Assembly (NCBI RefSeq): GCF_004115745.1
Contig: NZ_QXIL01000007.1
Coordinates: forward strand, 1 to 64,000
Length of the DNA: 64,000 nt
DNA from: Levilactobacillus suantsaii
GTDB lineage: Bacteria; Bacillota; Bacilli; Lactobacillales; Lactobacillaceae
Direction: 5' to 3'
Each line of letters opens with the position of its first letter. Position 1 is the first letter of the stretch. A program made the translations under genes and the position numbers. This document shows, piece by piece, positions 1-64,000 of this stretch. The notes under the pieces are model-generated. The model was given only the letters and a program-made list of their open reading frames with translations, did no database searches and was not told the DNA's origin.

Positions 1-108
1 AAGCGGATCCACCGAGGGTTCAAAGGACTCCAGGACACCTTGGAAGCATCATTTATTTAAGTTAGATACATATTATATGTACGAAGGCATTTCATTTACA
101 CAAGATTC

Positions 109-771
109 TTGACGCTACCCAATCTGGGCTTCACCTACACTTTGGGTCAACGGCTCGTTCCGGAGTTGATTGAAAATTTTTCCTCCCAAGTGCATAATCA
201 AAAAATCACATTCAGTCTAGGCCAGAGTAACTCCCACGACTTACTCGATGATTTGATCCACGAAAAATATGATTTGGTACTTTCTTCGCTGGTCACTCAA
301 CTGCACGACCAAGAGACTGACCGCCTATTGAATTTTTACCCCATCGTTCAGCAAGAAATCGTTGCCGCGCTCCCCAATGACCACCCCCTAGCCCAAAAGC
401 CCCATCTGCATCTGACCGATTTGGCCAACGAACCGTTCATCATGTACTCCCAAAATAGTGGGTTACGCCCGTTGATCGATAAAATTTTTGCCCAAAAACA
501 GATTCGCCCCCACATTAAGTTTCAGGTGGAAGAAGATTACACCATGGTTGGCTTCGTCCAACGCGGCTTAGGCGTCGCTTTAGTCCCCCATTTGTCTCAC
601 TTGGATCCGGATACCGTGACAATCCGTCACTTGGAAGACAACCAGTTAGAGCATGAACTCTACCTCGTCACCCGCCAAAATAAATTTATGACCCCCTCAG
701 TTCAGCGATTTCAGGAATTCACTCGCCAGTACTGTTGGCAACATTTCACCCAACCGCAACAACTTATTTGA
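109..771 (+). pseudogene. LysR-family regulator, N-terminally truncated remnant
   Basis: The 220 codons encode only the effector-binding domain of a LysR-type regulator: a LGFTYTLGQ start of the first lobe, the PNDHPLA segment, and a GLGVALVPH segment near the C-terminus. The roughly 85-residue winged helix-turn-helix and linker that should come first are missing. The preceding 108 bases have stops in all three frames and no helix-turn-helix. The only in-frame start is a TTG at 109 without a ribosome site. I infer a beheaded, non-DNA-binding relic. A 15-bp palindrome at 67-81 (TACATATTATATGTA) resembles a LysR operator but its role is unknown. Family assignment is firm; pseudogene status is likely. 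Confidence 0.7.
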
Positions 772-808
772 TGGTCTATCGCCTTAAGTATTAAGTTGTA
801 GAAACACA

Positions 809-850
809 ACCGGCCGCACCCAAAGACTAACTTTTGGGTGCGGCCGGTAG
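809..850. terminator. Bidirectional terminator hairpin between lysR remnant and MFS gene
   Basis: ACCGGCCGCACCC pairs with GGGTGCGGCCGGT, extended by AAAG/CTTT with a one-base bulge, between two convergent genes. The U-tract is weak on both sides. Confidence 0.7.
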
Positions 851-876
851 CCGTATCGTCTTTAATTTTGATAAAC

Positions 877-2088
877 CTAGACTTCTATCGAACGTGTCAC
901 CAGTGCTCGAGCCCGCTGGTAAACAGCCACTACGACCAAGCTACAGCCGACACCAATGACCGCTAAAAGCGCATCGAACCACATGAGATCATGGACGCTA
1001 TTTTGCGAAATGACCGCGGTGATTACGGGAATCGTGAAGGACGCTAAGCCGCTAGCTGTATAGTAAATGCCGGTGATTTTGCCCTTGGCCCGGGGAAAGA
1101 CGTTTCCCATAATAGTCAGACCAATTTGCATCACGCCACCAGCTGCAAAGCAACCGATTAAAAACGCCCCGATTTGCATAACCGCCAGGACCGGCCAAGC
1201 CGCCATGAGCAGCAATGCCGCTAACGAGACTACAGTATCCAGTAACATGAACCAAACTGGTTTGACCCACCTTTCAACCAAGACGGCAGTCACGATGACC
1301 CCTAAAATGGACCCAACGCTATAAATACTGACTAACATCCGGGCGTGTAACATCGATAGATCTACCACCCGACTCCCATACTCGGTCAGCCACTGGCTAA
1401 TCAAATAGAAGGTCGCCATAGAGACGTAACCAAAGATAGTTAGCGTTACGGCCAGAATCCGTTTATGAGCCATAGTCAGTTGGGTTTGGGGCGTAATGGC
1501 GGTTTCCACTGTGGCTGCGGTCGAGCCTGGGGCCGCAAATTGCCGCTTGCGCACGGCCAAGAAACTAAAGGCCATCCCCACCGCACAAATCACGAACGAC
1601 CAACCATACCAGAGATGGGCACCTTCTAACCCGGCAACCAACAACGGTAGAATCAATTCACCAATTGAAGCGAAAGCCTTAATCACGATATTGGCCGTTG
1701 CTTGATGTTCGGGATACAATTCCATCAAGGCGGGGTAGGTCCCCGAATCTAAGAATGAATTTGCCATCCCAGCTAAAATCCCGAAAAAGTAGGCCACATA
1801 AATGTTGGGCGAAATCAAGATTCCAACGAAAAAGCCCATGTACGTCACAATCCCGATTTGAACAAAAATCCGCCGACCCCACCGGTCAGATAACGTCCCC
1901 GCCAGGTACAGGACCAGTAAGCGTCCGATACCAAGTGAAGAAATCACCAACGAGACACCGGCCATATCTACGTGCCAGCTATGACTGAGCGCCAACATGT
2001 TTTGCGCGAGAATGACAATCGCCATCCCGTGGATCAGATAATTAAAATATAAACAAAAAGTCGTTTTTCGTCGTTCTGCATGTGTCAT
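877..2088 (-). CDS. MFS transporter
   Basis: A 403-residue, very hydrophobic protein with the layout of a 12-helix major facilitator. The loop between helices 2 and 3 carries the family signature as GTLSDRWGRR at about residues 64-73, and a longer hydrophilic loop near residues 180-205 separates the two halves. It begins with ATG at 2088. It stands alone: it converges on the LysR remnant, and its upstream region carries a 22-bp perfect palindrome at 2174-2195 that could be an operator. The substrate cannot be told from sequence; a drug, sugar-acid or aromatic-acid carrier would all fit. Confidence 0.85.
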   Translation of the reverse strand: MTHAERRKTTFCLYFNYLIHGMAIVILAQNMLALSHSWHVDMAGVSLVISSLGIGRLLVLYLAGTLSDRWGRRIFVQIGIVTYMGFFVGILISPNIYVAYFFGILAGMANSFLDSGTYPALMELYPEHQATANIVIKAFASIGELILPLLVAGLEGAHLWYGWSFVICAVGMAFSFLAVRKRQFAAPGSTAATVETAITPQTQLTMAHKRILAVTLTIFGYVSMATFYLISQWLTEYGSRVVDLSMLHARMLVSIYSVGSILGVIVTAVLVERWVKPVWFMLLDTVVSLAALLLMAAWPVLAVMQIGAFLIGCFAAGGVMQIGLTIMGNVFPRAKGKITGIYYTASGLASFTIPVITAVISQNSVHDLMWFDALLAVIGVGCSLVVVAVYQRARALVTRSIEV

Positions 2089-2173
2089 TCAATCACCTGC
2101 ACCTTGATAAATTTGAATTGAGTAACAAAGCACAAATGCTCATTGAATAACAATAAAGGCTTGCTCACTTTCT

Positions 2174-2195
2174 GTCAAGATGAATTCATCTTGAC
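2174..2195. promoter_or_regulatory. Perfect 22-bp palindrome, possible operator
   Basis: GTCAAGATGAA is followed directly by its reverse complement TTCATCTTGAC with no spacer. It sits 86 bp upstream of the MFS start codon in a gene-free stretch, the usual place for a dimeric repressor site. No regulator is identified. Confidence 0.45.
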
Positions 2196-2206
2196 TCTGA
2201 CCCATT

Positions 2207-2240
2207 AAAGGCGCCCGCTTAAATTAGCCGGACGCCTTTT
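2207..2240. terminator. Hairpin in the 2089-2451 gap
   Basis: AAAGGCGCCCG pairs with CGGACGCCTTT (one mismatch), loop of about 11 bases, followed on the plus strand by TCC and preceded by an A-run. It could act as a terminator or transcript-end structure. The rest of the 363-base gap shows only this hairpin, the palindrome at 2174 and the terminator at 2376. Confidence 0.45.
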
Positions 2241-2375
2241 CCTACATTAAATGACCTTTGTTTAAGCCCTGAAATTCATCCTGGCAGTCGGCTTGGGCAT
2301 GGCATCATCCCTCCTGCGGACCGCTGTGGTGCAACGTATGCCTCTGGGCCCATTCATGGTCCTACCGCCTATTAA

Positions 2376-2415
2376 CAAAAAACGGAAACCAGGTCGTTCC
2401 CCCGGTTCCCGTTTT
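2376..2415 (-). terminator. Rho-independent terminator of the flavoenzyme gene
   Basis: On the minus strand AAAACGGGAACCGGG pairs with CCTGGTTTCCGTTTT through two G-U pairs and is followed by a T-run. The wobble pairs exist only in the minus-strand transcript, which supports this orientation. Confidence 0.75.
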
Positions 2416-2451
2416 GGTCGGCAAGCATAGTGCCAATCAGGTTAATTCTAT

Positions 2452-3792
2452 TTAGATTTCGCCCCAGGCATCGGCACCGATGGTTGGGAACAATGGCACT
2501 AACCGTTCCAACTCGGCGGGACCGTACTTGAAGGTGATAGCTGGCAATAACGTGTTGATGACGTCGGCCGCCTGGGCACTGACTTCAGTGACCCCGACCA
2601 AATGATGGTCGGCATCGTAAATCAAGGCGTTATCCCCCGTAGTTTCCTGGGTAACTTGACGATACCAGTCATCCGGAATATGGTTCTTGACCACCGTGTA
2701 GTGGTCCGGATCTGCTTGGGCTTGGTCCACAGTCACACCCACTTGGGCGATCCGTGGTGAGGTGAAGACGACCGTGGGAATCGGCGGGTAGTCGATGGCT
2801 TCAGTGGTCTCACCGGCAAAGGTGTGCATCAGGTACATAGATTCGAAGATGGCCGTTGGCGTCAAGCGTGGTTGGTCCTTAGCGATGACGTCCCCAGACG
2901 CGTAGATGTTGTCCACGCTGGTCTGTAAGTGGTCATTGACCGTGATGCCGGCATCCGTATAGTCAACGCCGACCTCGTCTAAGCCCAGATCAGCCGTGTT
3001 CGGGTTCCGCCCCGTGGCGTCTAAGATCCAATCAGCCGTCAACGTCTGGTCGGTATCCGTCGTCAGTTCGTAGTCGTCGGCTTCGTGGGTCACCGCCGTA
3101 ACGGTCGTCTCCCGCAAAATCTTGACGCCGTGGTCGGTCAAATCACTTAAGACTTGTTCGACGAACGGCTGGTAGAAGGCCCGTAACGCCTTGTCGCCAT
3201 GTAAGACGATGGTGACGTCACTACCCGCCGCGTTGGCGATGCTGGCCATTTCTAAGGCGATGTAGCCGCCTCCAATAACTGTCAGACGCTTCGGCATCGT
3301 TGGTAAGTCCATGAAGTCGGTACTATCGTGGAGAAATTCGCGGCCCGGAATATCTAACCGGTGCGGGTGTAAGCCAGTCGCTAATACGATGTTTTCGGCA
3401 GTGTAGGTCTCGGCGTCCACCCGAATGGTGTGGGCATCAACTAACCGGCCGTAACCGTGAATCACATCAATGCCACTGTCTTCGAGCAATCCGCAGATCA
3501 TGTCGGGCAAGCCGCCAATCACGTCGTTCTTATGGGCCACGTTCGCGTCCCAATTCAAGCGAGTTTGCCCCGTCAAAATCGGATTCAATTCCGCTAATTG
3601 CCGTTGAAGCGCCACCGGAGCGTCCAACGAGATTTTAGCGTTACAACCCCGGTTCGGGCAGGTCCCACCGATCTTATCGGCTTCAATGATTCCGACCTTA
3701 ACCCCCTTACCAGCTAACGGAGCCGCGCCATCGAACGTGCCGTGACCACAACCAAGATATAAGACATCATACTGATACGTTTGCTTTGCCAT
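2452..3792 (-). CDS. NAD(P)/FAD-dependent pyridine nucleotide-disulfide oxidoreductase
   Basis: A 446-residue flavoprotein of the glutathione reductase/dihydrolipoamide dehydrogenase class. It has an N-terminal FAD site (LYLGCGHGTFDGA, residues 12-24), a redox-disulfide motif GGTCPNRGC near 42-50, a central NAD(P) Rossmann motif VIGGGYIALE near 173-182 and the second FAD motif IYASGDV near 292-298. The C-terminal interface domain is present, but the usual HPTxxE catalytic dyad reads FPTIGAD, so the general-base histidine is absent. A low-molecular-weight disulfide or metal may be the substrate, or it may act mainly as an NAD(P)H oxidase/diaphorase. It is divergent from a MerR regulator that probably controls it. 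Exact substrate unknown. Confidence 0.85.
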   Translation of the reverse strand: MAKQTYQYDVLYLGCGHGTFDGAAPLAGKGVKVGIIEADKIGGTCPNRGCNAKISLDAPVALQRQLAELNPILTGQTRLNWDANVAHKNDVIGGLPDMICGLLEDSGIDVIHGYGRLVDAHTIRVDAETYTAENIVLATGLHPHRLDIPGREFLHDSTDFMDLPTMPKRLTVIGGGYIALEMASIANAAGSDVTIVLHGDKALRAFYQPFVEQVLSDLTDHGVKILRETTVTAVTHEADDYELTTDTDQTLTADWILDATGRNPNTADLGLDEVGVDYTDAGITVNDHLQTSVDNIYASGDVIAKDQPRLTPTAIFESMYLMHTFAGETTEAIDYPPIPTVVFTSPRIAQVGVTVDQAQADPDHYTVVKNHIPDDWYRQVTQETTGDNALIYDADHHLVGVTEVSAQAADVINTLLPAITFKYGPAELERLVPLFPTIGADAWGEI

Positions 3793-3929
3793 TTGTAATA
3801 GCCTCCCAAGTAATTGTAGCAGTCAATTCAATTGTACAAAATCTAATTTTAGTCTACCTAACTTTCGCCTCACCCGCAACCATTTAGCTCTTTTTTCAAC
3901 TTACAGGGTTAGTCTACAGGGTTTTGCGC

Positions 3930-3958
3930 TTGCGGTCACGCATTGTGACGCGTAGGAT
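3930..3958 (+). promoter_or_regulatory. merR promoter with dyad operator in the spacer
   Basis: TTGCGG (3930-3935) and TAGGAT (3953-3958) are 17 bp apart, and the dyad GTCAC-GCATT-GTGAC (3935-3949) fills the spacer, which is where MerR proteins bind. Just upstream, TACAGGGTT occurs twice (3902 and 3915). The 198-bp gap also has to contain the promoter of the divergent flavoenzyme gene. Confidence 0.5.
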
Positions 3959-3990
3959 AGATTTTATTTGATTTAATTGGAGGGATTACC

Positions 3991-4410
3991 TTGGCTTATC
4001 GGATTCAAGAAGTGGCCCAAAAGTGTCACCTTTCTACTTATAGTATTCGCTATTATCACGACCACGGCATGCTGCCCTTTGTCCAACGGGACGCCCATAA
4101 TAACCGGGTCTTTCACGACATCGACTTGGAGTGGCTCAACCTGATCAAGTGCTTGCGCCAGACGGGCATGCCATTGAAACGCATCCGTCACTACTTAGAT
4201 TTAGTTCAACAAGGCGACACCACCATTCCCGAACGCTACGCCATTATGCAGGCCCAGCAAGCTCAAGCCCAGCAGGAATTGGCGACCACGCAGGCCCATT
4301 TGGCCATCATCACCCACAAAGTCGATCACTACCATGACATTCTTGCCACGGGCCAACCCGACAGTTTCGTGCCGCAAGACCTGCCCACAACCAAGTCCGT
4401 TTCCCGATAG
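3991..4410 (+). CDS. MerR-family transcriptional regulator
   Basis: A 139-residue regulator with the MerR helix-turn-helix at the N-terminus (IQEVAQKCHLSTYSIRYYHDHGML) followed by the wing (RVFHDIDLEWLNLIKCLRQTGMPL) and a Gln/Ala-rich dimerisation coiled coil at about residues 85-120. The short effector region after the coil fits the subgroup that senses aldehydes or redox stress; cysteines are at about residues 13 and 54. The start is TTG at 3991, chosen because GGAGGG lies 7-12 bases upstream. It is divergent from the disulfide oxidoreductase and convergent with an aldo/keto reductase, a common stress-regulon arrangement. Confidence 0.85.
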   Translation: MAYRIQEVAQKCHLSTYSIRYYHDHGMLPFVQRDAHNNRVFHDIDLEWLNLIKCLRQTGMPLKRIRHYLDLVQQGDTTIPERYAIMQAQQAQAQQELATTQAHLAIITHKVDHYHDILATGQPDSFVPQDLPTTKSVSR

Positions 4411-4452
4411 CTTTATTATTAATAACTACTAATAACAAAGCTAAATTTAAAT

Positions 4453-4491
4453 AAAAAGTAGTCGGAGGCTTCACTTCGACTACTTTTTTTG
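4453..4491. terminator. Bidirectional terminator between merR and aldo/keto reductase
   Basis: AAAAAGTAGTCG pairs perfectly with CGACTACTTTTT and is followed by a T-run on the plus strand and, on the minus strand, by another T-rich stretch. Confidence 0.85.
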
Positions 4492-4501
4492 CTTACTCAC
4501 A

Positions 4502-5518
4502 TTAGTGGGCGCCCCACGCAATAGGACCTTGCTGGGCTAAAATTTTATCAATTGTCGTCAGTTCGGCGGTCGTAAAATCCGGGTGGTTGAGCGCTTGAAC
4601 GTTGGCTACGATTTGTTCCGGTCGACTGGCGCCAATCAAAACACTGGCCACTTCTGGCACCCGTAGGTTCCACGCCAACGCCATCTGGGCTAGGCTTTGG
4701 CCTCGCTTCGTGGCGACCGCAGTCAACTTTTGAACCGTGGCCAACGTTTGCTCGACCTGGGTCGAATTTAAGAAGGGAATCGTCTGCTTGTGAGCGCGTG
4801 ATGTCACGGGAATCCCGTAGCGGTACTTATCAGTCAACAGGCCCTGCGAAAGCGAACTGAACCCGACTGCCGCCTTATGTTCCCGCTTGAGGACCGGAAA
4901 GAGGTCCGTTTCCACGTCACGGTTAAACATGTTATAGCGCGGCTGATGAATGATAAATGGCGTCCGCAGGTCCTTAAAAATTGCCGTAATCGCCGCCGTC
5001 TGCGCACCACTGTAATTCGAGATTCCCACGTAGAGGGTCTTTCCCTGCCGCACCAATTGATCAAGCGCCAGCGCGGTCTCTTCCACCGCCGTATGGGGGT
5101 CCGGTCGGTGACTGTAAAAGATGTCAAAATACTCGAGTCCGGTACGGGCCAAACTCTGGTTCGCACTAGCGATGATGCTCTTGCGCGACCCCCAATTCCC
5201 GTACGGGCCCGGCCACATCACGTAACCCGCCTTGCTGGCAATCACCATCTCGTCACGGTATGGCCGGAAGTCTTGGGCCATGATGCGCCCAAAATTTCGT
5301 TCGGCACTCCCCGGTGCGGGCCCGTAGTTGTTAGCCAAATCAAAGTAGGTAATGCCCAGGTCAAAGGCCTGGTGTAACATGGCCCGTTGGTTGGCCAACG
5401 CATCCACGCTACCAAAGTTGTTCCATAGGCCCAACCCGATGGCCGATAACTTTAAGCCACTGTCCCCAACCCGATTATAGGGCATGGTGGCGTAACGGTG
5501 TGCTGCTGCTTGATACAT
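4502..5518 (-). CDS. Aldo/keto reductase, glyceraldehyde-3-phosphate reductase-like
   Basis: A 338-residue NADPH-dependent aldo/keto reductase. It shows the (beta/alpha)8 signature FDLANNYGPAPGSAERNFG, which contains the catalytic Asp and Tyr, the lysine segment VIASKAGY, and a C-terminal cofactor motif VLIGASRPEQI. The length and the MPYNRVGDSGLKLSAIGLG start match the YghZ/KCNAB-beta subgroup that reduces small aldehydes. The ATG at 5518 is preferred over the one at 5524, because GGAGG ends 8 bases before the former and only 2 before the latter. It converges on the MerR gene, which may sense the same aldehydes. The physiological substrate is not determinable. Confidence 0.85.
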   Translation of the reverse strand: MYQAAAHRYATMPYNRVGDSGLKLSAIGLGLWNNFGSVDALANQRAMLHQAFDLGITYFDLANNYGPAPGSAERNFGRIMAQDFRPYRDEMVIASKAGYVMWPGPYGNWGSRKSIIASANQSLARTGLEYFDIFYSHRPDPHTAVEETALALDQLVRQGKTLYVGISNYSGAQTAAITAIFKDLRTPFIIHQPRYNMFNRDVETDLFPVLKREHKAAVGFSSLSQGLLTDKYRYGIPVTSRAHKQTIPFLNSTQVEQTLATVQKLTAVATKRGQSLAQMALAWNLRVPEVASVLIGASRPEQIVANVQALNHPDFTTAELTTIDKILAQQGPIAWGAH

Positions 5519-5598
5519 AAACATAACCTCCTCAAATTATTGTCCCCTTAAGGATATCGCTTTCATTTAGTTTGCAACAGCCTTCTTTGTCCCACCAC

Positions 5599-5638
5599 AA
5601 AAAGGACACCCCGCCATACCGATGGTCGGGTGTCCCTT
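5599..5638 (-). terminator. Terminator of the Old Yellow Enzyme gene
   Basis: On the minus strand GGGACACCCGACC pairs with GGCGGGGTGTCC, followed by TTTTTG. Confidence 0.8.
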
Positions 5639-5665
5639 GCTCAAACCTTTAATCTCAAAATTCGA

Positions 5666-6843
5666 TTACGACATTTTCTTTTCAAAGCCTTCCATCGGTG
5701 CCGCCTGGTTTTGATAAGTCTGGACGGTCTCCGGGTCATCGGTAAAGTGCATCACGGGATAAAAGGCTCCCTTCAAGTACCCCTGCATGGCGCGGGGAAT
5801 GCGAAGTCCATCCATCTCGTCCGGCGAAAGCTTGAACCGCAGACTGGCCTCGTCACCTCTGGCCACCTTTTCGACCCATTGCGGTTCCCGAATCATCTCG
5901 CGACCCATCGCCACGATATCGGCCCCCAGGTCCATGACCCCTTCCGCATCAGCGGGCGTCTCCACGGACCCCACGCCAATCAACGGCTTGCGACCAGCAA
6001 GTTGGGTCTTGATTTGGGTCAGGATCGGCGTATGGTCGGACTTGTCGTTCAACGATGTCCGGTGGGCTGAGCCCATCGACACGTGGACGTAATCCACGAC
6101 GGAATCCCCCAGCATGTCAACAAACCGCAACGAATCGGCTAACCGAATCCCCGGCGTTTCGATTTCTTCGGGGGAAATCCGGTACCCGAGCAAGAAGGGC
6201 CGGTCAGCGTACTGGGTCACGGCTTGTTGGGCCTGCGCAATCACGGCCTTGGCAAAGACCATCCGGTCCTGACCCCACTTGTCCGTGCGGCGGTTCGAGT
6301 TTGGGGAGAAGAACTGCTGAAGCAAGTAAGTGTTGGCCCCGTGAAGTTCCACCCCGTCAAACCCCGCCTGGATGGCCCGGCGCGTGGCCGCCCCAAAGGC
6401 GACGATGATCTCGTCGATTTCCGCGGCGGTCAACGCCCGGGGCTCCTGGGAATCTTCGGGATAAGCGGCCGCCACGGCACTGGCACTGACCGGTTGGGCA
6501 CCCCGTAAGATTTGATTGTTGGACTTTCGGCCAGCGTGGAAAATCTGTAGCACAGCCTTGGTGCCGTTACGCTTCATCGCATTCGCCAAACGACTCAAAC
6601 CGGCGATATCACTGTCCTGCGCAATCGACAGTTCGCCTTCGAAGCCCTTGCCACTGGCAATCACGTTAGCGACCTCACCAATGATGAGACCTAAACCGCA
6701 CGGTGGCCGTAAAAAGCGATTTCGTCATCGGTCACTTGACCGTCATAAAAGCTTGACATGGTCGTGGTGGGGGCCATCGCCATCCGGTTTTTCACCGTCA
6801 CGCCGTTGGCAAACGTATAGGGTTGCATGAATTGATAAGCCAT
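5666..6843 (-). pseudogene. NADH:flavin oxidoreductase (Old Yellow Enzyme), frameshifted
   Basis: The gene starts with ATG at 6843 behind an AGGAGGAAT ribosome site and reads MAYQFMQPYTFANGVTVKNR, then reaches FYGHRA and a TAG at 6691-6693. From there the family sequence resumes in another frame (GLGLIIGEVANVIASGKG) and runs to 5666 with the FMN-barrel motifs GFDGVELHGAN and the late GxxMGREM segment. The family has FYGHRAGGLG here, so about four bases (one and a third codons) are missing near 6693-6701. Intact, it would be about 393 residues, a full-length class of ene-reductase. The downstream 332-codon frame lacks the first FMN-contact strands and is unlikely to be active alone. Sequencing error is possible. 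Confidence 0.85.
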
Positions 6844-6931
6844 TTCAAAATTCCTCCTGTTGTTGGTGAGTGAGTCGCTATTGTCGAAGGGGCGTAAGCT
6901 TTCGCCCGTGGGCGATAAGCGTTAGCCTCAA

Positions 6932-6947
6932 TGTTCCACGTGAAACA
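6932..6947. promoter_or_regulatory. parS site (ParB/Spo0J binding)
   Basis: TGTTCCACGTGAAACA matches the Firmicutes parS consensus TGTTNCACGTGAAACA at every position. It lies in the intergenic gap upstream of the frameshifted oxidoreductase, about 20 kb from dnaA. Confidence 0.92.
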
Positions 6948-7041
6948 TCATGAGTTATTGCCACTTGAGGTGCCCCATCGCTGGACCATTTAGCCGTCAT
7001 GGTCCACCTCCTATGTTCCCTAGTGTACCGATTTGGCGCCG

Positions 7042-7075
7042 AAAAAAAAGAAGGCACTTTAAAGTGCCCCCTTCG
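7042..7075 (-). terminator. Terminator of the HxlR regulator gene
   Basis: On the minus strand GGGGCACTTT pairs with AAAGTGCCTT and is followed by a run of T; it lies 43 bases after the HxlR stop codon. Confidence 0.8.
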
Positions 7076-7117
7076 TGGAATCAAAAAAGTCCGGGTCATT
7101 GCCCGCCCCCTTCAGGC

Positions 7118-7522
7118 CTAATGGGCGTCTTCCGGCGTGTTCAGTAACCGGTCAAAGCCCGTATGGTCGTCCCGAACGGCCACGTCTTGCTTCCCGCTAG
7201 CGCGCAACGCCGCCACGTGGCATTCGCCCCAGACCGACATTTGGACCAGAACCAGCCCCAAGGAACGGCCCGTTTCCGTGAGGGTGTAGACTACCTTGAA
7301 CGGGGCTCGCTCCCCGTAAACTTGCCGGGAAACAATGCCGTCTCCCATTAGTTCACGCAACTGTTGGGTCAAGACCTTTTGCGAAATCTCCGGCAACGCG
7401 ACGCGCAAATCACAGGTTCGTTGCGGGCCGTTACTCAAATGGCAGAGCAGTTGGGGCTTCCATTTGCCACTGATGACAGCTAAAGTGGCCTCCATCCCCA
7501 ACCGATAGGTTTTTCGCGTCAT
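7118..7522 (-). CDS. HxlR-family winged-helix transcriptional regulator
   Basis: A 134-residue DNA-binding protein of the HxlR/DUF24 family: VISGKWKPQLLCHL at the N-terminus, then the recognition region LPEISQKVLTQQLRELMGDGIVSRQVY and the wing. HxlR proteins are small dimeric regulators that often respond to reactive electrophiles or redox state. The ATG at 7522 is chosen over an upstream in-frame start at 7570 because AGAGGAAGCGGGAG immediately precedes it. Cysteines are at about residues 26, 37 and 98. Its upstream neighbour in the same direction is the CDF transporter, and downstream lie a terminator, a parS site and then the frameshifted flavin reductase, a typical HxlR target. Confidence 0.85.
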   Translation of the reverse strand: MTRKTYRLGMEATLAVISGKWKPQLLCHLSNGPQRTCDLRVALPEISQKVLTQQLRELMGDGIVSRQVYGERAPFKVVYTLTETGRSLGLVLVQMSVWGECHVAALRASGKQDVAVRDDHTGFDRLLNTPEDAH

Positions 7523-7603
7523 GCTCCCGCTTCCTCTCGTGGTTTTTAAAGCCTCAGTATACCCGTTCAAGCACCATTTGACGAGGGCAATTTTCGAGGA
7601 CGT

Positions 7604-8596
7604 TTAAGCTTGCGGGTCTGCCGGAATCACCATCACATCGGTGGCCACGATATCGAACTGTCGGCGCATCTGGGCTTCAATCTTCTCGCCCAACCGGTAG
7701 CTGTCCTGGACTTCCATGTGGGCGTCCACCGCAATGATGACGTCGAGGGTTACCATGTTGCCGTTGTAGTGGGCCTTCAAGTCCCGGATTGCGATGACTT
7801 GGGGCCACTGGTCGATGGCGATACGGAACTGTTTTTCCGCCTGCGGGTCGAAGTAGTCGGCTAAGTTCAAACTGCTTTCCCGAAAAATTTTGATGCCCGC
7901 TAACAGGATAAAACCACCGACCACGATACTGGCCACCCCATCGAGCCAGTCCACGTGAAACGCTAGGGCACCGGCGATGGCCACCAGCGTGCCCAAACTG
8001 GTCAGCGCGTCACTCAAGCTGTCCTGCGCGGCCGCCGTTAACGCCGCATTTTGCAATCGTCGCCCGGCGCGCCGGTTCAACCACCAAATTAGTAGCATGA
8101 TGCCCAGCGCCATCCCTGCCCCAACCAAGGTAATCGGCTGGGGAATCGTCCGGGTGGTCGGAATCACCAGGCTTTTGAGCCCGTCATAAATGACGCCGAC
8201 CGCGATGGCAATCATCACCACCCCCGTGATCAAGGTGTAGACCGTCTCGTAATGAAACCGCGTCAACTGCAGCCGCTGGCCGTTTTGTTGAATATCCGTG
8301 GGTAAGGGCTTGCCCATCAAATCGTCATCGTGAATATCCCGGGCGATAAAGATTCCCGTCAACAGCAACGCCGCCGACACGATGCCCGCCAAATTATTCA
8401 ACGCATCGGCCCGCAAAGTTTGCGAGTGTCCGATGATCGACAAATAAAACTCGATGCCCGAAATGACTAAATAAGCACCAACGTTCAGCCACAGTTGGTG
8501 CTGGGCCTGATGTAACTTCTGCAATTCTTGGGCCTGGATGTCCCGCCACTCGGCGGCTTCGGCCTGCTGGTGATGTCGTAATTCCTGCATACCCAT
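7604..8596 (-). CDS. Cation diffusion facilitator family transporter
   Basis: A 330-residue CDF/ZitB-type divalent-cation exporter. The N-terminal 35 residues are hydrophilic and His/Gln-rich, a plausible metal-collecting arm. Six membrane helices follow at about residues 36-240; the metal-site helices carry ADALNNLAG and AAQDSLSDALTS, the family's paired Asp motifs. The C-terminal cytoplasmic ferredoxin-like domain (LADYFDPQAEKQ to the end) would bind further metal and form the dimer. GGGGAGG lies just before the ATG at 8596. Zn, Mn, Fe or Cd cannot be told apart from sequence. No metal regulator adjoins it. Confidence 0.88.
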   Translation of the reverse strand: MGMQELRHHQQAEAAEWRDIQAQELQKLHQAQHQLWLNVGAYLVISGIEFYLSIIGHSQTLRADALNNLAGIVSAALLLTGIFIARDIHDDDLMGKPLPTDIQQNGQRLQLTRFHYETVYTLITGVVMIAIAVGVIYDGLKSLVIPTTRTIPQPITLVGAGMALGIMLLIWWLNRRAGRRLQNAALTAAAQDSLSDALTSLGTLVAIAGALAFHVDWLDGVASIVVGGFILLAGIKIFRESSLNLADYFDPQAEKQFRIAIDQWPQVIAIRDLKAHYNGNMVTLDVIIAVDAHMEVQDSYRLGEKIEAQMRRQFDIVATDVMVIPADPQA

Positions 8597-8828
8597 CTGC
8601 CTCCCCTAATGCTGCCCCCATTATACCCACTTCCACCCGGTTGAGCGTGCAAACGACTTACCCGGGCCGCCGGACACCAGCTGAGCGCAGGTTGAAACTA
8701 GATTGTGTAATCCTTACTTAATTTTGATGCATTTTGAAAGCGCCTTATATTTTTTTAAAATCGCGACCATCCTTAGAGCCAACCGCGATGAGGACCGGAT
8801 TTTGACGGCCACTAAACAAACTTTTTTG

Positions 8829-8866
8829 TGAAAGCGGTTGCCAACTGTAATTAATTTAGTTATAAT
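8829..8866 (+). promoter_or_regulatory. adh promoter with overlapping cre-like site
   Basis: TTGCCA (8838-8843) and TATAAT (8861-8866) are 17 bp apart. TGAAAGCGGTTGCC at 8829-8842 matches 12 of 14 positions of the CcpA operator consensus TGWAANCGNTNWCA and covers the -35 element, predicting carbon catabolite repression. The rest of the 327-base gap 8597-8923 is AT-rich without other clear signals. Confidence 0.7.
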
Positions 8867-8923
8867 TACGTTGTGAAATAGGTATCAAAGATTTTCAAAA
8901 CTTCTGAAAGAAGGCATTTGACA

Positions 8924-10096
8924 ATGACTGAACGTAGTTATGATTTTCTGATGCCCAGTGTCAACTTCTTTGGCCCTGGCGTAATTAACAAGATTGGTGA
9001 TCGAGCAAAGACCCTGGGAATGAAAAAGCCCGTTGTCGTAACGGATAAGTTCCTGGAAAGCATGAAGGATGGGGCGGTTCAACAGACCCTCGCTTCCTTG
9101 AAGGCGGCCGGCGTGGATTACGTGATCTACAATAACGTCGAACCAAACCCGAAGATTCACAACATCCAAGAAGTGAAGAAGCTCTACCAAGACTCTGGTG
9201 CGGATTCCATCATTACGGTTGGTGGCGGTTCCGCCCACGATACCGGGAAAGGTGCCGGCATCATCTTGGCCAACGGCGACGACATCACCAAGTTGGCTGG
9301 GATTGAGACGCTGGACAACCCGCTACCCCCACTGATTGCCGTCAATACCACGGCCGGAACTGGCTCCGAATTGACCCGTCACGCGGTCATCACCAACGAA
9401 AAGACTCACTTGAAGTTCGTTGTGGTCTCCTGGCGCAACATTCCGCTGGTCTCCTTCAACGACCCAACGTTAATGCTGGACGTGCCAAAGAACTTGACCG
9501 CCGCGACCGGGATGGACGCCTTCGTTCAGTCCATCGAACCTTACGTGTCCGTGGACCACAACCCGATTACCGACTCACAGTGTATCGAAGCCATCAAGTT
9601 GATTGAAACCTCCTTGCGTGAAGCCGTGGCTAACGGCCACAACCTGGATGCGCGGACCAAGATGGTCGAAGCGGAAATGTTAGCTGGGATGGCCTTCAAC
9701 AACGCTAACTTGGGCTATGTTCATGCCATGGCGCACCAATTAGGTGGTCAATACGACGCCCCACACGGGGTTTGCTGCGCACTGTTGTTGCCTTACGTTG
9801 AGGAATACAACATCATCGCCTGCCCAGAACGCTTTGCCGAATTAGCGAAGATCATGGGCGAAAACACGGACGGCCTGTCCACCCGCGACGCTGCCGAATT
9901 GGCTATCAAGGCCATGAAGCAGATGAGCGAAGACGTGGGCATCCCGAAGTCCATCAAGGATATCGGCGCTAAGCCAGAAGACTTTGAGCTGATGGCCGAA
10001 AACGCCTTGAAAGACGGCAACGCCTTCTCCAACCCGCGCAAGGGCACCAAGGAAGACATCATCAAGATTTTCCAAGCCGCTTACGACGCTAAATAA
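8924..10096 (+). CDS. Iron-containing alcohol dehydrogenase (1,3-propanediol dehydrogenase type)
   Basis: A 390-residue group III alcohol dehydrogenase. It has the NAD-binding GGGSAHDTGKG motif near residue 97, and the Fe(II) ligands in TGMDAFVQ (Asp), HAMAHQLGG (two His) and DAPHG (His). The sequence is very close to the lactobacillar enzyme that reduces 3-hydroxypropionaldehyde to 1,3-propanediol, a NAD-regenerating step in heterofermentative glycerol use. The ATG at 8924 has AGAAGG 9-10 bases upstream and is preferred to the TTG at 8918. It has its own promoter with a cre-like site. The glycerol dehydratase needed upstream in the pathway is not in this window. Confidence 0.9.
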   Translation: MTERSYDFLMPSVNFFGPGVINKIGDRAKTLGMKKPVVVTDKFLESMKDGAVQQTLASLKAAGVDYVIYNNVEPNPKIHNIQEVKKLYQDSGADSIITVGGGSAHDTGKGAGIILANGDDITKLAGIETLDNPLPPLIAVNTTAGTGSELTRHAVITNEKTHLKFVVVSWRNIPLVSFNDPTLMLDVPKNLTAATGMDAFVQSIEPYVSVDHNPITDSQCIEAIKLIETSLREAVANGHNLDARTKMVEAEMLAGMAFNNANLGYVHAMAHQLGGQYDAPHGVCCALLLPYVEEYNIIACPERFAELAKIMGENTDGLSTRDAAELAIKAMKQMSEDVGIPKSIKDIGAKPEDFELMAENALKDGNAFSNPRKGTKEDIIKIFQAAYDAK

Positions 10097-10125
10097 ATCT
10101 TTAAACTCTAGCAATTAACCAAAAG

Positions 10126-10180
10126 GGATAGCGAGACACCGGGCGTTTAACCGCCTGCGTGTCCCCCTGTCCCGTTTGTC
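10126..10180 (+). terminator. Imperfect terminator hairpin after the alcohol dehydrogenase gene
   Basis: A long imperfect stem, GGGATAG.GAGACACC against GTGTCCCCCTGTCCC with a GC-rich tip, begins 30 bases after the stop. The T-run is poor. From 10181 to 10361 I see no further element. Confidence 0.5.
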
Positions 10181-10389
10181 ATGGGCGGGTCCATCGACAC
10201 GTTGCTGGCTCGCTTCCTCGTCATAAAAAATTTTATGTCCCAAAATCTACCACCCCCGTAAGTCGGCTTAGCCCTTTCCAGTCACGGTTTTATCTGCCAT
10301 CCTGATCTGCGGATTTTCGATTAAAACTCGGCGGTAACTCTAATTAATTTCAAATTTTGCTTTTACATTTTATTTTTTAGTGCTATTCT

Positions 10390-10676
10390 ATTGGCAACAA
10401 GATAAAAGCGATAAGAAAGCAGAGTAAGCTTCTTCACCCTGACAGTGACTTGGGAGTAGTGAGAACCCAACCCAGACCTTGAACTAGCTGAATAACCCTT
10501 TCTTAAGTTTCTGGCTGAAACCCATGTGGCGAGTAGGTTTAGACGTTGACCGGTACGTTACCAGCGGTGGAGCATGTTAGTGCTCTTCTTTGAGGAGGCC
10601 TATTTGAGATAGGCAATCTGGGTGGTACCGCGAAAAGTCTTTCGTCCCTGTATTAGGGACGGAAGACTTTTTTATT
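10390..10676 (+). ncRNA. T-box leader of asnA, Asn specifier AAC
   Basis: The promoter is TTTACA (10362-10367), 16 bp, then an extended -10 TGCTATTCT (10381-10389). Stem I has the loop-E pair AGAGTA on the 5' side and GAA on the 3' side; the specifier that follows GAA plus one base is AAC (10494-10496). The lower stem pairs AAGAAAG with CTTTCTT. The T-box core GGTGGTACCGCG is at 10621-10632, and the terminator is AAAAGTCTTTCGTCCC pairing with GGGACGGAAGACTTTT before a T-run. Uncharged tRNA-Asn should open transcription of asnA. Confidence 0.93.
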
Positions 10677-10711
10677 TTGCAATAACTTAGCTGAACAAGG
10701 AGTGGACAACT

Positions 10712-11719
10712 ATGGACTTAATTATTCCTAAGGACTATGATCCAAAATTAAACGTGATTGAAACCCAAAAGGCGATTCGCTATATTCGTGAAACCTTCCA
10801 GGATGAATTTGGCAAGGAACTGAATTTAACGCGGCTTTCCGCGCCAATGTTCGTTGAAAAGGGCACCGGGTTGAACGATAACTTGAACGGGGTCGAAAAG
10901 CCGGTCTCCTTTACCATGCAGGACATGCCGGGTAAGACCATCGAAATCGTCCACTCTCTGGCCAAGTGGAAACGCCTGGCCTTGAAGCGGTACGGCTTCG
11001 AGTTACACACCGGTCTCTACACCAACATGAACGCGATTCGCAAGGACGAAAACCTTGACAACATCCACTCGATCTACGTCGACCAGTGGGACTGGGAAAA
11101 GATCATCAGCAAGGAAGAACGGACCACGGCCACGCTGGAGAGCACGGTCAAGACCATCTTCAAGGTCATCAAGCACATGGAACACGAAGTTTGGTACAAG
11201 TTCCCGAAGGCTGTCCACCACTTGCCCGACGAGATTCACTTTGTCACCACCCAAGAACTGGAAGACGAGTTCCCAACGCTCACGCCGAAGGAACGCGAAG
11301 ACGCCATCACCAAGCGTTACGGCGCCGTCTTCTTGATGCAAATCGGCGGCAAGCTCAAGAGTGGCCAACGCCACGATGGCCGGGCCCCCGACTACGACGA
11401 TTGGAAACTGAACGGGGACATCTTGTTCTGGTATGAACCGTTACAACACGCCCTCGAAATCTCCAGCATGGGGATTCGGGTCAGCGAAGACTCGATGCGC
11501 GCCCAACTCAAGGATGCCCACGCCGAAGACCGCGCCCAATTACCGTTCCATAAAATGCTGCTAAACGGTGAACTCCCCTACACCATCGGGGGTGGGATCG
11601 GTCAGTCACGACTGTGCATGTTGTTATTAGGCAAAGCCCACGTGGGAGAAGTCCAAGCCAGCGTTTGGCCGCAAGCTATGATTGACAAATGCTACGCCAA
11701 CCACATCCAGATTCTTTAA
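10712..11719 (+). CDS. asnA: Aspartate--ammonia ligase (asparagine synthetase A)
   Basis: A 335-residue enzyme that makes asparagine from aspartate, ammonia and ATP. Its fold is that of class II aminoacyl-tRNA synthetases, related to AspRS. Recognisable segments are [22 protein letters not shown] near the start, [10 protein letters not shown] near residue 115, and the class II motif 3 region [25 protein letters not shown] near the end. Length matches the AsnA family. GGAGTGG sits before the ATG at 10712. Control by the Asn-specific T-box upstream agrees with the enzyme's product. It ends at a strong terminator. Confidence 0.97.
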
Positions 11720-11747
11720 ATTAAAGTCTTACTTCACGCGTAAAATT

Positions 11748-11790
11748 AAAACGGGTTGCCCAGGACGTCTTGTCCTGAACAACCCGTTTT
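11748..11790. terminator. Bidirectional terminator between asnA and the sugar porter
   Basis: AAAACGGGTTG pairs perfectly with CAACCCGTTTT, with an inner AGGAC/GTCCT stem; T-runs on both strands serve the two convergent genes. Confidence 0.9.
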
Positions 11791-11802
11791 GTCATCTTAC
11801 CT

Positions 11803-13161
11803 TTAAGCCTCGTGCCGCAAATCCATTTCGATCTGTTCGAGGGACTTGCCGCGCGTTTCGGGGACCAGATAGTGTACGAAGACCAAGGACAACACGGCAA
11901 AGACCGCGAAGATAGCGAACGGTCCGCCCACGTTATTATGGAAGGCACTGAGCAAAACCAGGAAAAATTGGGACACGATGAAGTTGCCAATCCAGTTGGC
12001 CGCCGACCCGATCGATGACCCGATGCCCCGGACACTCAATGGAAAGATTTCACCAATCATAACCCAGGCGATGGGCCCCCAGGAAATGGCGAAACCGAAG
12101 ATGTACACGGCAATCAAAATCATGGTCGGAATCGCGGTCTGGTGGATACTCAAAGTAAAGTTCAAGACCGCGAGCACGCCCAGTGAGCCGGCCATCACGA
12201 TTGACCCGAAGTCCAGTAACGTCTTGCGGTTGAACTTATCCATCACGCCGTACGCCAGAATCGTGACCAAGAAGTTGACCACGCCAATCCCCACGGAAAT
12301 CCAAATGGCACTGTTTTCGGCAAAACCAAAGCCCTTGATGAAGACTTGGGGCAAAAAATAAATCACCGAATTAATGCCGACTAATTGTTGCAGCAACATG
12401 ATACCGATGGCCGCCACCACGGCTGGCCGGGCAATCGTGAAGAGCATTTTGATACCGCCGCGTGGTTGGTGGGCAATCTCTTGGATGTCTGCCAGCTCGG
12501 CGTTCGGGTCAACGTCACTTTGTTGCCGCAGGTAGGTCAAGACCTGCCGGGCAGCGTCGACTTGTCCACGTTCCACCAGGTAGCGCGGTGATTCCGGCAA
12601 CAATAGACCGCCAATCAATAACGCGGCGGCAGGAATCAGCGCGGACCCCAACATCCACCGCCAGTCCCGCACGCCCAAGAGGTTGTGGCCCAAGAAACCC
12701 AGGTTCGAGACGTAGGCCAGTAAAATTCCAAGCGTAATCATCAGTTGAAACATGGTGCCCAACGACCCGCGCCGGTCCGCCGGGGCCAGTTCCGCCAGAT
12801 ACGCCGGGGTCAACGCGGACGCCGAGCCCACGGCTAAGCCTAAGATAATACGGGCAACGATCATGGACCCAAAGCCCACGGCCACCATCGACAGTGACGA
12901 CCCTAAGAGAAACAAAACGGCCGCTAAAATCAAGAGTTTCCGCCGGCCGTAGCGGTCAGCTAAGGGCCCCACGCCAAGGGCCCCTACGGACGAGCCAATC
13001 AATACGGATGACGTAATGAAGCCCGTTTCGGCAATCCCTAATTTAAAGTTGGCTTCAATCAGTGGTGACGCGCCCGAAATAATTCCGGTATCAAACCCGA
13101 ACAATAGGCCCCCTAAGGCCCCGAAGACAAAAATAAACGTGGTACTCAATCGTGGTCGCAT
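11803..13161 (-). CDS. Sugar:H+ symporter, MFS sugar porter family
   Basis: A 452-residue, 12-helix permease of the sugar porter family. Signatures include GGLLFGFDTGIISGA in helix 1, the loop DRYGRRK after helix 2, PESPRYLVERG before the central loop, QQLVGINSVIYF in helix 7, and the closing PETRGKSLEQIE. These are the hexose/pentose contact motifs of XylE/AraE-like carriers, so xylose, arabinose or glucose are the likely substrates. The ATG at 13161 is chosen because GGGGGGAG ends 8 bases upstream; an in-frame GTG at 13179 would place the ribosome site inside the gene. It stands as a single gene. Confidence 0.88.
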   Translation of the reverse strand: MRPRLSTTFIFVFGALGGLLFGFDTGIISGASPLIEANFKLGIAETGFITSSVLIGSSVGALGVGPLADRYGRRKLLILAAVLFLLGSSLSMVAVGFGSMIVARIILGLAVGSASALTPAYLAELAPADRRGSLGTMFQLMITLGILLAYVSNLGFLGHNLLGVRDWRWMLGSALIPAAALLIGGLLLPESPRYLVERGQVDAARQVLTYLRQQSDVDPNAELADIQEIAHQPRGGIKMLFTIARPAVVAAIGIMLLQQLVGINSVIYFLPQVFIKGFGFAENSAIWISVGIGVVNFLVTILAYGVMDKFNRKTLLDFGSIVMAGSLGVLAVLNFTLSIHQTAIPTMILIAVYIFGFAISWGPIAWVMIGEIFPLSVRGIGSSIGSAANWIGNFIVSQFFLVLLSAFHNNVGGPFAIFAVFAVLSLVFVHYLVPETRGKSLEQIEMDLRHEA

Positions 13162-13253
13162 CGCTTTCACTCCCCCCACATCTTAAATTTTCCCTTAATA
13201 TAAGGTGCCGCGCCGCGAAAGGAAACGGTTTAACCTGCGAGTTTTTGCCGCCA

Positions 13254-13281
13254 ACAAAAAAAGCCCGCTTTCGCCGGCTTT
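13254..13281 (-). terminator. Terminator of the HAD phosphatase gene
   Basis: On the minus strand AAAGCCGG.GAAAGC.GGGCTTT forms a stem followed by TTTTTG, about 50 bases after the HAD stop codon. Confidence 0.75.
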
Positions 13282-13330
13282 CACGTAAAGTTTACCTATG
13301 AAAATGGGACCGTCTGACTGGTCTAATTCC

Positions 13331-14152
13331 CTAAACTAACGTCGAGAGAACGTTTAAGACACCCTCGTCATTATTGGTTTGGGTAAAGTGGCCAACTTGA
13401 GCCTTGACGGTCGGTGTGGCGTTTTCGACCGCGTAACCGTAAGGGGTCAATTGCAACATACTCAGGTCGTTTTCATTGTCGCCGAAGGTCATGATTTCAT
13501 CGTCGGCAATCTGGTACTTGTCCTGTAGTTGCCGCAATCCCGCCGCTTTGTTAACTGAACTTTCGCTAATCAGTTCGGTGTTGTACCCCGAGGTCTGACT
13601 CGCTAGTTCGGCGGGCAAAGAATGGCGCAACGTCGTCATCACGTGCGTAAAGTCCACGTGGGGCTGGAAGGTGATGCCGATGCTGGTGATTTGGTCGTTC
13701 AACCGCGTCGGGGTGACCGTTGGCAGGTCCGCCACCCGTTGCAGATGGCCGTAATACCGGTGGGTCAAATCGTACGCCCCTTGGGAGATACGCTGGTCCA
13801 CGTAGGCCGATTTGAACCCGACCACGATGTGTTCCGCAATCTCATCGGCCGTGAACTTTTGTTGAATGACGTCCAACGTAGCGGCCACCGCATCGGCGGG
13901 CATGGCCGTCACCTTCAGCGGTTGGCCGTTGCTATGCACGACCGCCCCATTTTGGGACACGAAATCCATGTGGTCCTGGAATTCCTGAAACTGAGTTTGT
14001 AACCGTTGGTACTGTGAGCCACTGGCGGCCACGACATGAATCTTTCTCGCCCGTAACTTAGGTAATAACTCCGCGAAGCGTTGATGGTTGTAGGTGTTTT
14101 CGTCGTTCAAAAACGTCCCGTCCATATCAAACGCGACTAATTTAATCGTCAT
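13331..14152 (-). CDS. Cof-type HAD-superfamily phosphatase
   Basis: A 273-residue class IIB HAD hydrolase. Motif I is DMDGTFLND (nucleophile and acid/base Asp), motif II the Ser in AASGSQYQR, motif III the Lys in NKAAGLRQL, and motif IV GDNENDLSML. The cap domain occupies about residues 85-190. Enzymes of this family dephosphorylate sugar phosphates, pyridoxal phosphate or FMN; the sequence does not say which. The ATG at 14152 has GGGAGG 9-14 bases upstream and is preferred over an in-frame start 30 codons earlier that overlaps the parS site at 14211. Confidence 0.88.
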   Translation of the reverse strand: MTIKLVAFDMDGTFLNDENTYNHQRFAELLPKLRARKIHVVAASGSQYQRLQTQFQEFQDHMDFVSQNGAVVHSNGQPLKVTAMPADAVAATLDVIQQKFTADEIAEHIVVGFKSAYVDQRISQGAYDLTHRYYGHLQRVADLPTVTPTRLNDQITSIGITFQPHVDFTHVMTTLRHSLPAELASQTSGYNTELISESSVNKAAGLRQLQDKYQIADDEIMTFGDNENDLSMLQLTPYGYAVENATPTVKAQVGHFTQTNNDEGVLNVLSTLV

Positions 14153-14210
14153 CTGCCGTTGCCTCCCTAAAAATCCAATAATAGAGTTAGCATACCACAA
14201 AGGGCCACAA

Positions 14211-14226
14211 TGTTTCATGTGAAACA
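14211..14226. promoter_or_regulatory. Variant parS site
   Basis: TGTTTCATGTGAAACA differs from the consensus TGTTNCACGTGAAACA at one central base (CATG for CACG), which keeps ten-base outer symmetry. It lies between the HAD gene and the MFS terminator. It is probably a weaker ParB site. Confidence 0.75.
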
Positions 14227-14266
14227 TGGCTGAGTGTGTCACATTCCCCCATTAGCGGACAACAAA

Positions 14267-14294
14267 ACGGGCCTGGCAGTTTCACCAGGCCCGT
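14267..14294 (-). terminator. Terminator of the MFS gene 14305-15501
   Basis: ACGGGCCTGG pairs with CCAGGCCCGT, loop of 8 bases, followed on the minus strand by TTTTGTTG. Confidence 0.85.
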
Positions 14295-14304
14295 CACACT
14301 AAGC

Positions 14305-15501
14305 TTAATCGGTCACTTCTTCGGTGTTCAACCGTTCCGGTTCGCCGATGACCAGGTGCCCCAGGACCGCGATGATCAAGAAGACCAGCGCGACGCCGCA
14401 GACCCCCAGCCAACCGGCGTGGCTCCAGGCCCAAGTCGCACTCAAGGTCCCAATCGAACCGCCTAGGAAGTAGCTGAACATGAAGACGGAATTGTTCCGG
14501 CTACTTTCCTTGCGGTTCAAGGACTGCACGATGGCCTGGTTAGACACCTGGCTGAACTGGGTCCCCAAGTCGAGCAAGACGATGCCGACGATGAGGCCAA
14601 TCATCCAGGTCCCTAACAGCCAAAAGATGACGAAGGCCACGCCCGAAAAGATCATACTCAACCCAATCGTCAGTTTCGGGGAACGCTGGTCGACCATAGT
14701 CCCAATCATTGGCGCCGCTAAGACCCCAGCGATACCTAATAGCCCCAATAAGCCGGCTACGTTACTACCCAGGTGGTATTTGGCCGCCAGATAAAAAGCC
14801 AACGTCGACCACAGGACGTTGGACATCCCAAAGAGGCAAAAGCCGTTGATAGCCGACCCCCGTAAGGCCCGTTGTCGAGCGAACAACTTCGGTAACGTCC
14901 GAATGACCGGCCAGTATTGCAAGTCCTGGTGCCCGCGTTCATCGTGGGGCAACGCGTAGTGAACGATGACCAAAAAGACCAGGTCAATGACCGCCGCAAT
15001 CAGATAGATGTCTTGCCAGGGTAACCAACTACCCAGCAGGCCACTAAACGACCGCGACAACAAGATTCCCGTCAAGAGTCCACTCAAGACGATGCCCAAG
15101 ACCTTGCCCCGTTGCAGCGCCGGGGCTAAATAACCGGCGTAGGGAATGATGATTTGTGGCGCCACCGAGGTAATGCCGACTAACGTGGTCACCACCGCAA
15201 AGACGCCCGCGTTGGGGGCCCAATAGGCCAATAATAAGGAAACAATGGATAACCCAATCATAAATTGAATCAAATGATAGCGGTCAAAGATGTCCCCCAA
15301 CGGGACGATCAACAAAAGTCCGAAGGCGTACCCAAGTTGGGTCACCATAGCGAGCGCCCCGACCACCGACTTGGCCAGGCCGAAGTCCGTGGCAATCAAG
15401 TTTTCGATGGGTTGAATAAAATTCAGATTGGCCACGATCACCCCGGTCACGACCGCCATTAACAAAATCTTTTTTCGCGATAACGTTGCTGGTTCTTTCA
15501 C
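14305..15501 (-). CDS. MFS transporter, drug-efflux or metabolite exporter type
   Basis: A 398-residue 12-helix facilitator. Helix 1 carries ANLNFIQPIENLIA and the loop after helix 2 has PLGDIFDRYH, the motif A position. The overall pattern resembles the YnfM/arabinose-efflux-like group that exports drugs or small metabolites. The GTG at 15501 is preferred as start because GGAGGG precedes it by 8 bases; the TTG at 15507 would be only one base from that site. The gene is the downstream neighbour of the condensation-domain protein, with a terminator between the two, so they are probably separate units. Confidence 0.82.
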   Translation of the reverse strand: MKEPATLSRKKILLMAVVTGVIVANLNFIQPIENLIATDFGLAKSVVGALAMVTQLGYAFGLLLIVPLGDIFDRYHLIQFMIGLSIVSLLLAYWAPNAGVFAVVTTLVGITSVAPQIIIPYAGYLAPALQRGKVLGIVLSGLLTGILLSRSFSGLLGSWLPWQDIYLIAAVIDLVFLVIVHYALPHDERGHQDLQYWPVIRTLPKLFARQRALRGSAINGFCLFGMSNVLWSTLAFYLAAKYHLGSNVAGLLGLLGIAGVLAAPMIGTMVDQRSPKLTIGLSMIFSGVAFVIFWLLGTWMIGLIVGIVLLDLGTQFSQVSNQAIVQSLNRKESSRNNSVFMFSYFLGGSIGTLSATWAWSHAGWLGVCGVALVFLIIAVLGHLVIGEPERLNTEEVTD

Positions 15502-15612
15502 TTCCAATCCCTCCTACATTAAGTAGTGTAGCCTTTTGGAAGCAAAATGAAAACACCCAGTGAGGCCGGTTCAGCTTGGGTTCTCAGTTGCGCCATAAAA
15601 TGATGACAACAA

Positions 15613-15641
15613 AAAACTGGCCACCAAATCGTGACCAGTTT
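15613..15641 (-). terminator. Terminator of the condensation-domain gene
   Basis: On the minus strand AAACTGGTCACG... pairs with ...GTGGCCAGTTT, followed by TTTTG. It begins four bases after the stop codon. Confidence 0.75.
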
Positions 15642-15644
15642 AAT

Positions 15645-16865
15645 CTAAGCGCCCCACTGTGTCAGCTGAGTCTCCACGTTTTTTAAAATTTTAATCCCTA
15701 ATTGATAGTCCGGTTCCGAACCCAGCATCCGAAAGGCTAACGTCCAGGCGTCCTGGTACCCGCTAACGGTCAACTGAAAGTACGGCATGGCTTGGTAAGC
15801 TCCCGCGAAGTAGACCTGGGCGACCCGACTCCCCGCAAATTGCAAACGAGTCTGATCGATACGGCCGAAGTTCGCAAAGGAGATGCGGGCAGTCGGTTGG
15901 TACTTCCCGGCGAGACGCCGGACGATTTGCGGGGGCAATGCCTGGCTCATCCGGTTGATTTCCACCAATGGCGTTAAATAAGCCAAGTGGGCGTGGTAGT
16001 CCGAGAGCGTATCTTGGACCCGCTGTGCCACCGTTGCTAAGGTATCGTAATCGTTGACCCGAATCGGCAACGGCATCTCACTGGTCAGATTAGCAACCTG
16101 GACCACGTTGACGGCCGCAACCGGGCCGTGTAACCGCAGATCCACTTGGTAGGGAATCACCAGGTTGTGGTTCCCAGTCAGGGTGAACAGCGCTAACGCA
16201 TACGCAGCTAGGAGTACCGCGTTTTGCGTCACGCCTTGTGCGCGAGCCTTCCGTTGTAACCGTCGCGTCTCTAAGCGCGAAATCACGGTTTCCCCATGGT
16301 GGTGATGCACGTCACCGTGCATTGCCGGAAAGGTCTCGCCGGCACTCGCCGTCGCTTTGAGTTCGGGGAGGGGCCGGTGGGGATGCCGCAAATAACTCAC
16401 GATACGCCGGCCGCTCCGTTCGTTGACGAAATGAGTCAGGTCATCCCCGGCATAAGCCGCCGACAACAGGTATAAGTAGTGTTTGAACCCCTCTTCGTCA
16501 GTCAACAACCGACTCATGGAGAGGCGCACCCGGTCGTAGCCCTGGTGATGAATCACCTGGATCTTCAGTTGCGGCCCCGCGAGCACATCTAAGCGGGCGC
16601 GCTCTGGATCGTGACTGGCCGGATACTCCTCAATAACCGGTTGCCGCGCCGCGTGGTTGGGGACTTCGAATCGATTCCAAGTGATGTTATACCGACCCGT
16701 AATCTGGGGCACCACACTTTGGGTGGCTTGTACGGCCTGCCGTAAGCGCTCAATATCGATTGGCTGCGTTAAGCTCAAAGTACACTCCAGTAACGGCCGA
16801 ATCTGAGTCAAGTTTAACGTTGGCATTAAATCTAACGGTTCACCATGATAGTTCACCCTAATCAC
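15645..16865 (-). CDS. Condensation-domain/alcohol-acetyltransferase-like protein with degenerate active site
   Basis: A 406-residue protein with the two-lobed CoA-dependent acyltransferase look: an N-terminal lobe (LECTLSLTQPIDIERLRQAVQATQSVVPQI), a crossover near residue 135, and a C-terminal lobe with the VNVVQVANLTSEMPLPI and ARISFANFGRID strands. The catalytic HHxxxDG segment appears as SRLLTDEEG near residues 119-127, so both histidines are missing. It therefore may not catalyse acyl transfer in the usual way. It is divergent from an acyl-CoA thioesterase, hinting at acyl-CoA metabolism. Family membership is inferred from pattern only; the function is unknown. Confidence 0.6.
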   Translation of the reverse strand: MIRVNYHGEPLDLMPTLNLTQIRPLLECTLSLTQPIDIERLRQAVQATQSVVPQITGRYNITWNRFEVPNHAARQPVIEEYPASHDPERARLDVLAGPQLKIQVIHHQGYDRVRLSMSRLLTDEEGFKHYLYLLSAAYAGDDLTHFVNERSGRRIVSYLRHPHRPLPELKATASAGETFPAMHGDVHHHHGETVISRLETRRLQRKARAQGVTQNAVLLAAYALALFTLTGNHNLVIPYQVDLRLHGPVAAVNVVQVANLTSEMPLPIRVNDYDTLATVAQRVQDTLSDYHAHLAYLTPLVEINRMSQALPPQIVRRLAGKYQPTARISFANFGRIDQTRLQFAGSRVAQVYFAGAYQAMPYFQLTVSGYQDAWTLAFRMLGSEPDYQLGIKILKNVETQLTQWGA

Positions 16866-17025
16866 CCCTCAATTCTAACTGCCCTCAGTATAGCAAAGCC
16901 ATTTCCTAACCGTCCTTAAAGTTGTTGAGTTATTGTGAAAAATTAATAATCCTGTAACTTAAGGTCCCCACCCGGACAACTCTGGTAGAATGAATGCGTA
17001 TCTGATACTTTACGAGGTGATTAAT

Positions 17026-17541
17026 TTGTCTATCCAACCCATTTCTTGTAACCAAACCCTGGCCGTCGCCACCCATCGTATTTTTCCACCCGACCTGAAT
17101 GAACACCAAACCGTTTTCGGGGGAAAACTCCTGTCCTTAGTGGATGACAGTGCCTCCGTGGCTGCCGTCCGCTTGACCCACGCCAAAGTCGTCACGGCAT
17201 CTTTGGACCACATCAACTTTTTGGTTCCCTTCCAACTCGACAATATTATCTCCATGGAAGCCTACGTCAGTGGGACCGGTCACCGGTCACTGGAAGTCTT
17301 TGCCAAGCTCATCGGGGAAGACCTGATGACTGGTAAACGCTTCTTGGGTTTCACCTGTTTTCTTACCTATGTCCTGTCCACCCCACAAGCTGCCAGCTTA
17401 CCCACGGTCAGACCCGTGACTAAAGAACAACGCTACGTCTGCGCCGGCTACCTGCAACGTTACCAGGAACGGCAAGCCCAACGTGCATCGGAACAGGCAC
17501 TAATCAATCACGTCAACCTGGATTCTCCGTTTCAGCCTTAA
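17026..17541 (+). CDS. Acyl-CoA thioesterase, hotdog fold
   Basis: A 171-residue hotdog-fold acyl-CoA hydrolase of the YkhA/cytosolic ACOT type. The family signature is HQTVFGGKLLSLVDDSASVAAVRL at about residues 26-49, with the catalytic Asp in the long helix, followed by TASLDHINFLVPF and the DLMTGKRFLGFTCFLTYV strand. It cleaves acyl-CoA to free fatty acid and CoA. The TTG at 17026 is chosen because ACGAGGTG lies 6 bases before it; an upstream ATG at 16990 has no ribosome site. The stop codon abuts a parS site. The hexameric enzyme is probably cytoplasmic. Confidence 0.88.
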   Translation: MSIQPISCNQTLAVATHRIFPPDLNEHQTVFGGKLLSLVDDSASVAAVRLTHAKVVTASLDHINFLVPFQLDNIISMEAYVSGTGHRSLEVFAKLIGEDLMTGKRFLGFTCFLTYVLSTPQAASLPTVRPVTKEQRYVCAGYLQRYQERQAQRASEQALINHVNLDSPFQP

Positions 17542-17557
17542 TGTTCCACGTGAAACA
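17542..17557. promoter_or_regulatory. parS site (ParB/Spo0J binding)
   Basis: TGTTCCACGTGAAACA is a perfect consensus match, starting at the base after the thioesterase stop codon, about 9.5 kb from dnaA. It is identical to the site at 6932. Confidence 0.93.
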
Positions 17558-17571
17558 TCCCCGCTAATCCC

Positions 17572-17600
17572 TTGGTTTTCGTTGGGAAAGTCACTATACT
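17572..17600 (+). promoter_or_regulatory. Promoter of the NAD(P)-binding protein gene
   Basis: TTGGTT (17572-17577), 17 bp, TATACT (17595-17600); an AAAGGAGGAG ribosome site and ATG follow. Confidence 0.65.
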
Positions 17601-17629
17601 TATCGTGACGTCAAAAGGAGGAGTTTTTG

Positions 17630-18277
17630 ATGAACATTACCATTATTGGAGCCACCGGAATGGCCGGTTCCGCCCTGGTTACCGCCGCATTGCAGCATGG
17701 CCACTCGGTCACCGCTATCGCCCGGTCCGCCGAAAAGTTGGCGCAACTGCCTCAAGACGAACATCTGACCACCCGCGCGCAGGACGCCTTTGGCCTGACG
17801 AAAGCCGACCTCAGCCACAGTGACGCGGTGATTGACGCCTTTGCGACCGCGCCCGCACAAGCCTACTTGCACGTGGATCTCGCCGCCCACTTAGTCGCCC
17901 AATTGCGGGAGACCACTAGTCCTCGGCTGGTCTTCATCCTGGGCGCCGGGAGTCTCTTGACCGGTGCGGACCACCACCTTTTCGTCCACGACATCGAGCA
18001 GGACCCCAATGCGGCCGCCTTTGTCGCCGTGCCTCAGAACCAGCTTGCCGAGTTGACCTTCCTGCGGACCGTGACTAACGTCAACTGGGTCGGCGTTTCC
18101 CCGGCCGCTGACTTCCATGCCGGAGACGCGCAATCCGCACTGTACGGGACCGACGAGTTACTGAAAAATGACCAAGGCAAATCAGAGACCTCAGCCGGGA
18201 CCATGGCCGAAGCCATCATTGCCGAACTCGAAACGCCCAAGCACCATCAAGTTCGCTTCACCGTGGCCGATAACTAG
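17630..18277 (+). CDS. NAD(P)-binding Rossmann protein, atypical short-chain dehydrogenase (NmrA/YhfK-like)
   Basis: A 215-residue protein with a GATGMAG dinucleotide motif (residues 7-13) and an Arg at about residue 32 (IARSAEKL) that suggests NADP. The strands FILGAGSLL and WVGVSPAADF fit the atypical SDR class of NAD(P)H-binding proteins that lack the YxxxK catalytic pair. Such proteins act as redox sensors or reductases. AAAGGAGGAG lies 6 bases before the ATG at 17630. It has its own promoter and terminator. Substrate unknown. Confidence 0.78.
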   Translation: MNITIIGATGMAGSALVTAALQHGHSVTAIARSAEKLAQLPQDEHLTTRAQDAFGLTKADLSHSDAVIDAFATAPAQAYLHVDLAAHLVAQLRETTSPRLVFILGAGSLLTGADHHLFVHDIEQDPNAAAFVAVPQNQLAELTFLRTVTNVNWVGVSPAADFHAGDAQSALYGTDELLKNDQGKSETSAGTMAEAIIAELETPKHHQVRFTVADN

Positions 18278-18298
18278 CTTAATGTTAAAAAAAATTCG

Positions 18299-18327
18299 AC
18301 GCTAGTCCCATTTGGGGCTAGCGTTTT
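18299..18327 (+). terminator. Terminator of the NAD(P)-binding protein gene
   Basis: ACGCTAGTCCC pairs with GGGGCTAGCGT and is followed by TTTTT. Confidence 0.88.
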
Positions 18328-18389
18328 TCAATTATTTTGCTAAGATAGTAGGGGTTTTACATGTCAAATCATAGAAAGTTGCGATTATT

Positions 18390-19739
18390 TTGAAAACTCG
18401 TCTCACCTGGCGGGAAACTGGGTTCATCGGCACCATGCTCTTTGGCTTGTTCTTCGGTGCCGGCAACCTGATTTTCCCCATTTACCTGGGGCAACAAGCT
18501 GGGAGTCACATTTGGGCGGCTATCCTGGGCTTGTTGCTGACCGGGATTGGGCTCCCACTGTTGGGGGTCACCGGGATGGGGTTGTCACGAAGCGAAGGCG
18601 TCTTTGCCTTGGCCAGCAAGGTCAACCGGCCGTTCGCCTATGGCTTCACCATCGTGTTGTACCTCACGTTGGGTCCCTTCTTCGCCATCCCCCGGTTAGC
18701 CACCACCTCGTTTCAAATCGGGGCCGTCCCCTTCCTCAACTCTGGCAGTCAGACCTGGGGCTTGGCCCTTTTCTCGGTGGCCTTCTTCTTGGTCGCCTGG
18801 TTGCTGGCCCGGCATCCCGGGAAACTGATGACTTACATCGGCAAATGGCTGACTCCCCTCTTTTTAATTTTACTTGCCATCATCATCGGCGCGGCGTTGC
18901 TGCACCCCATGGGGCCGTTAAGCGGCCCCACGCGAGGGGCTTACGCCACTAGTCCGGTGCTCAGCGGTTTCACCGAAGGTTACAACACCATGGATGCCTT
19001 AGCGGCGTTAGCCTTTGGCATCGTGGTCATCGACACCATTCGCTCGCTAGGGGTCACCGACCCGCGGCAAATCGCCCAAGACACCATCAAGGCGGGGACC
19101 ATCAGCATGCTTTTGATGGGCGTCATCTACACTTTGCTGGCATTGATGGGGACCATGAGTCTGGGACATTTCGCCGCCGCGGCCAACGGCGGCGTGACGC
19201 TCGCTCAGATTGCCCACTACTACTTTGGATCGTGGGGAAACGGCTTATTGGCCTTACTGGTCATCATCGCTTGCCTCAAAACGGCGATCGGTTTGATTTC
19301 GGCGTTTGGGGATACCATGCACGACCTGTTCCCCAAGCTTCCCTATAACGCGGTGACCGCCTTTGCGGCTATCCTGCCCTGCCTGTTCGCTAACGTCGGC
19401 TTGACCCGCTTGATTGCCTATTCGACACCGGTCTTGATGTTCTTGTATCCATTGGCGATCGCGTTGATCATCTTAGCGGTCCTCACGCCACTATTCGGGA
19501 GTTCCCGGATTCTTTATAACGTGACGATCCTATTCACACTGCTCCCCGCGATTGGGTCTGCCGCCGGTTCCTTACCCGCCAGTTGGCAAGCAACTGGGTG
19601 GTGCCAAGCCATCCTCACGGCCAACGACTACCTGCCCTTAGCTGCCAATGGTTTTGGCTGGGTGGTCCCGGCTATCTTAGGCCTCATTATCGGTCAAGTA
19701 GCCAGTCACTTGTATCGGGCCAAAACGTCCACCGACTAA
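18390..19739 (+). CDS. brnQ: Branched-chain amino acid transport system II carrier protein
   Basis: A 449-residue LIVCS-family symporter that imports Leu, Ile and Val with Na+ or H+. The N-terminal GFIGTMLFGLFFGAGNLIFP segment is the family signature, followed by helix breaks GPFFAIPR and the FTEGYNTMDALAALAFGIVV motif. About 12 membrane helices are evident. The start is TTG at 18390; the ribosome site (GAAAG) is weak, but the alignment of the first helix with the family supports it. It may connect to the T-box-led peptide operons at 38-45 kb, one of which reads an Ile codon. No T-box precedes brnQ itself. Confidence 0.93.
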   Translation: MKTRLTWRETGFIGTMLFGLFFGAGNLIFPIYLGQQAGSHIWAAILGLLLTGIGLPLLGVTGMGLSRSEGVFALASKVNRPFAYGFTIVLYLTLGPFFAIPRLATTSFQIGAVPFLNSGSQTWGLALFSVAFFLVAWLLARHPGKLMTYIGKWLTPLFLILLAIIIGAALLHPMGPLSGPTRGAYATSPVLSGFTEGYNTMDALAALAFGIVVIDTIRSLGVTDPRQIAQDTIKAGTISMLLMGVIYTLLALMGTMSLGHFAAAANGGVTLAQIAHYYFGSWGNGLLALLVIIACLKTAIGLISAFGDTMHDLFPKLPYNAVTAFAAILPCLFANVGLTRLIAYSTPVLMFLYPLAIALIILAVLTPLFGSSRILYNVTILFTLLPAIGSAAGSLPASWQATGWCQAILTANDYLPLAANGFGWVVPAILGLIIGQVASHLYRAKTSTD

Positions 19740-19749
19740 ACACTACACA

Positions 19750-19785
19750 AAAAGCGACACCCCCTCACCGGGTGCCGCTTTTCTT
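19750..19785. terminator. Bidirectional terminator after brnQ
   Basis: AAAAAGCGACACCC against GGGTGCCGCTTTT, with T-runs on both strands. On the minus strand the one mismatch becomes a G-U pair, so it also fits as the 3' end of the minus-strand RNA proposed here. Confidence 0.85.
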
Positions 19786-20198
19786 TTGGGATGACCTGAC
19801 ACCCTGCTCACAGCGGGGTGTCAGTAACGGTGGGCTGACCGTGGCTGAGGGGACGCTCACGGTCCACCACAACTCATCAGCCCACCTAGAGCATCTACCA
19901 AAGATTATCCGTCACACTTAACCGAATAAGCCTGAACCTAACGTTGTTCAAATCAGATTAGGTCCATCTTTAGTGCTACTCCTCCTCATTTATGACTACC
20001 TACAGTGAACGGGTCACCAGCGACCAATCAAGCCCCGTGGCTTCGCTGGCCTGCCTAACGTTTTAAATGACCATCAACTGTCACGCCGCGAGCGGGAGGT
20101 TATCCCCGTTAACCGTCACCGCCTGAGCTATGTAACGTTAGGCCACACACCAGCGTAATCGGGTGTCCTCAACGTTCACTGTACGGCTTAGTTTAGCA
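19750..20198 (-). ncRNA. Candidate structured non-coding RNA of unknown class
   Basis: This gene-free interval contains many perfect complementary pairs: 20001-20011 with 20173-20183 (11 bp), 20053-20062 with 20134-20143 (10 bp), 19829-19838 with 19877-19886 (10 bp), 19796-19804 with 19816-19824 (9 bp), plus hairpins at 20017-20049, 20047-20066 region (ACACC/GGTGT at 20147-20166) and 19936-19963. A minus-strand promoter, TTTACA (20227-20232), 16 bp, CATAAT (20205-20210), would start an RNA near 20198 that ends at the terminator at 19750, about 450 nt. I do not recognise tmRNA, RNase P RNA, 6S, SRP RNA or a known riboswitch in it. No convincing ORF is present. Confidence 0.55.
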
Positions 20199-20374
20199 GG
20201 CTAAATTATGATTTCGGTCTCTTTATTGTAAAGTTTTTGTATATCTGTCACTCTGCTATCATAATTTTGTTATTAATAATAAGATTCAAGCAGGCACCAC
20301 CCTTTTTTGGCGCCCCACATAACGTTGGTTGTCGTTTTTCGCTCCCCACCCCTTATCCAGACTAAACCAACCAA

Positions 20375-20409
20375 AAAGGCCCAAGCAACAACGTGTTGCT
20401 TGGGCCTTT
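20375..20409 (-). terminator. Terminator of mnmG
   Basis: AAAGGCCCAAGCAAC pairs perfectly with GTTGCTTGGGCCTTT, followed by TTGG on the minus strand; it lies 18 bases after the mnmG stop. Confidence 0.92.
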
Positions 20410-20426
20410 CAGTAATTCACGTTTCT

Positions 20427-22337
20427 TTAGTTGACCTTAGCGATTTTCCCCTGTTCGATATAAACGCTCAAGATAGCGATGTCGGCGGGGTTGACCCCAC
20501 TGATTCGACTGGCCTGGGCCAGCGTCTCCGGTTGAATCTTCTTCAACTTCTGGTGCGCTTCGGTCGCCAGACCGTCGATAGCGTCGTAGTCAATCTTATC
20601 TGGGATTGTCTTGGCTTCCATCCGCTTCAACTTAGCCACGTTGGCTTCGGCCTTCTTGATGTAGCCAGCGTACTTCAAGGAAATCTCGATTTCTTCAACG
20701 ATGTGTCGGTCCAACGGGTGTTCTGGTGCCGGAATGAACTGCGATAAGGCTTCATAGTCCACGTATGGGCGCCGTAAGAAGACCGCTGCCGTCACACCGT
20801 CTTGCAACGGCTTATCCCCATGGCTGGTGATAAAGGCGTTGACCGCGTCGTTAGGCTTGATGCGAATCTTATTCAAGCGGTCAATTTCGGCCTGAATCGC
20901 GGCCTTCTTGTCGAGGAAGGCTTGGTACCGGTCGTCACTGATCAACCCCAGCTCATGGCCCTTTGCCGTCAACCGCAAGTCAGCGTTGTCGTGCCGCAAA
21001 ATCAAGCGGTACTCAGCCCGGCTGGTCAACAGCCGGTAAGGTTCGTTGGTGCCCTTGGTCACCAAGTCGTCGACCATCACACCGATGTAAGCGTCCGACC
21101 GCTTCAAGGTGAAGCCTGGCTTGCCTTGTGCCCGTAAACCGGCATTGATACCGGCTAACAAGCCTTGGCCCGCCGCTTCCTCGTAACCGGACGTCCCGTT
21201 GGTCTGACCGGCCGTAAACAGGTTCTTTAAGACCTTAGTCTCCAACGTTGGTCGCAACTGGTATGGCGACACGACATCATATTCGATGGCGTAACCCGGG
21301 CGCATCATTTGGGCGTCCTCGAGCCCCTGAATAGAGTGCAAGATCTTCTGTTGCACTTCTTCGGGCATCGAGGTCGATAACCCCTGAACGTACCATTCAT
21401 CGGTGTGCCGGCCTTCTGGCTCCAAGAAAAGCTGGTGGCGCGGCTTGTCGGCAAACCGGACGATCTTATCCTCGATTGATGGGCAGTACCGGGGGCCGAC
21501 CCCTTCAATCACACCGGTAAACATCGGCGCGCGATTGAGGTTTTCGCGGATGATTTCGTGAGTCTTGGTGTTGGTGTAAGTCAACCAGCAAGACAGTTGG
21601 TTCTTCAGTTTTAAGTAAGCACTGTCTGGCGTGGTGAAACTGAAGTGGTTCGGCTGTTCGTCGCCGGGTTGCTCCTCGGTCTCATCGTAGTGGATGGTGT
21701 TGCCATCCACCCGCGGCGGGGTCCCGGTCTTGAAGCGTTCCAAATCAAAACCGTACTTCGGCAGGTTGGCCGTTAGCTTAGTCGCTGGTTGCGAGTTGTT
21801 CGGGCCCGACGAGTACATCAGTTCACCGATAATAATCTTCCCCCGCGCCGCGGTCCCGGCTGCGATAACCACGGCCTTGGCCCGATAGCTCGCGCCGGTG
21901 TTGGTGATGACCCCTTTACACTCGTCGTCTTCCACGATCAGATCATCGACGATACCCTGACGTAAGGTCAAGTTAGGTTCTCTTTCCAAGGTATGCTTCA
22001 TTTCCGCGTGGTAGGCATGCTTATCGGCCTGCGCCCGTAAAGCGCGGACGGCCGGGCCCTTACCAGTGTTCAACATCCGCATCTGCACATAGGTCTTGTC
22101 GATGTTTTTCCCCATCTCGCCACCTAACGCGTCGATTTCCCGGACCACGATTCCCTTGGCCGGGCCCCCGACCGAGGGGTTACATGGCATAAAGGCGACC
22201 ATATCCAGGTTGATCGTCATTAACAACGTCTTGTTGCCCATCCGGGCGGCCGCTAGTGCGGCTTCACTGCCGGCATGGCCAGCACCCACGATGATGACAT
22301 CGTAGTCCTCACCGGGGTATTGTTTTACTTCCGTCAT
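20427..22337 (-). CDS. mnmG: tRNA uridine-5-carboxymethylaminomethyl modification enzyme MnmG (GidA)
   Basis: A 636-residue FAD enzyme that, with MnmE, installs the carboxymethylaminomethyl group on U34 of certain tRNAs using methylene-tetrahydrofolate and NADH. The FAD motif [18 protein letters not shown] is at residues 16-33. The family signature segments GPKY-like [13 protein letters not shown] and the two cysteines of the catalytic loops (CNPS near residue 52 and the later [10 protein letters not shown]) are present, as is the insert [16 protein letters not shown]. The C-terminal helical MnmE-binding domain is complete. It follows mnmE on the same strand after 137 bp and ends at a strong terminator. 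Confidence 0.97.
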
Positions 22338-22420
22338 GGTTTCTCTTTCCCTCCATACCTGGTTTTGGACTTCTCCGCCGCCAAACGTTCATTCCTGTTA
22401 ATAACTATTTTTAACTACAG

Positions 22421-22472
22421 TTGTCCACTTGGGGATAACTTTTTAAAAATTTCGTTATCCACCGGTGGATAC
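22421..22472. promoter_or_regulatory. DnaA-box-like cluster between mnmE and mnmG
   Basis: TTGTCCACT (22421), TGGGGATAA (22430), TTATCCACC (22455) and its mirror GGTGGATAC (22464) are packed into 52 bp. The last two fuse into a perfect 16-bp palindrome at 22456-22471. The boxes each differ from TTATCCACA by one or two bases. Confidence 0.5.
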
Positions 22473-22474
22473 TT

Positions 22475-23866
22475 TTATTTGCCGAGGCAGAACTGGCTGA
22501 ACAATTGGTCCAACAATTCGTCTTGGTAGCTGTCACCCGTGATTTCACCCAGTAAGTCCCAGGCGTGGGTCATGTCGATTTGGACCAGGTCCACTGGCAT
22601 CCCCATGGCAATTCCGTGCTTAACGTCGTCTAACGCCTGGCTAGCCTGGTGTAACAACCCGATGTGCCGGGCGTTAGTGACCATCACGTTGTTTTGTGAT
22701 GACTCGATGCCTTCGTTGAAGAACAGGTGAGCGATGGTACTTTCCAGCTCGTCCATCCCCGTACGCTTCAGGATCGACGTCTCAATCAACGGACTCTTGC
22801 CAGCCGCTGCTTTGACCGCCGCCAAATCAAGCTTGGCAGGTAAGTCGGTCTTGTTCAAAATCAAGATGCGTTGGGTATCGGCCGTGGCTTTCAACAGCTC
22901 CTGGTCTTCCGCCGAGAGCGGTTCGCTGGCATCCAAGACCAGTAGGACCAGATCCGCCGTATTGATGGCCTTGCGCGAGCGTTCCACCCCAATCTTTTCG
23001 ACCTTATCGGTGGTGTCGCGAATCCCGGCCGTGTCAATAAGTTTCAACGGGACGCCCTTGACGTTCACGTATTCCTCGATAACGTCCCGGGTGGTTCCGG
23101 CCACGTCAGTGACGATGGCCTTATCTTCGTGCAACAGATGGTTAAGCAGACTACTCTTGCCGACGTTAGGCCGGCCGACGATGGCCGTCGCCAGGCCTTC
23201 CCGCAAGACTTTCCCTTGCTTGGCCGTGGCCAATAAGGTCTTGATCTGGGCTTGGACTTCCGTGGCCTTTTCCAAGAGCATCTTGGTGGTCATGGTCTCT
23301 ACGTCGTCGTATTCGGGGTAATCAATGTTGACTTCGACCTGGGCTAAGGCATCCAAGATGTCTTGGCGCAGGTGGCGAATCAAGTGGGACAGGTCTCCGT
23401 CCAACTGGTTCAAAGCCACCTTCATCGACTTGTCAGTCTTGGCGCGAATCAAGTCCATCACGGCTTCAGCCTGCGAAAGGTCGATCCGACCGTTTAAAAA
23501 GGCCCGCTTGGTGTACTCACCAGGTTCCGCTAAGCGTGCACCGTAACTCAAGCACAGCTGTAAGATGCGGTTGGTCGCCACGATCCCACCGTGACAGTTG
23601 ATTTCAATGATGTCTTCTTTGGTGTAGGTCTTGGGCGCCCGCATCACGGACACCATGACTTCATCGACTTCTTCATCATTTTCCGGGTCGATAATGTGCC
23701 CGTAGTTGATGGTGTGACTCGCTACTTGGCGCAAGTCTTTACCCTTAAACAACTTCTCAATCACGTCAAAGACCGCGTCGCCGCTTAATCGAATAATGGC
23801 GATGCCGCCTTCACCAGGCGGAGTCGAAATTGCCGCAATCGTATCGAATTCTGTGGTCGTTGCCAT
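22475..23866 (-). CDS. mnmE: tRNA modification GTPase MnmE (TrmE)
   Basis: A 463-residue GTPase, partner of MnmG. It has an N-terminal tetrahydrofolate-binding domain ([21 protein letters not shown]), a helical domain, and an inserted G domain with GRPNVGKSS (G1), DTAGIRDT (G3) and NKTD (G4). The C-terminal CLGK supplies the conserved cysteine motif. The second of two adjacent ATGs (23866) sits 6 bases after GGGAGG and gives the usual family length; the first is at 23869. It lies downstream of jag on the minus strand, with a folded intergenic region between. Confidence 0.96.
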
Positions 23867-23927
23867 CATGATCCTCCCTTTGTTTTTCAAGTCAACTACC
23901 CTGGCGTGTCATTTAACGCCATAAAAA

Positions 23928-24027
23928 AAAGCACCTACTCCACGCCACCTAACAGACGCGGATAAAGTACTTTCACTACTTTATCGCAAACTTGATAAGA
24001 ATGATTATCTTCACTATAAGGTGCTTT
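23928..24027 (-). terminator. Branched hairpin and terminator between jag and mnmE
   Basis: An outer stem, AAAGCACCT (23928-23936) with AGGTGCTTT (24019-24027), encloses two perfect inner hairpins: GATAAAGTA/TACTTTATC (23961-23985) and GATAA/TTATC (23994-24009). On the minus strand the outer stem is followed by eight Ts. It can terminate transcription from rpmH-rnpA-yidC-jag before mnmE. Confidence 0.7.
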
Positions 24028-24050
24028 GCCAAATTTGTCAAACCCAACGT

Positions 24051-24875
24051 TTAGGCCGGTTCAATCACTACCGCGCGGTGGGGTTCCTTGCCCGCCGAGT
24101 AAGTCGTCACGTAATGGTTGCTGGCCAAAGCGGCGTGAATCTGCTTGCGTTCAAACGAGGGCATCGGGTCCAGATAAATTGGCTTGCCGGACGCCACCAC
24201 TTCACGGGCGGTGTTATCGGCTAAACGGGCCAAGGTGGCTGCCCGGCGCTCGCGATAATCCGCGACGTCGAGTTCGACCATCACGTGAGCTGCGCCATGA
24301 TGGTTCAAAAAGAGTTGCGCTAGACTCTGCAACGCATTGATGGTGCGACCGTGTTTACCGATCAACAACCCTTCCTTGTCGGTCGCAAAGGCGACTCGAA
24401 CCTGCCGCCGCGCGGGGTGCTCTACCGTGACGGTCGCTTCGATACCCAGCTACGAAACGATGGTCGTGACGTAAGTCGTCAGAGCCTTGATGGCGGCTTC
24501 CCGGTTAGTAGGCGTTGTTGCGTCGTGGGCTGGCTGCACCTTAGGCGTCGCCGTATCGTGAGCTGGTTGCGATGCCGGCTTGGTTGAGGCCGATGCCGGG
24601 GTGGCTGCGGGGCGCACCGCTGCTTTTTGGGGTTGAGAAGCCGTGGCGGCGGGGGGCGTCTGGGAGTGGACCGGCTGTTTGGCCGGTTGAACCGCCGGCG
24701 CGGGTTGGGCGGCCTTCAGTTGAACGTCCACCTGGGCGTCACGCCGCCCGATGCCTAGCCAGCCCTTGCGCGCCGTTCGGACCACCTTCACCGTTACCTG
24801 GTCGCGCTTGGCCGTCAAGGTCGCCAGACCAGCCGCGATTGCGGCCGCTTCCGTTTTCCCCGTAAAAATCGTCAT
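24051..24875 (-). pseudogene. jag: KhpB/Jag RNA-binding protein gene, interrupted by an amber codon
   Basis: The ATG at 24875 has CGGAGGAAG before it and starts a Jag-N domain (TIFTGKTEAAAIAAGLATL, WLGIGRRDAQVDV), followed by an Ala/Pro/Gln-rich linker of about 75 residues. The frame then stops at TAG (24450-24452), immediately after TYVTTIVS, and continues in the same frame as LGIEATVTVEHPARRQV into the KH domain (IGKHGRTINAL) and the R3H domain to 24051. A CAG-to-TAG change is the simplest explanation. The KH and R3H domains would be lost. Jag/KhpB binds RNA with KhpA and affects cell division and elongation. Possible sequencing error. Confidence 0.88.
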
Positions 24876-24977
24876 CGTGTCTTCCTCCGTTCTGCATTTC
24901 AGTCAATTGCTAGTATACCATTCTCCGGCTTCAACGCCAGGTTAAACCTTAACGGGCACCAATCCTGCCCCGCGCAT

Positions 24978-25013
24978 AAAAAAACCGCTCAAGCCCAAAA
25001 CAGCTCAGCGGTT
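24978..25013 (-). terminator. Terminator-like hairpin between yidC and jag
   Basis: On the minus strand AACCGCTGAGC pairs with GCTTGAGCGGTT, followed by seven Ts. It should reduce read-through from yidC into jag. Confidence 0.85.
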
Positions 25014-25034
25014 AAAATGCATTTAAGTTCCTGA

Positions 25035-25868
25035 CTATTTACGACGACTTTGTTTGGCTTTCCGAATGGCCCGGCGAATCGACCGATCATGTTCGGCTTT
25101 CGCCTTTTCCTTCTTTTCCCGCTCGGCATTAATCTTCCACGGGTTTTGAATCAAGAGGGTTTGCCCCACTTGGAACACGTAGGAAATCGTCCAGTAAAGT
25201 GAGATGGACGAGGCAATGTTGAGGGCGGTGAAGAAGACGACCACCGGCATCCCGACGATCATCATGGTGTTCATCGAGCTAGTTTCTGGCGCCGATTTCG
25301 TGGTCAGCCAAGAACTGACCAACGTTGCTAAGGCCGCCAACACCGGCAAGACAAAGTACGGGTCCTTGTGGCCCAGTTGCAACCACAAGAAGTCCCCGGA
25401 CCGCAAGACTGAGGTCCGCCAGATGGCTTGATACAACGCCCAAATAATGGGTAACTGAACGAGCATTGGTAAGCACCCCATCAACGGGTTAATGCCCGCC
25501 TCGGCGTACAACTTCTGCTGTTCAGATTGTAATTTTTGGACCGTTTCCCGATCCTTCGATGAATATTTTTTCTGTAAGGCCTTGATCTGGGGTTGAATCT
25601 CTTGGGTCTTCCGCATACTGCGTGTTTGGAAGATCATCAACGGTAACAGGATAATCCGAATGATAACGGTAAAGAGGATAATCCCGATGCCGTAGCTATG
25701 GCCGAAGAAATGAGACAACCAGATAATCGCCCGCGAGAAGTTCAAGACGATTAACCCGTCCCAAATCCCCGTACTTTGATTAGTGATTGGCTTATTGCTA
25801 CAAGCCGAGAGAAGCAACACCAGACTCACGATACCTAACATTAGTAGGGTGCGTCTGTACTTTTTCAC
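25035..25868 (-). CDS. yidC: Membrane protein insertase YidC (OxaA/SpoIIIJ)
   Basis: A 277-residue insertase that helps Sec-dependent and independent proteins into the membrane. A lipoprotein signal peptide ends at LLLSAC (Cys near residue 23). The 60KD_IMP domain has five membrane helices, with the hydrophilic-groove Arg in the helix FTVIIRIILLPLMIFQTRSMRK and the following coiled cytoplasmic hairpin. The basic tail (RSIRRAIRKAKQSRRK) can contact the ribosome. The start is GTG at 25868, 2 bases after the rnpA stop, with GAGGAATAAC as ribosome site, so the two are translationally linked. Length is typical of the Gram-positive form. Confidence 0.95.
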   Translation of the reverse strand: MKKYRRTLLMLGIVSLVLLLSACSNKPITNQSTGIWDGLIVLNFSRAIIWLSHFFGHSYGIGIILFTVIIRIILLPLMIFQTRSMRKTQEIQPQIKALQKKYSSKDRETVQKLQSEQQKLYAEAGINPLMGCLPMLVQLPIIWALYQAIWRTSVLRSGDFLWLQLGHKDPYFVLPVLAALATLVSSWLTTKSAPETSSMNTMMIVGMPVVVFFTALNIASSISLYWTISYVFQVGQTLLIQNPWKINAEREKKEKAKAEHDRSIRRAIRKAKQSRRK

Positions 25869-25870
25869 AG

Positions 25871-26227
25871 TTATTCCTCACTATAGTTGGAATCTAGCAA
25901 TTGCGCCAGCTTGAGCACGTGAATCATGCTCTTCTTGGCATCCGCCATCGAAATTCCGTCTGCTCTGGGCCGGGCGATCACGAGAAAGTCCACATCTTGT
26001 TTCAAGAAGGGCTTCAACTCGAGAAGGCTCTGCCGGATTCGCCGTTTGACCCAGTTACGATGAACGGCGTTTCCAATTTTCTTGCCGACCGAAATGCCGA
26101 CCCGAAAGTGCTTTTGCGCTGGCTTAGCCATTGAGTACACCACAAACTGCCGATTAGCGACCGAATTTCTGGTCTCAAAGACCTGCTGGAATTCCGCTTC
26201 TTTCTTAATGCGGTAAGATTTTCGCAT
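25871..26227 (-). CDS. rnpA: Ribonuclease P protein component
   Basis: A 118-residue basic protein that assists the RNase P RNA in trimming tRNA 5' ends. It starts [17 protein letters not shown], and has the RNA-binding RNR-type motif [17 protein letters not shown] near residues 52-68. The ATG at 26227 has TTGGAGATG upstream; the longer open frame to 26293 would overlap the rpmH terminator side and lacks support. It is followed closely by yidC and preceded by rpmH, the standard order. RNase P RNA itself is not in the window. Confidence 0.96.
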
Positions 26228-26339
26228 GGTGCATCTCCAAAACTTTAACGATCTAATGATCGAAATTGACTGCCAGCCGGCTGACTGGCACAAACAGTCC
26301 GAGGGGCATTGGAGTCCCAGTACCGACTCAGATAAAATA

Positions 26340-26366
26340 AAAAGACCACTGAACCTTCAGCGGCCT
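26340..26366 (-). terminator. Terminator overlapping the rpmH stop codon
   Basis: On the minus strand GGCCGCTGAA pairs with TTCAGTGGTC (with G-U pairs), then TTTTTATTTT. The stem begins at the last base of the rpmH TAG, so it probably attenuates rnpA expression relative to L34. Confidence 0.8.
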
Positions 26367-26499
26367 ATGCAGACAATACTTTACGTCCTTTTTGACGGCG
26401 ACGTGCTAAGACGTGACGGCCGTTGCTAGTACTCATCCGCTTGCGGAAACCGTGTACACGTGAACGGTGACGCTTCTTTGGTTGGTAAGTGCGCTTCAT
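26365..26499 (-). CDS. rpmH: 50S ribosomal protein L34
   Basis: A 44-residue, extremely basic protein reading [20 protein letters not shown] and ending GRKVLSA, the complete L34 sequence. AAGGAGGTG precedes the ATG by 7 bases. It is the first gene of the minus-strand rpmH-rnpA-yidC operon, divergent from dnaA across oriC. Confidence 0.98.
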
Positions 26500-26574
26500 C
26501 GTGACACCTCCTTATAACTTATTTTTGATTGGTTGCTTGGTAGGTACCAAACAGACTAAATGCATTTCCTGACT

Positions 26575-26603
26575 ATATTAGCATAAAACCTGCTGAATGG
26601 AAA
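26575..26603 (-). promoter_or_regulatory. rpmH promoter
   Basis: On the minus strand TTTCCA, 17 bp, TAATAT with an upstream TGC (extended -10). The start point would be about 70 bases before the L34 ATG. Confidence 0.6.
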
Positions 26604-26651
26604 CCAGAACTTCCGATTTTGCCCAAAAACTTCTCCCCAATTTAGCTCGCC

Positions 26652-26945
26652 TTATGCACAATTGCTGTGGATGGTTTCGGGGACGGCAAAAAGTTATCCC
26701 GGACTTACCCACCAAGTTATCCACCGAATCACAACGTGTGCATACTCAATTTTTGTGGCCTGTTCAAAATGTGGATAACTTGTGAAACACGCAACGTAAT
26801 AATGTTTCCCAACATTTTGGGTCTGTGGATAACTGGGAATAACTTTCTAAATCCACAGAAATCAGCATCCTGTGGATAACCGTTGTCAACCGCCTGTGAA
26901 ACAATTAGTCACAGGTCCCATTTACCTGTGGAAAACTTTTTTTCG
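26652..26945. other. oriC left half: DnaA-box array between rpmH and dnaA
   Basis: Perfect TTATCCACA boxes in minus orientation lie at 26770-26778, 26824-26832 and 26871-26879. One-base variants are TTATGCACA at 26652 (plus), TTATCCACC at 26717 (plus) and TTTTCCACA at 26937 (minus). The last lies within the putative dnaA promoter (TTTACC at 26931, extended -10 TGCTACACT ending at 26957), so DnaA probably controls its own gene. Confidence 0.9.
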
Positions 26946-27034
26946 GCATGCTACACTAAAGATACGTTTTTCAGGGTCCCCTACTCGACTAGGGGTGCCT
27001 GTCATTAATTTTTTCAGTGAGGGGGATCCCATTA

Positions 27035-28390
27035 GTGCCAGATATGTCAACTTTATGGACTGATATCCAAGAGTCGTTCAAACAGAGCTACTCGAAAACG
27101 TCCTACGCGACTTGGATTGCTTCCGCCAAGCCCGTTTCTCTGGTGGGCAATAAACTGACGTTGGAACTGCCGTCACCCCTGCATCGGGATTACTGGACCA
27201 ACCAACACTTGGACCAGCAGCTCGTCGAATACGCTTATCAAGCCACCCACGAAGACGTTCAACCCGTGTTGATTCTCGAAGGTGAGCGCCAGCAACAGGC
27301 CACCTTAAAGGCCCAAGCTGACCCGGACGCGACCGACAATCGCGAACCCACGCCCACTTTTATGAAGGAAACGACGTTGAACCCCCGCTACACGTTCGAC
27401 ACGTTCGTAATCGGCAAGGGCAACCAGATGGCGCACGCCGCCGCTCTGGTGGTCTCCGAAGAACCCGGGGTCATGTACAACCCGCTGTTCTTTTACGGGG
27501 GCGTCGGATTGGGCAAGACCCACTTGATGCACGCCATCGGGAACAAGATGCTAGAAGATCATCCCGAGACCAAGGTCAAGTACGTCACCAGTGAAGCTTT
27601 TACCAACGACTTCATTAACGCAATTCAGACCCGGACGCAGGAGCAGTTCCGTCAAGAGTACCGCAACGTTGATTTGTTACTCGTCGATGATATTCAGTTC
27701 TTTGCTAATAAGGAAGGAACGCAGGAAGAATTCTTCCATACGTTCAACACGTTGTATGATGAAGGCAAGCAGATTGTCTTAACGTCCGACCGCTTGCCTA
27801 ACGAGATTCCAAAGCTCCAGGACCGTTTAGTCTCGCGCTTTGCGTGGGGGCTCTCGGTGGATATCACGCCACCCGACCTGGAAACGCGTATCGCCATCTT
27901 GCGCAACAAAGCCGATGCCGACCAAGTCGACATCCCTGACGACACCCTCAGTTACATCGCCGGGCAAATCGATTCTAACGTCCGTGAACTCGAAGGCGCA
28001 CTTGCCCGCGTCCAAGCGTACCACCGTTTGATGCGCCAACCCATCACGACCGATTTGGCCGCTGAAGCATTAAAGGGCTTGAATTTAGCTCACGCCGAAA
28101 CCACAGTCACGATTCCCGTGATTCAAAATCGGGTGGCGGACTACTTTAACGTCTCGTTGAAGGATCTTAAAGGAAAGAAACGCAAAAAAACAATCGTGAT
28201 TCCGCGCCAAATTGCCATGTACCTCTCGCGCGAACTGACCGATTCGTCGTTACCGCGGATTGGTAACGAGTTTGGCGGCAAAGATCACACCACCGTCATC
28301 CACGCGTATGATAAAATTACCGCATCGTTAAAAACCGATCCCGACCTGCAAAAAGACATTGCCGATTTGAAGGAAGAATTGCGGCATTAA
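27035..28390 (+). CDS. dnaA: Chromosomal replication initiator protein DnaA
   Basis: A 452-residue AAA+ initiator that binds DnaA boxes and melts oriC. Domain I is at the N-terminus ([22 protein letters not shown]), followed by a variable linker. The AAA+ core has Walker [16 protein letters not shown], Walker [11 protein letters not shown] and sensor region [10 protein letters not shown]. Domain IV carries the box-recognition motif [15 protein letters not shown]. The GTG at 27035 is preferred: GAGGGGG lies 9 bases before it, while the ATG at 27044 is too far. The frame continues upstream to 27017 without a better start. It is flanked by DnaA boxes on both sides. Confidence 0.98.
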
Positions 28391-28415
28391 CGACCAATTA
28401 TGCAGCCCTAGATTC

Positions 28416-28590
28416 TGTGGTTAACAACCCAATCAAAGTGGCCCTGTGGATAGCAGGTGGATAACATTGCTGGTTATCCACAACTTTTCCACAGGTCACT
28501 TTGTTAATTCACCGCATGTTCCGCACGTTTATCCACACTATCTACAGGCCCCACTACGACTACTGTTTTTTCTTTTAATTAAGTTAACCC
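28416..28590. other. oriC right half: DnaA boxes and AT-rich unwinding region between dnaA and dnaN
   Basis: Perfect TTATCCACA boxes are at 28474-28482 and 28529-28537. One-base variants are TGTGGTTAA (28416), TGTGGATAG (28445), GGTGGATAA (28456) and TTTTCCACA (28485). An AT-rich stretch at about 28560-28590 (CTGTTTTTTCTTTTAATTAA) follows the last box and is the likely DNA unwinding element. Confidence 0.88.
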
Positions 28591-28630
28591 CTCGTCTCGA
28601 GGGAGTCAGATAAAAGGAGTGTCATTCCGT

Positions 28631-29770
28631 ATGCAATTTACGATTAACCGGACAGCGTTTGTCAAAGAACTCAATAACGTCTCCCGGGCTATTTCTTCGA
28701 AAACTACGATTCCGATTCTTACTGGTCTGAAAATCGTCGCGAGCGACGCGGGCTTATTACTAACCGGGTCGAACGCCGACATCTCGATTGAAAGCTTGAT
28801 TCGGGCCGATGATCCCGATAACGGCCTCACCATAGATGATCCCGGGGCTATCGTCTTGACGGCGCACTTCTTTAGTGAAATCGTTAAGCGTCTCCCTGAA
28901 AAGACCATGACGGTTGCCGTGAAGGATGGCTTCCAGACCGAAATCACTTCTGGAACCGCCGCCTTCAACATCAACGGTCAAGACGCGAACAATTATCCCC
29001 ACCTGCCCGAAGTCGATGCTGAGGACTCCGTGGTGTTATCCGGCGCTGTTTTCAAAGAATTGATCAGTCAGACCGTTATTGCGGTCTCCACCCAGGAAAG
29101 TCGCCCGATTCTGACTGGGGTGCACTTCGTCTTGAACGATAACCAATTCTTAGCCGTGGCGACCGATAGTCACCGGTTGAGCCAACGGCAGATCGAATTA
29201 CCACAACCGACCGACGCCAACTTTGACGTGATCATTCCCGGTAAGAGTCTGACCGAACTGTCCCGGATGATCGGTGACGGCGACGAGGACGTGAAGATGC
29301 AGTTCTCCGAAAATCAGGTGCTCTTCTTATTGGGCGACACCTCGTTTTACTCCCGGTTACTCGAAGGTAACTACCCTGATACATCGCGGTTGATTCCGAA
29401 GACGGCGTCCACCACGGTGGAAATTGAAGCGCCCGAACTCTTGGCCGCCGTCGAACGGGCATCGTTACTGTCTCATGAGTCCCGCAACAACGTGGTCAAG
29501 CTGACCCTGAAGCCGACTTCTAAGACGGTCACCATCTTTAGTAACTCACCGGATGTCGGGAACGTTGAAGAAAACTTGACGCCTAAGGATATGGACGGCG
29601 CCGACTTGGAAATCTCCTTCAATCCGGATTACATGAAGGATGCATTGCGTTCCTTTGGCCAAAGTGCCATCCGCGTGGCCTTCACGTCCCCGTTGCGACC
29701 ATTTACGTTGGTCCCAACAGAGGACACCAGCAACTTTATCCAGTTAATCACCCCAGTGCGGACGTTCTAA
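28631..29770 (+). CDS. dnaN: DNA polymerase III subunit beta (sliding clamp)
   Basis: A 379-residue clamp protein that tethers the replicative polymerase. It has three repeated clamp domains; it starts MQFTINRTAFVKELNNVSRAISSKT-like and ends with the conserved ITPVRTF tail. Recognisable parts are the ATDSHRLSQRQIELP turn near residue 180 and PGKSLTELSRM. The ATG at 28631 follows AAAGGAGTG at the normal distance; a GTG at 28619 overlaps that site and is rejected. It is downstream of the oriC unwinding region and ends at a strong terminator. Confidence 0.97.
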   Translation: MQFTINRTAFVKELNNVSRAISSKTTIPILTGLKIVASDAGLLLTGSNADISIESLIRADDPDNGLTIDDPGAIVLTAHFFSEIVKRLPEKTMTVAVKDGFQTEITSGTAAFNINGQDANNYPHLPEVDAEDSVVLSGAVFKELISQTVIAVSTQESRPILTGVHFVLNDNQFLAVATDSHRLSQRQIELPQPTDANFDVIIPGKSLTELSRMIGDGDEDVKMQFSENQVLFLLGDTSFYSRLLEGNYPDTSRLIPKTASTTVEIEAPELLAAVERASLLSHESRNNVVKLTLKPTSKTVTIFSNSPDVGNVEENLTPKDMDGADLEISFNPDYMKDALRSFGQSAIRVAFTSPLRPFTLVPTEDTSNFIQLITPVRTF

Positions 29771-29800
29771 AGCGCCTGACTGGTCCAACACTGTGGAAAA

Positions 29801-29830
29801 CGTGCACCCCAATTGGGGTGCACGTTTTTT
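29801..29830 (+). terminator. Terminator of dnaN
   Basis: CGTGCACCCC and GGGGTGCACG form a perfect 10-bp stem with a 4-base AATT loop, followed by TTTTTT. Confidence 0.93.
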
Positions 29831-29831
29831 G

Positions 29832-29953
29832 TTGTCCACAAGTGTGGGGATAACTCAGTTAGGCCGCAGCTTAATCACAGGTGGATAAAATTTCTTGGAA
29901 GTTAGGCCGAGTTATCCCCCAATCTGGGCATAACTACGGCGTTTTGGGGATAA
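29832..29953. promoter_or_regulatory. DnaA-box-like cluster downstream of dnaN
   Basis: TTGTCCACA (29832), TGGGGATAA (29845), GGTGGATAA (29880), TTATCCCCC (29922), TGGGCATAA (29935) and TGGGGATAA (29945) lie within 122 bp. Each is one or two bases off TTATCCACA. Confidence 0.55.
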
Positions 29954-30077
29954 GTCTTTGGGGGCGTAAGTGATGGGCTAACGCCGGCAGTTTTGCTGGT
30001 GCCAGCAGTCTGACTAAAGACGAAAGCCACCCCACGTTCCGTTAGGTTCGTCAGTTTGGGGCATCGATTATTAGTCC

Positions 30078-30170
30078 TAACCGCTTGCTGTAAGCCGGCA
30101 AGCGGTCTAGTTTTGGACGCGCTGATTGGTGGAAAATCGTATAACGTTTTACTATACGGGATTTTTTCGT
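30078..30170. other. Hairpins in the dnaN-yaaA gap
   Basis: ACCGCTTGC/GCAAGCGGT (30078-30105) is a perfect 9-bp hairpin. A second, AATCGTATA/TATACGGGATT (about 30136-30166), is followed by TTTTTT on the plus strand and looks like a terminator. No ORF fits, and no clear promoter was found for a separate RNA. The rest of 29954-30399 shows only a TATAAT -10 element at 30365-30370 for yaaA. Confidence 0.4.
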
Positions 30171-30399
30171 AATTGCGTGCGCAACGGTTTCACAAATGAA
30201 ATTATTTTGAAAATCGAACGAAAAATGGGCCAATTCTGGTAGACGGCGTTGAAATGGCCTCTGAGCAGATTTACCCGTTTTATAGCAAAAATATCAAAAA
30301 TGCGACCAACGGACTCAGAGCGCTGAAATCAGATGGTTCGCCTGTACTTTTCGCTAAAAAGCGGTATAATATAAGTAAAGATAATGAAGGGGTGAAGTT

Positions 30400-30627
30400 G
30401 TGAAAAAAGCGGTTTTCATTGAGACGCCCTACATGACACTAGGTCAGATGCTCAAGGAAGAATCCATAATCAGTACAGGCGGTCAAGCCAAGTGGTATTT
30501 GCGAGAAACGACCGTAATGGTCAACGACGAGCCGGATAATCGGCGTGGTCGCAAGCTCTACCCGGGTGATACGGTGGCCGTCCCTGATGTCGGATTATTT
30601 TTTATACGCTCAAAGCAGGGTGAATAA
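30400..30627 (+). CDS. yaaA: S4 domain-containing protein YaaA (RlbA)
   Basis: A 75-residue S4-like RNA-binding protein. The S4 fold is seen in [22 protein letters not shown], where the Gly-Gly-Gln turn binds RNA, and in the following [17 protein letters not shown]. It is always found between dnaN and recF in Firmicutes, and has been linked to ribosome assembly. The start is GTG at 30400, after GAAGGGGTG. Its TAA overlaps the recF ATG by one base, so the two are translationally coupled. Confidence 0.93.
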
Positions 30628-31772
30628 TGTATTTGCAAGAGTTGCAGCTCCAAAACTTTCGAAATTACGCGTCGGCGGATCTGCACTTCGGTCGCGGAAT
30701 TAACGTCCTTTTAGGAGCCAATGCTCAGGGAAAGACCAACCTCTTAGAGGCGATTTATGCGTTAGCGTTGACGCGCAGTCACCGGACCGCTAACGACCAC
30801 GACCTGATCAACTGGCAGGCCAAAACGGCCCAGGTAGCGGGACGCGTGGTCAAAGGCAGCGGCACGACGCCGTTAGAGCTAACGTTTTCCCGGCAAGGTA
30901 AACGCGCGAAAATCAATCACTTAGAACAGGCCCGCTTGTCCCAATACGTGGGTCAGCTCAACGTGATTTTATTTGCGCCGGAGGACCTGGCCATCGTCAA
31001 AGGGGCGCCGACGGTTCGGCGGCGGTTCATGGACATGGAATTTGGCCAGATGAACCCGCGGTACCTGTATAACCTGAGTCGTTACCGGACGCTACTGAAG
31101 CAGCGCAACCAATACCTAAAGGATTTACAGCACCACCGCCAACACGACCAGTTGTTTTTGGACGTGTTGACCGACCAATTGGCCGCGTACGGCGCTGATA
31201 TTATTCATCAGCGGTTGGTCTTACTCCAACGCTTGGAGCAATGGGCGCAAACGATTCACGCTGAGATTTCGCAACACCACGAAACGCTCACCTTTCATTA
31301 CGCGACGCAGGTGGCCGAGACGGCGTTAACGGATTCCAAGACCATTTGTGATGCGTTGACGGCGTTGTACCACAAGCAACGAGACAAGGAGCTTTATCAA
31401 GGGACGACCTTGGTGGGGCCCCACCGCGACGACTTACGCTTCCAGGTCAACGACAAGAACGTCCAGACCTTCGGCTCGCAAGGGCAACAGCGGACGACCG
31501 CGTTAAGCGTCAAGCTAGCGGAAATTGAACTGATGAAGGCCGAGACGGGTGAGTACCCCGTCTTACTACTCGACGATGTGTTGTCCGAACTGGACGATGC
31601 CCGCCAGACCCATTTACTCACGGCCATTCAAGACAAAGTGCAAACGTTTATAACCACCACCAGTTTGAGCGGGGTGACCCGCAAGCTGATTACCGACCCG
31701 ACGATCTTTCACGTTGAGGCTGGTACCGTGGTGGCCGATACTGCGGCCGACGATTCAGCGTCGACCGAGTAG
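30627..31772 (+). CDS. recF: DNA replication and repair protein RecF
   Basis: A 381-residue SMC-like ATPase that loads RecA at gaps with RecO and RecR. It starts [19 protein letters not shown]. Walker A is [17 protein letters not shown] near residue 31, the signature segment [17 protein letters not shown] is near residue 290, and Walker B is [13 protein letters not shown] near residue 312. The C-terminal 25 residues are Asp/Ala-rich and dispensable. It is coupled to yaaA and followed by gyrB after 20 bases. Confidence 0.96.
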
Positions 31773-31792
31773 TCTGTAAGGAGGATTAGACA

Positions 31793-33739
31793 GTGGCTAA
31801 TAACGAAAATGAAACCAAAGAAGAACGCGCCCGCGAATATGACGCCAGCCAGATTCAAGTCCTAGAAGGGCTGGAAGCCGTCCGGAAGCGGCCCGGGATG
31901 TACATCGGAACCACGAGTTCCCAAGGCCTGCACCATCTGGTCTGGGAAATTGTGGATAACGGGATTGACGAGGCCTTGGCGGGCTTTGCCAACGCCATTC
32001 ACGTCACGGTAAAAAAAGATAACAGTATTACCGTGACCGATAATGGTCGGGGGATTCCAGTCGATATCCAAAAGAAGACTGGCAAACCCGCTTTGGAGAC
32101 CGTCTTTACGATTCTGCACGCCGGGGGGAAATTCGGCGGTGGCGGGTACAAGGTTTCTGGTGGACTCCACGGGGTCGGGGCTTCCGTCGTGAACGCTCTG
32201 TCGACCGAACTGGACGTCCAAGTCGTTCGGGATGGCAAGCGTTACGCCATGGACTTCACCCGCGGCCACGTCAAGACGCCGATGCACGTCACGGAGACCG
32301 GGTTGCCAGAAGAAAAGCACGGGACCTACGTGCACTTCTTACCAGACCCGTATATTTTCCAAGAAACCACGACCTTCGATATTCAGACGTTGACCACCCG
32401 GATTCGGGAACTGGCCTTTTTGAACAAGGGGTTACGGATCACGATTCGTGATGAACGCCCCGAGACCCCGACCGAAGAGGATTTCCTCTACGAAGGTGGG
32501 ATTCGCCACTACGTCGATTACCTGAATAAAAACAAAACGACGTTGTTTGAACCCCCGATTTACGTGGAAGGGGAAGAAAACGGCATCACCGTTGAAGTGG
32601 CCCTCCAATACACCGAGGACTACCACAACAACTTACTGACCTTTACCAACAACATTCACACCTACGAAGGTGGGACCCATGAAGAAGGCTTCAAGCGAGC
32701 CTTGACGCGAGTCGTCAACGACTATGCGCGGCAAAACAAGCTGATGAAGGATAGCGATGCTAACCTGACCGGGGATGACGTGCGTGAAGGCTTAACAGCC
32801 GTCGTTTCGGTCAAGCACCCGGACCCACAATTCGAAGGGCAGACCAAGACCAAGCTGGGGAACTCCGATGCGCGGACCGCGGTGGACCACACCTTTGCGG
32901 ACCACTTCATGCGCTTCTTGATGGAACACCCCGACGTAGCGCGCAAGGTCGTCGACAAGGGGACCTTGGCGTCTAAGGCGCGGGTCGCTGCTAAGCGAGC
33001 GCGGGAAGTCACCCGGAAGAAGAGTGGACTCGAAATCAGTAACCTGCCCGGTAAATTAGCGGACAATACGTCCAAGGACCCGGAAATCTCCGAATTATTC
33101 ATCGTCGAAGGGGACTCTGCCGGTGGATCCGCCAAGCAGGGCCGGTCGCGATTGACCCAAGCCATCTTGCCGATTCGGGGGAAGATTTTGAACGTCGAAA
33201 AAGCCTCGATGGACCGCATTTTAGCGAACGAAGAAATCCGCTCGATGTTTACGGCCATGGGGACCGGCTTCGGCGACGATTTCGACGTCTCCAAAGCCAA
33301 CTACCATAAGTTGATTATTATGACCGATGCCGATGTCGATGGGGCTCATATTCGGACGCTGTTACTGACGTTGATCTACCGTTACATGCGGCCGTTACTC
33401 GATGCCGGCTTTGTCTACATTGCCTGTCCACCGTTGTACCGGGTCCGCCAAGGGAAGTTCCAACGCTACATCGATTCGGACGAAGAATTAAAAGCCATCT
33501 TAGGCCAATTGGCCCCGTCACCGAAGCCGCAGATTCAACGGTACAAAGGGTTAGGTGAAATGGATGCGGAACAACTGTGGGACACGACCATGAACCCCGA
33601 AAATCGGCGGCTCTTGCGGGTCGACTCACAGGATGCCATCAACGCTGATCAAGTTTTCAGTATGTTGATGGGCGATAAGGTGGCGCCACGGCGGCAGTTT
33701 ATCGAAGATAACGCCACGTTTGCTGACCTCGATGTTTAG
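31793..33739 (+). CDS. gyrB: DNA gyrase subunit B
   Basis: A 648-residue ATPase subunit of gyrase. The GHKL domain has [17 protein letters not shown] and the ATP-lid [22 protein letters not shown] (split over residues 113-136). The TOPRIM domain has [13 protein letters not shown] and [18 protein letters not shown], with its metal-binding acidic residues. The C-terminus [19 protein letters not shown] contacts GyrA. The start is GTG at 31793 after AAGGAGGA. It sits in the yaaA-recF-gyrB-gyrA operon. Confidence 0.98.
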
Positions 33740-33772
33740 CGTTACGCGGAAGTAGGAACGGAGGATAAGAAT

Positions 33773-36322
33773 TTGGCTGATCAAGATTTTACCCACACGC
33801 GAATAACCGATGTGGATCTTTCAAAAACCATGCGGACATCGTTTCTGGACTACGCGATGAGCGTTATCGTGGCCCGGGCTTTGCCTGACGTGCGCGATGG
33901 ACTCAAACCGGTTCACCGGCGGATTTTGTACGATATGCATGAACTGGGCATCACGCCCGACAAGCCCTTCCGGAAATCGGCCCGGGTGGTCGGAGACGTT
34001 TTAGGGAAGTATCACCCCCACGGTGATTCGGCGGTTTACGAATCGATGGTGCGGATGGCACAAGACTTCTCCTACCGCTACATGTTAGTTGACGGTCACG
34101 GAAACTTCGGGTCCGTCGACGGTGATGGCGCCGCAGCCATGCGGTATACCGAAGCCCGGTTGAGTAAAATCGCGCTGGAAATGCTGCGCGACATCAATAA
34201 AGATACGATCGATTATCAGGATAACTACGATGGCAGTGAACGCGAACCCGTCGTGCTCCCATCCCGGTTTCCGAACCTCTTAGTGAACGGGGCGTCCGGA
34301 ATCGCCGTGGGGATGGCGACGAACATTCCGCCCCACAACTTGAGCGAGGTCATCAGTGCGCTACACATTTTGATGAACAACCCTGACGCCACGTTGGCGG
34401 AATTGATGGAGGCCTTACCGGGTCCCGATTTTCCAACCGGCGGGATCGTCATGGGTAAGGCGGCCATTCGCCGGGCTTACGAGACCGGTAAGGGGACCAT
34501 TACCTTACGGGCGAAGGTCGACATCGAAGAAGAAAAGAACGGTAAGCAACGCATCGTGGCCACTGAGATTCCATACATGGTCAACAAGGCTAAGCTGATT
34601 GAACGCATCGCCGAACTGGCACGAGACAAACGTATCGAAGGCATCACCGATGTCAACGATGAGTCTGACCGGACCGGGATGCGGATTGTTATTGATGTCC
34701 GCCGGGATGCCAGCGCCGAAGTCATTTTGAACAACTTGTACAAGATGACGTTGATGCAGACTTCCTTTGGCATCAACATGCTGGCCATTGTGGACGGCGC
34801 GCCCAAAGTGTTGGGCTTAAAAGCCATCTTACAGTACTACCTGAAATTCCAGCTGGAGGTTATCCGGCGGCGGACGGCCTTTGATTTGAAGAAGGCCCAA
34901 GCGCGGGCCCACATCCTGGAGGGGCTCCGGATTGCGCTGGACCATATCGATGAAATCATCACGATCATCCGCCAATCCCAGACCTCGGAATTGGCCAAGA
35001 ACCAGTTGATGAGTCGGTTCAGCTTGTCGGACAAGCAATCGCAAGCCATTTTGGACATGCGGTTGGTTCGGTTGACGGGACTGGAACGTGAAAAGGTCGA
35101 AAACGAGTACAAGAACTTGCAGGCATCCATCACTGATTACAAGGCCATCTTGGCGTCCAAGGACCGCCAACAGGAAATCATCTACCAAGAATTACTCGAC
35201 ATTCAAAATAAGTTTGGTGACAAGCGCCGGACCGAATTGATGGTCGGGGAGGTCTTGAGTATCGAAGACGAAGACCTGATTGCCGAAGAAGACGTCGTGG
35301 TCTCCTTGACCCATAACGGGTACATCAAACGGTTGCCAACCACTGAATTCAAGGCCCAAAACCGGGGTGGTAAAGGAATTCAAGGCATGGGCGTTCACGA
35401 TGACGACTTTATTGAACACTTAGTCGCCACGTCTACGCATGACATGTTGCTATTCTTTACCAACACCGGGAAGGTCTACCGGATGAAGGGGTACGAGATT
35501 CCCGAATACGGGCGCTCGGCCAAAGGCATTCCGGTCATTAACCTCTTGGGAATCAATACTGATGAACACGTTCAAGCTGTCATCAACGTGGCCAATTCCG
35601 GTCAAAATGACGACAACGACTTGTTCTTCACCACGGTCAACGGGACGGTCAAGCGGACGCCCGTGGCTGAATTCGCCAATATCCGTAGTAACGGACTGAA
35701 GGCGTTGAACCTGAAGGACGGCGACGAACTAATGAACGTGGCTATTATTCAGGAAACGGCCAATATCATCATTGGAACGCACCAGGGTTACGCGGTTAGT
35801 TTCTCGGCATCCGCAGTTCGGTCCATGGGGCGGTCAGCGACCGGGGTCCGGGGCATTCGCCTGCGGGACAACGATTACGTCATTGGTGCCAGTGTCTTGA
35901 AACCAGACGACCACGTCTTTGTCATTTCCGAAAAGGGTTACGGCAAGCAGACGCCGGCCAGCGAGTACCCGATTAAGGGTCGTGGCGGAAAAGGTATCAA
36001 GACCGTCAACGTATCCGCAAAGAACGGGCCGTTAGCGGGTCTGACCACGGTCAACGGCGACGAAGATATCATGTTGATTACCGATAAAGGGGTCATGATT
36101 CGCTTCGGGGTCGCCGACGTTTCCGTCACCGGCCGGGCGACATTGGGGGTTCATCTGATTCGCTTAGGTGAGGACTCGAAGGTGGCCACGATGGCCAAGG
36201 TCGCTAAGGAAGACGACACGCCGGATGACACGACGGAAAAGTCGACTGATAGTGATTCAGCAGACGCACCGGTGGCTAAGTCCACGCCAGATACGCCGAC
36301 GGACGACGATTCTGAAGCTTAA
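33773..36322 (+). CDS. gyrA: DNA gyrase subunit A
   Basis: An 849-residue breakage-reunion subunit. The catalytic Tyr is residue 125 in [10 protein letters not shown]. The quinolone-resistance region reads [10 protein letters not shown], with Ser86 and Glu90 in the susceptible state. The GyrA box appears as [12 protein letters not shown] near residue 530, and the six-blade beta-pinwheel domain extends to about residue 810. The tail after that is acidic and Asp/Thr/Pro-rich, about 35 residues. The start is TTG at 33773, after GGAGGA, 34 bases past gyrB. A strong terminator follows. Confidence 0.98.
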
Positions 36323-36374
36323 TTGAACAGTATGCTGCTTGGGTTGGACCACGGGGTCGATCACGAGAAGCTAA

Positions 36375-36411
36375 GGGATGTGGAAAGGTAATCTTTCCAC
36401 GTCCCTTTTTT
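36375..36411 (+). terminator. Terminator of the recF-gyrB-gyrA operon
   Basis: GGGATGTGGAAAG pairs with CTTTCCACGTCCC (one G-U), then TTTTTT. Confidence 0.92.
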
Positions 36412-36514
36412 AAGTGCAATTAGTTTGGCTGGGATTTGCGAAGTCGGAAAAAATCCCGGTTCAACATCGGAGTTAAGCGTGTATCGTTTTTCACCCCCAT
36501 CGGTCGGCCCCGAT

Positions 36515-36543
36515 TTGCGTCACCCCGTTTTTTATGCTATACT
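36515..36543 (+). promoter_or_regulatory. Promoter of rpsF-ssb-rpsR
   Basis: TTGCGT (36515-36520), 17 bp, TATACT (36538-36543) with an upstream TGC extended -10. It produces a leader of about 85 bases. Confidence 0.75.
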
Positions 36544-36584
36544 TCTAGCTTGTGAGTATCTGGCTTACGCTAGTGACTCTCCTT

Positions 36585-36606
36585 GCTTCCACAATCTGGT
36601 GGAAGC
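36585..36606 (+). promoter_or_regulatory. Leader hairpin before rpsF
   Basis: GCTTCCAC/GTGGAAGC, 8 bp with an AATCTG loop, lies 29 bases before the rpsF ATG. In other Firmicutes the S6:S18 complex binds a hairpin in this leader to repress the operon; whether this hairpin is that element is inference. Confidence 0.55.
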
Positions 36607-36634
36607 CTGAAGTCCATAAGGAGGTGTACGATTC

Positions 36635-36931
36635 ATGGAAACTACGAAATACGAAATTACCTACATCATTCGTCCAGATCTTGACGACGCTACTAAGACT
36701 GCCTTGGTAGAACGTTTTGACAAGATCGTGACGGACAACGGTGCAGAAATTATCAGTTCTAAAGACTGGTCTAAGCGTCGCTTCGCTTACGAATTTGGTG
36801 GCTACAACGAAGGTATCTACCACGTCGTAACGTTGAACACTGACAACGACACGCCTTTAAACGAATTCGACCGTTTATCCAAGATCAATGGCGATATCTT
36901 ACGTCATATGATCGTTAAGCGCGAAGATTAA
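36635..36931 (+). CDS. rpsF: 30S ribosomal protein S6
   Basis: A 98-residue ferredoxin-like RNA-binding protein of the central domain of the 30S subunit, partner of S18. It reads [27 protein letters not shown] and ends [11 protein letters not shown], the whole family length. AAGGAGGTG precedes the ATG. First gene of the rpsF-ssb-rpsR operon. Confidence 0.98.
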
Positions 36932-36971
36932 TTTTAACCTTAACTTTTAACTTGAGAGGAGTTATTCAGCA

Positions 36972-37562
36972 ATGATCAACCGAGTAGTACTTACTGGCCG
37001 ACTAACACGGGATGTTGAATTACGATACACCCAAAGCGGTGCTGCTGTTGCCACTTTTACTTTGGCCGTTGATCGGCGGTTCACCAACCAGCAAGGTGAG
37101 CGGGAAGCTGATTTCATTAGTTGTGTGATTTGGCGCAAGTCCGCGGAGAATTTTGCCCAGTATATGCACAAAGGATCTTTGGTCGGCATTGAAGGCCGCG
37201 TTCAGACCCGGAACTATGAAAATCAACAGGGCCAACGGGTCTATGTGACCGAAGTGGTCGTCGAAAACTTTTCCTTCTTGGAACCCCGCAATCGTAACCG
37301 TGGGGCTCAAGGTGGCAATAATTACGGCACACCTGCGAATAATGCTCCTCAGACTAATCAATCGCAAAATACCAATCCGTTCACGAGTGGGAACCCGTCG
37401 AACGCCCCACAAGGGAATCCAAATTCCGCTGCGCCAACGGGCAATAACGCCCCGGCTAACGGCAACCAGAACAATAACGGGAACAATGGCAACAACGCCA
37501 ACGACCCGTTTGCAAACACTGGCGATTCGATTGACATTTCTGACGATGATTTACCGTTCTAA
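36972..37562 (+). CDS. ssb: Single-stranded DNA-binding protein
   Basis: A 196-residue SSB. The OB fold spans residues 1-105 ([51 protein letters not shown]). A Gln/Asn/Pro/Gly-rich disordered linker of about 80 residues follows, and the acidic tip ends DISDDDLPF, which recruits repair and replication proteins. GAGAGGAG lies before the ATG at 36972. It sits between the partner ribosomal proteins S6 and S18, as usual in Firmicutes. Confidence 0.98.
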
Positions 37563-37592
37563 AAAACTAACACTATAAGGAGGGACTTATCC

Positions 37593-37832
37593 ATGGCAGG
37601 ACAACGTCGTGGCGGCCGTCGCCGTCGTAAGGTTGACTTCATCGCAGCCAACCACATCGAATACATTGATTACAAAGACACTGACTTATTACGTCGGTTC
37701 ATCTCCGAACGGGGCAAGATTTTACCTCGTCGGGTCACTGGTACCAGTGCCAAGAACCAACGGAAGTTAACTATTGCTATCAAGCGTTCACGGATCATGG
37801 GCTTAATGCCATTCGTTAGCGACGAAGGTTAG
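37593..37832 (+). CDS. rpsR: 30S ribosomal protein S18
   Basis: A 79-residue protein with the S18 core [27 protein letters not shown] and a basic N-terminus ([12 protein letters not shown]). It binds S6 on 16S rRNA. AAGGAGGG lies before the ATG. It closes the operon before a perfect terminator. Confidence 0.98.
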
Positions 37833-37839
37833 CATGGAA

Positions 37840-37873
37840 AAGGAATCACTCAATCGAGTGATTCCTTTTTTTT
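37840..37873 (+). terminator. Terminator of rpsF-ssb-rpsR
   Basis: AAGGAATCACTC and GAGTGATTCCTT form a perfect 12-bp stem with a 4-base loop, then eight Ts. Confidence 0.95.
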
Positions 37874-37878
37874 GCCAC

Positions 37879-38157
37879 TTATCCCCAAAAACGGACGAGT
37901 TATGCACAGCTTTTGGTGTATAACTACCATATTTGGGGGATAAGTCAGTGATTTCCCCTAAATATGGGGGCAATTGTGTGTAAATATACAAATCAGCGGA
38001 TAGACTAAGAGCTGTAAAAATTAAGCTATGAAAATGGTTAAACTTAAAGTTAATTTAGTGAAATAACCTCATGCGGTTATGCAATTCAAAGGCTAGGTGA
38101 TAAATAGCCTGAGTTATCCCCATCTTATGGGGATAATGTGGATAAAACTGTGCATAA
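37879..38157. promoter_or_regulatory. DnaA-box cluster downstream of rpsR
   Basis: A perfect box TGTGGATAA lies at 38137. TTATGCACA-type boxes are at 37900 (plus) and 38149 (minus), and TTATCCCCA-type boxes are at 37879 (plus), 38114 (plus) and 38128 (minus). Between them an inverted repeat, CCATATTTGGGG (37929-37940 region) and CCCCTAAATATGG (about 37956-37968), can form a hairpin. The interval 37874-38348 has no ORF. Confidence 0.65.
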
Positions 38158-38348
38158 CTTGGTGCGTGATAGCGGGTTAGATTCCCTGGATGACTGGCGC
38201 CGATAAATTAGATTAAATCGACTAAACCAGCTATTGTGGGGTAACTTAACTGGATTTTTACACGGAAATTTTAAGGAATTCAAGCTATGAGTTCCTTTTT
38301 ATTCTCTTCTTAGTTGTGGCGTTTCAATTGTTAATTTACCCTTCTAAA

Positions 38349-38378
38349 AATCCCCCTGAGCTTGAACTCAGGGGGATT
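38349..38378 (-). terminator. Terminator of the first oppA-amidohydrolase operon
   Basis: AATCCCCCTGAG pairs with CTCAGGGGGATT, followed by TTTTTAG on the minus strand; 12 bases after the amidohydrolase stop. Confidence 0.92.
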
Positions 38379-38390
38379 AGTTGGATCGGA

Positions 38391-39575
38391 TTAGAATTCA
38401 CGCTGGCCGCTCAGATAAACTTGTTTATCATCCTGGACGACGTTAGCAGTGTCTGCTAAGGGATCTTTCTTAAGAACTTGGAAATCTGCAAATTTACCAA
38501 CCTCAAGGGTCCCGTAATCATCTGCGACGCCTAAGAGTTGAGCAGAATTTAGGCTGGAGCATTGGTAAGCTTGAGCCGGGGTCATTCCTAACTTGGTCAG
38601 TAAGCCAAATTCTTCCGGAGTTTTGTCGAACCCGTTGTAGGGGGTCCCAGCGTCGGTCCCACAAGTGAACTTTACCCCAAGTTTGAAAGCTCGGCGCATG
38701 TTGACGTAGGTGTCGTCAAGGGCGTCAGCAGCTTTTTTGACTTCCCAATCGGGGAGTTCGCCTTTGCCAAATTCTGGGATGACCCATTCAGCGATTAAGG
38801 TCGGGGTCAGATAAGTCCCTTGTTTAACCATCTGTTTAGCTTCATCTTCGGTCACGTAAAAGCCGTGTTCCACCGAGTCGACACCAGCGTCGAGAGCGTT
38901 TTGAATGCCTGGGTTTCCTTCGGCATGGGCGGCAACCACGCGACGCTTGTGGTGGGCTTCTTCGACGGCGACGTGCATTTCGGCCGCCGAAAGCTGGGCG
39001 TCTTCCATGAAGTCGTTCGGCGTCATGACGCCACCAGTTGCCATGACTTTAATACTTTCAGCCCCATTCTTAAAAGCGGTCCGGACGGCTTTGCGCATTT
39101 CGTCGGGTGAATCAACGGCATGGCCACCGTGTGGTGAATCGCCATGGCCCCCGGTCATCGAAAAGGCCATTCCGGATGTTAGCATGTGCGGGGTATGGGG
39201 AAGTTGCCCACTTTTCTGAAGTTTTTTTAGTTTGACGTCGACGTCATAATCGTTCCCACAGCCCCGGGTGTAGGTGACGCCGGATTTTAGAAGGGCTTGG
39301 AGGTTCGTCCAAGCGAAGACGGCGGTTTCGGATTCAGAATTATCACTGCCGTTCAAAGCTAAGGGATTAGCCGAGACGTGGGTGTGAACGTTGAAGAAGC
39401 CAGGCATGACATATTGGGCGTGCAGGTCAACTTGAGTATCAGCAGTGGCGGGTGTTCCTTGTCCCCGGTCTACCAAGCGTCCCGTTTCGTTATCAACGGT
39501 GAACCAGGCGTCGGTTAAATTTTGATCGGTCGTGCCATCAAATAAGGTAAAGTTGAAAAATGTGGTTTTAGTCAT
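38391..39575 (-). CDS. Metal-dependent amidohydrolase, prolidase/imidazolonepropionase-like (copy 1)
   Basis: A 394-residue amidohydrolase-superfamily enzyme. Metal ligands are seen in NVHTHV (HxH), the Lys of ESIKVMATGGV, His of VAAHAEGNPG and of SVEHGFYV, and the Asp of TCGTDAGTPYNG. The wider family includes Xaa-Pro and Xaa-Arg dipeptidases and imidazolonepropionase. Because it lies 72 bp downstream of a peptide-binding lipoprotein under a common T-box, I infer hydrolysis of imported dipeptides or acyl-amino acids. It is strikingly similar to the copy at 41771, including long identical blocks such as GGHGDSPHGGHAVDSPDEMR. No signal peptide: cytoplasmic. Confidence 0.88.
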   Translation of the reverse strand: MTKTTFFNFTLFDGTTDQNLTDAWFTVDNETGRLVDRGQGTPATADTQVDLHAQYVMPGFFNVHTHVSANPLALNGSDNSESETAVFAWTNLQALLKSGVTYTRGCGNDYDVDVKLKKLQKSGQLPHTPHMLTSGMAFSMTGGHGDSPHGGHAVDSPDEMRKAVRTAFKNGAESIKVMATGGVMTPNDFMEDAQLSAAEMHVAVEEAHHKRRVVAAHAEGNPGIQNALDAGVDSVEHGFYVTEDEAKQMVKQGTYLTPTLIAEWVIPEFGKGELPDWEVKKAADALDDTYVNMRRAFKLGVKFTCGTDAGTPYNGFDKTPEEFGLLTKLGMTPAQAYQCSSLNSAQLLGVADDYGTLEVGKFADFQVLKKDPLADTANVVQDDKQVYLSGQREF

Positions 39576-39647
39576 TGTAAAGTCCTCCTAAAATTAAGTT
39601 AAGTCTGGTGTAACAGAGGCATCACCTCGATTCCGGATGCTTGTTAG

Positions 39648-41249
39648 TTATTTCCAAGCAGCGTATTTATATTGAGCTTCGTGGAGTAAAGAGTAGGTCA
39701 AGCCGGTAACGTTTTTGGAGGTGAGCTTGGCTTCGGCAGGTTGGTAAACGGGAATGTAGCCTTTAACTGACATAAGACGTTTGTCGGCAGCCATTAACCC
39801 GTTGTAACGAGCTAAGCCAGTTTTATTGTTAGCTTGATTCAATAATTGGTTGAATTTCGAATCGTTCCAGCCGGTAAAGTTGACCGTATTGGTTTTCGCC
39901 GCCAAACTAAGAAAATCAGAAGCATCTAACCAATTAGTCGACCAACCAGTTAAATTCAGTTCGAAATTTCCTGCAAAATCGCGGGCGACATGTTGCGCGT
40001 GGGGGATTGAAGTGATGTTAACGGTCAATTCCTTAAAGTTTTTCTGCATGACCGATTGGAGGTAAGTCCCCACGTGCTTGTCATCATCCGTGTCATCGGT
40101 CAATAAGTTCAAGGTGACCTTACTTTGACCGGTTTCTTGTAAGTATTTATGCCAGTACGTTTTGGCTTTAGAGACGTCGGTTGGTAGGAGATTACCGATT
40201 TCAGTAGCCATGTCTTGGCCCGTTTTTGGATTAGCCTGATCCCCATGGGGAATGGCGCTTAAGGCGGGTTTTGAGCCATCTTGTAAAATTTTATTCGTTA
40301 GAGTTTTCCGGTTCATGACGTAGGAAACGGCTTGGCGTAAGTTTTCGGAATTGGTTTTAGTTTTTTTACTATTAACGTAAAGGTACTGTAAACGGCCTAA
40401 CAGGTGAGTATGAAGCTGGTTATCGTTGCCATTTGCGCGGACGTATTGCCCACTAACGGTGGTCTCTTGAACTTTTCCTGATTTGAATAGGTTAGCCGCG
40501 GTAGATTCATCTTTGGTCACGCTGACCTTAACTTTCTTGATACCGACCTGCGAGGCATCCCAATAATGGGGATTCTTGACGTAGGTCCAGGAGGAATTAC
40601 TACCAGTCCAACCAACTAATTTGTAGGCGCCGTTACTAACGGTTTTGGCGGCGCTAGTACCATATTTTTGGCCGTATTTCTTCACAGCAGCCGTGTTTAG
40701 CGGGTAATAACCGGCTACCAGGTCGTTAAAGTACGGAACAGCTTTGGTGAGCTGAAATTGAAGCTTGGTTTTACTGAGGGCTTTGACCCCTAACTTACTA
40801 GCAGGTAGCTTTCCTGTTTGAATGGCTGAATAATTCTTAAAAGCACTCAGTAAGTTGGCGTATTGCGCCTTGGTTTTAGGATTGACCCACCGCTGCAAGG
40901 AAGTCACGAAATCTTGAGCGGTCACTTGTTGACCGTTAGCCCACTTGGCATTCTTTTTAAGGGTAAAGGTATAGGTTTTACCATGATTGGTAGGTTTCAC
41001 CATTTTAGTGGCCACGCCGGCGACAATTTTGCCTTGCTTGTTGTAGGTGTACAGCCCCTCCATAGTCTGCGAAATCACGCTACCACTGTTGGTATCTGTA
41101 GATTTATTGGGATCGGCAGTGGCTGGTTCGCTGGCCAGGGTAACATTCAATGTTTTGCTTTGATTCGTTTGACCGGATGCTTGTCCACAGCCACTTAAAG
41201 GACCTAATGTTAATAATGCGGTTACGGTAAGCCAAAATTTATGAGTCAT
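39648..41249 (-). CDS. Peptide ABC transporter substrate-binding lipoprotein, OppA-like (copy 1)
   Basis: A 533-residue extracellular binding protein anchored by a lipobox (LSGC, Cys near residue 21). It belongs to family 5 solute-binding proteins: the start of the mature part has NVTLASEPATADPNKSTDTN, then YTFTLKKNAKWANGQQVTAQDFV and LRQAVSYVMNR. It binds oligopeptides for an Opp-type importer, but no permease or ATPase gene adjoins it, so it must share one encoded elsewhere. A T-box reading an Ile codon precedes it. It is followed by the amidohydrolase. Its paralogues are at 43025 and 54102. Confidence 0.92.
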   Translation of the reverse strand: MTHKFWLTVTALLTLGPLSGCGQASGQTNQSKTLNVTLASEPATADPNKSTDTNSGSVISQTMEGLYTYNKQGKIVAGVATKMVKPTNHGKTYTFTLKKNAKWANGQQVTAQDFVTSLQRWVNPKTKAQYANLLSAFKNYSAIQTGKLPASKLGVKALSKTKLQFQLTKAVPYFNDLVAGYYPLNTAAVKKYGQKYGTSAAKTVSNGAYKLVGWTGSNSSWTYVKNPHYWDASQVGIKKVKVSVTKDESTAANLFKSGKVQETTVSGQYVRANGNDNQLHTHLLGRLQYLYVNSKKTKTNSENLRQAVSYVMNRKTLTNKILQDGSKPALSAIPHGDQANPKTGQDMATEIGNLLPTDVSKAKTYWHKYLQETGQSKVTLNLLTDDTDDDKHVGTYLQSVMQKNFKELTVNITSIPHAQHVARDFAGNFELNLTGWSTNWLDASDFLSLAAKTNTVNFTGWNDSKFNQLLNQANNKTGLARYNGLMAADKRLMSVKGYIPVYQPAEAKLTSKNVTGLTYSLLHEAQYKYAAWK

Positions 41250-41290
41250 CTAAAAAACCTCCTAGCACAATTGATCTAAGGTTTAAGAAC

Positions 41291-41636
41291 AAAAAAGCAC
41301 CCTTATGGAATAAAGACACTTCCATAAGGGTGCAACTCGCACGGTACCACCTTATTTTTGCGATGAGAGACCCATCGCCTTCAACATGAACGGTAGGGCG
41401 CCTAGACGCGAGTGCTAAACTAGGCTTTTAACGCTCGCGAGCCTTACGATTCACTGCACGGATAACGGGATGCTTCCCGGTTGAACACTTACTTGAATTC
41501 GGTGGACGGCTCCGAAGGGATGTTCACGTTTTAGGACCTGACCCGCTTGCACTAAACCGGGTTCGCTAACAGGGCCACCAACGTTACTGAACTTCATCAT
41601 CACTTTTTAATGTTCTAATCAATTGTTAATAATTGC
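41291..41636 (-). ncRNA. T-box leader of oppA-amidohydrolase operon 1, Ile specifier ATC
   Basis: The promoter on the minus strand is TTGACA (41660-41665), 16 bp, TAAACT (41638-41643). Stem I has AGTA and GAA as loop-E partners; the codon after GAA plus one base is ATC (41519-41521), Ile. The core AAGGTGGTACCGTGC is at 41339-41353. The terminator is GCACCCTTATGGAA pairing with TTCCATAAGGGTGC (41297-41333) before a T-run. The specifier was read by the same rule that gives AAC for the asnA leader. The gap 41637-41770 holds only the promoter. Confidence 0.88.
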
Positions 41637-41637
41637 T

Positions 41638-41665
41638 AGTTTAGCACCGAAATTTTGTTTGTCAA
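41638..41665 (-). promoter_or_regulatory. Promoter of T-box operon 1
   Basis: TTGACA, 16 bp, TAAACT with TGC in front. The same arrangement with nearly the same downstream sequence (TAAACTAGCAAT) precedes T-box operon 2. Confidence 0.8.
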
Positions 41666-41770
41666 CGTCGGATTTTCATTTTTTATCCACGTTTTCAGAA
41701 AATTTTGGAAAAGAGAAGCGCGGTAGAAAGGGCGTTGACCACTTCCTGGTTGCCACGTTTTCCTTTTGAC

Positions 41771-42952
41771 TTAAAATTCGCGGTGGCCGCCGATGTAGAC
41801 TTGTTTATCGGCTTGGACCACGTTGGCGGTGTCCACGACCGGGTCGCTCTTGAGGACCTGGAAATCAGCGAACTTGCCGACCTCAAGGGTGCCATAGTCG
41901 TCGGCGACCCCTAGTAGCGTTGCCGAATTGATGCAGGAACATTGATAAGCTTGGGCGGGAGTCATTCCAATCTTAGTGAGCATCCCGAACTCTTCGGGGG
42001 TCCGGTCGAACCCGTTGTACGGCGTGCCAGCATCGGTCCCACAGGTGAACTTGACGCCGATTTTGACGGCCCGGGTGAGGTTGACGTAGGTGTCGTCGAG
42101 GGCGTCTTCGGCCTTCTTGATCTCCCAATCCGGGAGAACCCCGATACCGTCCTTGGCGGCGGCCCATTCGGCGATTAGAGTTGGGGTGAGGTAAGTCCCT
42201 TGCTTGACCATCTGGTGGGCCTCAGCCTCGTTGACGTAGAAGCCATGTTCGATGGAATCGACCCCTGCGTCAAGCGCGTTTTGAATCCCAGGGTTGCCTT
42301 CCGCATGCGCCGCCACGATGCGGCGCTTGTGGTGGGCTTCTTCTACGGCAGCGTGCATTTCCGCTACGGATAGTTGTGGGTCTTCCATGAAGTCGTTGGG
42401 CGTCATGACCCCGCCGGTCGCCATGACCTTGATACATTCGGCGCCGTTTTTAAAGGCGGTACGGACGGCCTTGCGCATCTCGTCGGGTGAATCGACTGCA
42501 TGCCCGCCGTGCGGGGAATCACCGTGGCCCCCGGTCATCGAGAAGGCTTTGCCTGAAACCATCATGTGCGGGGTATGAGGAAGCTTGCCGTCGCGTTGCA
42601 TGCGTTTAAGCGCAATGTCGACGTCGTAGGCGGTCCCGCACTGACGGATATAGGTGACGCCAGATTTTAGAAGTTGCTGGAGGTTTTGGGTGGCAAAGAC
42701 TGCCGATTCGGCTTCAGATTGACCGTAAGACCCGTCCGGCGTGTCCGGACCAGACGTCACGTGGGTGTGGACGTTGAAGAAGCCCGGCATGACGTACTGG
42801 CCGTGAAAGTCGACTTGCTCATCGTCCCCAGTGGGAGCGCCGGTGCCACGAGCTGTGATCCGGCCGGTCTGGTCGTCGACCGTGAACCAAGCGTCTGGGG
42901 TGTTGTGGTCGGTGGTGCCGTCAAAGAAATTGCAATGATAAAATGTGGTCAT
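41771..42952 (-). CDS. Metal-dependent amidohydrolase, prolidase/imidazolonepropionase-like (copy 2)
   Basis: A 393-residue paralogue of the enzyme at 38391, with all metal ligands kept: NVHTHV, ECIKVMATGGV, AAHAEGNPG, SIEHGFYV and TCGTDAGTPYNG. Most changes between copies fall in the N-terminal 100 residues and in one helix near residue 280. It lies 72 bp after oppA copy 2 in a parallel operon. The codons of copy 2 are more GC-rich than those of copy 1, suggesting different histories since duplication, or acquisition of copy 1. Function as for copy 1: hydrolysis of a peptide or amide taken up by the linked binding protein is inference. Confidence 0.88.
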   Translation of the reverse strand: MTTFYHCNFFDGTTDHNTPDAWFTVDDQTGRITARGTGAPTGDDEQVDFHGQYVMPGFFNVHTHVTSGPDTPDGSYGQSEAESAVFATQNLQQLLKSGVTYIRQCGTAYDVDIALKRMQRDGKLPHTPHMMVSGKAFSMTGGHGDSPHGGHAVDSPDEMRKAVRTAFKNGAECIKVMATGGVMTPNDFMEDPQLSVAEMHAAVEEAHHKRRIVAAHAEGNPGIQNALDAGVDSIEHGFYVNEAEAHQMVKQGTYLTPTLIAEWAAAKDGIGVLPDWEIKKAEDALDDTYVNLTRAVKIGVKFTCGTDAGTPYNGFDRTPEEFGMLTKIGMTPAQAYQCSCINSATLLGVADDYGTLEVGKFADFQVLKSDPVVDTANVVQADKQVYIGGHREF

Positions 42953-43024
42953 AAAATTACCTCCAGAAAGTTGTAATGGTGATGCGATTGAAACGGATTG
43001 GTCGCCTCCTTAAAGCTGAGTGGG

Positions 43025-44626
43025 TCATTTCCAGTAAGCGTATTGGTATTGGGCTTCATTCAACAACGAGTAGGTCAGCCCGCCGACATCCTTGCTGACC
43101 AGTTTCGCTTCGGATGGCTGGTAAACGGGCACGTAGCCCTTAACGCTCATCAGGTATTTATCGGCGGCCATCAATCCCTTGTACCGGGCCAGACCAGTCT
43201 TTGCGTTGGCACTGGTCAGCATTTGGTTATAAGTCGAGTCGTTCCAATGGGTGAAATTGACCGAATTATCTTTGGCGGCCAATTCCAAGTAGTCGTCGGC
43301 GTCCAGCCAGTTGGTCGACCAGCCAATCAGGTTGATATCGTACTTCTGGTCGAAGTCGCGGGCCACGTGTTGGGCGTGTGGCAAAGCAGTGATATTGACA
43401 GTCAACCCCTTAAAGTTCTTTTCCATGACGGCTTGAATGTAAGTGCCGACGTGTTTATCGGCATCGCTATCATCGGTCAAAATGTTCAGGGTAGCCTTGC
43501 TTTTCCCGGTTTCTTTCAGGTACTTTTGCCAATAAGCTTTAGCCTTGGTCACGTTGTGGGGCAAAAGGTTGCCGACCTCACTGGCCATATCTTCGCCGGT
43601 CTTAGGATTGGCTTGGTCGCCCTTCGGCACGGCACTAGTGGCGGCTTTGGACCCATCACCTAAAACGCTCTTGACCAGCTTCTGCCGGTCGATGACGTAG
43701 GAGACGGCTTGCCGCAGGTTTTCAGATTTCGTGGCTTTGCGCTTGCTGTTAAAGACCAACAAGCTCATGCGGCCTAACAGGTGGGTTTGCAACTGTTTAT
43801 CGTTACCATTGGAACGAACATATTGGCCGCTGACCGTGGTCTCTTGAATCTTGCCGGATTTGAACAGGTTGGCCGCGGTGGTCTCGTCTTTGGTGACAGA
43901 GACTTTGACTCGGTTGATCTGAACGTTCTTGGCGTTCCAATAGTGCTTGTTCTTAACGTAGTGCCAAGTCGAATTGCTGCCGGTCCAGCCGACCAACTTG
44001 TATGGCCCGTTACTCATGGTCTTAGCTGCGCTGGTCCCATATTTGGACCCATATTTTTTCACGGCATCGGTGTTGAGTGGGTAATACTTACTGGCGGCTA
44101 GGTCGTTGAAGTAAGGGACAGCCTTTGTCAATTGAATTCGTAGCTTGGTCTTGCTGAGGGCCTTGACCCCTAACTTGCTGGGAGACATCTTACTGTGTTG
44201 GATGGCATCGTAATTTTTAAAGGCCGAAAGGAGATCAGCGTATTGTGCTTTGGTCTTGGGGTTGACCATCCGTCGTAGGGACGTAACGAAATCTTGCGCC
44301 GTGACATCCTGACCATTGGCCCACTTAGCATCTTTACGAAGATTGAACGTATAAGTCTTACCATGATTGGTGGGCTTTACGATTTTGGTCGCCACGCCAG
44401 GCACGATTTTATTTGATTTGTTATAAGTATAGAGAGCTTCCATGGTTTGAAAGACCACGCTGCCGCTGTTAGTGTCGGTCATCTTATTAGGATCGGCCGT
44501 CGCGGGTTCATCGGCTAAGGTCACGTTTAAGGTCTTATTCTTGGATTGGCCACTGGCCTGGCCGCAACCGGCTAGGGTGACCGTAAGTAGTAGCGCAACG
44601 GGAATAGTGAATAGTGAACGATGCAT
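43025..44626 (-). CDS. Peptide ABC transporter substrate-binding lipoprotein, OppA-like (copy 2)
   Basis: A 533-residue family 5 solute-binding lipoprotein, with lipobox LAGC (Cys at about residue 20) and mature sequence NVTLADEPATADPNKMTDTN. The body is parallel to copy 1: YTFNLRKDAKWANGQDVTAQDFV, LRQAVSYVIDR, NSVNFTHWNDSTYNQML. The ATG at 44626 is preferred because AGGAGG lies upstream of it; the open frame extends 14 codons further without support. It is led by its own T-box. No transporter core genes are linked. Confidence 0.92.
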   Translation of the reverse strand: MHRSLFTIPVALLLTVTLAGCGQASGQSKNKTLNVTLADEPATADPNKMTDTNSGSVVFQTMEALYTYNKSNKIVPGVATKIVKPTNHGKTYTFNLRKDAKWANGQDVTAQDFVTSLRRMVNPKTKAQYADLLSAFKNYDAIQHSKMSPSKLGVKALSKTKLRIQLTKAVPYFNDLAASKYYPLNTDAVKKYGSKYGTSAAKTMSNGPYKLVGWTGSNSTWHYVKNKHYWNAKNVQINRVKVSVTKDETTAANLFKSGKIQETTVSGQYVRSNGNDKQLQTHLLGRMSLLVFNSKRKATKSENLRQAVSYVIDRQKLVKSVLGDGSKAATSAVPKGDQANPKTGEDMASEVGNLLPHNVTKAKAYWQKYLKETGKSKATLNILTDDSDADKHVGTYIQAVMEKNFKGLTVNITALPHAQHVARDFDQKYDINLIGWSTNWLDADDYLELAAKDNSVNFTHWNDSTYNQMLTSANAKTGLARYKGLMAADKYLMSVKGYVPVYQPSEAKLVSKDVGGLTYSLLNEAQYQYAYWK

Positions 44627-44666
44627 GGGCAAAAACCTCCTAGGTTCAATCGATGTGGTGGACGAC

Positions 44667-44991
44667 AAAAAGCGCCCTTACGGAAAGTGTTTCTCCGTAA
44701 GGGCGCAAAAGGAATTTGCACGGTACCACCTTAATTTGATCTCAACATGAACCATGGCTCCTAGAGGCAACTTTTCCCGCAGGCTAGGTCCTGTGGGGCC
44801 ACACCACGATTCAAGGCAAGGATAACGGCTGCATCCGGTCGGGCTTACTACAGTTCAGCTGACGGTTCGGAAGGGAGTTCGGTTGCGCTTGGGGTTCCCG
44901 CTTGCACTAAACCGGGATCGCTGGACCACGCCACGTACTTACTAGTCTTCTTCATAACTTTTTAATTTTCTCATCGATTGTTAATGATTGC
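44667..44991 (-). ncRNA. T-box leader of oppA-amidohydrolase operon 2, specifier Leu (CTC) or Ser (TCC)
   Basis: The promoter on the minus strand is TTGACA (45015-45020), 16 bp, TAAACT (44993-44998). The T-box core AAGGTGGTACCGTGC is at about 44718-44732, and the terminator is GCGCCCTTACGGA with TCCGTAAGGGCGC (44672-44705) before a T-run. In the specifier loop the sequence after GAA is one base shorter than in the other leaders: counting from GAA gives TCC (Ser), counting from the lower stem gives CTC (Leu). I favour neither strongly. Confidence 0.85.
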
Positions 44992-44992
44992 T

Positions 44993-45020
44993 AGTTTAGC
45001 ATGGATTTCAGAAATGTCAA
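44993..45020 (-). promoter_or_regulatory. Promoter of T-box operon 2
   Basis: TTGACA, 16 bp, TAAACT with TGC before the -10. It is the near-twin of the promoter at 41638-41665. Confidence 0.8.
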
Positions 45021-45062
45021 CGGCCGAGTGAAAATTTACGGGTGTGGGTAGATGGTAGACAA

Positions 45063-45090
45063 ACGGCCCAGAAAGTTTTTTCTGGGCCGT
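45063..45090 (-). terminator. Terminator of the nitroreductase gene
   Basis: ACGGCCCAGAAA and TTTCTGGGCCGT form a 12-bp perfect stem. It lies between the nitroreductase stop and the T-box operon 2 promoter. Confidence 0.88.
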
Positions 45091-45128
45091 AAGGATAAAC
45101 TATATTTTGTTTTAAATAATTAATGCGA

Positions 45129-45773
45129 TTAATCGCGTACCTGCAGAATATCATTCAAGTCAGAGCGACCGGGGCGTAAGGCGTTGACCCGACTATCGGT
45201 TTGCGGGTAGCCCAGGGCAATCCCCATAAAGATGGCCTCGTCATCCGGAATCGTAAAGGCTTCACGAATCTCGTCCGGGTAACGAACCAGTTCGTAGGCC
45301 GGGACACCACTGACACCGTGACGGGTCGCGGCGAGCAAGATGCCGTATCCGAAAGCCCCCAAGTCGTATGCCGAGTAGGCCGAAGAATTTTTCGGCATAG
45401 TCAAGTAAACGATGGCGGGAGCGTTGAACAGGCCCCGTTGCCGAGACACGAACTGGTCGCGTTCGTTTGCGGTGTAGAATTGTTGCATGTTTTGCTGCCA
45501 GGCCGTAATGTTGGTTTGTGGCAGGGTGGCCCAATCCTTAGGGGGCACGACTTCGGTCCAACTCTTAGTCCCTTGTTGGTTCAAATCCTGGTGACTCTGG
45601 CGGAGGTGTTGTGCGGTCTTGCCGGTTGCCAGGTAGACCTTCCAGGGTTGTGCATTTTCCCAAGAAGGAGCCAATTGGGCCTCGGTCAAGATGGCGCGTA
45701 ACGTATCGAGTGCAACGGGGCGGTCACTGAAATCCCGGGCAGAGTGGCGTTGAACTGGAATTGATGACGACAT
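45129..45773 (-). CDS. Nitroreductase family protein
   Basis: A 214-residue FMN-dependent NAD(P)H oxidoreductase. The FMN-phosphate motif is RHSARDFSDRPV at residues 9-20, followed by EAQLAPSWENAQPWKVYL and the later GIALGYPQTD, which closes the active site. The length fits a small NfsB/NfnB-type dimer. It reduces nitro or quinone compounds, or serves NADH recycling. GGAAGAG precedes the ATG at 45773. It is a single gene with its own terminator; a parS site lies upstream. Confidence 0.9.
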   Translation of the reverse strand: MSSSIPVQRHSARDFSDRPVALDTLRAILTEAQLAPSWENAQPWKVYLATGKTAQHLRQSHQDLNQQGTKSWTEVVPPKDWATLPQTNITAWQQNMQQFYTANERDQFVSRQRGLFNAPAIVYLTMPKNSSAYSAYDLGAFGYGILLAATRHGVSGVPAYELVRYPDEIREAFTIPDDEAIFMGIALGYPQTDSRVNALRPGRSDLNDILQVRD

Positions 45774-45864
45774 AAAAATCTCTTCCTTTCATTGAGTGCT
45801 TCTCCTGTTAGTGTAGCGGATTGCGCCCAGAAGGCAAGTCAGGGCCTCTGAAGGTATTTTGAAT

Positions 45865-45880
45865 TGTTTCACGTGAAACA
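45865..45880. promoter_or_regulatory. parS site (ParB/Spo0J binding)
   Basis: TGTTTCACGTGAAACA is a perfect 16-bp palindrome and a full consensus match. It lies about 19 kb from dnaA on the gyrase side, upstream of the nitroreductase. Confidence 0.93.
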
Positions 45881-45922
45881 TCACCTCGATGGCTTATGGG
45901 TAGTTGATATGAAAATGATGGT

Positions 45923-46099
45923 TTAAACCGGCAAATAACGGGCTAAAATATGGCTGATGATGAAACCACCACCCATGAGTAACCAAAATTGAAAGTTGAC
46001 GTGCAAGGACTTGCAATTACCAGCTAAATTTGTTGCGAGTTTACGGGAGACCTTATGGGGCTTGACCTGACGGGCTGAATCCGTGTATAACGCCGCCAT
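45923..46099 (-). CDS. Possible 58-residue membrane protein
   Basis: An open frame of 58 codons starting MAALYTDSARQVKPHK. The first half is basic and the last 24 residues form one membrane helix (FWLLMGGGFIISHILARYLPV). Codon choice resembles that of neighbouring genes (repeated GGT, ATC, TTC). No clear ribosome site precedes the ATG at 46099, and the frame stays open upstream to 46207. It lies divergent from gdpP. I do not recognise it; it may be an unexpressed frame. Confidence 0.35.
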   Translation of the reverse strand: MAALYTDSARQVKPHKVSRKLATNLAGNCKSLHVNFQFWLLMGGGFIISHILARYLPV

Positions 46100-46125
46100 G
46101 ACGGGATTCTTAGGAGAACGAAATT

Positions 46126-46153
46126 TTGTGAAACCCCTGGATTGTGATAAAAT
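46126..46153 (+). promoter_or_regulatory. Promoter of gdpP-rplI
   Basis: TTGTGA (46126-46131), 16 bp, TAAAAT (46148-46153) with an upstream TG. It is about 90 bases before the gdpP ATG. Confidence 0.6.
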
Positions 46154-46246
46154 GAATGTATTCTTTAGAGCGGTTTCGGCGCACCGTTTTTTGTCGGGTG
46201 ACGCCACCGCGAATCGATTTTAGGACGAATCAGATGAGGAGTAAGT

Positions 46247-48262
46247 ATGCACAAACTATTTTCGCGAGCAAACGTCCCCGAATTCTTACAGAATCGGCGG
46301 CTCCGAGGAATCGCAATTTTAACGGCAAGCTTAGCCATTTTAGGAATCGTCTTGTCGTTTCTCATGAATTGGATCTTCGGTATTGTCATCTTAGTCTTAG
46401 TGGGTATCGGTATGCTAGTGGTGTTCAATACCATGGCGGAGATTGGGACCGATACGGCTCAGTATATTTCTGACTTATCCTATCGGATTCAACAGGGTGA
46501 GCAGGAATCACTGATTCGGATGCCACCGGGCGTTATGATTCTTGGGACGACGAACCAAATTGAATGGATCAACCCGTACTTACAACATTATTTTGACGAC
46601 CAAAATGTGTTGGGGCATCCATTGGAAGAAGTTGACGCCCAGTTGGCAGAGTTGGTTGATAAGGCCAAACCGGAAACGTTATCGACGGTGCGCTGGCATG
46701 ATTACCGATTGACGCTATACGTGCAACCCGATTTCCACGCCGTGTATTTGTACGACATTACCCATTATCAGTTGATTCAAGAACGCTATGATAATGAAAA
46801 GATTGCAATTGGGCAGGTTTTCCTGGATAACTACGATGAGATTACTCAGTCGATGACTGACCAGGAGATTTCTAACCTACGCAATTATGTGACCAACGAG
46901 TTGTCGTCGTGGGTCCAAGAATTCGACATGTACCTGAAACAATTGGATGACGACCATTACTTCATCTTAGCGTACGCCAAGTCGCTGGCCGCCATCGAGG
47001 CTGATAAGTTTAAGATCCTGGACACCATCCGGGAAAGTACGTCGAAGCAAAACTTCCCGCTGACTTTGAGTATCGGGATTGCCTATGGGGATTCCAACTT
47101 GAATAAGCTGGCCGACCAAGCCCAAAGCAACTTGGACTTAGCCCTCGGCCGGGGTGGGGACCAGGTCGTAGTGAAGGCTGCCGACCGTGAAGCCCGTTAC
47201 TATGGTGGGAAGACCAACCCAATGGAGAAACGGACGCGGGTCCGGGCCCGGATGATTTCACAGGCCTTGCAGGAATTAATGAACGAATCTGATCAGATCT
47301 TCGTACAAGGCCACACCCAACCAGATATGGATTCGCTGGGGGCTTGCTTGGGGATTCGCCGGATTGCCAAGATGAACCATAAGACCTGCTGGATCGTCTT
47401 GGATGCCGAAATGGTCCACTCCGACGTGCAACGGCTACTGGATGATTTACAAGATTATCCCGATGTGGCTGCGGCCATCATTTCGCCGGAGGACGCCTTG
47501 GAAAAGGCCACCGACCAAAGCATGTTGCTGATGGTCGACCATTCCCGGCCGTCGATTACGATTTCACCGGAACTTTACCACCGGTTGGAAAATCGGGTGA
47601 TGATTCTCGACCATCACCGGCGTGGGGAAGAGTTCCCCGAAAATCCGTTACTGGTCTACATCGAACCGTACGCCAGCTCGACCTGCGAACTGATTACCGA
47701 GATGTTCGAGTACCAGTCGCAAGAGAGTGAACCCATCAACAAGGTCGAAGCAACGGCGATGCTGACCGGGATCTTCGTGGACACCAAGCACTTCTCGTTA
47801 CGGACCGGGACGCGGACCTTCGATGCGGCCAGTTACCTGCGTTCGGCGGGAGCGGATGCCATGAAGATGCAACAATATATGAAGGAAAACGTTGATAGTT
47901 ACCTGCAACGTAACCACCTGATTGAATTAGTCGAGTTCGTCAATGAAGACATGGCGGTGGTCGCCGGTGAGGAGGACCAAACCTACGATCCGGTCACGGC
48001 GGCGCAGGCAGCCGATGACCTGCTGAACATGTCTGGCGTTGATGCGTCGTACGTCATCACCCGCCGCGACGACGGGCGGGTCGGCATTTCGGCCCGGTCG
48101 CTAGGCAAGATCAACGTCCAACTGACCATGGAAGCCATGGGCGGTGGCGGTCACTTGTCCAACGCGGCGACCCAAATCGCCGATAAGTCGATGGCCGAAG
48201 TCAAGCAACAGTTATTGGACATCTTGAACCACACGGTCGAAGAAGCCAACGCCGACGAGTAG
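46247..48262 (+). CDS. gdpP: Cyclic-di-AMP phosphodiesterase GdpP
   Basis: A 671-residue membrane phosphodiesterase that cleaves c-di-AMP to pApA and so controls potassium, osmolyte and wall homeostasis. Two membrane helices lie near residues 20-62. A PAS-like domain follows (about 85-150), then a degenerate GGDEF domain (TLSIGIAYGDSNLNKL, with no GGDEF), and the DHH domain (QPDMDSLGACLGIR, ILDHHRRGEE). The DHHA1 domain ends with MGGGGHLSNAATQ. The ATG at 46247 follows GAGGAG. It precedes rplI and dnaB, the standard Firmicutes order. Confidence 0.96.
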   Translation: MHKLFSRANVPEFLQNRRLRGIAILTASLAILGIVLSFLMNWIFGIVILVLVGIGMLVVFNTMAEIGTDTAQYISDLSYRIQQGEQESLIRMPPGVMILGTTNQIEWINPYLQHYFDDQNVLGHPLEEVDAQLAELVDKAKPETLSTVRWHDYRLTLYVQPDFHAVYLYDITHYQLIQERYDNEKIAIGQVFLDNYDEITQSMTDQEISNLRNYVTNELSSWVQEFDMYLKQLDDDHYFILAYAKSLAAIEADKFKILDTIRESTSKQNFPLTLSIGIAYGDSNLNKLADQAQSNLDLALGRGGDQVVVKAADREARYYGGKTNPMEKRTRVRARMISQALQELMNESDQIFVQGHTQPDMDSLGACLGIRRIAKMNHKTCWIVLDAEMVHSDVQRLLDDLQDYPDVAAAIISPEDALEKATDQSMLLMVDHSRPSITISPELYHRLENRVMILDHHRRGEEFPENPLLVYIEPYASSTCELITEMFEYQSQESEPINKVEATAMLTGIFVDTKHFSLRTGTRTFDAASYLRSAGADAMKMQQYMKENVDSYLQRNHLIELVEFVNEDMAVVAGEEDQTYDPVTAAQAADDLLNMSGVDASYVITRRDDGRVGISARSLGKINVQLTMEAMGGGGHLSNAATQIADKSMAEVKQQLLDILNHTVEEANADE

Positions 48263-48326
48263 TTAATTGCGTTAAGGGCGGATTCGGCGTAGGATAAAAT
48301 AAGTGATAAATTGAGGAGTGACCGAC

Positions 48327-48785
48327 GTGAAAGTGATTTTTACCAAGGACGTCCGCGGAAAAGGTAAACGCGGTGAAATCAAGAACGTACCTGATGGGTA
48401 CGCCCAGAACTTTTTAATCAAGCGAGGATTAGCCAAGCAAGCCAACCAATCTGCGATGAGTCAACTCAACGCCGAACGGAAGGCCGAACAACGGCGCGAA
48501 GCCGAAGAATTGGCTGAAGCCAACGACCTCAAGCAACACTTGGAAGACGACAAGACGGTCGTGGAAATCTTAGCCAAGGCCGGAGATGATGGCCGCTTGT
48601 TCGGGTCGATTCCGAGCAAGCAAATCGTTCAGGCTTTAGCCAAGCAATTTGACCTGAAGCTGGATAAGCACAAGGTCGACTTGCCTGAACCGATTCGCTC
48701 GTTGGGTTACACCAACGTGCCGGTCAAGCTCCACCCCGACGTGACCGCCAAGATTCGGGTCCACGTCGCTCAAAAGCAAAAATAA
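48327..48785 (+). CDS. rplI: 50S ribosomal protein L9
   Basis: A 152-residue protein with two globular domains joined by a long helix. The N-terminal rRNA-binding domain reads [29 protein letters not shown]. The linker helix ([22 protein letters not shown]) and C-terminal domain [14 protein letters not shown] follow. The GTG at 48327 aligns with the family start and has GAGGAG 8 bases upstream; the GTG at 48318 overlaps that site. Downstream of gdpP and ends at a terminator. Confidence 0.96.
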
Positions 48786-48808
48786 AAGGTTCTAATAGAT
48801 TGATGATA

Positions 48809-48840
48809 AAAAGTCGCCCCCTGTTGGCGGCTTTTTCTTT
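48809..48840 (+). terminator. Terminator of gdpP-rplI
   Basis: AAAAAGTCGCC pairs with GGCGGCTTTTT, followed by CTTT. Confidence 0.88.
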
Positions 48841-49037
48841 CCGTGGTATGATGGATTATCTGAATTGACCGGGGGAATTTTAGTTAAAAAACGGGAGTGC
48901 TTGGGACTGTAAGTCCGAGACCATCCCCAATTGATTTTCGAATTTTAAACCGGGTCGTTTCACTGTAGATGGTATAAAATGGATGACGACCGTTAAATCG
49001 GCAGCCTAGATCAAGTAGAGGAGTTAGTGAGATACGA

Positions 49038-50435
49038 ATGGACAATAGTGCACTAACAGACCACACACCACCGCAAAACCTCGAAGCCGAAAAGGCCGTC
49101 TTAGGGGCGATCTTTTTGAGTACCGACGCGTTGGTGGATGCGTTGGAAGTCTTGACCCCGGAAGATTTTTATCGCCGGGAACATCAAATTATTTTTCAAG
49201 CCATGGTGGATCTAAATGACCGCGACGAAGCCATCGACGTGGTCACCATCACGGATTTATTGACCGCTAAAAACGAATTGGATGACGTGGGCGGGGTCTC
49301 CTATATCGCTGAACTGGCGAGTTCGGTACCGACCGCCGCTAACGCCACCTACTACGCCAAGATCGTGCAAAACAAGGCCGTTCTGCGGCGATTGATTCAA
49401 ACCGCGACGAATATCGCCACCACGGGATATCAGCAGGACGGTAACGTCACCGAAATCCTGGACAACGCCGAACGCGATATCATGAACGTTGCGGAAATGC
49501 GCAGTCAGTCGGGGTTCCGGCAGATTCGCGAAGTCTTAAGCAAGAGTTTTGAAGACATCAACGAACTCTCGAAAAAGGGTGACGCCATCACCGGATTATC
49601 GACGGGTTACGCCGAACTCGATAAGATGACGACCGGCCTACACGACGATGAACTGATGATTCTTGCGGCCCGGCCGGCCGTCGGGAAGACCGCCTTTGCC
49701 CTGAATATCGCGCAAAACGTGGGGACCCGGACCGACAAGACCGTGGCCATCTTTAGTCTGGAAATGAGTGCCGAATCGTTGGTCAACCGGATGCTGTGTG
49801 CGGAGGGCTCCATCGACGCCAATCATTTGCGGACTGGTCAGTTGACCGAAGACGAGTGGAACAACTTAGTCATGGCAATGGGGAGTTTATCCAAGGCCAG
49901 CATTTACATCGACGACACGGCCGGGAACAAGATTACCGAGATTCGGGCCAAGTGTCGACGGCTCGCCAAGGAAAAGCAGAACCTGGGACTGATTGTGATC
50001 GATTATTTGCAACTGATCGAAGGAACCAATCACGAGAGCCGTCAGCAAGAAGTTTCCGATATCTCTCGGCAATTGAAAAAGCTGGCCAAGGAACTGCACG
50101 TCCCGGTGATTGCATTATCTCAGCTTTCTCGGGGCGTGGAACAACGGCAGGATAAGCGGCCAGTCTTATCCGATATCCGGGAATCCGGGTCGATCGAACA
50201 AGATGCCGATATCGTCTCGTTCCTGTACCGGGACGACTATTACGAACGAGAAGGCGATGACGCTGATGGTGGGGGTGACAGTGATCCCCGTGATGACGAG
50301 AACCAAGACGTCGGTGAAGTCGAAGTCATTATTGAAAAGAACCGGTCAGGTCCGCGGGGAACGGTCAAATTACTGTTTGTTAAGTCGTTTAACAAATTCT
50401 CGTCGGTGGCCTACGTGCCGGACGACCAGGGCTAA
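49038..50435 (+). CDS. dnaB: Replicative DNA helicase
   Basis: A 465-residue hexameric 5'-3' helicase (DnaC in Bacillus naming). The N-terminal primase-binding domain begins PPQNLEAEKAVLGAIFLSTDAL. The RecA-like core has Walker A ARPAVGKTAFALNIA, Walker B LIVIDYLQLI and the DnaB motif LSQLSRGVEQRQDKRPVLSDIRESGSIEQDADIV. A Gly/Asp-rich acidic insertion near residues 405-425 (EGDDADGGGDSDPRDDE) is longer than usual. The ATG at 49038 follows GAGGAGTTAG. It ends the gdpP-rplI-dnaB cluster but has its own upstream region. Confidence 0.97.
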   Translation: MDNSALTDHTPPQNLEAEKAVLGAIFLSTDALVDALEVLTPEDFYRREHQIIFQAMVDLNDRDEAIDVVTITDLLTAKNELDDVGGVSYIAELASSVPTAANATYYAKIVQNKAVLRRLIQTATNIATTGYQQDGNVTEILDNAERDIMNVAEMRSQSGFRQIREVLSKSFEDINELSKKGDAITGLSTGYAELDKMTTGLHDDELMILAARPAVGKTAFALNIAQNVGTRTDKTVAIFSLEMSAESLVNRMLCAEGSIDANHLRTGQLTEDEWNNLVMAMGSLSKASIYIDDTAGNKITEIRAKCRRLAKEKQNLGLIVIDYLQLIEGTNHESRQQEVSDISRQLKKLAKELHVPVIALSQLSRGVEQRQDKRPVLSDIRESGSIEQDADIVSFLYRDDYYEREGDDADGGGDSDPRDDENQDVGEVEVIIEKNRSGPRGTVKLLFVKSFNKFSSVAYVPDDQG

Positions 50436-50561
50436 CGAGGGTTAAGCTTGGATTCCAGGGAACGGTGGAGACCGGCTAACTGGGGAATTGTCCAGTGAGA
50501 CGCAAAATTCATCAGGATGTGCGAGAAAGTTCACATTTTCGTCATATTTACCAGTTATTAT

Positions 50562-50728
50562 AAGCAACATAGAAGTTAACCCAAACGTTGCTTCTACCAA
50601 AGATTAACAATCTTTTTTCATGTACTCCTCCTCCCCTGGAATAATGAAAAAATAGTTAACGTCATAATTCTTATGACGTTACCCCTACTCCGATGACCAT
50701 CGCTTTCCCCGAGCGGTGGTTTTTCTTT
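50562..50728 (+). ncRNA. Candidate small RNA with an anti-Shine-Dalgarno tract
   Basis: In the 358-base gap after dnaB, three hairpins follow each other: AAGCAAC/GTTGCTT (50562-50593), AAAGATT/AATCTTT before a T-run (50599-50618) and TAACGTCATAA/TTATGACGTTA (50657-50681). The last element is a terminator, ACCATCGCT/AGCGGTGGT (50696-50720), then TTTTTCTTT. Between the second and third lies an unpaired CTCCTCCTCCCC at 50625-50636, complementary to ribosome-binding sites. A promoter (TTCACA at 50530, TATTAT at 50556) is weak because of its 20-bp spacing. No ORF is seen. Confidence 0.5.
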
Positions 50729-50738
50729 ACGCAAAATT

Positions 50739-50783
50739 GAAGCGACCGCCAAGCCATCACGTGATGGCTTGACGGTCGCTTTT
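50739..50783 (-). terminator. Terminator of ogt
   Basis: On the minus strand AAGCGACCG.CAAGCCATC pairs with GATGGCTTG.CGGTCGCTT through a very long stem. The T-run is short; 10 bases after the ogt stop codon. Confidence 0.85.
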
Positions 50784-50793
50784 AGCGTCGAGA

Positions 50794-51306
50794 TTAAATA
50801 TGATGGTGGGCTAACGCCACGGAATCGTGTCCTTCTAACGTCAACAAGGCAAGCTTGCGGTCGAGTCCACCCGCGTAACCGGTGAGGGCACCATCATGGC
50901 CCACCACCCGATGACAGGGGATGACGATGGCTAGCGGATTGTGGGCTACGGCACCACCTACGGCTCGCACGGCCTGCGGTTTCCCTAACTGAGTCGCGAT
51001 TTGTTGGTATGTCGCGGTTTTCCCGTACGGAATCTGAGTCAGCACTTGGAGAACCTGCGCACGAAATGGGGTCACTTCCGGCGTTAAGGGTAACGCAAAC
51101 GGGTCTGGTGCTTCACCCGCAAAGTAGGCGTGGAGCCAATCGAGAGCTAAGTGTAGTGATTCCGTCTGGCCCGTGGGGATAGCGGTCAAGTCGTAATTAG
51201 CGCCAAAGTGGGCTTGGTCGTTGAACCATAAGCCGTATAAATGATGATCATCGCCCAGTAACGTCAAGGGGCCTAAGGGTGAGGGCGTGGTCAACTGGGT
51301 CGACAT
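50794..51306 (-). CDS. ogt: Methylated-DNA--[protein]-cysteine S-methyltransferase
   Basis: A 170-residue suicide repair protein that transfers the methyl group from O6-methylguanine (or O4-methylthymine) to its own cysteine. The catalytic motif is VIPCHRVVGHDG near residues 134-145. The helix-turn-helix before it is TYQQIATQLGKPQAVRAVGGAV. The ATG at 51306 has GGGAGAC upstream and is preferred to the longer frame at 51333, which would overlap the upstream gene. It is 16 bases downstream of the FMN reductase gene, so the two form an operon. Confidence 0.92.
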   Translation of the reverse strand: MSTQLTTPSPLGPLTLLGDDHHLYGLWFNDQAHFGANYDLTAIPTGQTESLHLALDWLHAYFAGEAPDPFALPLTPEVTPFRAQVLQVLTQIPYGKTATYQQIATQLGKPQAVRAVGGAVAHNPLAIVIPCHRVVGHDGALTGYAGGLDRKLALLTLEGHDSVALAHHHI

Positions 51307-51322
51307 AGCAAGTCTCCCTTTC

Positions 51323-51859
51323 TTAGTCTTCAATCATAATCAACGATTGCCGGAGCGCCTGGGCGTTGGCCGGTAGCGACGGTAAGTTACGAATATCATC
51401 GGGAGCGTCGGCCACCAAAGTCGCGGTCCCCATAAAGGTCATTTTGAGCCAATCGCAGGACAACTTTATCGACTGTTCGATGAGGGGCTTGGCTTTGTGG
51501 AGGGGGTCATCGGCGCCCACAATCAAGAGAAAAATCCGCTTATTAGCAAACGATGTTCCTGCCGTGAAACTGTCAAACCAGCGGTCGATAAAGACCTTGA
51601 GCTGGCCACTCATGTTGTACCAGTAGACGGGGGTCCCCAACACGATGTTGTCGGCCGCCTGAAACTGTGCCATGATGGTCAGGTAGTCGTCGGACTCGTC
51701 GAGTTGGGGCATGGTGGTCTCCCGGTGATCCCGTTCAAAATTTAAATGTGTCTGTGCTAGGTGGACGGTGTGGTGGGGGATGTCCGCCAGTAAGCGTTCA
51801 CCTAGCGCAGCGGTATTTCCGTCGGAGCGGGAACTGCCGTCGATAAAGAGTGTCGTCAT
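51323..51859 (-). CDS. NAD(P)H-dependent FMN oxidoreductase, flavodoxin-like fold
   Basis: A 178-residue flavodoxin-fold protein. The phosphate-binding loop is DGSSRSDGNTAALGE at residues 6-20, and the flavin ring loop TPVYWYNMSGQLKVFIDRW is near residues 77-95. Such proteins reduce quinones, azo dyes or FMN with NAD(P)H. The ATG at 51859 has an AGGAGG-type site (GGAGGCAATTACAG). It is the first gene of a two-gene unit with ogt; a possible common theme is chemical stress defence. Confidence 0.88.
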   Translation of the reverse strand: MTTLFIDGSSRSDGNTAALGERLLADIPHHTVHLAQTHLNFERDHRETTMPQLDESDDYLTIMAQFQAADNIVLGTPVYWYNMSGQLKVFIDRWFDSFTAGTSFANKRIFLLIVGADDPLHKAKPLIEQSIKLSCDWLKMTFMGTATLVADAPDDIRNLPSLPANAQALRQSLIMIED

Positions 51860-52048
51860 CTGTAATTGCCTCCTTTAAATTCAGTGTAGAAAAGGTGCCG
51901 GCGAAAAGCAATTAATATGGCCAAGCAACTAGTCGCCCGCCGGTATCCGTGATAGAATGGGTCTTAATTTGTGTCTCATCTAAATTTAATGTTAGCGTCC
52001 GCGTCTCTGCGAGGAGCAGGATGCACGTGAAGAGAGGGAGGCTATGCA

Positions 52049-53224
52049 ATGCGGGAGATTCGACTGCGTTGGTTATTGCTGGGGGAGCTCTTCAGCAGTA
52101 TCGGCATGAGTTTTATTTGGCCGCTAACGACCATTTACTTACATAACCACCTGGGCATCTCCTTGACCCAAGTGGGGGTGATTTTACTGTTCTATTCCCT
52201 GGCCAACGTGTTGGGGAGTATCAGCGGGGGGCGGTTGTTCGACCGGTTGAACCCGTTTTATTTGATCATTGGCAGCGTGACGCTATCCTTTGTTACCATG
52301 CTGGTGTTGATTTTCAATCACGGCTGGCCGGCGTTTCCCATCGCACTTTTATCCTTGGGCTTTGCGTCGGGCTGGTCACTGACCATGGTCAATTCGCTGG
52401 GCACTACGATTCATAGTCGCGATGGCCGCTATATCTTCAATATGTTGTATTTCGCGCAAAATTTGGGGATTGTCGCGGGGACCGCGATGGTCGGGTTCGT
52501 CTACAGTGTCAGTATCACGTTGCTATTTAGCATCGCGACCAGCTTGTTTGGGGCCTTTTTGGTGGTCATCTTGACGACCTATCACGTCCCGGCGGTGATG
52601 CACCGCGAAGTCCAAACTAAAACGACACACCATGTGACCCTGCCCAAGGCGAATCGGTACATCATGGGCAGCTTTTTCTTTTCGCTGGTCATCATCTGGA
52701 TCATGTACGAGCAGTGGAATTCTAATCTGTCCGTGTACATGACCGGGATGGGCATCTTGATGCGCGATTATAGTCTGTTGTGGACCATCAACGCCGCGTT
52801 GATTGTGGTGTTTCAGGCACTGTTGAACTGGCTGGCGAACTTTTTTACCAACTTGTACCTGCAAGTTTATGCTGGCATCTTTTTCGTGGCGTTGTCGTTT
52901 GTCACGCTGATCTTTGCCAAGGACTACGCCCACTTCGTGATTGCCATGGTCATCTTGACCATGGGCGAAGCCACGGCTTTTCCGGCGATTCCGGCCATCG
53001 TTAACAGTCTGACACCGGCCGTGGTCAAAGGGCAGTATCAGGGGATGGCCAACGCTTGGGCTTCAGTCGGCCGGGCGTTCGGACCGCTGTTCGGGGGCCT
53101 GGTCATCGACTTTGGCTCCTATACGCTACTCTTCGTGGTGGCGGCGGTGGCGAATCTCCTGGTTTTGGGACTGAACCTGGTCGTTATCACGGGAAATCGG
53201 CGACAAGCGGAAGTTTATAAATAA
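52049..53224 (+). CDS. MFS transporter
   Basis: A 391-residue, 12-helix transporter. Helix 1 starts LLGELFSSIGMSFIWPLTTIYL; the conserved loop appears as GGRLFDRLN near residues 65-73; the second half begins near residue 205. It is similar to the multidrug-efflux MFS group in firmicutes (helix 5 FVYSVSITLLFSIATSLFGAFLV), but the substrate is unknown. GAGGGAGG precedes the ATG at 52049 by 8 bases. It is a single gene, divergent from the ogt unit. Confidence 0.85.
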   Translation: MREIRLRWLLLGELFSSIGMSFIWPLTTIYLHNHLGISLTQVGVILLFYSLANVLGSISGGRLFDRLNPFYLIIGSVTLSFVTMLVLIFNHGWPAFPIALLSLGFASGWSLTMVNSLGTTIHSRDGRYIFNMLYFAQNLGIVAGTAMVGFVYSVSITLLFSIATSLFGAFLVVILTTYHVPAVMHREVQTKTTHHVTLPKANRYIMGSFFFSLVIIWIMYEQWNSNLSVYMTGMGILMRDYSLLWTINAALIVVFQALLNWLANFFTNLYLQVYAGIFFVALSFVTLIFAKDYAHFVIAMVILTMGEATAFPAIPAIVNSLTPAVVKGQYQGMANAWASVGRAFGPLFGGLVIDFGSYTLLFVVAAVANLLVLGLNLVVITGNRRQAEVYK

Positions 53225-53289
53225 TATTGTGGGGGTAGGGTGTATAATAAAATCATAGTAGTGGAATATAGGTTATTAGGGGAATGCAC

Positions 53290-53568
53290 ATGAAAAAGAA
53301 AATTCGGGGAATGAGTGGCCTGCTACTGGGGTTAGTGCTGGGCTTCTTTCTATGGGGTGGTATCCATACGGCGCCGACCCAATCGACCGTGACGGATTCG
53401 GTGGTCCAACCGACTTCCGGCCAAACGGCAGTACGGTTGGATAGTACGAGTGGTCATCACGGTCAAGTGGAAATGAAGACTCAAACAACGACTAGTCAGG
53501 CGGGGAAAACGGTGAGTCGCGAGACCACCAAGATGACGCCGCAACAGCCGACCACCTCCCAACGGTAA
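53290..53568 (+). CDS. Small membrane-anchored or secreted protein
   Basis: A 92-residue protein with one N-terminal hydrophobic helix (MSGLLLGLVLGFFLWGGI) after a KKKIRG basic cluster. The rest is Thr/Ser/Gln-rich with repeated TTS and QPT elements, and likely disordered outside the cell. An ATG at 53284 is two codons earlier; the one at 53290 is better spaced from GGGG. No homologous family is recognised. It follows the MFS gene by 65 bases; co-transcription is possible. Confidence 0.6.
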   Translation: MKKKIRGMSGLLLGLVLGFFLWGGIHTAPTQSTVTDSVVQPTSGQTAVRLDSTSGHHGQVEMKTQTTTSQAGKTVSRETTKMTPQQPTTSQR

Positions 53569-53815
53569 TGACGTTTGGGTGAAAATTAAGGCAATTATAA
53601 ATAACGGTACTGAAAAAGTAATCGATAAAATCTCCACGGATCAGGCCCAAGCGGCTGGTACGTGGGGATTTTTGCCGTCCAGAAAGTTTTGTCGGCGGAT
53701 GACGTGGTGCCTGATTTTTAAGCCGATTGCCTTTTTTAGACGCGATTATGCATTATTTTCGAATAATATGAATATTTATAAAGTGTTTGACTTTAAAAAT
53801 GAATGGTGATAAATT

Positions 53816-54076
53816 AAATATTAATCAAAGCAAAGACTAGATTGCGAAGAGTAACGTGAAGGCCCGTCCAGCAAGTTCGGGTAGCTGTCAGCCGAAACCG
53901 CAAATCCACGTGAACCGCATCGCGATGTTTCATTGGTGAACCTAAGTAGCCAATGCCGGCTGGCGGCCGTTACCCCGCGCGCATCGAATTTGATGCCATA
54001 AGTGATAAAACAAGGTGGTACCGCGAAGCATTCGCCCTTGTCGACCAGGGATGGTCGGCGAGAGTGGATGCTTTTT
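53816..54076 (+). ncRNA. T-box leader of oppA copy 3, Arg specifier CGC
   Basis: The promoter is TTGACT (53787-53792), 17 bp, TAAATT (53810-53815). Stem I has AGAGTA (about 53862-53867) and GAA (53912-53914); the specifier after GAA plus one base is CGC (53916-53918), Arg. The lower stem is GATTGCGA/TCGCGATG. The core AAGGTGGTACCGCG is at 54012-54025. The terminator is AAGCATTCGCCC... pairing with ...GGATGCTT before TTTTTT. The 220 bases before it show only AT-rich sequence. Confidence 0.87.
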
Positions 54077-54101
54077 TGGTCTAAATGAGGAGTTGAGCGG
54101 A

Positions 54102-55712
54102 ATGCATAAACAAATGATGGGATTGGGTATTGGCTTATTGGCCGTGATTGGATTAGCCGGTTGTGGGACGTCGGAAGCGAAGAGTCACGACGCGACGTTG
54201 AACGTGACTTTGGTGGGCAACCCCGCAACGGCCAACCCGGCCATCTCCGGTGACGTGAACAGTTCGAGCATGATTTCGCAAACGGAAGAGGGGCTTTATA
54301 CCCTGAACAAGAAGGGCAAGGTCGTGGCGGGCGTGGCCGAAAAGGTGGTCAAACCAACGAAAAACGGCACGGTCTACACGTTCAAAATCAAGCAGAATGC
54401 CAAGTGGCAAAACGGCGACCCCGTGACCGCCCAAGACTTCGTGACCTCGTTTGAATGGCAGGTCAACCCGAAGTCCAAGTCGCAGGTGGCCAATAAACTA
54501 AAGTATCTGAAGAATTATTCAGCTGTGCAAAGCGGCAAGAAGGATCCCAGCGCACTAGGAGTCAAGGCCCTCAACAAACGGACCCTGCAATTAACGTTAT
54601 CGAAACCGCAACCCTGGTTACCGGACATCTTAGCCACGGCGGAATATCCGATGAAGACGGATCTCTTTAAGAAGTATGGCAGCCATTATGGGACGTCGGC
54701 CACCAAGACCATGTCTGAGGGGGCTTACAAACTGGTCGGCTGGAGTGGTAACAGTGACAGTTGGACCTACGTGAAGAACCCGCATTACTGGAACGCTAAG
54801 AACGTTCAAATTCCGAAGGTCAGCGTGCAAGTGGTCAAGACGCCAAGTACCGCGGCCAACCTTTTCAAATCGGGGAAGGTCCAAGAAACTTATTTATCGG
54901 GACAATACATCAAGCAAAATGCGAATAACTCACAACTGACCACGACGTTGAACAGTTCGATGCGGTTCTTAGAGTTCAATGACAAACGGTCGGTCACCCA
55001 TAATACTAAGGTCCGGCAAGCCTTCTCCTACATCGTGAACCGGAAGCAAGTCACCGATAAGGTTTTACAAGACGGGTCGCAACCGGCTAAAAGTCTGATT
55101 CCTTATGGCGACGGCAATGATCCGAAGACGGGCGAGGACTTCTCCAAGGAAGTGGGGAACCTGGTTAGTTATAACCCCAAGAAGGCCACAGCCCTTTGGA
55201 AACAAGCGAAAAAAGAACTGGGCATCAAGAAAACGAGCCTGGAAATTTTGACGGCGGATACGGACGAACAACAACACGTGGCCCAGTATCTGCAGCAACA
55301 AGCCCAAAAGTACATGCCGGGGTTGACCGTGACCATTAAGGCGTTACCGCTGGCCCAACAGATCAATAAGGGGTCCGAAGGCAATTACGATATCGACCTC
55401 GATGGCTGGACGACCGATTGGCGGGATCCCGCGGACTTCCTGCAAATGGCGGACGGGACCAGTTCGGTCAACTTCACCAAGTGGGACAACGCCCATTACA
55501 CCAATTTAATGAAAGAAATCGATGACACGAGCAAATACACCACTCAGCAACGGTGGGATTTAATGAAGCAAGCCGATACGTATGTGACACAACAAGCTGG
55601 CTTAGTCCCGTTGTATCAGCAGGCTAAGGCTCACTTGGTCTCGAAACAGGTTGGTGGGTTGAAGTACACTATGATGAGCGATGCCCAATATAAATACGCT
55701 TATTGGAAATAA
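54102..55712 (+). CDS. Peptide ABC transporter substrate-binding lipoprotein, OppA-like (copy 3)
   Basis: A 536-residue family 5 binding protein. The lipobox is LAGC (Cys near residue 20) and the mature part begins NVTLVGNPATANPAISGDVN. The middle and C-terminus follow copies 1 and 2 closely in pattern: YTFKIKQNAKWQNGDPVTAQDF, VRQAFSYIVNRKQV and DGWTTDWRDPADFLQMADG. The ATG at 54102 has GAGGAG upstream. Unlike copies 1 and 2 it has no amidohydrolase partner. Its T-box reads an Arg codon, so it may import Arg-rich peptides. It stands alone with its own terminator. Confidence 0.92.
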   Translation: MHKQMMGLGIGLLAVIGLAGCGTSEAKSHDATLNVTLVGNPATANPAISGDVNSSSMISQTEEGLYTLNKKGKVVAGVAEKVVKPTKNGTVYTFKIKQNAKWQNGDPVTAQDFVTSFEWQVNPKSKSQVANKLKYLKNYSAVQSGKKDPSALGVKALNKRTLQLTLSKPQPWLPDILATAEYPMKTDLFKKYGSHYGTSATKTMSEGAYKLVGWSGNSDSWTYVKNPHYWNAKNVQIPKVSVQVVKTPSTAANLFKSGKVQETYLSGQYIKQNANNSQLTTTLNSSMRFLEFNDKRSVTHNTKVRQAFSYIVNRKQVTDKVLQDGSQPAKSLIPYGDGNDPKTGEDFSKEVGNLVSYNPKKATALWKQAKKELGIKKTSLEILTADTDEQQHVAQYLQQQAQKYMPGLTVTIKALPLAQQINKGSEGNYDIDLDGWTTDWRDPADFLQMADGTSSVNFTKWDNAHYTNLMKEIDDTSKYTTQQRWDLMKQADTYVTQQAGLVPLYQQAKAHLVSKQVGGLKYTMMSDAQYKYAYWK

Positions 55713-55730
55713 TCAGCGCTGAGCCACAAA

Positions 55731-55774
55731 AAACGGGTGCCGCAGAACGATTAAACGTTCTGCGACACCCGTTT
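55731..55774 (+). terminator. Terminator of oppA copy 3
   Basis: AAACGGGTG.CGCAGAACG pairs with CGTTCTGCG.CACCCGTTT; one mismatch, weak T-run. Confidence 0.85.
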
Positions 55775-55854
55775 GGCGTAGCTGAGTAAAAGGTGATGAG
55801 CAACTCATTCAATGAATGAATAAGTATCAATGAAAGTGGATAAATACACGGACG

Positions 55855-55886
55855 AAAAAAGCGATGCCGTTACCGACATCGCTTTT
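55855..55886 (-). terminator. Terminator of tRNA-Lys copy 1
   Basis: AAAAGCGATG pairs with CATCGCTTTT, then TTTCG on the minus strand; 8 bases after the tRNA end. Confidence 0.85.
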
Positions 55887-55894
55887 GTATAAGA

Positions 55895-55967
55895 TGGGCA
55901 GTCAGGGGCTCGAACCCTGGACCCACGGATTAAGAGTCCGTTGCTCTACCAACTGAGCTAACTGCCC
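55895..55967 (-). tRNA. tRNA-Lys(CUU), copy 1
   Basis: A 73-base tRNA: acceptor stem GGGCAGT/ACTGCCC, D-arm GCTCAGTTGGTAGAGC, anticodon loop CTCTTAA (anticodon CTT), T-loop TTCGAGC and discriminator A. No CCA is encoded. The promoter on the minus strand is TTGCAT (56012-56017), 18 bp, TATGAT (55988-55993). It is identical to the copy at 57335. Confidence 0.96.
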
Positions 55968-56303
55968 ATAACTTTTCAACGAAAACAATCATACCATGCG
56001 AGCTGGGGGTGATGCAAGTCTTTTTTGAAAAAATAATCATGTTTATACATCCCTAAAACTGAATGAGCTGAATTTATGAAGGACAACGCTTAATTGAATA
56101 AGGAGCGCCCTAATAGATGCAATTATTGAATCTGGGACTACTTAAGTTATGGCGAACTTGGGCAAACATTATGGTATTAAACGCATTAGGATTGAAGGAC
56201 AGTGGTATAGTACCTTCAAGCGATTTATACGGCCTAATGGATAAAGAAATTAATTACTTTGATACTTGTGGCGTGTACAATATATAATATAGGAGGTTAA
56301 TTA

Positions 56304-56441
56304 ATGATTGATTTTTTGGAGGATTTGGGAGAGCTAATTAAAAATTTGTTTGAGGTGATTGAAGGTTTATTTGTTGTCGCTGTTTGTGGGGTTATTTCTT
56401 GGATACTAATTTGGGCAATTACAATAATATTAACGGAATAG
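56304..56441 (+). CDS. 45-residue membrane peptide, possible toxin or prophage remnant
   Basis: An ORF below usual size limits, with a perfect AGGAGG 7 bases before the ATG. The peptide has an acidic amphipathic first half (MIDFLEDLGELIKNLFEVIE), then one membrane helix (VVAVCGVISWILIWAI) and ends ILTE. It uses AT-rich codons, unlike the host genes around it, and lies between two tRNA-Lys genes. A -10 TATAAT lies at 56283-56288 with TTGATA 18 bp upstream, but the start point would fall on the ribosome site, so this promoter is doubtful. A terminator follows. I do not recognise the family. Confidence 0.5.
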   Translation: MIDFLEDLGELIKNLFEVIEGLFVVAVCGVISWILIWAITIILTE

Positions 56442-56501
56442 ATACATAACTGGCCGGGGGAATTCCGGTTCTTTATAAACTGTTGTTGATAATTTATATT
56501 C

Positions 56502-56537
56502 GGGTACCTAGTCGCACAACGACTTAGGTATCCTTTT
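56502..56537 (+). terminator. Terminator after the 45-residue ORF
   Basis: GGGTACCTAGTCG pairs with CGACTTAGGTATCC with one bulge, then TTTTT. Confidence 0.8.
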
Positions 56538-56589
56538 TAGGTTAAAAATTAAACGAATATGTAATTAGAAATTAATGAACGGAAAGTGT

Positions 56590-57080
56590 CTATAGTAGCC
56601 TGAGGTGTTCGTTGGGTTTAAGCAAAAGCTTCCAATATCGTTTTAAGGATTTGTACTTAGGAGTTGTGGTTCCGTATCGTTTCATGATACGAACTCGGGT
56701 CGCATTAAAGGCTTTAGTAGCAGTACTTACAATGCGGAATCTATCCGTGACAACAAGCGCATTAGGGAGGACTGAGACTAACTGTGGATAGGTATAATTC
56801 ATATCGGTGACGGTGGCCTTTACACGCTCTCTGCCAAAAGGAATATTGCATTCGTTATATCTAAAATAGCGCTTGTTTAGACATAGGATGACGTTTCATT
56901 CGCTACAACGTAGCAATTTCAACATAACTTTGCGCCAATCATAGCGGATGATAGTCCAAAGTATTCTTTACTTTAAAGGGGCCAGTACTATTGAGGTTAA
57001 TCAGTTTAACGCTTTTAATATGAGCACCTTCAATTTCGAACATTTTTTTGATATTCCGAGACATTAGGGTATAGTCGCTT
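56590..57080 (-). pseudogene. ISL3-family transposase relic
   Basis: The frame at 56590-56802 reads TYPQLVSVLPNALVVTDRFRIVST and ends YKSLKRYWKLLLKPNEHL, which is the ISL3 DDE-domain segment with the second Asp followed by the DRFH-type motif (here DRFR). Further upstream on the minus strand, after frame changes and stops, weak traces remain (IEGAHIKSVKLINLNSTG). The zinc-ribbon start and the catalytic rest are missing. Borders are approximate and no terminal inverted repeats were found. Inactive insertion-sequence remnant. Confidence 0.7.
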
Positions 57081-57277
57081 CTTTTTTTGAAATGTGGTAG
57101 TGGATAGATATAAGTCTGCTGACTATATCTCTTTTTTGCGTACTTTAAAATGTACCATCAAGTCCACACAAAAATATCTGTTACTAACAATCAAGTTTAT
57201 CTTGATCATCAATAACAGATGTTATAGGGCCAATCTTTCACCTTCAGTTGACGAAGACTCATGATTTATTGGTCAAA

Positions 57278-57322
57278 AAAATCAGCAACCCCGAAGTTAA
57301 TCTTCGTGAAAGCTGATTAGTG
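57278..57322 (-). terminator. Terminator of tRNA-Lys copy 2
   Basis: AATCAGC pairs with GCTGATT, with an inner CGAAG/CTTCG stem, then TTTTTT on the minus strand. Confidence 0.8.
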
Positions 57323-57334
57323 GTGATGCTATGA

Positions 57335-57407
57335 TGGGCAGTCAGGGGCTCGAACCCTGGACCCACGGATTAAGAGTCCGTTGCTCTACCAACTGAGCTA
57401 ACTGCCC
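57335..57407 (-). tRNA. tRNA-Lys(CUU), copy 2
   Basis: The sequence is identical to copy 1 over all 73 bases: anticodon CTT in the loop CTCTTAA, stem GGGCAGT/ACTGCCC. The promoter on the minus strand is TTGCGT (57450-57455), 17 bp, TATGAT (57427-57432). Similarity to copy 1 continues about 60 bases upstream with divergence, so the unit of duplication included promoter and tRNA. Confidence 0.96.
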
Positions 57408-57660
57408 ATATCTTTCGACGAGAACTATCATAGCATGTCAGCTAAGGGGACGCAATCCTTTTTGTCAAAAAATTTGACTTAAAATTGGAATTTTTTTAAA
57501 AATAACGTGTTATCGCATGATAAATAAACGTTAAAAAGCAAACTTTTCAGTTAAAACTCGATATAAAGTTAAAAGGTTAGCCTTGGACTTTTAAAACCGA
57601 TTAATTATTTTTAATAACGATAAAATGGGGTGCTCGACTCGATTAGTCCCACATCTCGAC

Positions 57661-57674
57661 ATTTCCTGGGAAAT
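57661..57674. promoter_or_regulatory. Noc-box-like palindrome
   Basis: ATTTCCTGGGAAAT differs from the nucleoid-occlusion protein site ATTTCCCGGGAAAT by one base. It lies in the 575-base gap between tRNA-Lys copy 2 and walR. Single match; noc itself is not in the window. Confidence 0.45.
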
Positions 57675-57713
57675 ATTATGTTAAAAGCACCTTAAAACCG
57701 TGGCGGAATAGGA

Positions 57714-57742
57714 CTGAAACCAGCTTCATGATGTGGTATAAT
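57714..57742 (+). promoter_or_regulatory. walR promoter and folded leader
   Basis: CTGAAA (57714-57719), 17 bp, TATAAT (57737-57742). The 235-base leader contains CCGATAAT/ATTATCGG (57923-57944), CCGCTG/CAGCGG (57886-57916 region) and other pairs. The remainder of 57408-57713 is AT-rich without genes. Confidence 0.6.
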
Positions 57743-57982
57743 TCAAGTAGTGCCCGATTGAGTGCCTGCTGGAAATTTATCAGCGGTCCCGGACACACCT
57801 GTGATTCACCCGGGTTATCATGGATAATCCCTTATTCCTTGACTTTAAACGAGCATTATCAGGAACACAATAATGGAGTGGTCCCGCTGACGATGGTAGT
57901 GTGACATCCAGCGGTCGACCTGCCGATAATCCTGCAATTATCGGAACGAATGGTATTTCCCTTAAGGAGGAAATTTTTAATT

Positions 57983-58699
57983 ATGGCCAAAAAAATTCTT
58001 GTCGTCGATGACGAAAAGCCCATCTCAGATATCATGAAGTTCAGTTTAGAAAAGGAAGGCTACGAAGTGGACGTCGCCTATGACGGGGAAGCCGCGTTAC
58101 AACACGTGGAAGAAAACACCCCGGATTTAGTGATTTTGGACTTGATGTTACCCAAGGTCGATGGCTTGGAAGTTGCCCGGGAAGTGCGGAAAAAGCACGA
58201 CATGCCGATCATTATGGTCACGGCTAAGGACTCCGAACTCGATAAGGTCTTAGGCCTGGAACTGGGAGCTGACGACTACGTCACTAAGCCATTCTCGAAC
58301 CGGGAATTAGTTGCCCGGGTCAAAGCCAACTTACGGCGGCAAAACACCGCGGCCCATGCGCAACCCGAGGAACCGGAAAACCAAGATATTGAAATTGGCG
58401 ACTTGACGATCCACCCCGAAGCATACTCCGTGTCCAAGCGGGGGACCAACATTGAATTGACCCACCGGGAATTCGAACTGTTGCACTACTTGGCCCAACA
58501 CATTGGCCAGGTCATGACCCGGGAACACTTGCTCCAGACCGTTTGGGGCTACGATTACTTTGGTGATGTCCGGACGGTGGACGTGACGGTCCGGCGCCTA
58601 CGGGAAAAAATTGAAGACAGTCCTTCGCACCCAACTTGGCTGGTGACGCGGCGAGGGGTTGGGTATTATCTGCGCAACCCTGATTCCGATCAGGCTTAG
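57983..58699 (+). CDS. walR: Two-component response regulator WalR (YycF)
   Basis: A 238-residue OmpR-class regulator, the essential partner of WalK in control of wall hydrolases. The receiver domain has [10 protein letters not shown] with acidic pocket Asp9/Asp10, phosphoacceptor Asp53 in [10 protein letters not shown], and the Lys of DYVTKPFS. The winged helix at the C-terminus has [15 protein letters not shown] and [13 protein letters not shown]. The ATG at 57983 follows AAGGAGGAAA; the longer frame from 57950 lacks a site. It is first in the walRKHIJ-htrA set. Confidence 0.97.
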
Positions 58700-58742
58700 C
58701 TAGCGGCAACGCTAAATTTTTGGCGGAGGAGTATGTAACTTC

Positions 58743-60599
58743 GTGAATAGCAAAATTAGATTCTTTCAATCGATTCATTTTAAAATCGCGTTAGTCTTTG
58801 CGCTGCTGCTGTTACTGACCCTGGAGATTGTGGGTGCCGTCTTCGTGCGGCAACTGGAACACCAGAACTTAAACACCTTTAAGTCCCAACAGGTGGTTCA
58901 AACCTACATCACTAATCGACTCTCCAACGAACTGGCGAAAACCAATGTGAGTGGGGCCAATAAGCAGATTAAATCGACGCTCTCCGAGATCACCAATACC
59001 AATAACGCCCAAATTCGGGTGATTGATAATAAGGGGACCATTCGGGGGACTAACGAAGCTGATAATCAAGGTGTCGTGGGGCAGAAGACCACCGACAGTG
59101 ACATTAAAAATGCGATTTATAATAACCGTGACGTGGTGCGGACCACCTATAATTCGCAGAACAATAGCCGCTATTACACCACCGTGACCCGGATCATTCG
59201 GACCCAGGGTAACAACAGTGATTTGGTCGGGGTTATTTATATGCGGGCGAGTCTGGATTCCGTGTACCGAAACATCAACCAAATCACGCTGATTTATTTG
59301 TCGGCGACGTTTGTGGCGATTATTTTGGGACTCGTCATGGCGATTATTATTTCCCGGGCAATTACCCGGCCAATTGACGAAATGAAGAAACAAACGTTGC
59401 GGATTGCGCGCGGAGACTACTCTGGGCACGTCCACGTTTATGGTAACGATGAATTGGGCCAACTGGCCAGTGCCGTCAATAACCTATCCGTCCGGGTCGA
59501 AGAGGCCCAGGAATCGACGGAATCAGAACGGCGGCGGTTGGACTCCGTGATGGCCCACATGACCGATGGCGTTATTGCCACCGACCGGCGGGGGAACGTC
59601 ACGATTATCAACGAAATGGGCAGTAACTTCTTGGATACCGATGCGGATGATGCGGTCGGTAAATCTATTCTGGATCTGTTGGCGATTCGCCAAGATTATA
59701 CTTTGCGCGAGTTGCTCGAAGACCCGGATGATTTAGTTTTAGACTTTTCAACCAAAGATCATGACTTGATTCTGCAAGCCTACTTCTCATTGATTCAACG
59801 GGAATCTGGGTTTATTTCGGGGATTGTTTGTGTCTTACATGACGTTACCGAACAACAAAAGATTGACCAGGACCGGAAACAATTCGTGTCCAACGTGTCG
59901 CACGAGTTACGGACGCCGCTGACCAGTGTGCGCTCGTACGTTGAAGCACTGGCCGAAGGGGCCTGGAAGGACCCGAAAGTGGCCCCTGAATTCTTGAAGG
60001 TCACCCAGGAAGAAACTGACCGGATGATTCGGATGATCAACGACTTACTGACGTTGTCGCGGATGGATTCTGGGACCCAAAAGTTGGACCTGGAAATGGT
60101 CAACTTGAATGAACTGTATAACTATGTCCTGGATCGTTTCGACATGATTCTCAAACAAGATGACCAGCCAGAGAAGACGTACACCATCAAACGGGAATTT
60201 ACCAAGCGTGATTTGTGGGTCGAAATCGATACGGACCGGTTCACACAGGTCTTGGATAATTTGATGAACAACGCGATTAAGTATTCCCCGGACGGTGGGG
60301 TCATCACCTGCCGGTTGCTAGAGACGCACAATAACGTGATGCTTAGTGTGACTGACCAAGGGCTCGGAATTCCCCGGGCCGATATCCCACGAATCTTTGA
60401 CCGGTTCTACCGGGTCGATAAAGCCCGATCACGGGCCCAAGGTGGTACGGGGTTAGGGTTAGCGATTTCCCGGGAAGTCGTCCAAATGTTAGGCGGCCGG
60501 ATTTGGGTCGATAGTCGCGAAGGTCGCGGCTCGACGTTCTACATTTCCTTGCCATATAAGCCGTACGAAGAGGAGGATCTCTGGGATGAAGATAACTAA
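58743..60599 (+). CDS. walK: Sensor histidine kinase WalK (YycG)
   Basis: A 618-residue membrane kinase. A first helix (residues 13-35), an extracellular Cache-like domain of about 145 residues rich in Asn/Thr, and a second helix (about 183-205) precede the HAMP (ISRAITRPIDEMKKQTLRI), PAS and HisKA domains. The phosphorylated His is in VSNVSHELRTPLTSV, and the ATP site has DQGLGIPRADIPRIFDRFYRV and GGTGLGLAIS. The start is GTG at 58743 behind GGAGGAG. The stop overlaps walH by 14 bases. Confidence 0.97.
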   Translation: MNSKIRFFQSIHFKIALVFALLLLLTLEIVGAVFVRQLEHQNLNTFKSQQVVQTYITNRLSNELAKTNVSGANKQIKSTLSEITNTNNAQIRVIDNKGTIRGTNEADNQGVVGQKTTDSDIKNAIYNNRDVVRTTYNSQNNSRYYTTVTRIIRTQGNNSDLVGVIYMRASLDSVYRNINQITLIYLSATFVAIILGLVMAIIISRAITRPIDEMKKQTLRIARGDYSGHVHVYGNDELGQLASAVNNLSVRVEEAQESTESERRRLDSVMAHMTDGVIATDRRGNVTIINEMGSNFLDTDADDAVGKSILDLLAIRQDYTLRELLEDPDDLVLDFSTKDHDLILQAYFSLIQRESGFISGIVCVLHDVTEQQKIDQDRKQFVSNVSHELRTPLTSVRSYVEALAEGAWKDPKVAPEFLKVTQEETDRMIRMINDLLTLSRMDSGTQKLDLEMVNLNELYNYVLDRFDMILKQDDQPEKTYTIKREFTKRDLWVEIDTDRFTQVLDNLMNNAIKYSPDGGVITCRLLETHNNVMLSVTDQGLGIPRADIPRIFDRFYRVDKARSRAQGGTGLGLAISREVVQMLGGRIWVDSREGRGSTFYISLPYKPYEEEDLWDEDN

Positions 60600-61878
60600 A
60601 GTCCTGTTACCGCTGGGGTTAGCCGTAGCGGTAGCTGTCAGTATCACCTTTTCGGCGTTGATTTGGACCAACCCAGCGCAATATGAACATAACCGGCAAC
60701 GCAGTTCGAACACCCAGACCACTGATATCAGTACCCGGCCACAACGCGACGTGTTTCTGCCGACGCAGGTCGTTTATAGCAATGCTTCTGGGAAGCAAGA
60801 ACTGTTGAACAACCGAAAAGTCAACTTGACCACGGAACTTCGCGATGCACTGAAAAAGTGGGACTTCGGTCGGGTCACGCAGGTGGATGGGGTATCACAC
60901 ACCGAATATATGCGTTACCTGACACAAAAGAGTAGCTTGCTGTTGTCCTACGCTAGCCCGGTTAACATCCGGGTGTTCAATACCGTGTTCGGTAGTCAAT
61001 TGAACCGGCATTCAACGAAGTTCTCCCGAATCATGGTCTCGTTGACGGATCCCGACTATTTGTACTTGTTAGATGATAAGCAGCAAAGTGTTTACCGAGT
61101 CAAGATCAGACACGCAGGCGTTAAGGCGTTGCGCAAAATCTTGAAGGAAAACCTCTTTCGCATCGATGTCAAAATGGATTGGCTCAATGGGAATGCACTG
61201 GCTTACGTGACTAACCGCGTTGCGGTACCATCCTACAGTTACCTGGTCAACCACCAATCGACGGATAACTTTACGACCCGCTTGTTGAACAAAGGGGAGT
61301 CGACGAACGTGACGGCCAAGAAGAATAAGGATAGTACCGTCTATAGCGACGGGGCGTCACGCCAGTTGACCTTCTATAATAAAGCGGGGATGGCGCTGTT
61401 CGAAGATTACGGTGCCTCGCAAGTGGCGTTGAGTTTTAACCAGCACTTATCCACCGGTTACAAGGCCGTCAAGTCGATTGGCCTCCCGATGGAAAACCTG
61501 CGCTACTACGGTTATAACGAGTCGAACCAGACGCTGACCTACCGAAGCTTCGTGGAAGGGTTCCCGATTTTTAACCAGAGCAACTACGGGACCGCTCGGA
61601 TCCAACTCTCGTCACAGGGCGTGCGGCGGTATAACTTCTCAGTCTATAGTTTGCAGGTCCCAGTGCCTAACGACAAACATGCTGTGAAGTTACCAGGGAC
61701 CCAAGCCGTGATTGACCAGTTGAGCGCGGCTGGGTATAGTAAGAAGAAAATTGGTAGTCTCCAGCTTGGGTACCAATGGGCCACCTCGTCAGCTTCCGAT
61801 AAAGTCGTTGATCTGACGCCTACCTGGTACGTGTACTACAAGGGCAGTTGGAAGAACTACGAACAACTGTTGAAGTAG
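60586..61878 (+). CDS. walH: WalK regulatory protein WalH (YycH)
   Basis: A 430-residue bitopic membrane protein with one N-terminal helix (VLLPLGLAVAVAVSITFSALIW) and a large extracellular YycH domain. In Bacillus it forms a ternary complex with WalI and WalK and tunes kinase activity. Motif identity is low across species; the assignment rests on size, topology and position. The gene overlaps walK by 14 bases, and the ATG lies within an AGGAGG region, indicating coupling. Confidence 0.92.
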   Translation: MKITKVLLPLGLAVAVAVSITFSALIWTNPAQYEHNRQRSSNTQTTDISTRPQRDVFLPTQVVYSNASGKQELLNNRKVNLTTELRDALKKWDFGRVTQVDGVSHTEYMRYLTQKSSLLLSYASPVNIRVFNTVFGSQLNRHSTKFSRIMVSLTDPDYLYLLDDKQQSVYRVKIRHAGVKALRKILKENLFRIDVKMDWLNGNALAYVTNRVAVPSYSYLVNHQSTDNFTTRLLNKGESTNVTAKKNKDSTVYSDGASRQLTFYNKAGMALFEDYGASQVALSFNQHLSTGYKAVKSIGLPMENLRYYGYNESNQTLTYRSFVEGFPIFNQSNYGTARIQLSSQGVRRYNFSVYSLQVPVPNDKHAVKLPGTQAVIDQLSAAGYSKKKIGSLQLGYQWATSSASDKVVDLTPTWYVYYKGSWKNYEQLLK

Positions 61879-61902
61879 ACCGGCAAGGAGGAATCGTCAG
61901 CT

Positions 61903-62757
61903 ATGGATTTTCGGCGCATTGAGTGGTTATTTTTAGTCGCCTTTATCGCAATCGATATTTTTCTGTTTGCGGCCTTCCAACGTGATGCGACGGGTCAATC
62001 GGACACGGCTTCGGGCCGGTCGGCTGATACGGATACGACCATCGTGAAGGAAATGCGCGCAGACAACATCACGTTCAAATCTCCCAGTAAAAAGAGTGGC
62101 GAGGGTTATTACATTTCCACCAAGGATAATGCCGCCCAGATCAAGGCCAGCCTGACTAGTCTGACTGACCAAACCGTTCGGTACGATGATGGGTTGATTA
62201 CCTCGACGTTCAAGACCCCAATCGATAACGTGGATACTCAGCATCCTAACCGGACCTTGGCCGACGTGGTCAGCAATACGTCCTTGATTTTAAACGGGGA
62301 TGATTACCGCTATAATCAAAACCTGTCGAGTCGAAATACCGTGGTGTACACCCAGCGGGTTACCGACGGGCAGATTTATTCTCGTTACGGGCAGTTGCGG
62401 TTTAGCCTGACCAATGATGGGACCATCACCGGCTACACCCAAGGTTACCTGTCAGACGTCACGACTTTGCGGGAAAAAACGGGGATGATTTCGGAGCGGA
62501 AGGCATTAATCAGCCTGTACCAATATAATCAATTACAAAATAATACGAAGATCATGTGGACTAAGTTGGCTTATACACGGTACTTCACTTTGAAGAACAG
62601 CAGTGTGTATATCCCGACGTGGGTCATTGCGGTCAAGACCTCCAGCGGTAATAATGCGGGGATCGTACAATTGAAACACGTGAACGCCTTTACGGGAACC
62701 ATCCTTACTTCAGATAGTAACGTGAAGACGGTCAGCGGGACGACGACCACCAATTAA
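61903..62757 (+). CDS. walI: WalK regulatory protein WalI (YycI)
   Basis: A 284-residue protein with one N-terminal helix (WLFLVAFIAIDIFLFAAF) and a YycI-type extracellular domain. It pairs with WalH to control WalK. Segments such as TPIDNVDTQHPNRTLADVV and VPTWV-like YIPTWVIAVK near the end match the family shape. AAGGAGGAAT precedes the ATG at 61903, 24 bases after walH. A terminator follows. Confidence 0.9.
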   Translation: MDFRRIEWLFLVAFIAIDIFLFAAFQRDATGQSDTASGRSADTDTTIVKEMRADNITFKSPSKKSGEGYYISTKDNAAQIKASLTSLTDQTVRYDDGLITSTFKTPIDNVDTQHPNRTLADVVSNTSLILNGDDYRYNQNLSSRNTVVYTQRVTDGQIYSRYGQLRFSLTNDGTITGYTQGYLSDVTTLREKTGMISERKALISLYQYNQLQNNTKIMWTKLAYTRYFTLKNSSVYIPTWVIAVKTSSGNNAGIVQLKHVNAFTGTILTSDSNVKTVSGTTTTN

Positions 62758-62786
62758 CGTGGTGGCACCGCAAATACATGTGAGCG

Positions 62787-62812
62787 AAAAGCGACGATGA
62801 TCGTCGCTTTTT
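62787..62812 (+). terminator. Terminator after walI
   Basis: AAAAGCGACGA pairs perfectly with TCGTCGCTTTT with a 3-base loop, then TTGTTT. A separate walJ promoter, GTTACA, 17 bp, TATGAT (62852-62880), lies downstream. Confidence 0.85.
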
Positions 62813-62912
62813 GTTTCGCAGTGATTTATGAGATACCAACCAAGTAATCAGGTTACAAGTTTAGTCGAATGCGGTATGATAACGGTGATAGGTCAAGAGA
62901 GGGTTAGATAAA

Positions 62913-63725
62913 GTGAGTACGCAAGGAGACGACTTACGCATCAGCATTCTGTCCAGTGGCAGTACGGGCAACGTGTGCTATGTGGAAAGTCCAAACGAAC
63001 GCCTGCTGATTGATGCGGGCTTGAGTGGTAAGAAAATTGAACATTTGATGGGGACCATCGACCGGAGCTTGACCGACGTCAATGCGTTACTGGTAACCCA
63101 TGAGCATACCGACCACCGCAAGGCCGTGGGGATTCTGGCGCGACGCTACCCCCAAATCGGGGTCTACGCGAACCGGGGAACCTGGGACGCGATGGCTTCG
63201 CGCATCGGCAAGGTCTCCTTGGACCAGAAGCACCTGTTCGCACCAGATACGGTCCAGACCTTTGGCGACATTGACGTCGAGAGCTTTTCGGTCTCCCATG
63301 ATGCCGCGGAACCGCAATTTTACGCGGTCCACTATCATGGCAAGACCTTCGTTATCTTGACGGATACCGGGTACGTGTCCGAACACGTCGAAGGGGTCAT
63401 CAAGGATGCCGACGCCTACTTGTTGGAGTGTAACCACGATGTGGAAATGTTGCGGATGGGAGACTATTCTTGGCCCCTTAAGCAACGCATCCTAAGCGAT
63501 AAGGGACACTTGTCCAACGAGGAAGGGGCCGATACCTTGATGGATGTCCTGGGCAATCGGACCAAGAAGATCTATCTGGGGCACCGCAGTTTGCACAATA
63601 ATATGAAGTCCCTGTGTCATTTAACGGTGGCCTCGATGATGGCCAACAAAGACTTTGGCGTCGGCGAAGACTTCAAGTTACTCGATACCGATCCCGAAGC
63701 TGCGACGCCGCTGGAGGCAATTTAA
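62913..63725 (+). CDS. walJ: Metallo-beta-lactamase-fold hydrolase WalJ (YycJ/VicX)
   Basis: A 270-residue protein of the metallo-beta-lactamase fold. Metal ligands are TVHEHTDH-like THEHTDHRKAVG (residues 62-72), the SVSHD His near residue 130, the LTDTGY Asp near residue 150 and LGHRS His near residue 230. It is linked to DNA repair and division coordination in streptococci. The start is GTG at 62913 behind GAGAGGG. It has its own promoter but lies between walI and htrA as usual. Confidence 0.93.
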   Translation: MSTQGDDLRISILSSGSTGNVCYVESPNERLLIDAGLSGKKIEHLMGTIDRSLTDVNALLVTHEHTDHRKAVGILARRYPQIGVYANRGTWDAMASRIGKVSLDQKHLFAPDTVQTFGDIDVESFSVSHDAAEPQFYAVHYHGKTFVILTDTGYVSEHVEGVIKDADAYLLECNHDVEMLRMGDYSWPLKQRILSDKGHLSNEEGADTLMDVLGNRTKKIYLGHRSLHNNMKSLCHLTVASMMANKDFGVGEDFKLLDTDPEAATPLEAI

Positions 63726-63855
63726 AAGTTTAAGGACTTCCGCGCATTTTTATCGCAGAAAATTCACACTCGCCCGCTAAAATGGGGATATTAAGTTAAA
63801 TTGCCCATGGGGCAAGTCGATAATGAGGAGGGTTAGCGCATTTACGCGCGAGACG

Positions 63856-64000
63856 ATGGCTGATAATAATAACAATAATAATCAAAATGATAATGCCCAA
63901 AATCAATTTGAGGATCAACAGCGATCAACGCCGGAGCAAACGCCGCGCCCCAAGAAACCACTGACCTTAACGAAGGTCGCCGTGACGGCAATCATTGCCG
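63856..64000 (+). CDS. htrA: Serine protease HtrA, N-terminal fragment (runs off the window)
   Basis: The first 48 codons begin MADNNNNNNQNDNAQNQFED, an Asn/Gln-rich cytoplasmic start, then PRPKKPLTLTKVAVTAIIA, the beginning of a membrane anchor. Position directly after walJ and this disordered-then-helix architecture match the HtrA/DegP surface protease of lactobacilli. The catalytic triad lies beyond the window. The ATG at 63856 has only a weak ribosome site; GAGGAGGG at 63825 is 24 bases away. Confidence 0.75.
   Translation, partial: MADNNNNNNQNDNAQNQFEDQQRSTPEQTPRPKKPLTLTKVAVTAIIA

Follow-up and report, generated by a model that had tools for sequence, protein, structure and literature searches.

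Long structured RNAs are a known kind of bacterial transcript. The RNAIII-type RNAs of Staphylococcus aureus are ~500 nt in length, possess many hairpins, and are triggered by a two-component system. OLE, GOLLD and ROOL are also long, multi-domain bacterial RNAs with conserved hairpins, as described in PMC12286853. Among the lactobacilli, L. salivarius possesses a 520-nt ncRNA, encoded on a megaplasmid, more abundant than the 16S rRNA and confined to one lineage, whose function was not identified (Cousin et al. 2017, PMC5643018). In the Gram-positive Pho regulon, as illustrated by the pst operon, TTTACA-type repeats follow an 11-bp period, and TTTACACAATCTTTACA is given as a putative Pho box of S. 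pneumoniae pst1 (PMC4913102). In S. meliloti, sRNA candidates with a putative PhoB site have been predicted, and some sRNAs rise on phosphate starvation, these being the ones that lack an evident PhoB site (PMC2573895). Phosphate-linked sRNAs as such therefore have precedent.

The locus described here is found in a stretch of 64,000 nucleotides from Levilactobacillus suantsaii (hereafter referred to as the window). The RNA that it is predicted to encode resembles that of L. salivarius in being long, found in a lactobacillus and restricted to one lineage, and is set apart from it, by description, by its chromosomal location between mnmG and brnQ and by its Pho-type promoter. It shares a multi-domain architecture and conserved hairpins with OLE, GOLLD and ROOL, but has no Rfam match at gathering score, belongs to a single clade, and is not found in the phage and plasmid collections searched. 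It shares TTTACA-type repeats of 11-bp period with the pst operon, the unit driven here being a noncoding RNA and not a transporter gene. The S. meliloti sRNAs, compared by description, differ in their Gram-negative host and in the box that precedes them. As for the RNAIII-type RNAs, also compared by description, the conserved loops of the window RNA are purine-rich and not C-rich.

Organization of the mnmG-brnQ interval

The stop codons of mnmG and brnQ are separated by 687 bases in the window. The initial annotation, made from the sequence alone, had described about 450 gene-free bases here, and an ORF scan of the window indeed finds that the gap contains no complete ORF of at least 70 aa; a mechanical 112-aa frame in the ORF list starts within brnQ and extends into the gap. 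The names given to the flanking genes also hold, with Pfam matches to GIDA and Branch_AA_trans respectively. Following the direction of mnmG, the order is the mnmG terminator, a TTATTAATAA palindrome, TTTACA-type boxes, ~438 structured bases, and a terminator. The features are as follows:

20427-22337, minus strand: mnmG
20410-20374, minus strand: mnmG terminator
20270-20279, no strand assigned: TTATTAATAA palindrome
20227-20243, minus strand: two Pho-type boxes, TATACA-N5-TTTACA
20221-20216 and 20210-20205, minus strand: degenerate third and fourth box positions
20210-20205, minus strand: alternative -10 element, CATAAT
20190-20195, minus strand: probable -10 element, TAAACT, 9 bases past the fourth box position
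19746-20183, minus strand: structured noncoding RNA, ~438 nt, its 5' end estimated from the -10 element
20002-20181, minus strand: 5' domain (D1), with a closing stem, a junction and hairpins H1-H3, matched by covariance model R2
20098-20114, minus strand: hairpin H1, loop ACGGGGA
20067-20084, minus strand: hairpin H2, loop AGUUGAUG
19979-19987, minus strand: GAGGAGGAG, Shine-Dalgarno-like, without a conserved ORF behind it
19829-19886, minus strand: third domain, a 10-bp stem closing the hairpin GGAC-CGUGAGC-GUCC
19796-19824, minus strand: fourth domain, a hairpin with a UGAG-containing loop
19778-19794, minus strand: UCAUCCCAAAAGAAAAG tail
19746-19782, minus strand: intrinsic terminator, stem 19782-19750 of 13 pairs
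18390-19739, plus strand: brnQ

The TTATTAATAA palindrome is found in 25 of the 34 genus intervals, and is possibly a regulator site or an UP-like element. The long perfect stems noticed in the initial annotation are present, at 9 bp (20181-20173 with 20011-20003), 10 bp (20143-20134 with 20062-20053), 10 bp (19886-19877 with 19838-19829) and 9 bp (19824-19816 with 19804-19796), and the 13-pair terminator stem lies where it had been placed. The terminator has T-runs on both strands, which suggests that brnQ ends there too.

The minus strand folds to a predicted -193.1 kcal/mol (z -6.29), with none of 100 shuffles as good, and its z is still -5.00 when the terminator is left out. With a z of -4.82 the plus strand is well folded too, and the strand assignment therefore rests on the promoter, the terminator and the conserved loops, and not on the folding energy. 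CCTAACGTT / AACGTTAGG is found three times in the window RNA (20143-20134, 20062-20053 and 19945-19937), which leaves the 5' copy with two possible pairing partners. In whole single-sequence folding, GAGGAGGAG and the UCCC of the tail are predicted to be partly paired, and a long-range contact between the two is possible.

Homologous RNAs and conserved structure

A DNA search of 58 genomes returned, besides the window, only matches to the terminator and one weak internal match in genome G013. The mnmG-brnQ intervals of the relatives were therefore compared instead. The genus sample consisted of 34 other genomes, 33 of which have a mnmG match and contributed their interval, one of these (L066) being cut by a contig end; the genome without a mnmG match is 72% complete. 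Homologous RNAs, spanning 439-443 nt, were identified at the same locus in L. acidifarinae DSM 19394 (G014), L. zymae DSM 19395 (G005) and G013, with folding z-scores of -3.64, -3.18 and -4.39 among the three.

I then used these three sequences alone to derive a consensus structure with RNAalifold, yielding 64 pairs in domain 1 and 66 pairs in domains 2-4. The initial annotation had named covariation in related mnmG-brnQ intervals as one of the means to judge this RNA, and such covariation is found: 9 of the 64 pairs and 16 of the 66, or 25 of 130, have changed on both sides and still pair in at least one sequence, some of them being broken in another. None of 500 shuffles reaches these counts, and slid controls give 0-2 and 1-5. 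Since the three sequences in which changes were counted had also served to predict the structure, these shuffle and slid controls are favorable to it, and the window provides the independent test.

For this purpose, two covariance models (R1 and R2) were built without the window. Both match it, R2 with an E-value of 3.4e-9 in 64 kb (1.3e-7 genome-wide), and R1 with 3.7e-7 (1.4e-5 genome-wide). The R2 alignment takes in the whole of D1, some of its pairs being non-standard, and that of R1 encompasses domains 3-4 and the tail; no homology to the relatives was found for domain 2 of the window, which the R1 alignment skips. ACGGGGA, AGUUGAUG, GAGGAGGAG and UCAUCCCAAAAGAAAAG are identical in all four RNAs, of which three are close to one another, and the surrounding stems differ in sequence and still pair. 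In the H2 stem, a G-C pair of the relatives is A-U in the window, and the fourth-domain stem has been replaced in the window, its letters being unlike those of the other species, with pairing retained.

No ORF is common to all four RNAs in the ORF lists (12 codons or more), and the indels that separate them are of 1-2 bases, two observations that argue against coding. The undescribed multi-helix RNA proposed in the initial annotation is thus supported, by covariation in three homologues and by the absence of an Rfam match at gathering score.

The terminator differs by a single letter across the four species. Together with the upstream tail (19746-19794), it is nearly invariant while the other stems drift, which is unusual for a terminator, and a similar terminator-plus-tail copy is found elsewhere in another genome of the collection (G033, L005). 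UGAG was also considered as a repeated, multi-site binding motif; with 5-6 occurrences per RNA against 2.3-2.5 in mononucleotide shuffles, a count reached by 9 to 41 of 500, this is too weak, and the idea was dropped.

Distribution and database searches

R1 and R2 each match 4 of 35 genus genomes, and two further weak matches in the genus (E-values of 0.175 and 0.032), at other places, are unconvincing. In the wider family, 2 of 301 genomes match, both of them Levilactobacillus (G000, that of the window, and G005); these 301 came from a larger pool, the filters here were stricter, and G013 and G014, absent from the matches, were evidently not drawn. In a mnmG tree of 29 genus genomes, the four RNA carriers form one side of a branch, with a support of 92/86.

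The initial annotation recognized no signature of tmRNA, RNase P, SRP, 6S, T-box or common riboswitches, in agreement with a search of all 4227 families of Rfam 15, in which neither the window locus nor the loci of seven relatives gave a match at gathering score. OLE, GOLLD and ROOL are presumably among these families. Permissive scans of the window and of two relatives' loci (L038 and L040) returned sub-threshold matches only, of which many fall on the terminator. Xoo2, the best of them (E-value 0.0076 in L038, 0.035 in L040), is on the opposite strand at the terminator, and was rejected. The same search of the window lists two tRNA genes of equal score on the minus strand, at 55895-55967 and 57335-57407.

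A T-box or riboswitch leader was also discarded, as no ORF follows on the same strand and the RNA ends at a terminator facing the convergent brnQ. A blastn search of plasmid and phage collections with the window sequence gave no match, nor did a scan of viral contigs with a single exact, degenerate pattern that covers part of H1-H2. I found no published account of such an RNA in the literature covered in part, including that on Levilactobacillus sRNAs and on PhoP and phosphate starvation. The RNA family appears to be new, as does the arrangement whereby an RNA gene now follows a Pho-type promoter that precedes a protein operon in other species.

A Pho-type promoter

A minus-strand promoter had been called in the initial annotation and is present, with a correction to its -10 element, which is probably TAAACT (20195-20190) and not CATAAT (20210-20205). 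The TAAACT of the window aligns with TATGCT in the relatives. The Pho character of this promoter, its presence across the genus and the missing protein genes described below are additions to the initial annotation. The TTTACA-type boxes resemble the putative Pho box reported for S. pneumoniae pst1, TTTACACAATCTTTACA (PMC4913102). The pstS promoters of five genomes possess four boxes with an 11-bp period and 9 bases to TATACT, an arrangement that recurs in the RNA promoter, with the 11-bp box period and 9 bases from the fourth box position to the -10 element. In all five, the ORF behind the pstS boxes meets the NCBIfam PstS cut-off, and the kinase that precedes the boxes, analyzed in two of the genomes, has PnpS and PhoR as its nearest families, below their cut-offs. 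Good boxes number two in the window and three in each RNA-bearing relative.

I scored the intervals for four box positions and a -10 element at fixed 11-bp/9-bp spacing. The score, which is fitted to these promoters, is 21-26 in 30 of the 33 relatives' intervals, 18 in the window, and 14 in the remaining three (L048, L052 and the contig-end-cut L066). Among 680 mononucleotide-shuffled controls the top score is 19, and the window's 18 is equaled or exceeded by two. In G005, G013 and G014, the exact pattern TWTACA-N5-TTTACA occurs at pstS and the RNA promoter only, and in G000 at these two and one further site; as a control, the backward pattern gives 0, 1, 1 and 2 matches in G000, G013, G014 and G005 respectively. 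The third G000 site (L109:1501-1517; G000:C70:58026-58042) is located before an ORF of 221 aa encoding a CAAX-protease-like membrane protein (Pfam Rce1-like).

From these promoter features, I infer that PhoP may control the RNA promoter; other OmpR-type regulators could use similar repeats. Two of the four boxes are degenerate in the window, which makes Pho control less certain in this species, and judging from these boxes it may have drifted there. In addition, the window contains TTTACA-N16-CATAAT, which would also serve as an ordinary promoter.

At the level of comparative sequence analysis, the results above show a conserved structured noncoding RNA locus, present in one clade, behind a Pho-type promoter that is found across the genus.

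The same promoter elsewhere in the genus

In the mnmG-brnQ intervals of the genus, a ~128-aa membrane-type ORF is found in 23 of 34, an 87-aa Phd/YefM-like ORF in 25, a convergent HAD hydrolase in 24 and a 91-aa ORF in 26. Only the HAD hydrolase has a firm Pfam match, those of the others being below cut-off. In most of the genus, the membrane-type and Phd/YefM-like ORFs follow the Pho-type promoter; in L057, the block of four ORFs lies ~390 to 2300 bases past the mnmG stop. All four are absent from the window, L037, L038, L040, L039, L048, L052 and the contig-end-cut L066, and in L043, L046 and L065, which lie outside the clade, the membrane ORF is missing and others of the four are kept. A search for the membrane ORF in the genomes of the four RNA carriers found none at an E-value of 0.05 or below, the best match (0.062) encompassing 35 residues in a 259-aa frame.

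The seven operon-less genomes form one group in the mnmG tree, with a support of 100/98. In this midpoint-rooted tree, I infer a loss of the operon in the sub-group, and not a late gain elsewhere. Within the sub-group, four genomes possess the RNA, two have no promoter, and the last (G004, locus L039), a sister species, has the promoter followed by a different stretch. The latter is gene-free, ~185 nt in length, folds with a z of -4.43 and has its own terminator; it is possibly a second RNA, or a remnant.

Proposed role and alternative explanations

On balance, I lean towards a stand-alone noncoding RNA gene, activated by PhoP and acting in trans as a regulator under low phosphate, that arose in the operon-less clade. 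The gene, multi-domain and ~440 nt long, would start downstream of mnmG and end at the terminator, back-to-back with the end of brnQ. PhoP, the phosphate-starvation response regulator, would bind the TTTACA-type boxes spaced by 11 bp and activate transcription, as it would at pstS in the same genomes. In a further step, less supported than that of PhoP, the RNA might accumulate under low phosphate and act in trans as a regulatory RNA, with the invariant motifs ACGGGGA, AGUUGAUG, GAGGAGGAG and UCAUCCC binding mRNAs or a protein. The clade in which the RNA would have arisen is devoid of the small-protein operon preceded by the same promoter elsewhere in the genus.

A bolder proposal, which I hold tentatively, is that in one lineage the Pho promoter, which precedes the small-protein operon in most of the genus, was left without it and came to drive a ~440-nt structured regulatory RNA, which would be a young gene born by promoter capture and a main output of the phosphate response. 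Alongside the phosphate transporter, the RNA would count among only two or three transcription units with strict Pho boxes per genome.

Complements of the invariant tail, with one mismatch at most, were identified at 54 places in the four genomes, against 18 for a backward control; this control differs in composition, and the excess is therefore not evidence. Among the 30 of 54 places that were compared, no target other than the locus itself is common to all four genomes. Two pairs look orthologous, in two genomes each (L112 with L125, and L119 with L128). G005 and G013 are also connected by a repeat-like set.

Instead, it could be an RNA of the OLE, GOLLD and ROOL sort, structural or ribonucleoprotein in nature and made constitutively, independent of phosphate in the window species and not acting by base-pairing. 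I consider this rather unlikely, although the ornate fold and the invariant loops are in its favor, and the degenerate third and fourth boxes of the window, next to the alternative TTTACA-N16-CATAAT promoter, fit it as well, as does the lack of a base-pairing target common to the four species in the partial tail-complement search. However, the three relatives retain three good boxes in the pstS geometry, and in the four genomes the exact two-box pattern is hardly found outside pstS and the RNA locus.

The other explanations that I considered sit badly with the covariation or with the anatomy of the locus. That the RNA is a functionless leftover, namely the leader of the lost small-protein operon transcribed from a still active promoter, is improbable: the promoter is indeed genus-wide with the operon absent here, and 5 of 20 leaders between a Pho-type promoter and an ORF in other species fold at z of -2 or below (-2.15 to -4.23, in L050, L051, L055, L063 and L065), but the other 15 have ordinary folding energies, none of 28 other mnmG-brnQ loci is matched convincingly by the models (best E-values 2 for R2 and 0.48 for R1), and the compensatory changes and invariant loops point to selection. 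An antisense partner overlapping the 3' end of brnQ and controlling its mRNA ends is favored by the near-invariant terminator-plus-tail block and by the one back-to-back terminator on which both transcripts would converge. Yet the overlap would concern only about the last 40 of 440 nt, leaving the conserved upstream domains unexplained, and I regard this role as very improbable. Least likely of all is the mRNA of a small protein, which the presence of GAGGAGGAG in all four RNAs and a 20-codon GTG frame, alike in three species, might suggest: this frame lacks a clear ribosome site close to its start and is truncated in the window, the RNAs have no frame in common behind GAGGAGGAG, and the indels are of 1-2 bases.

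Few of the long, ornate bacterial RNAs have both a known trigger and a known function. The preferred reading, that of a PhoP-activated regulatory RNA, offers a testable trigger, as phosphate limitation is predicted to act on the RNA through PhoP. Its origin is also placed on the tree, in a clade of four sampled species. In its outgroups this promoter is still followed by a protein operon, and in a sister species (G004) by a different, shorter candidate RNA. If Pho control is true, the locus would represent a compact case for the birth of a structured-RNA gene, and for its addition to a two-component response.
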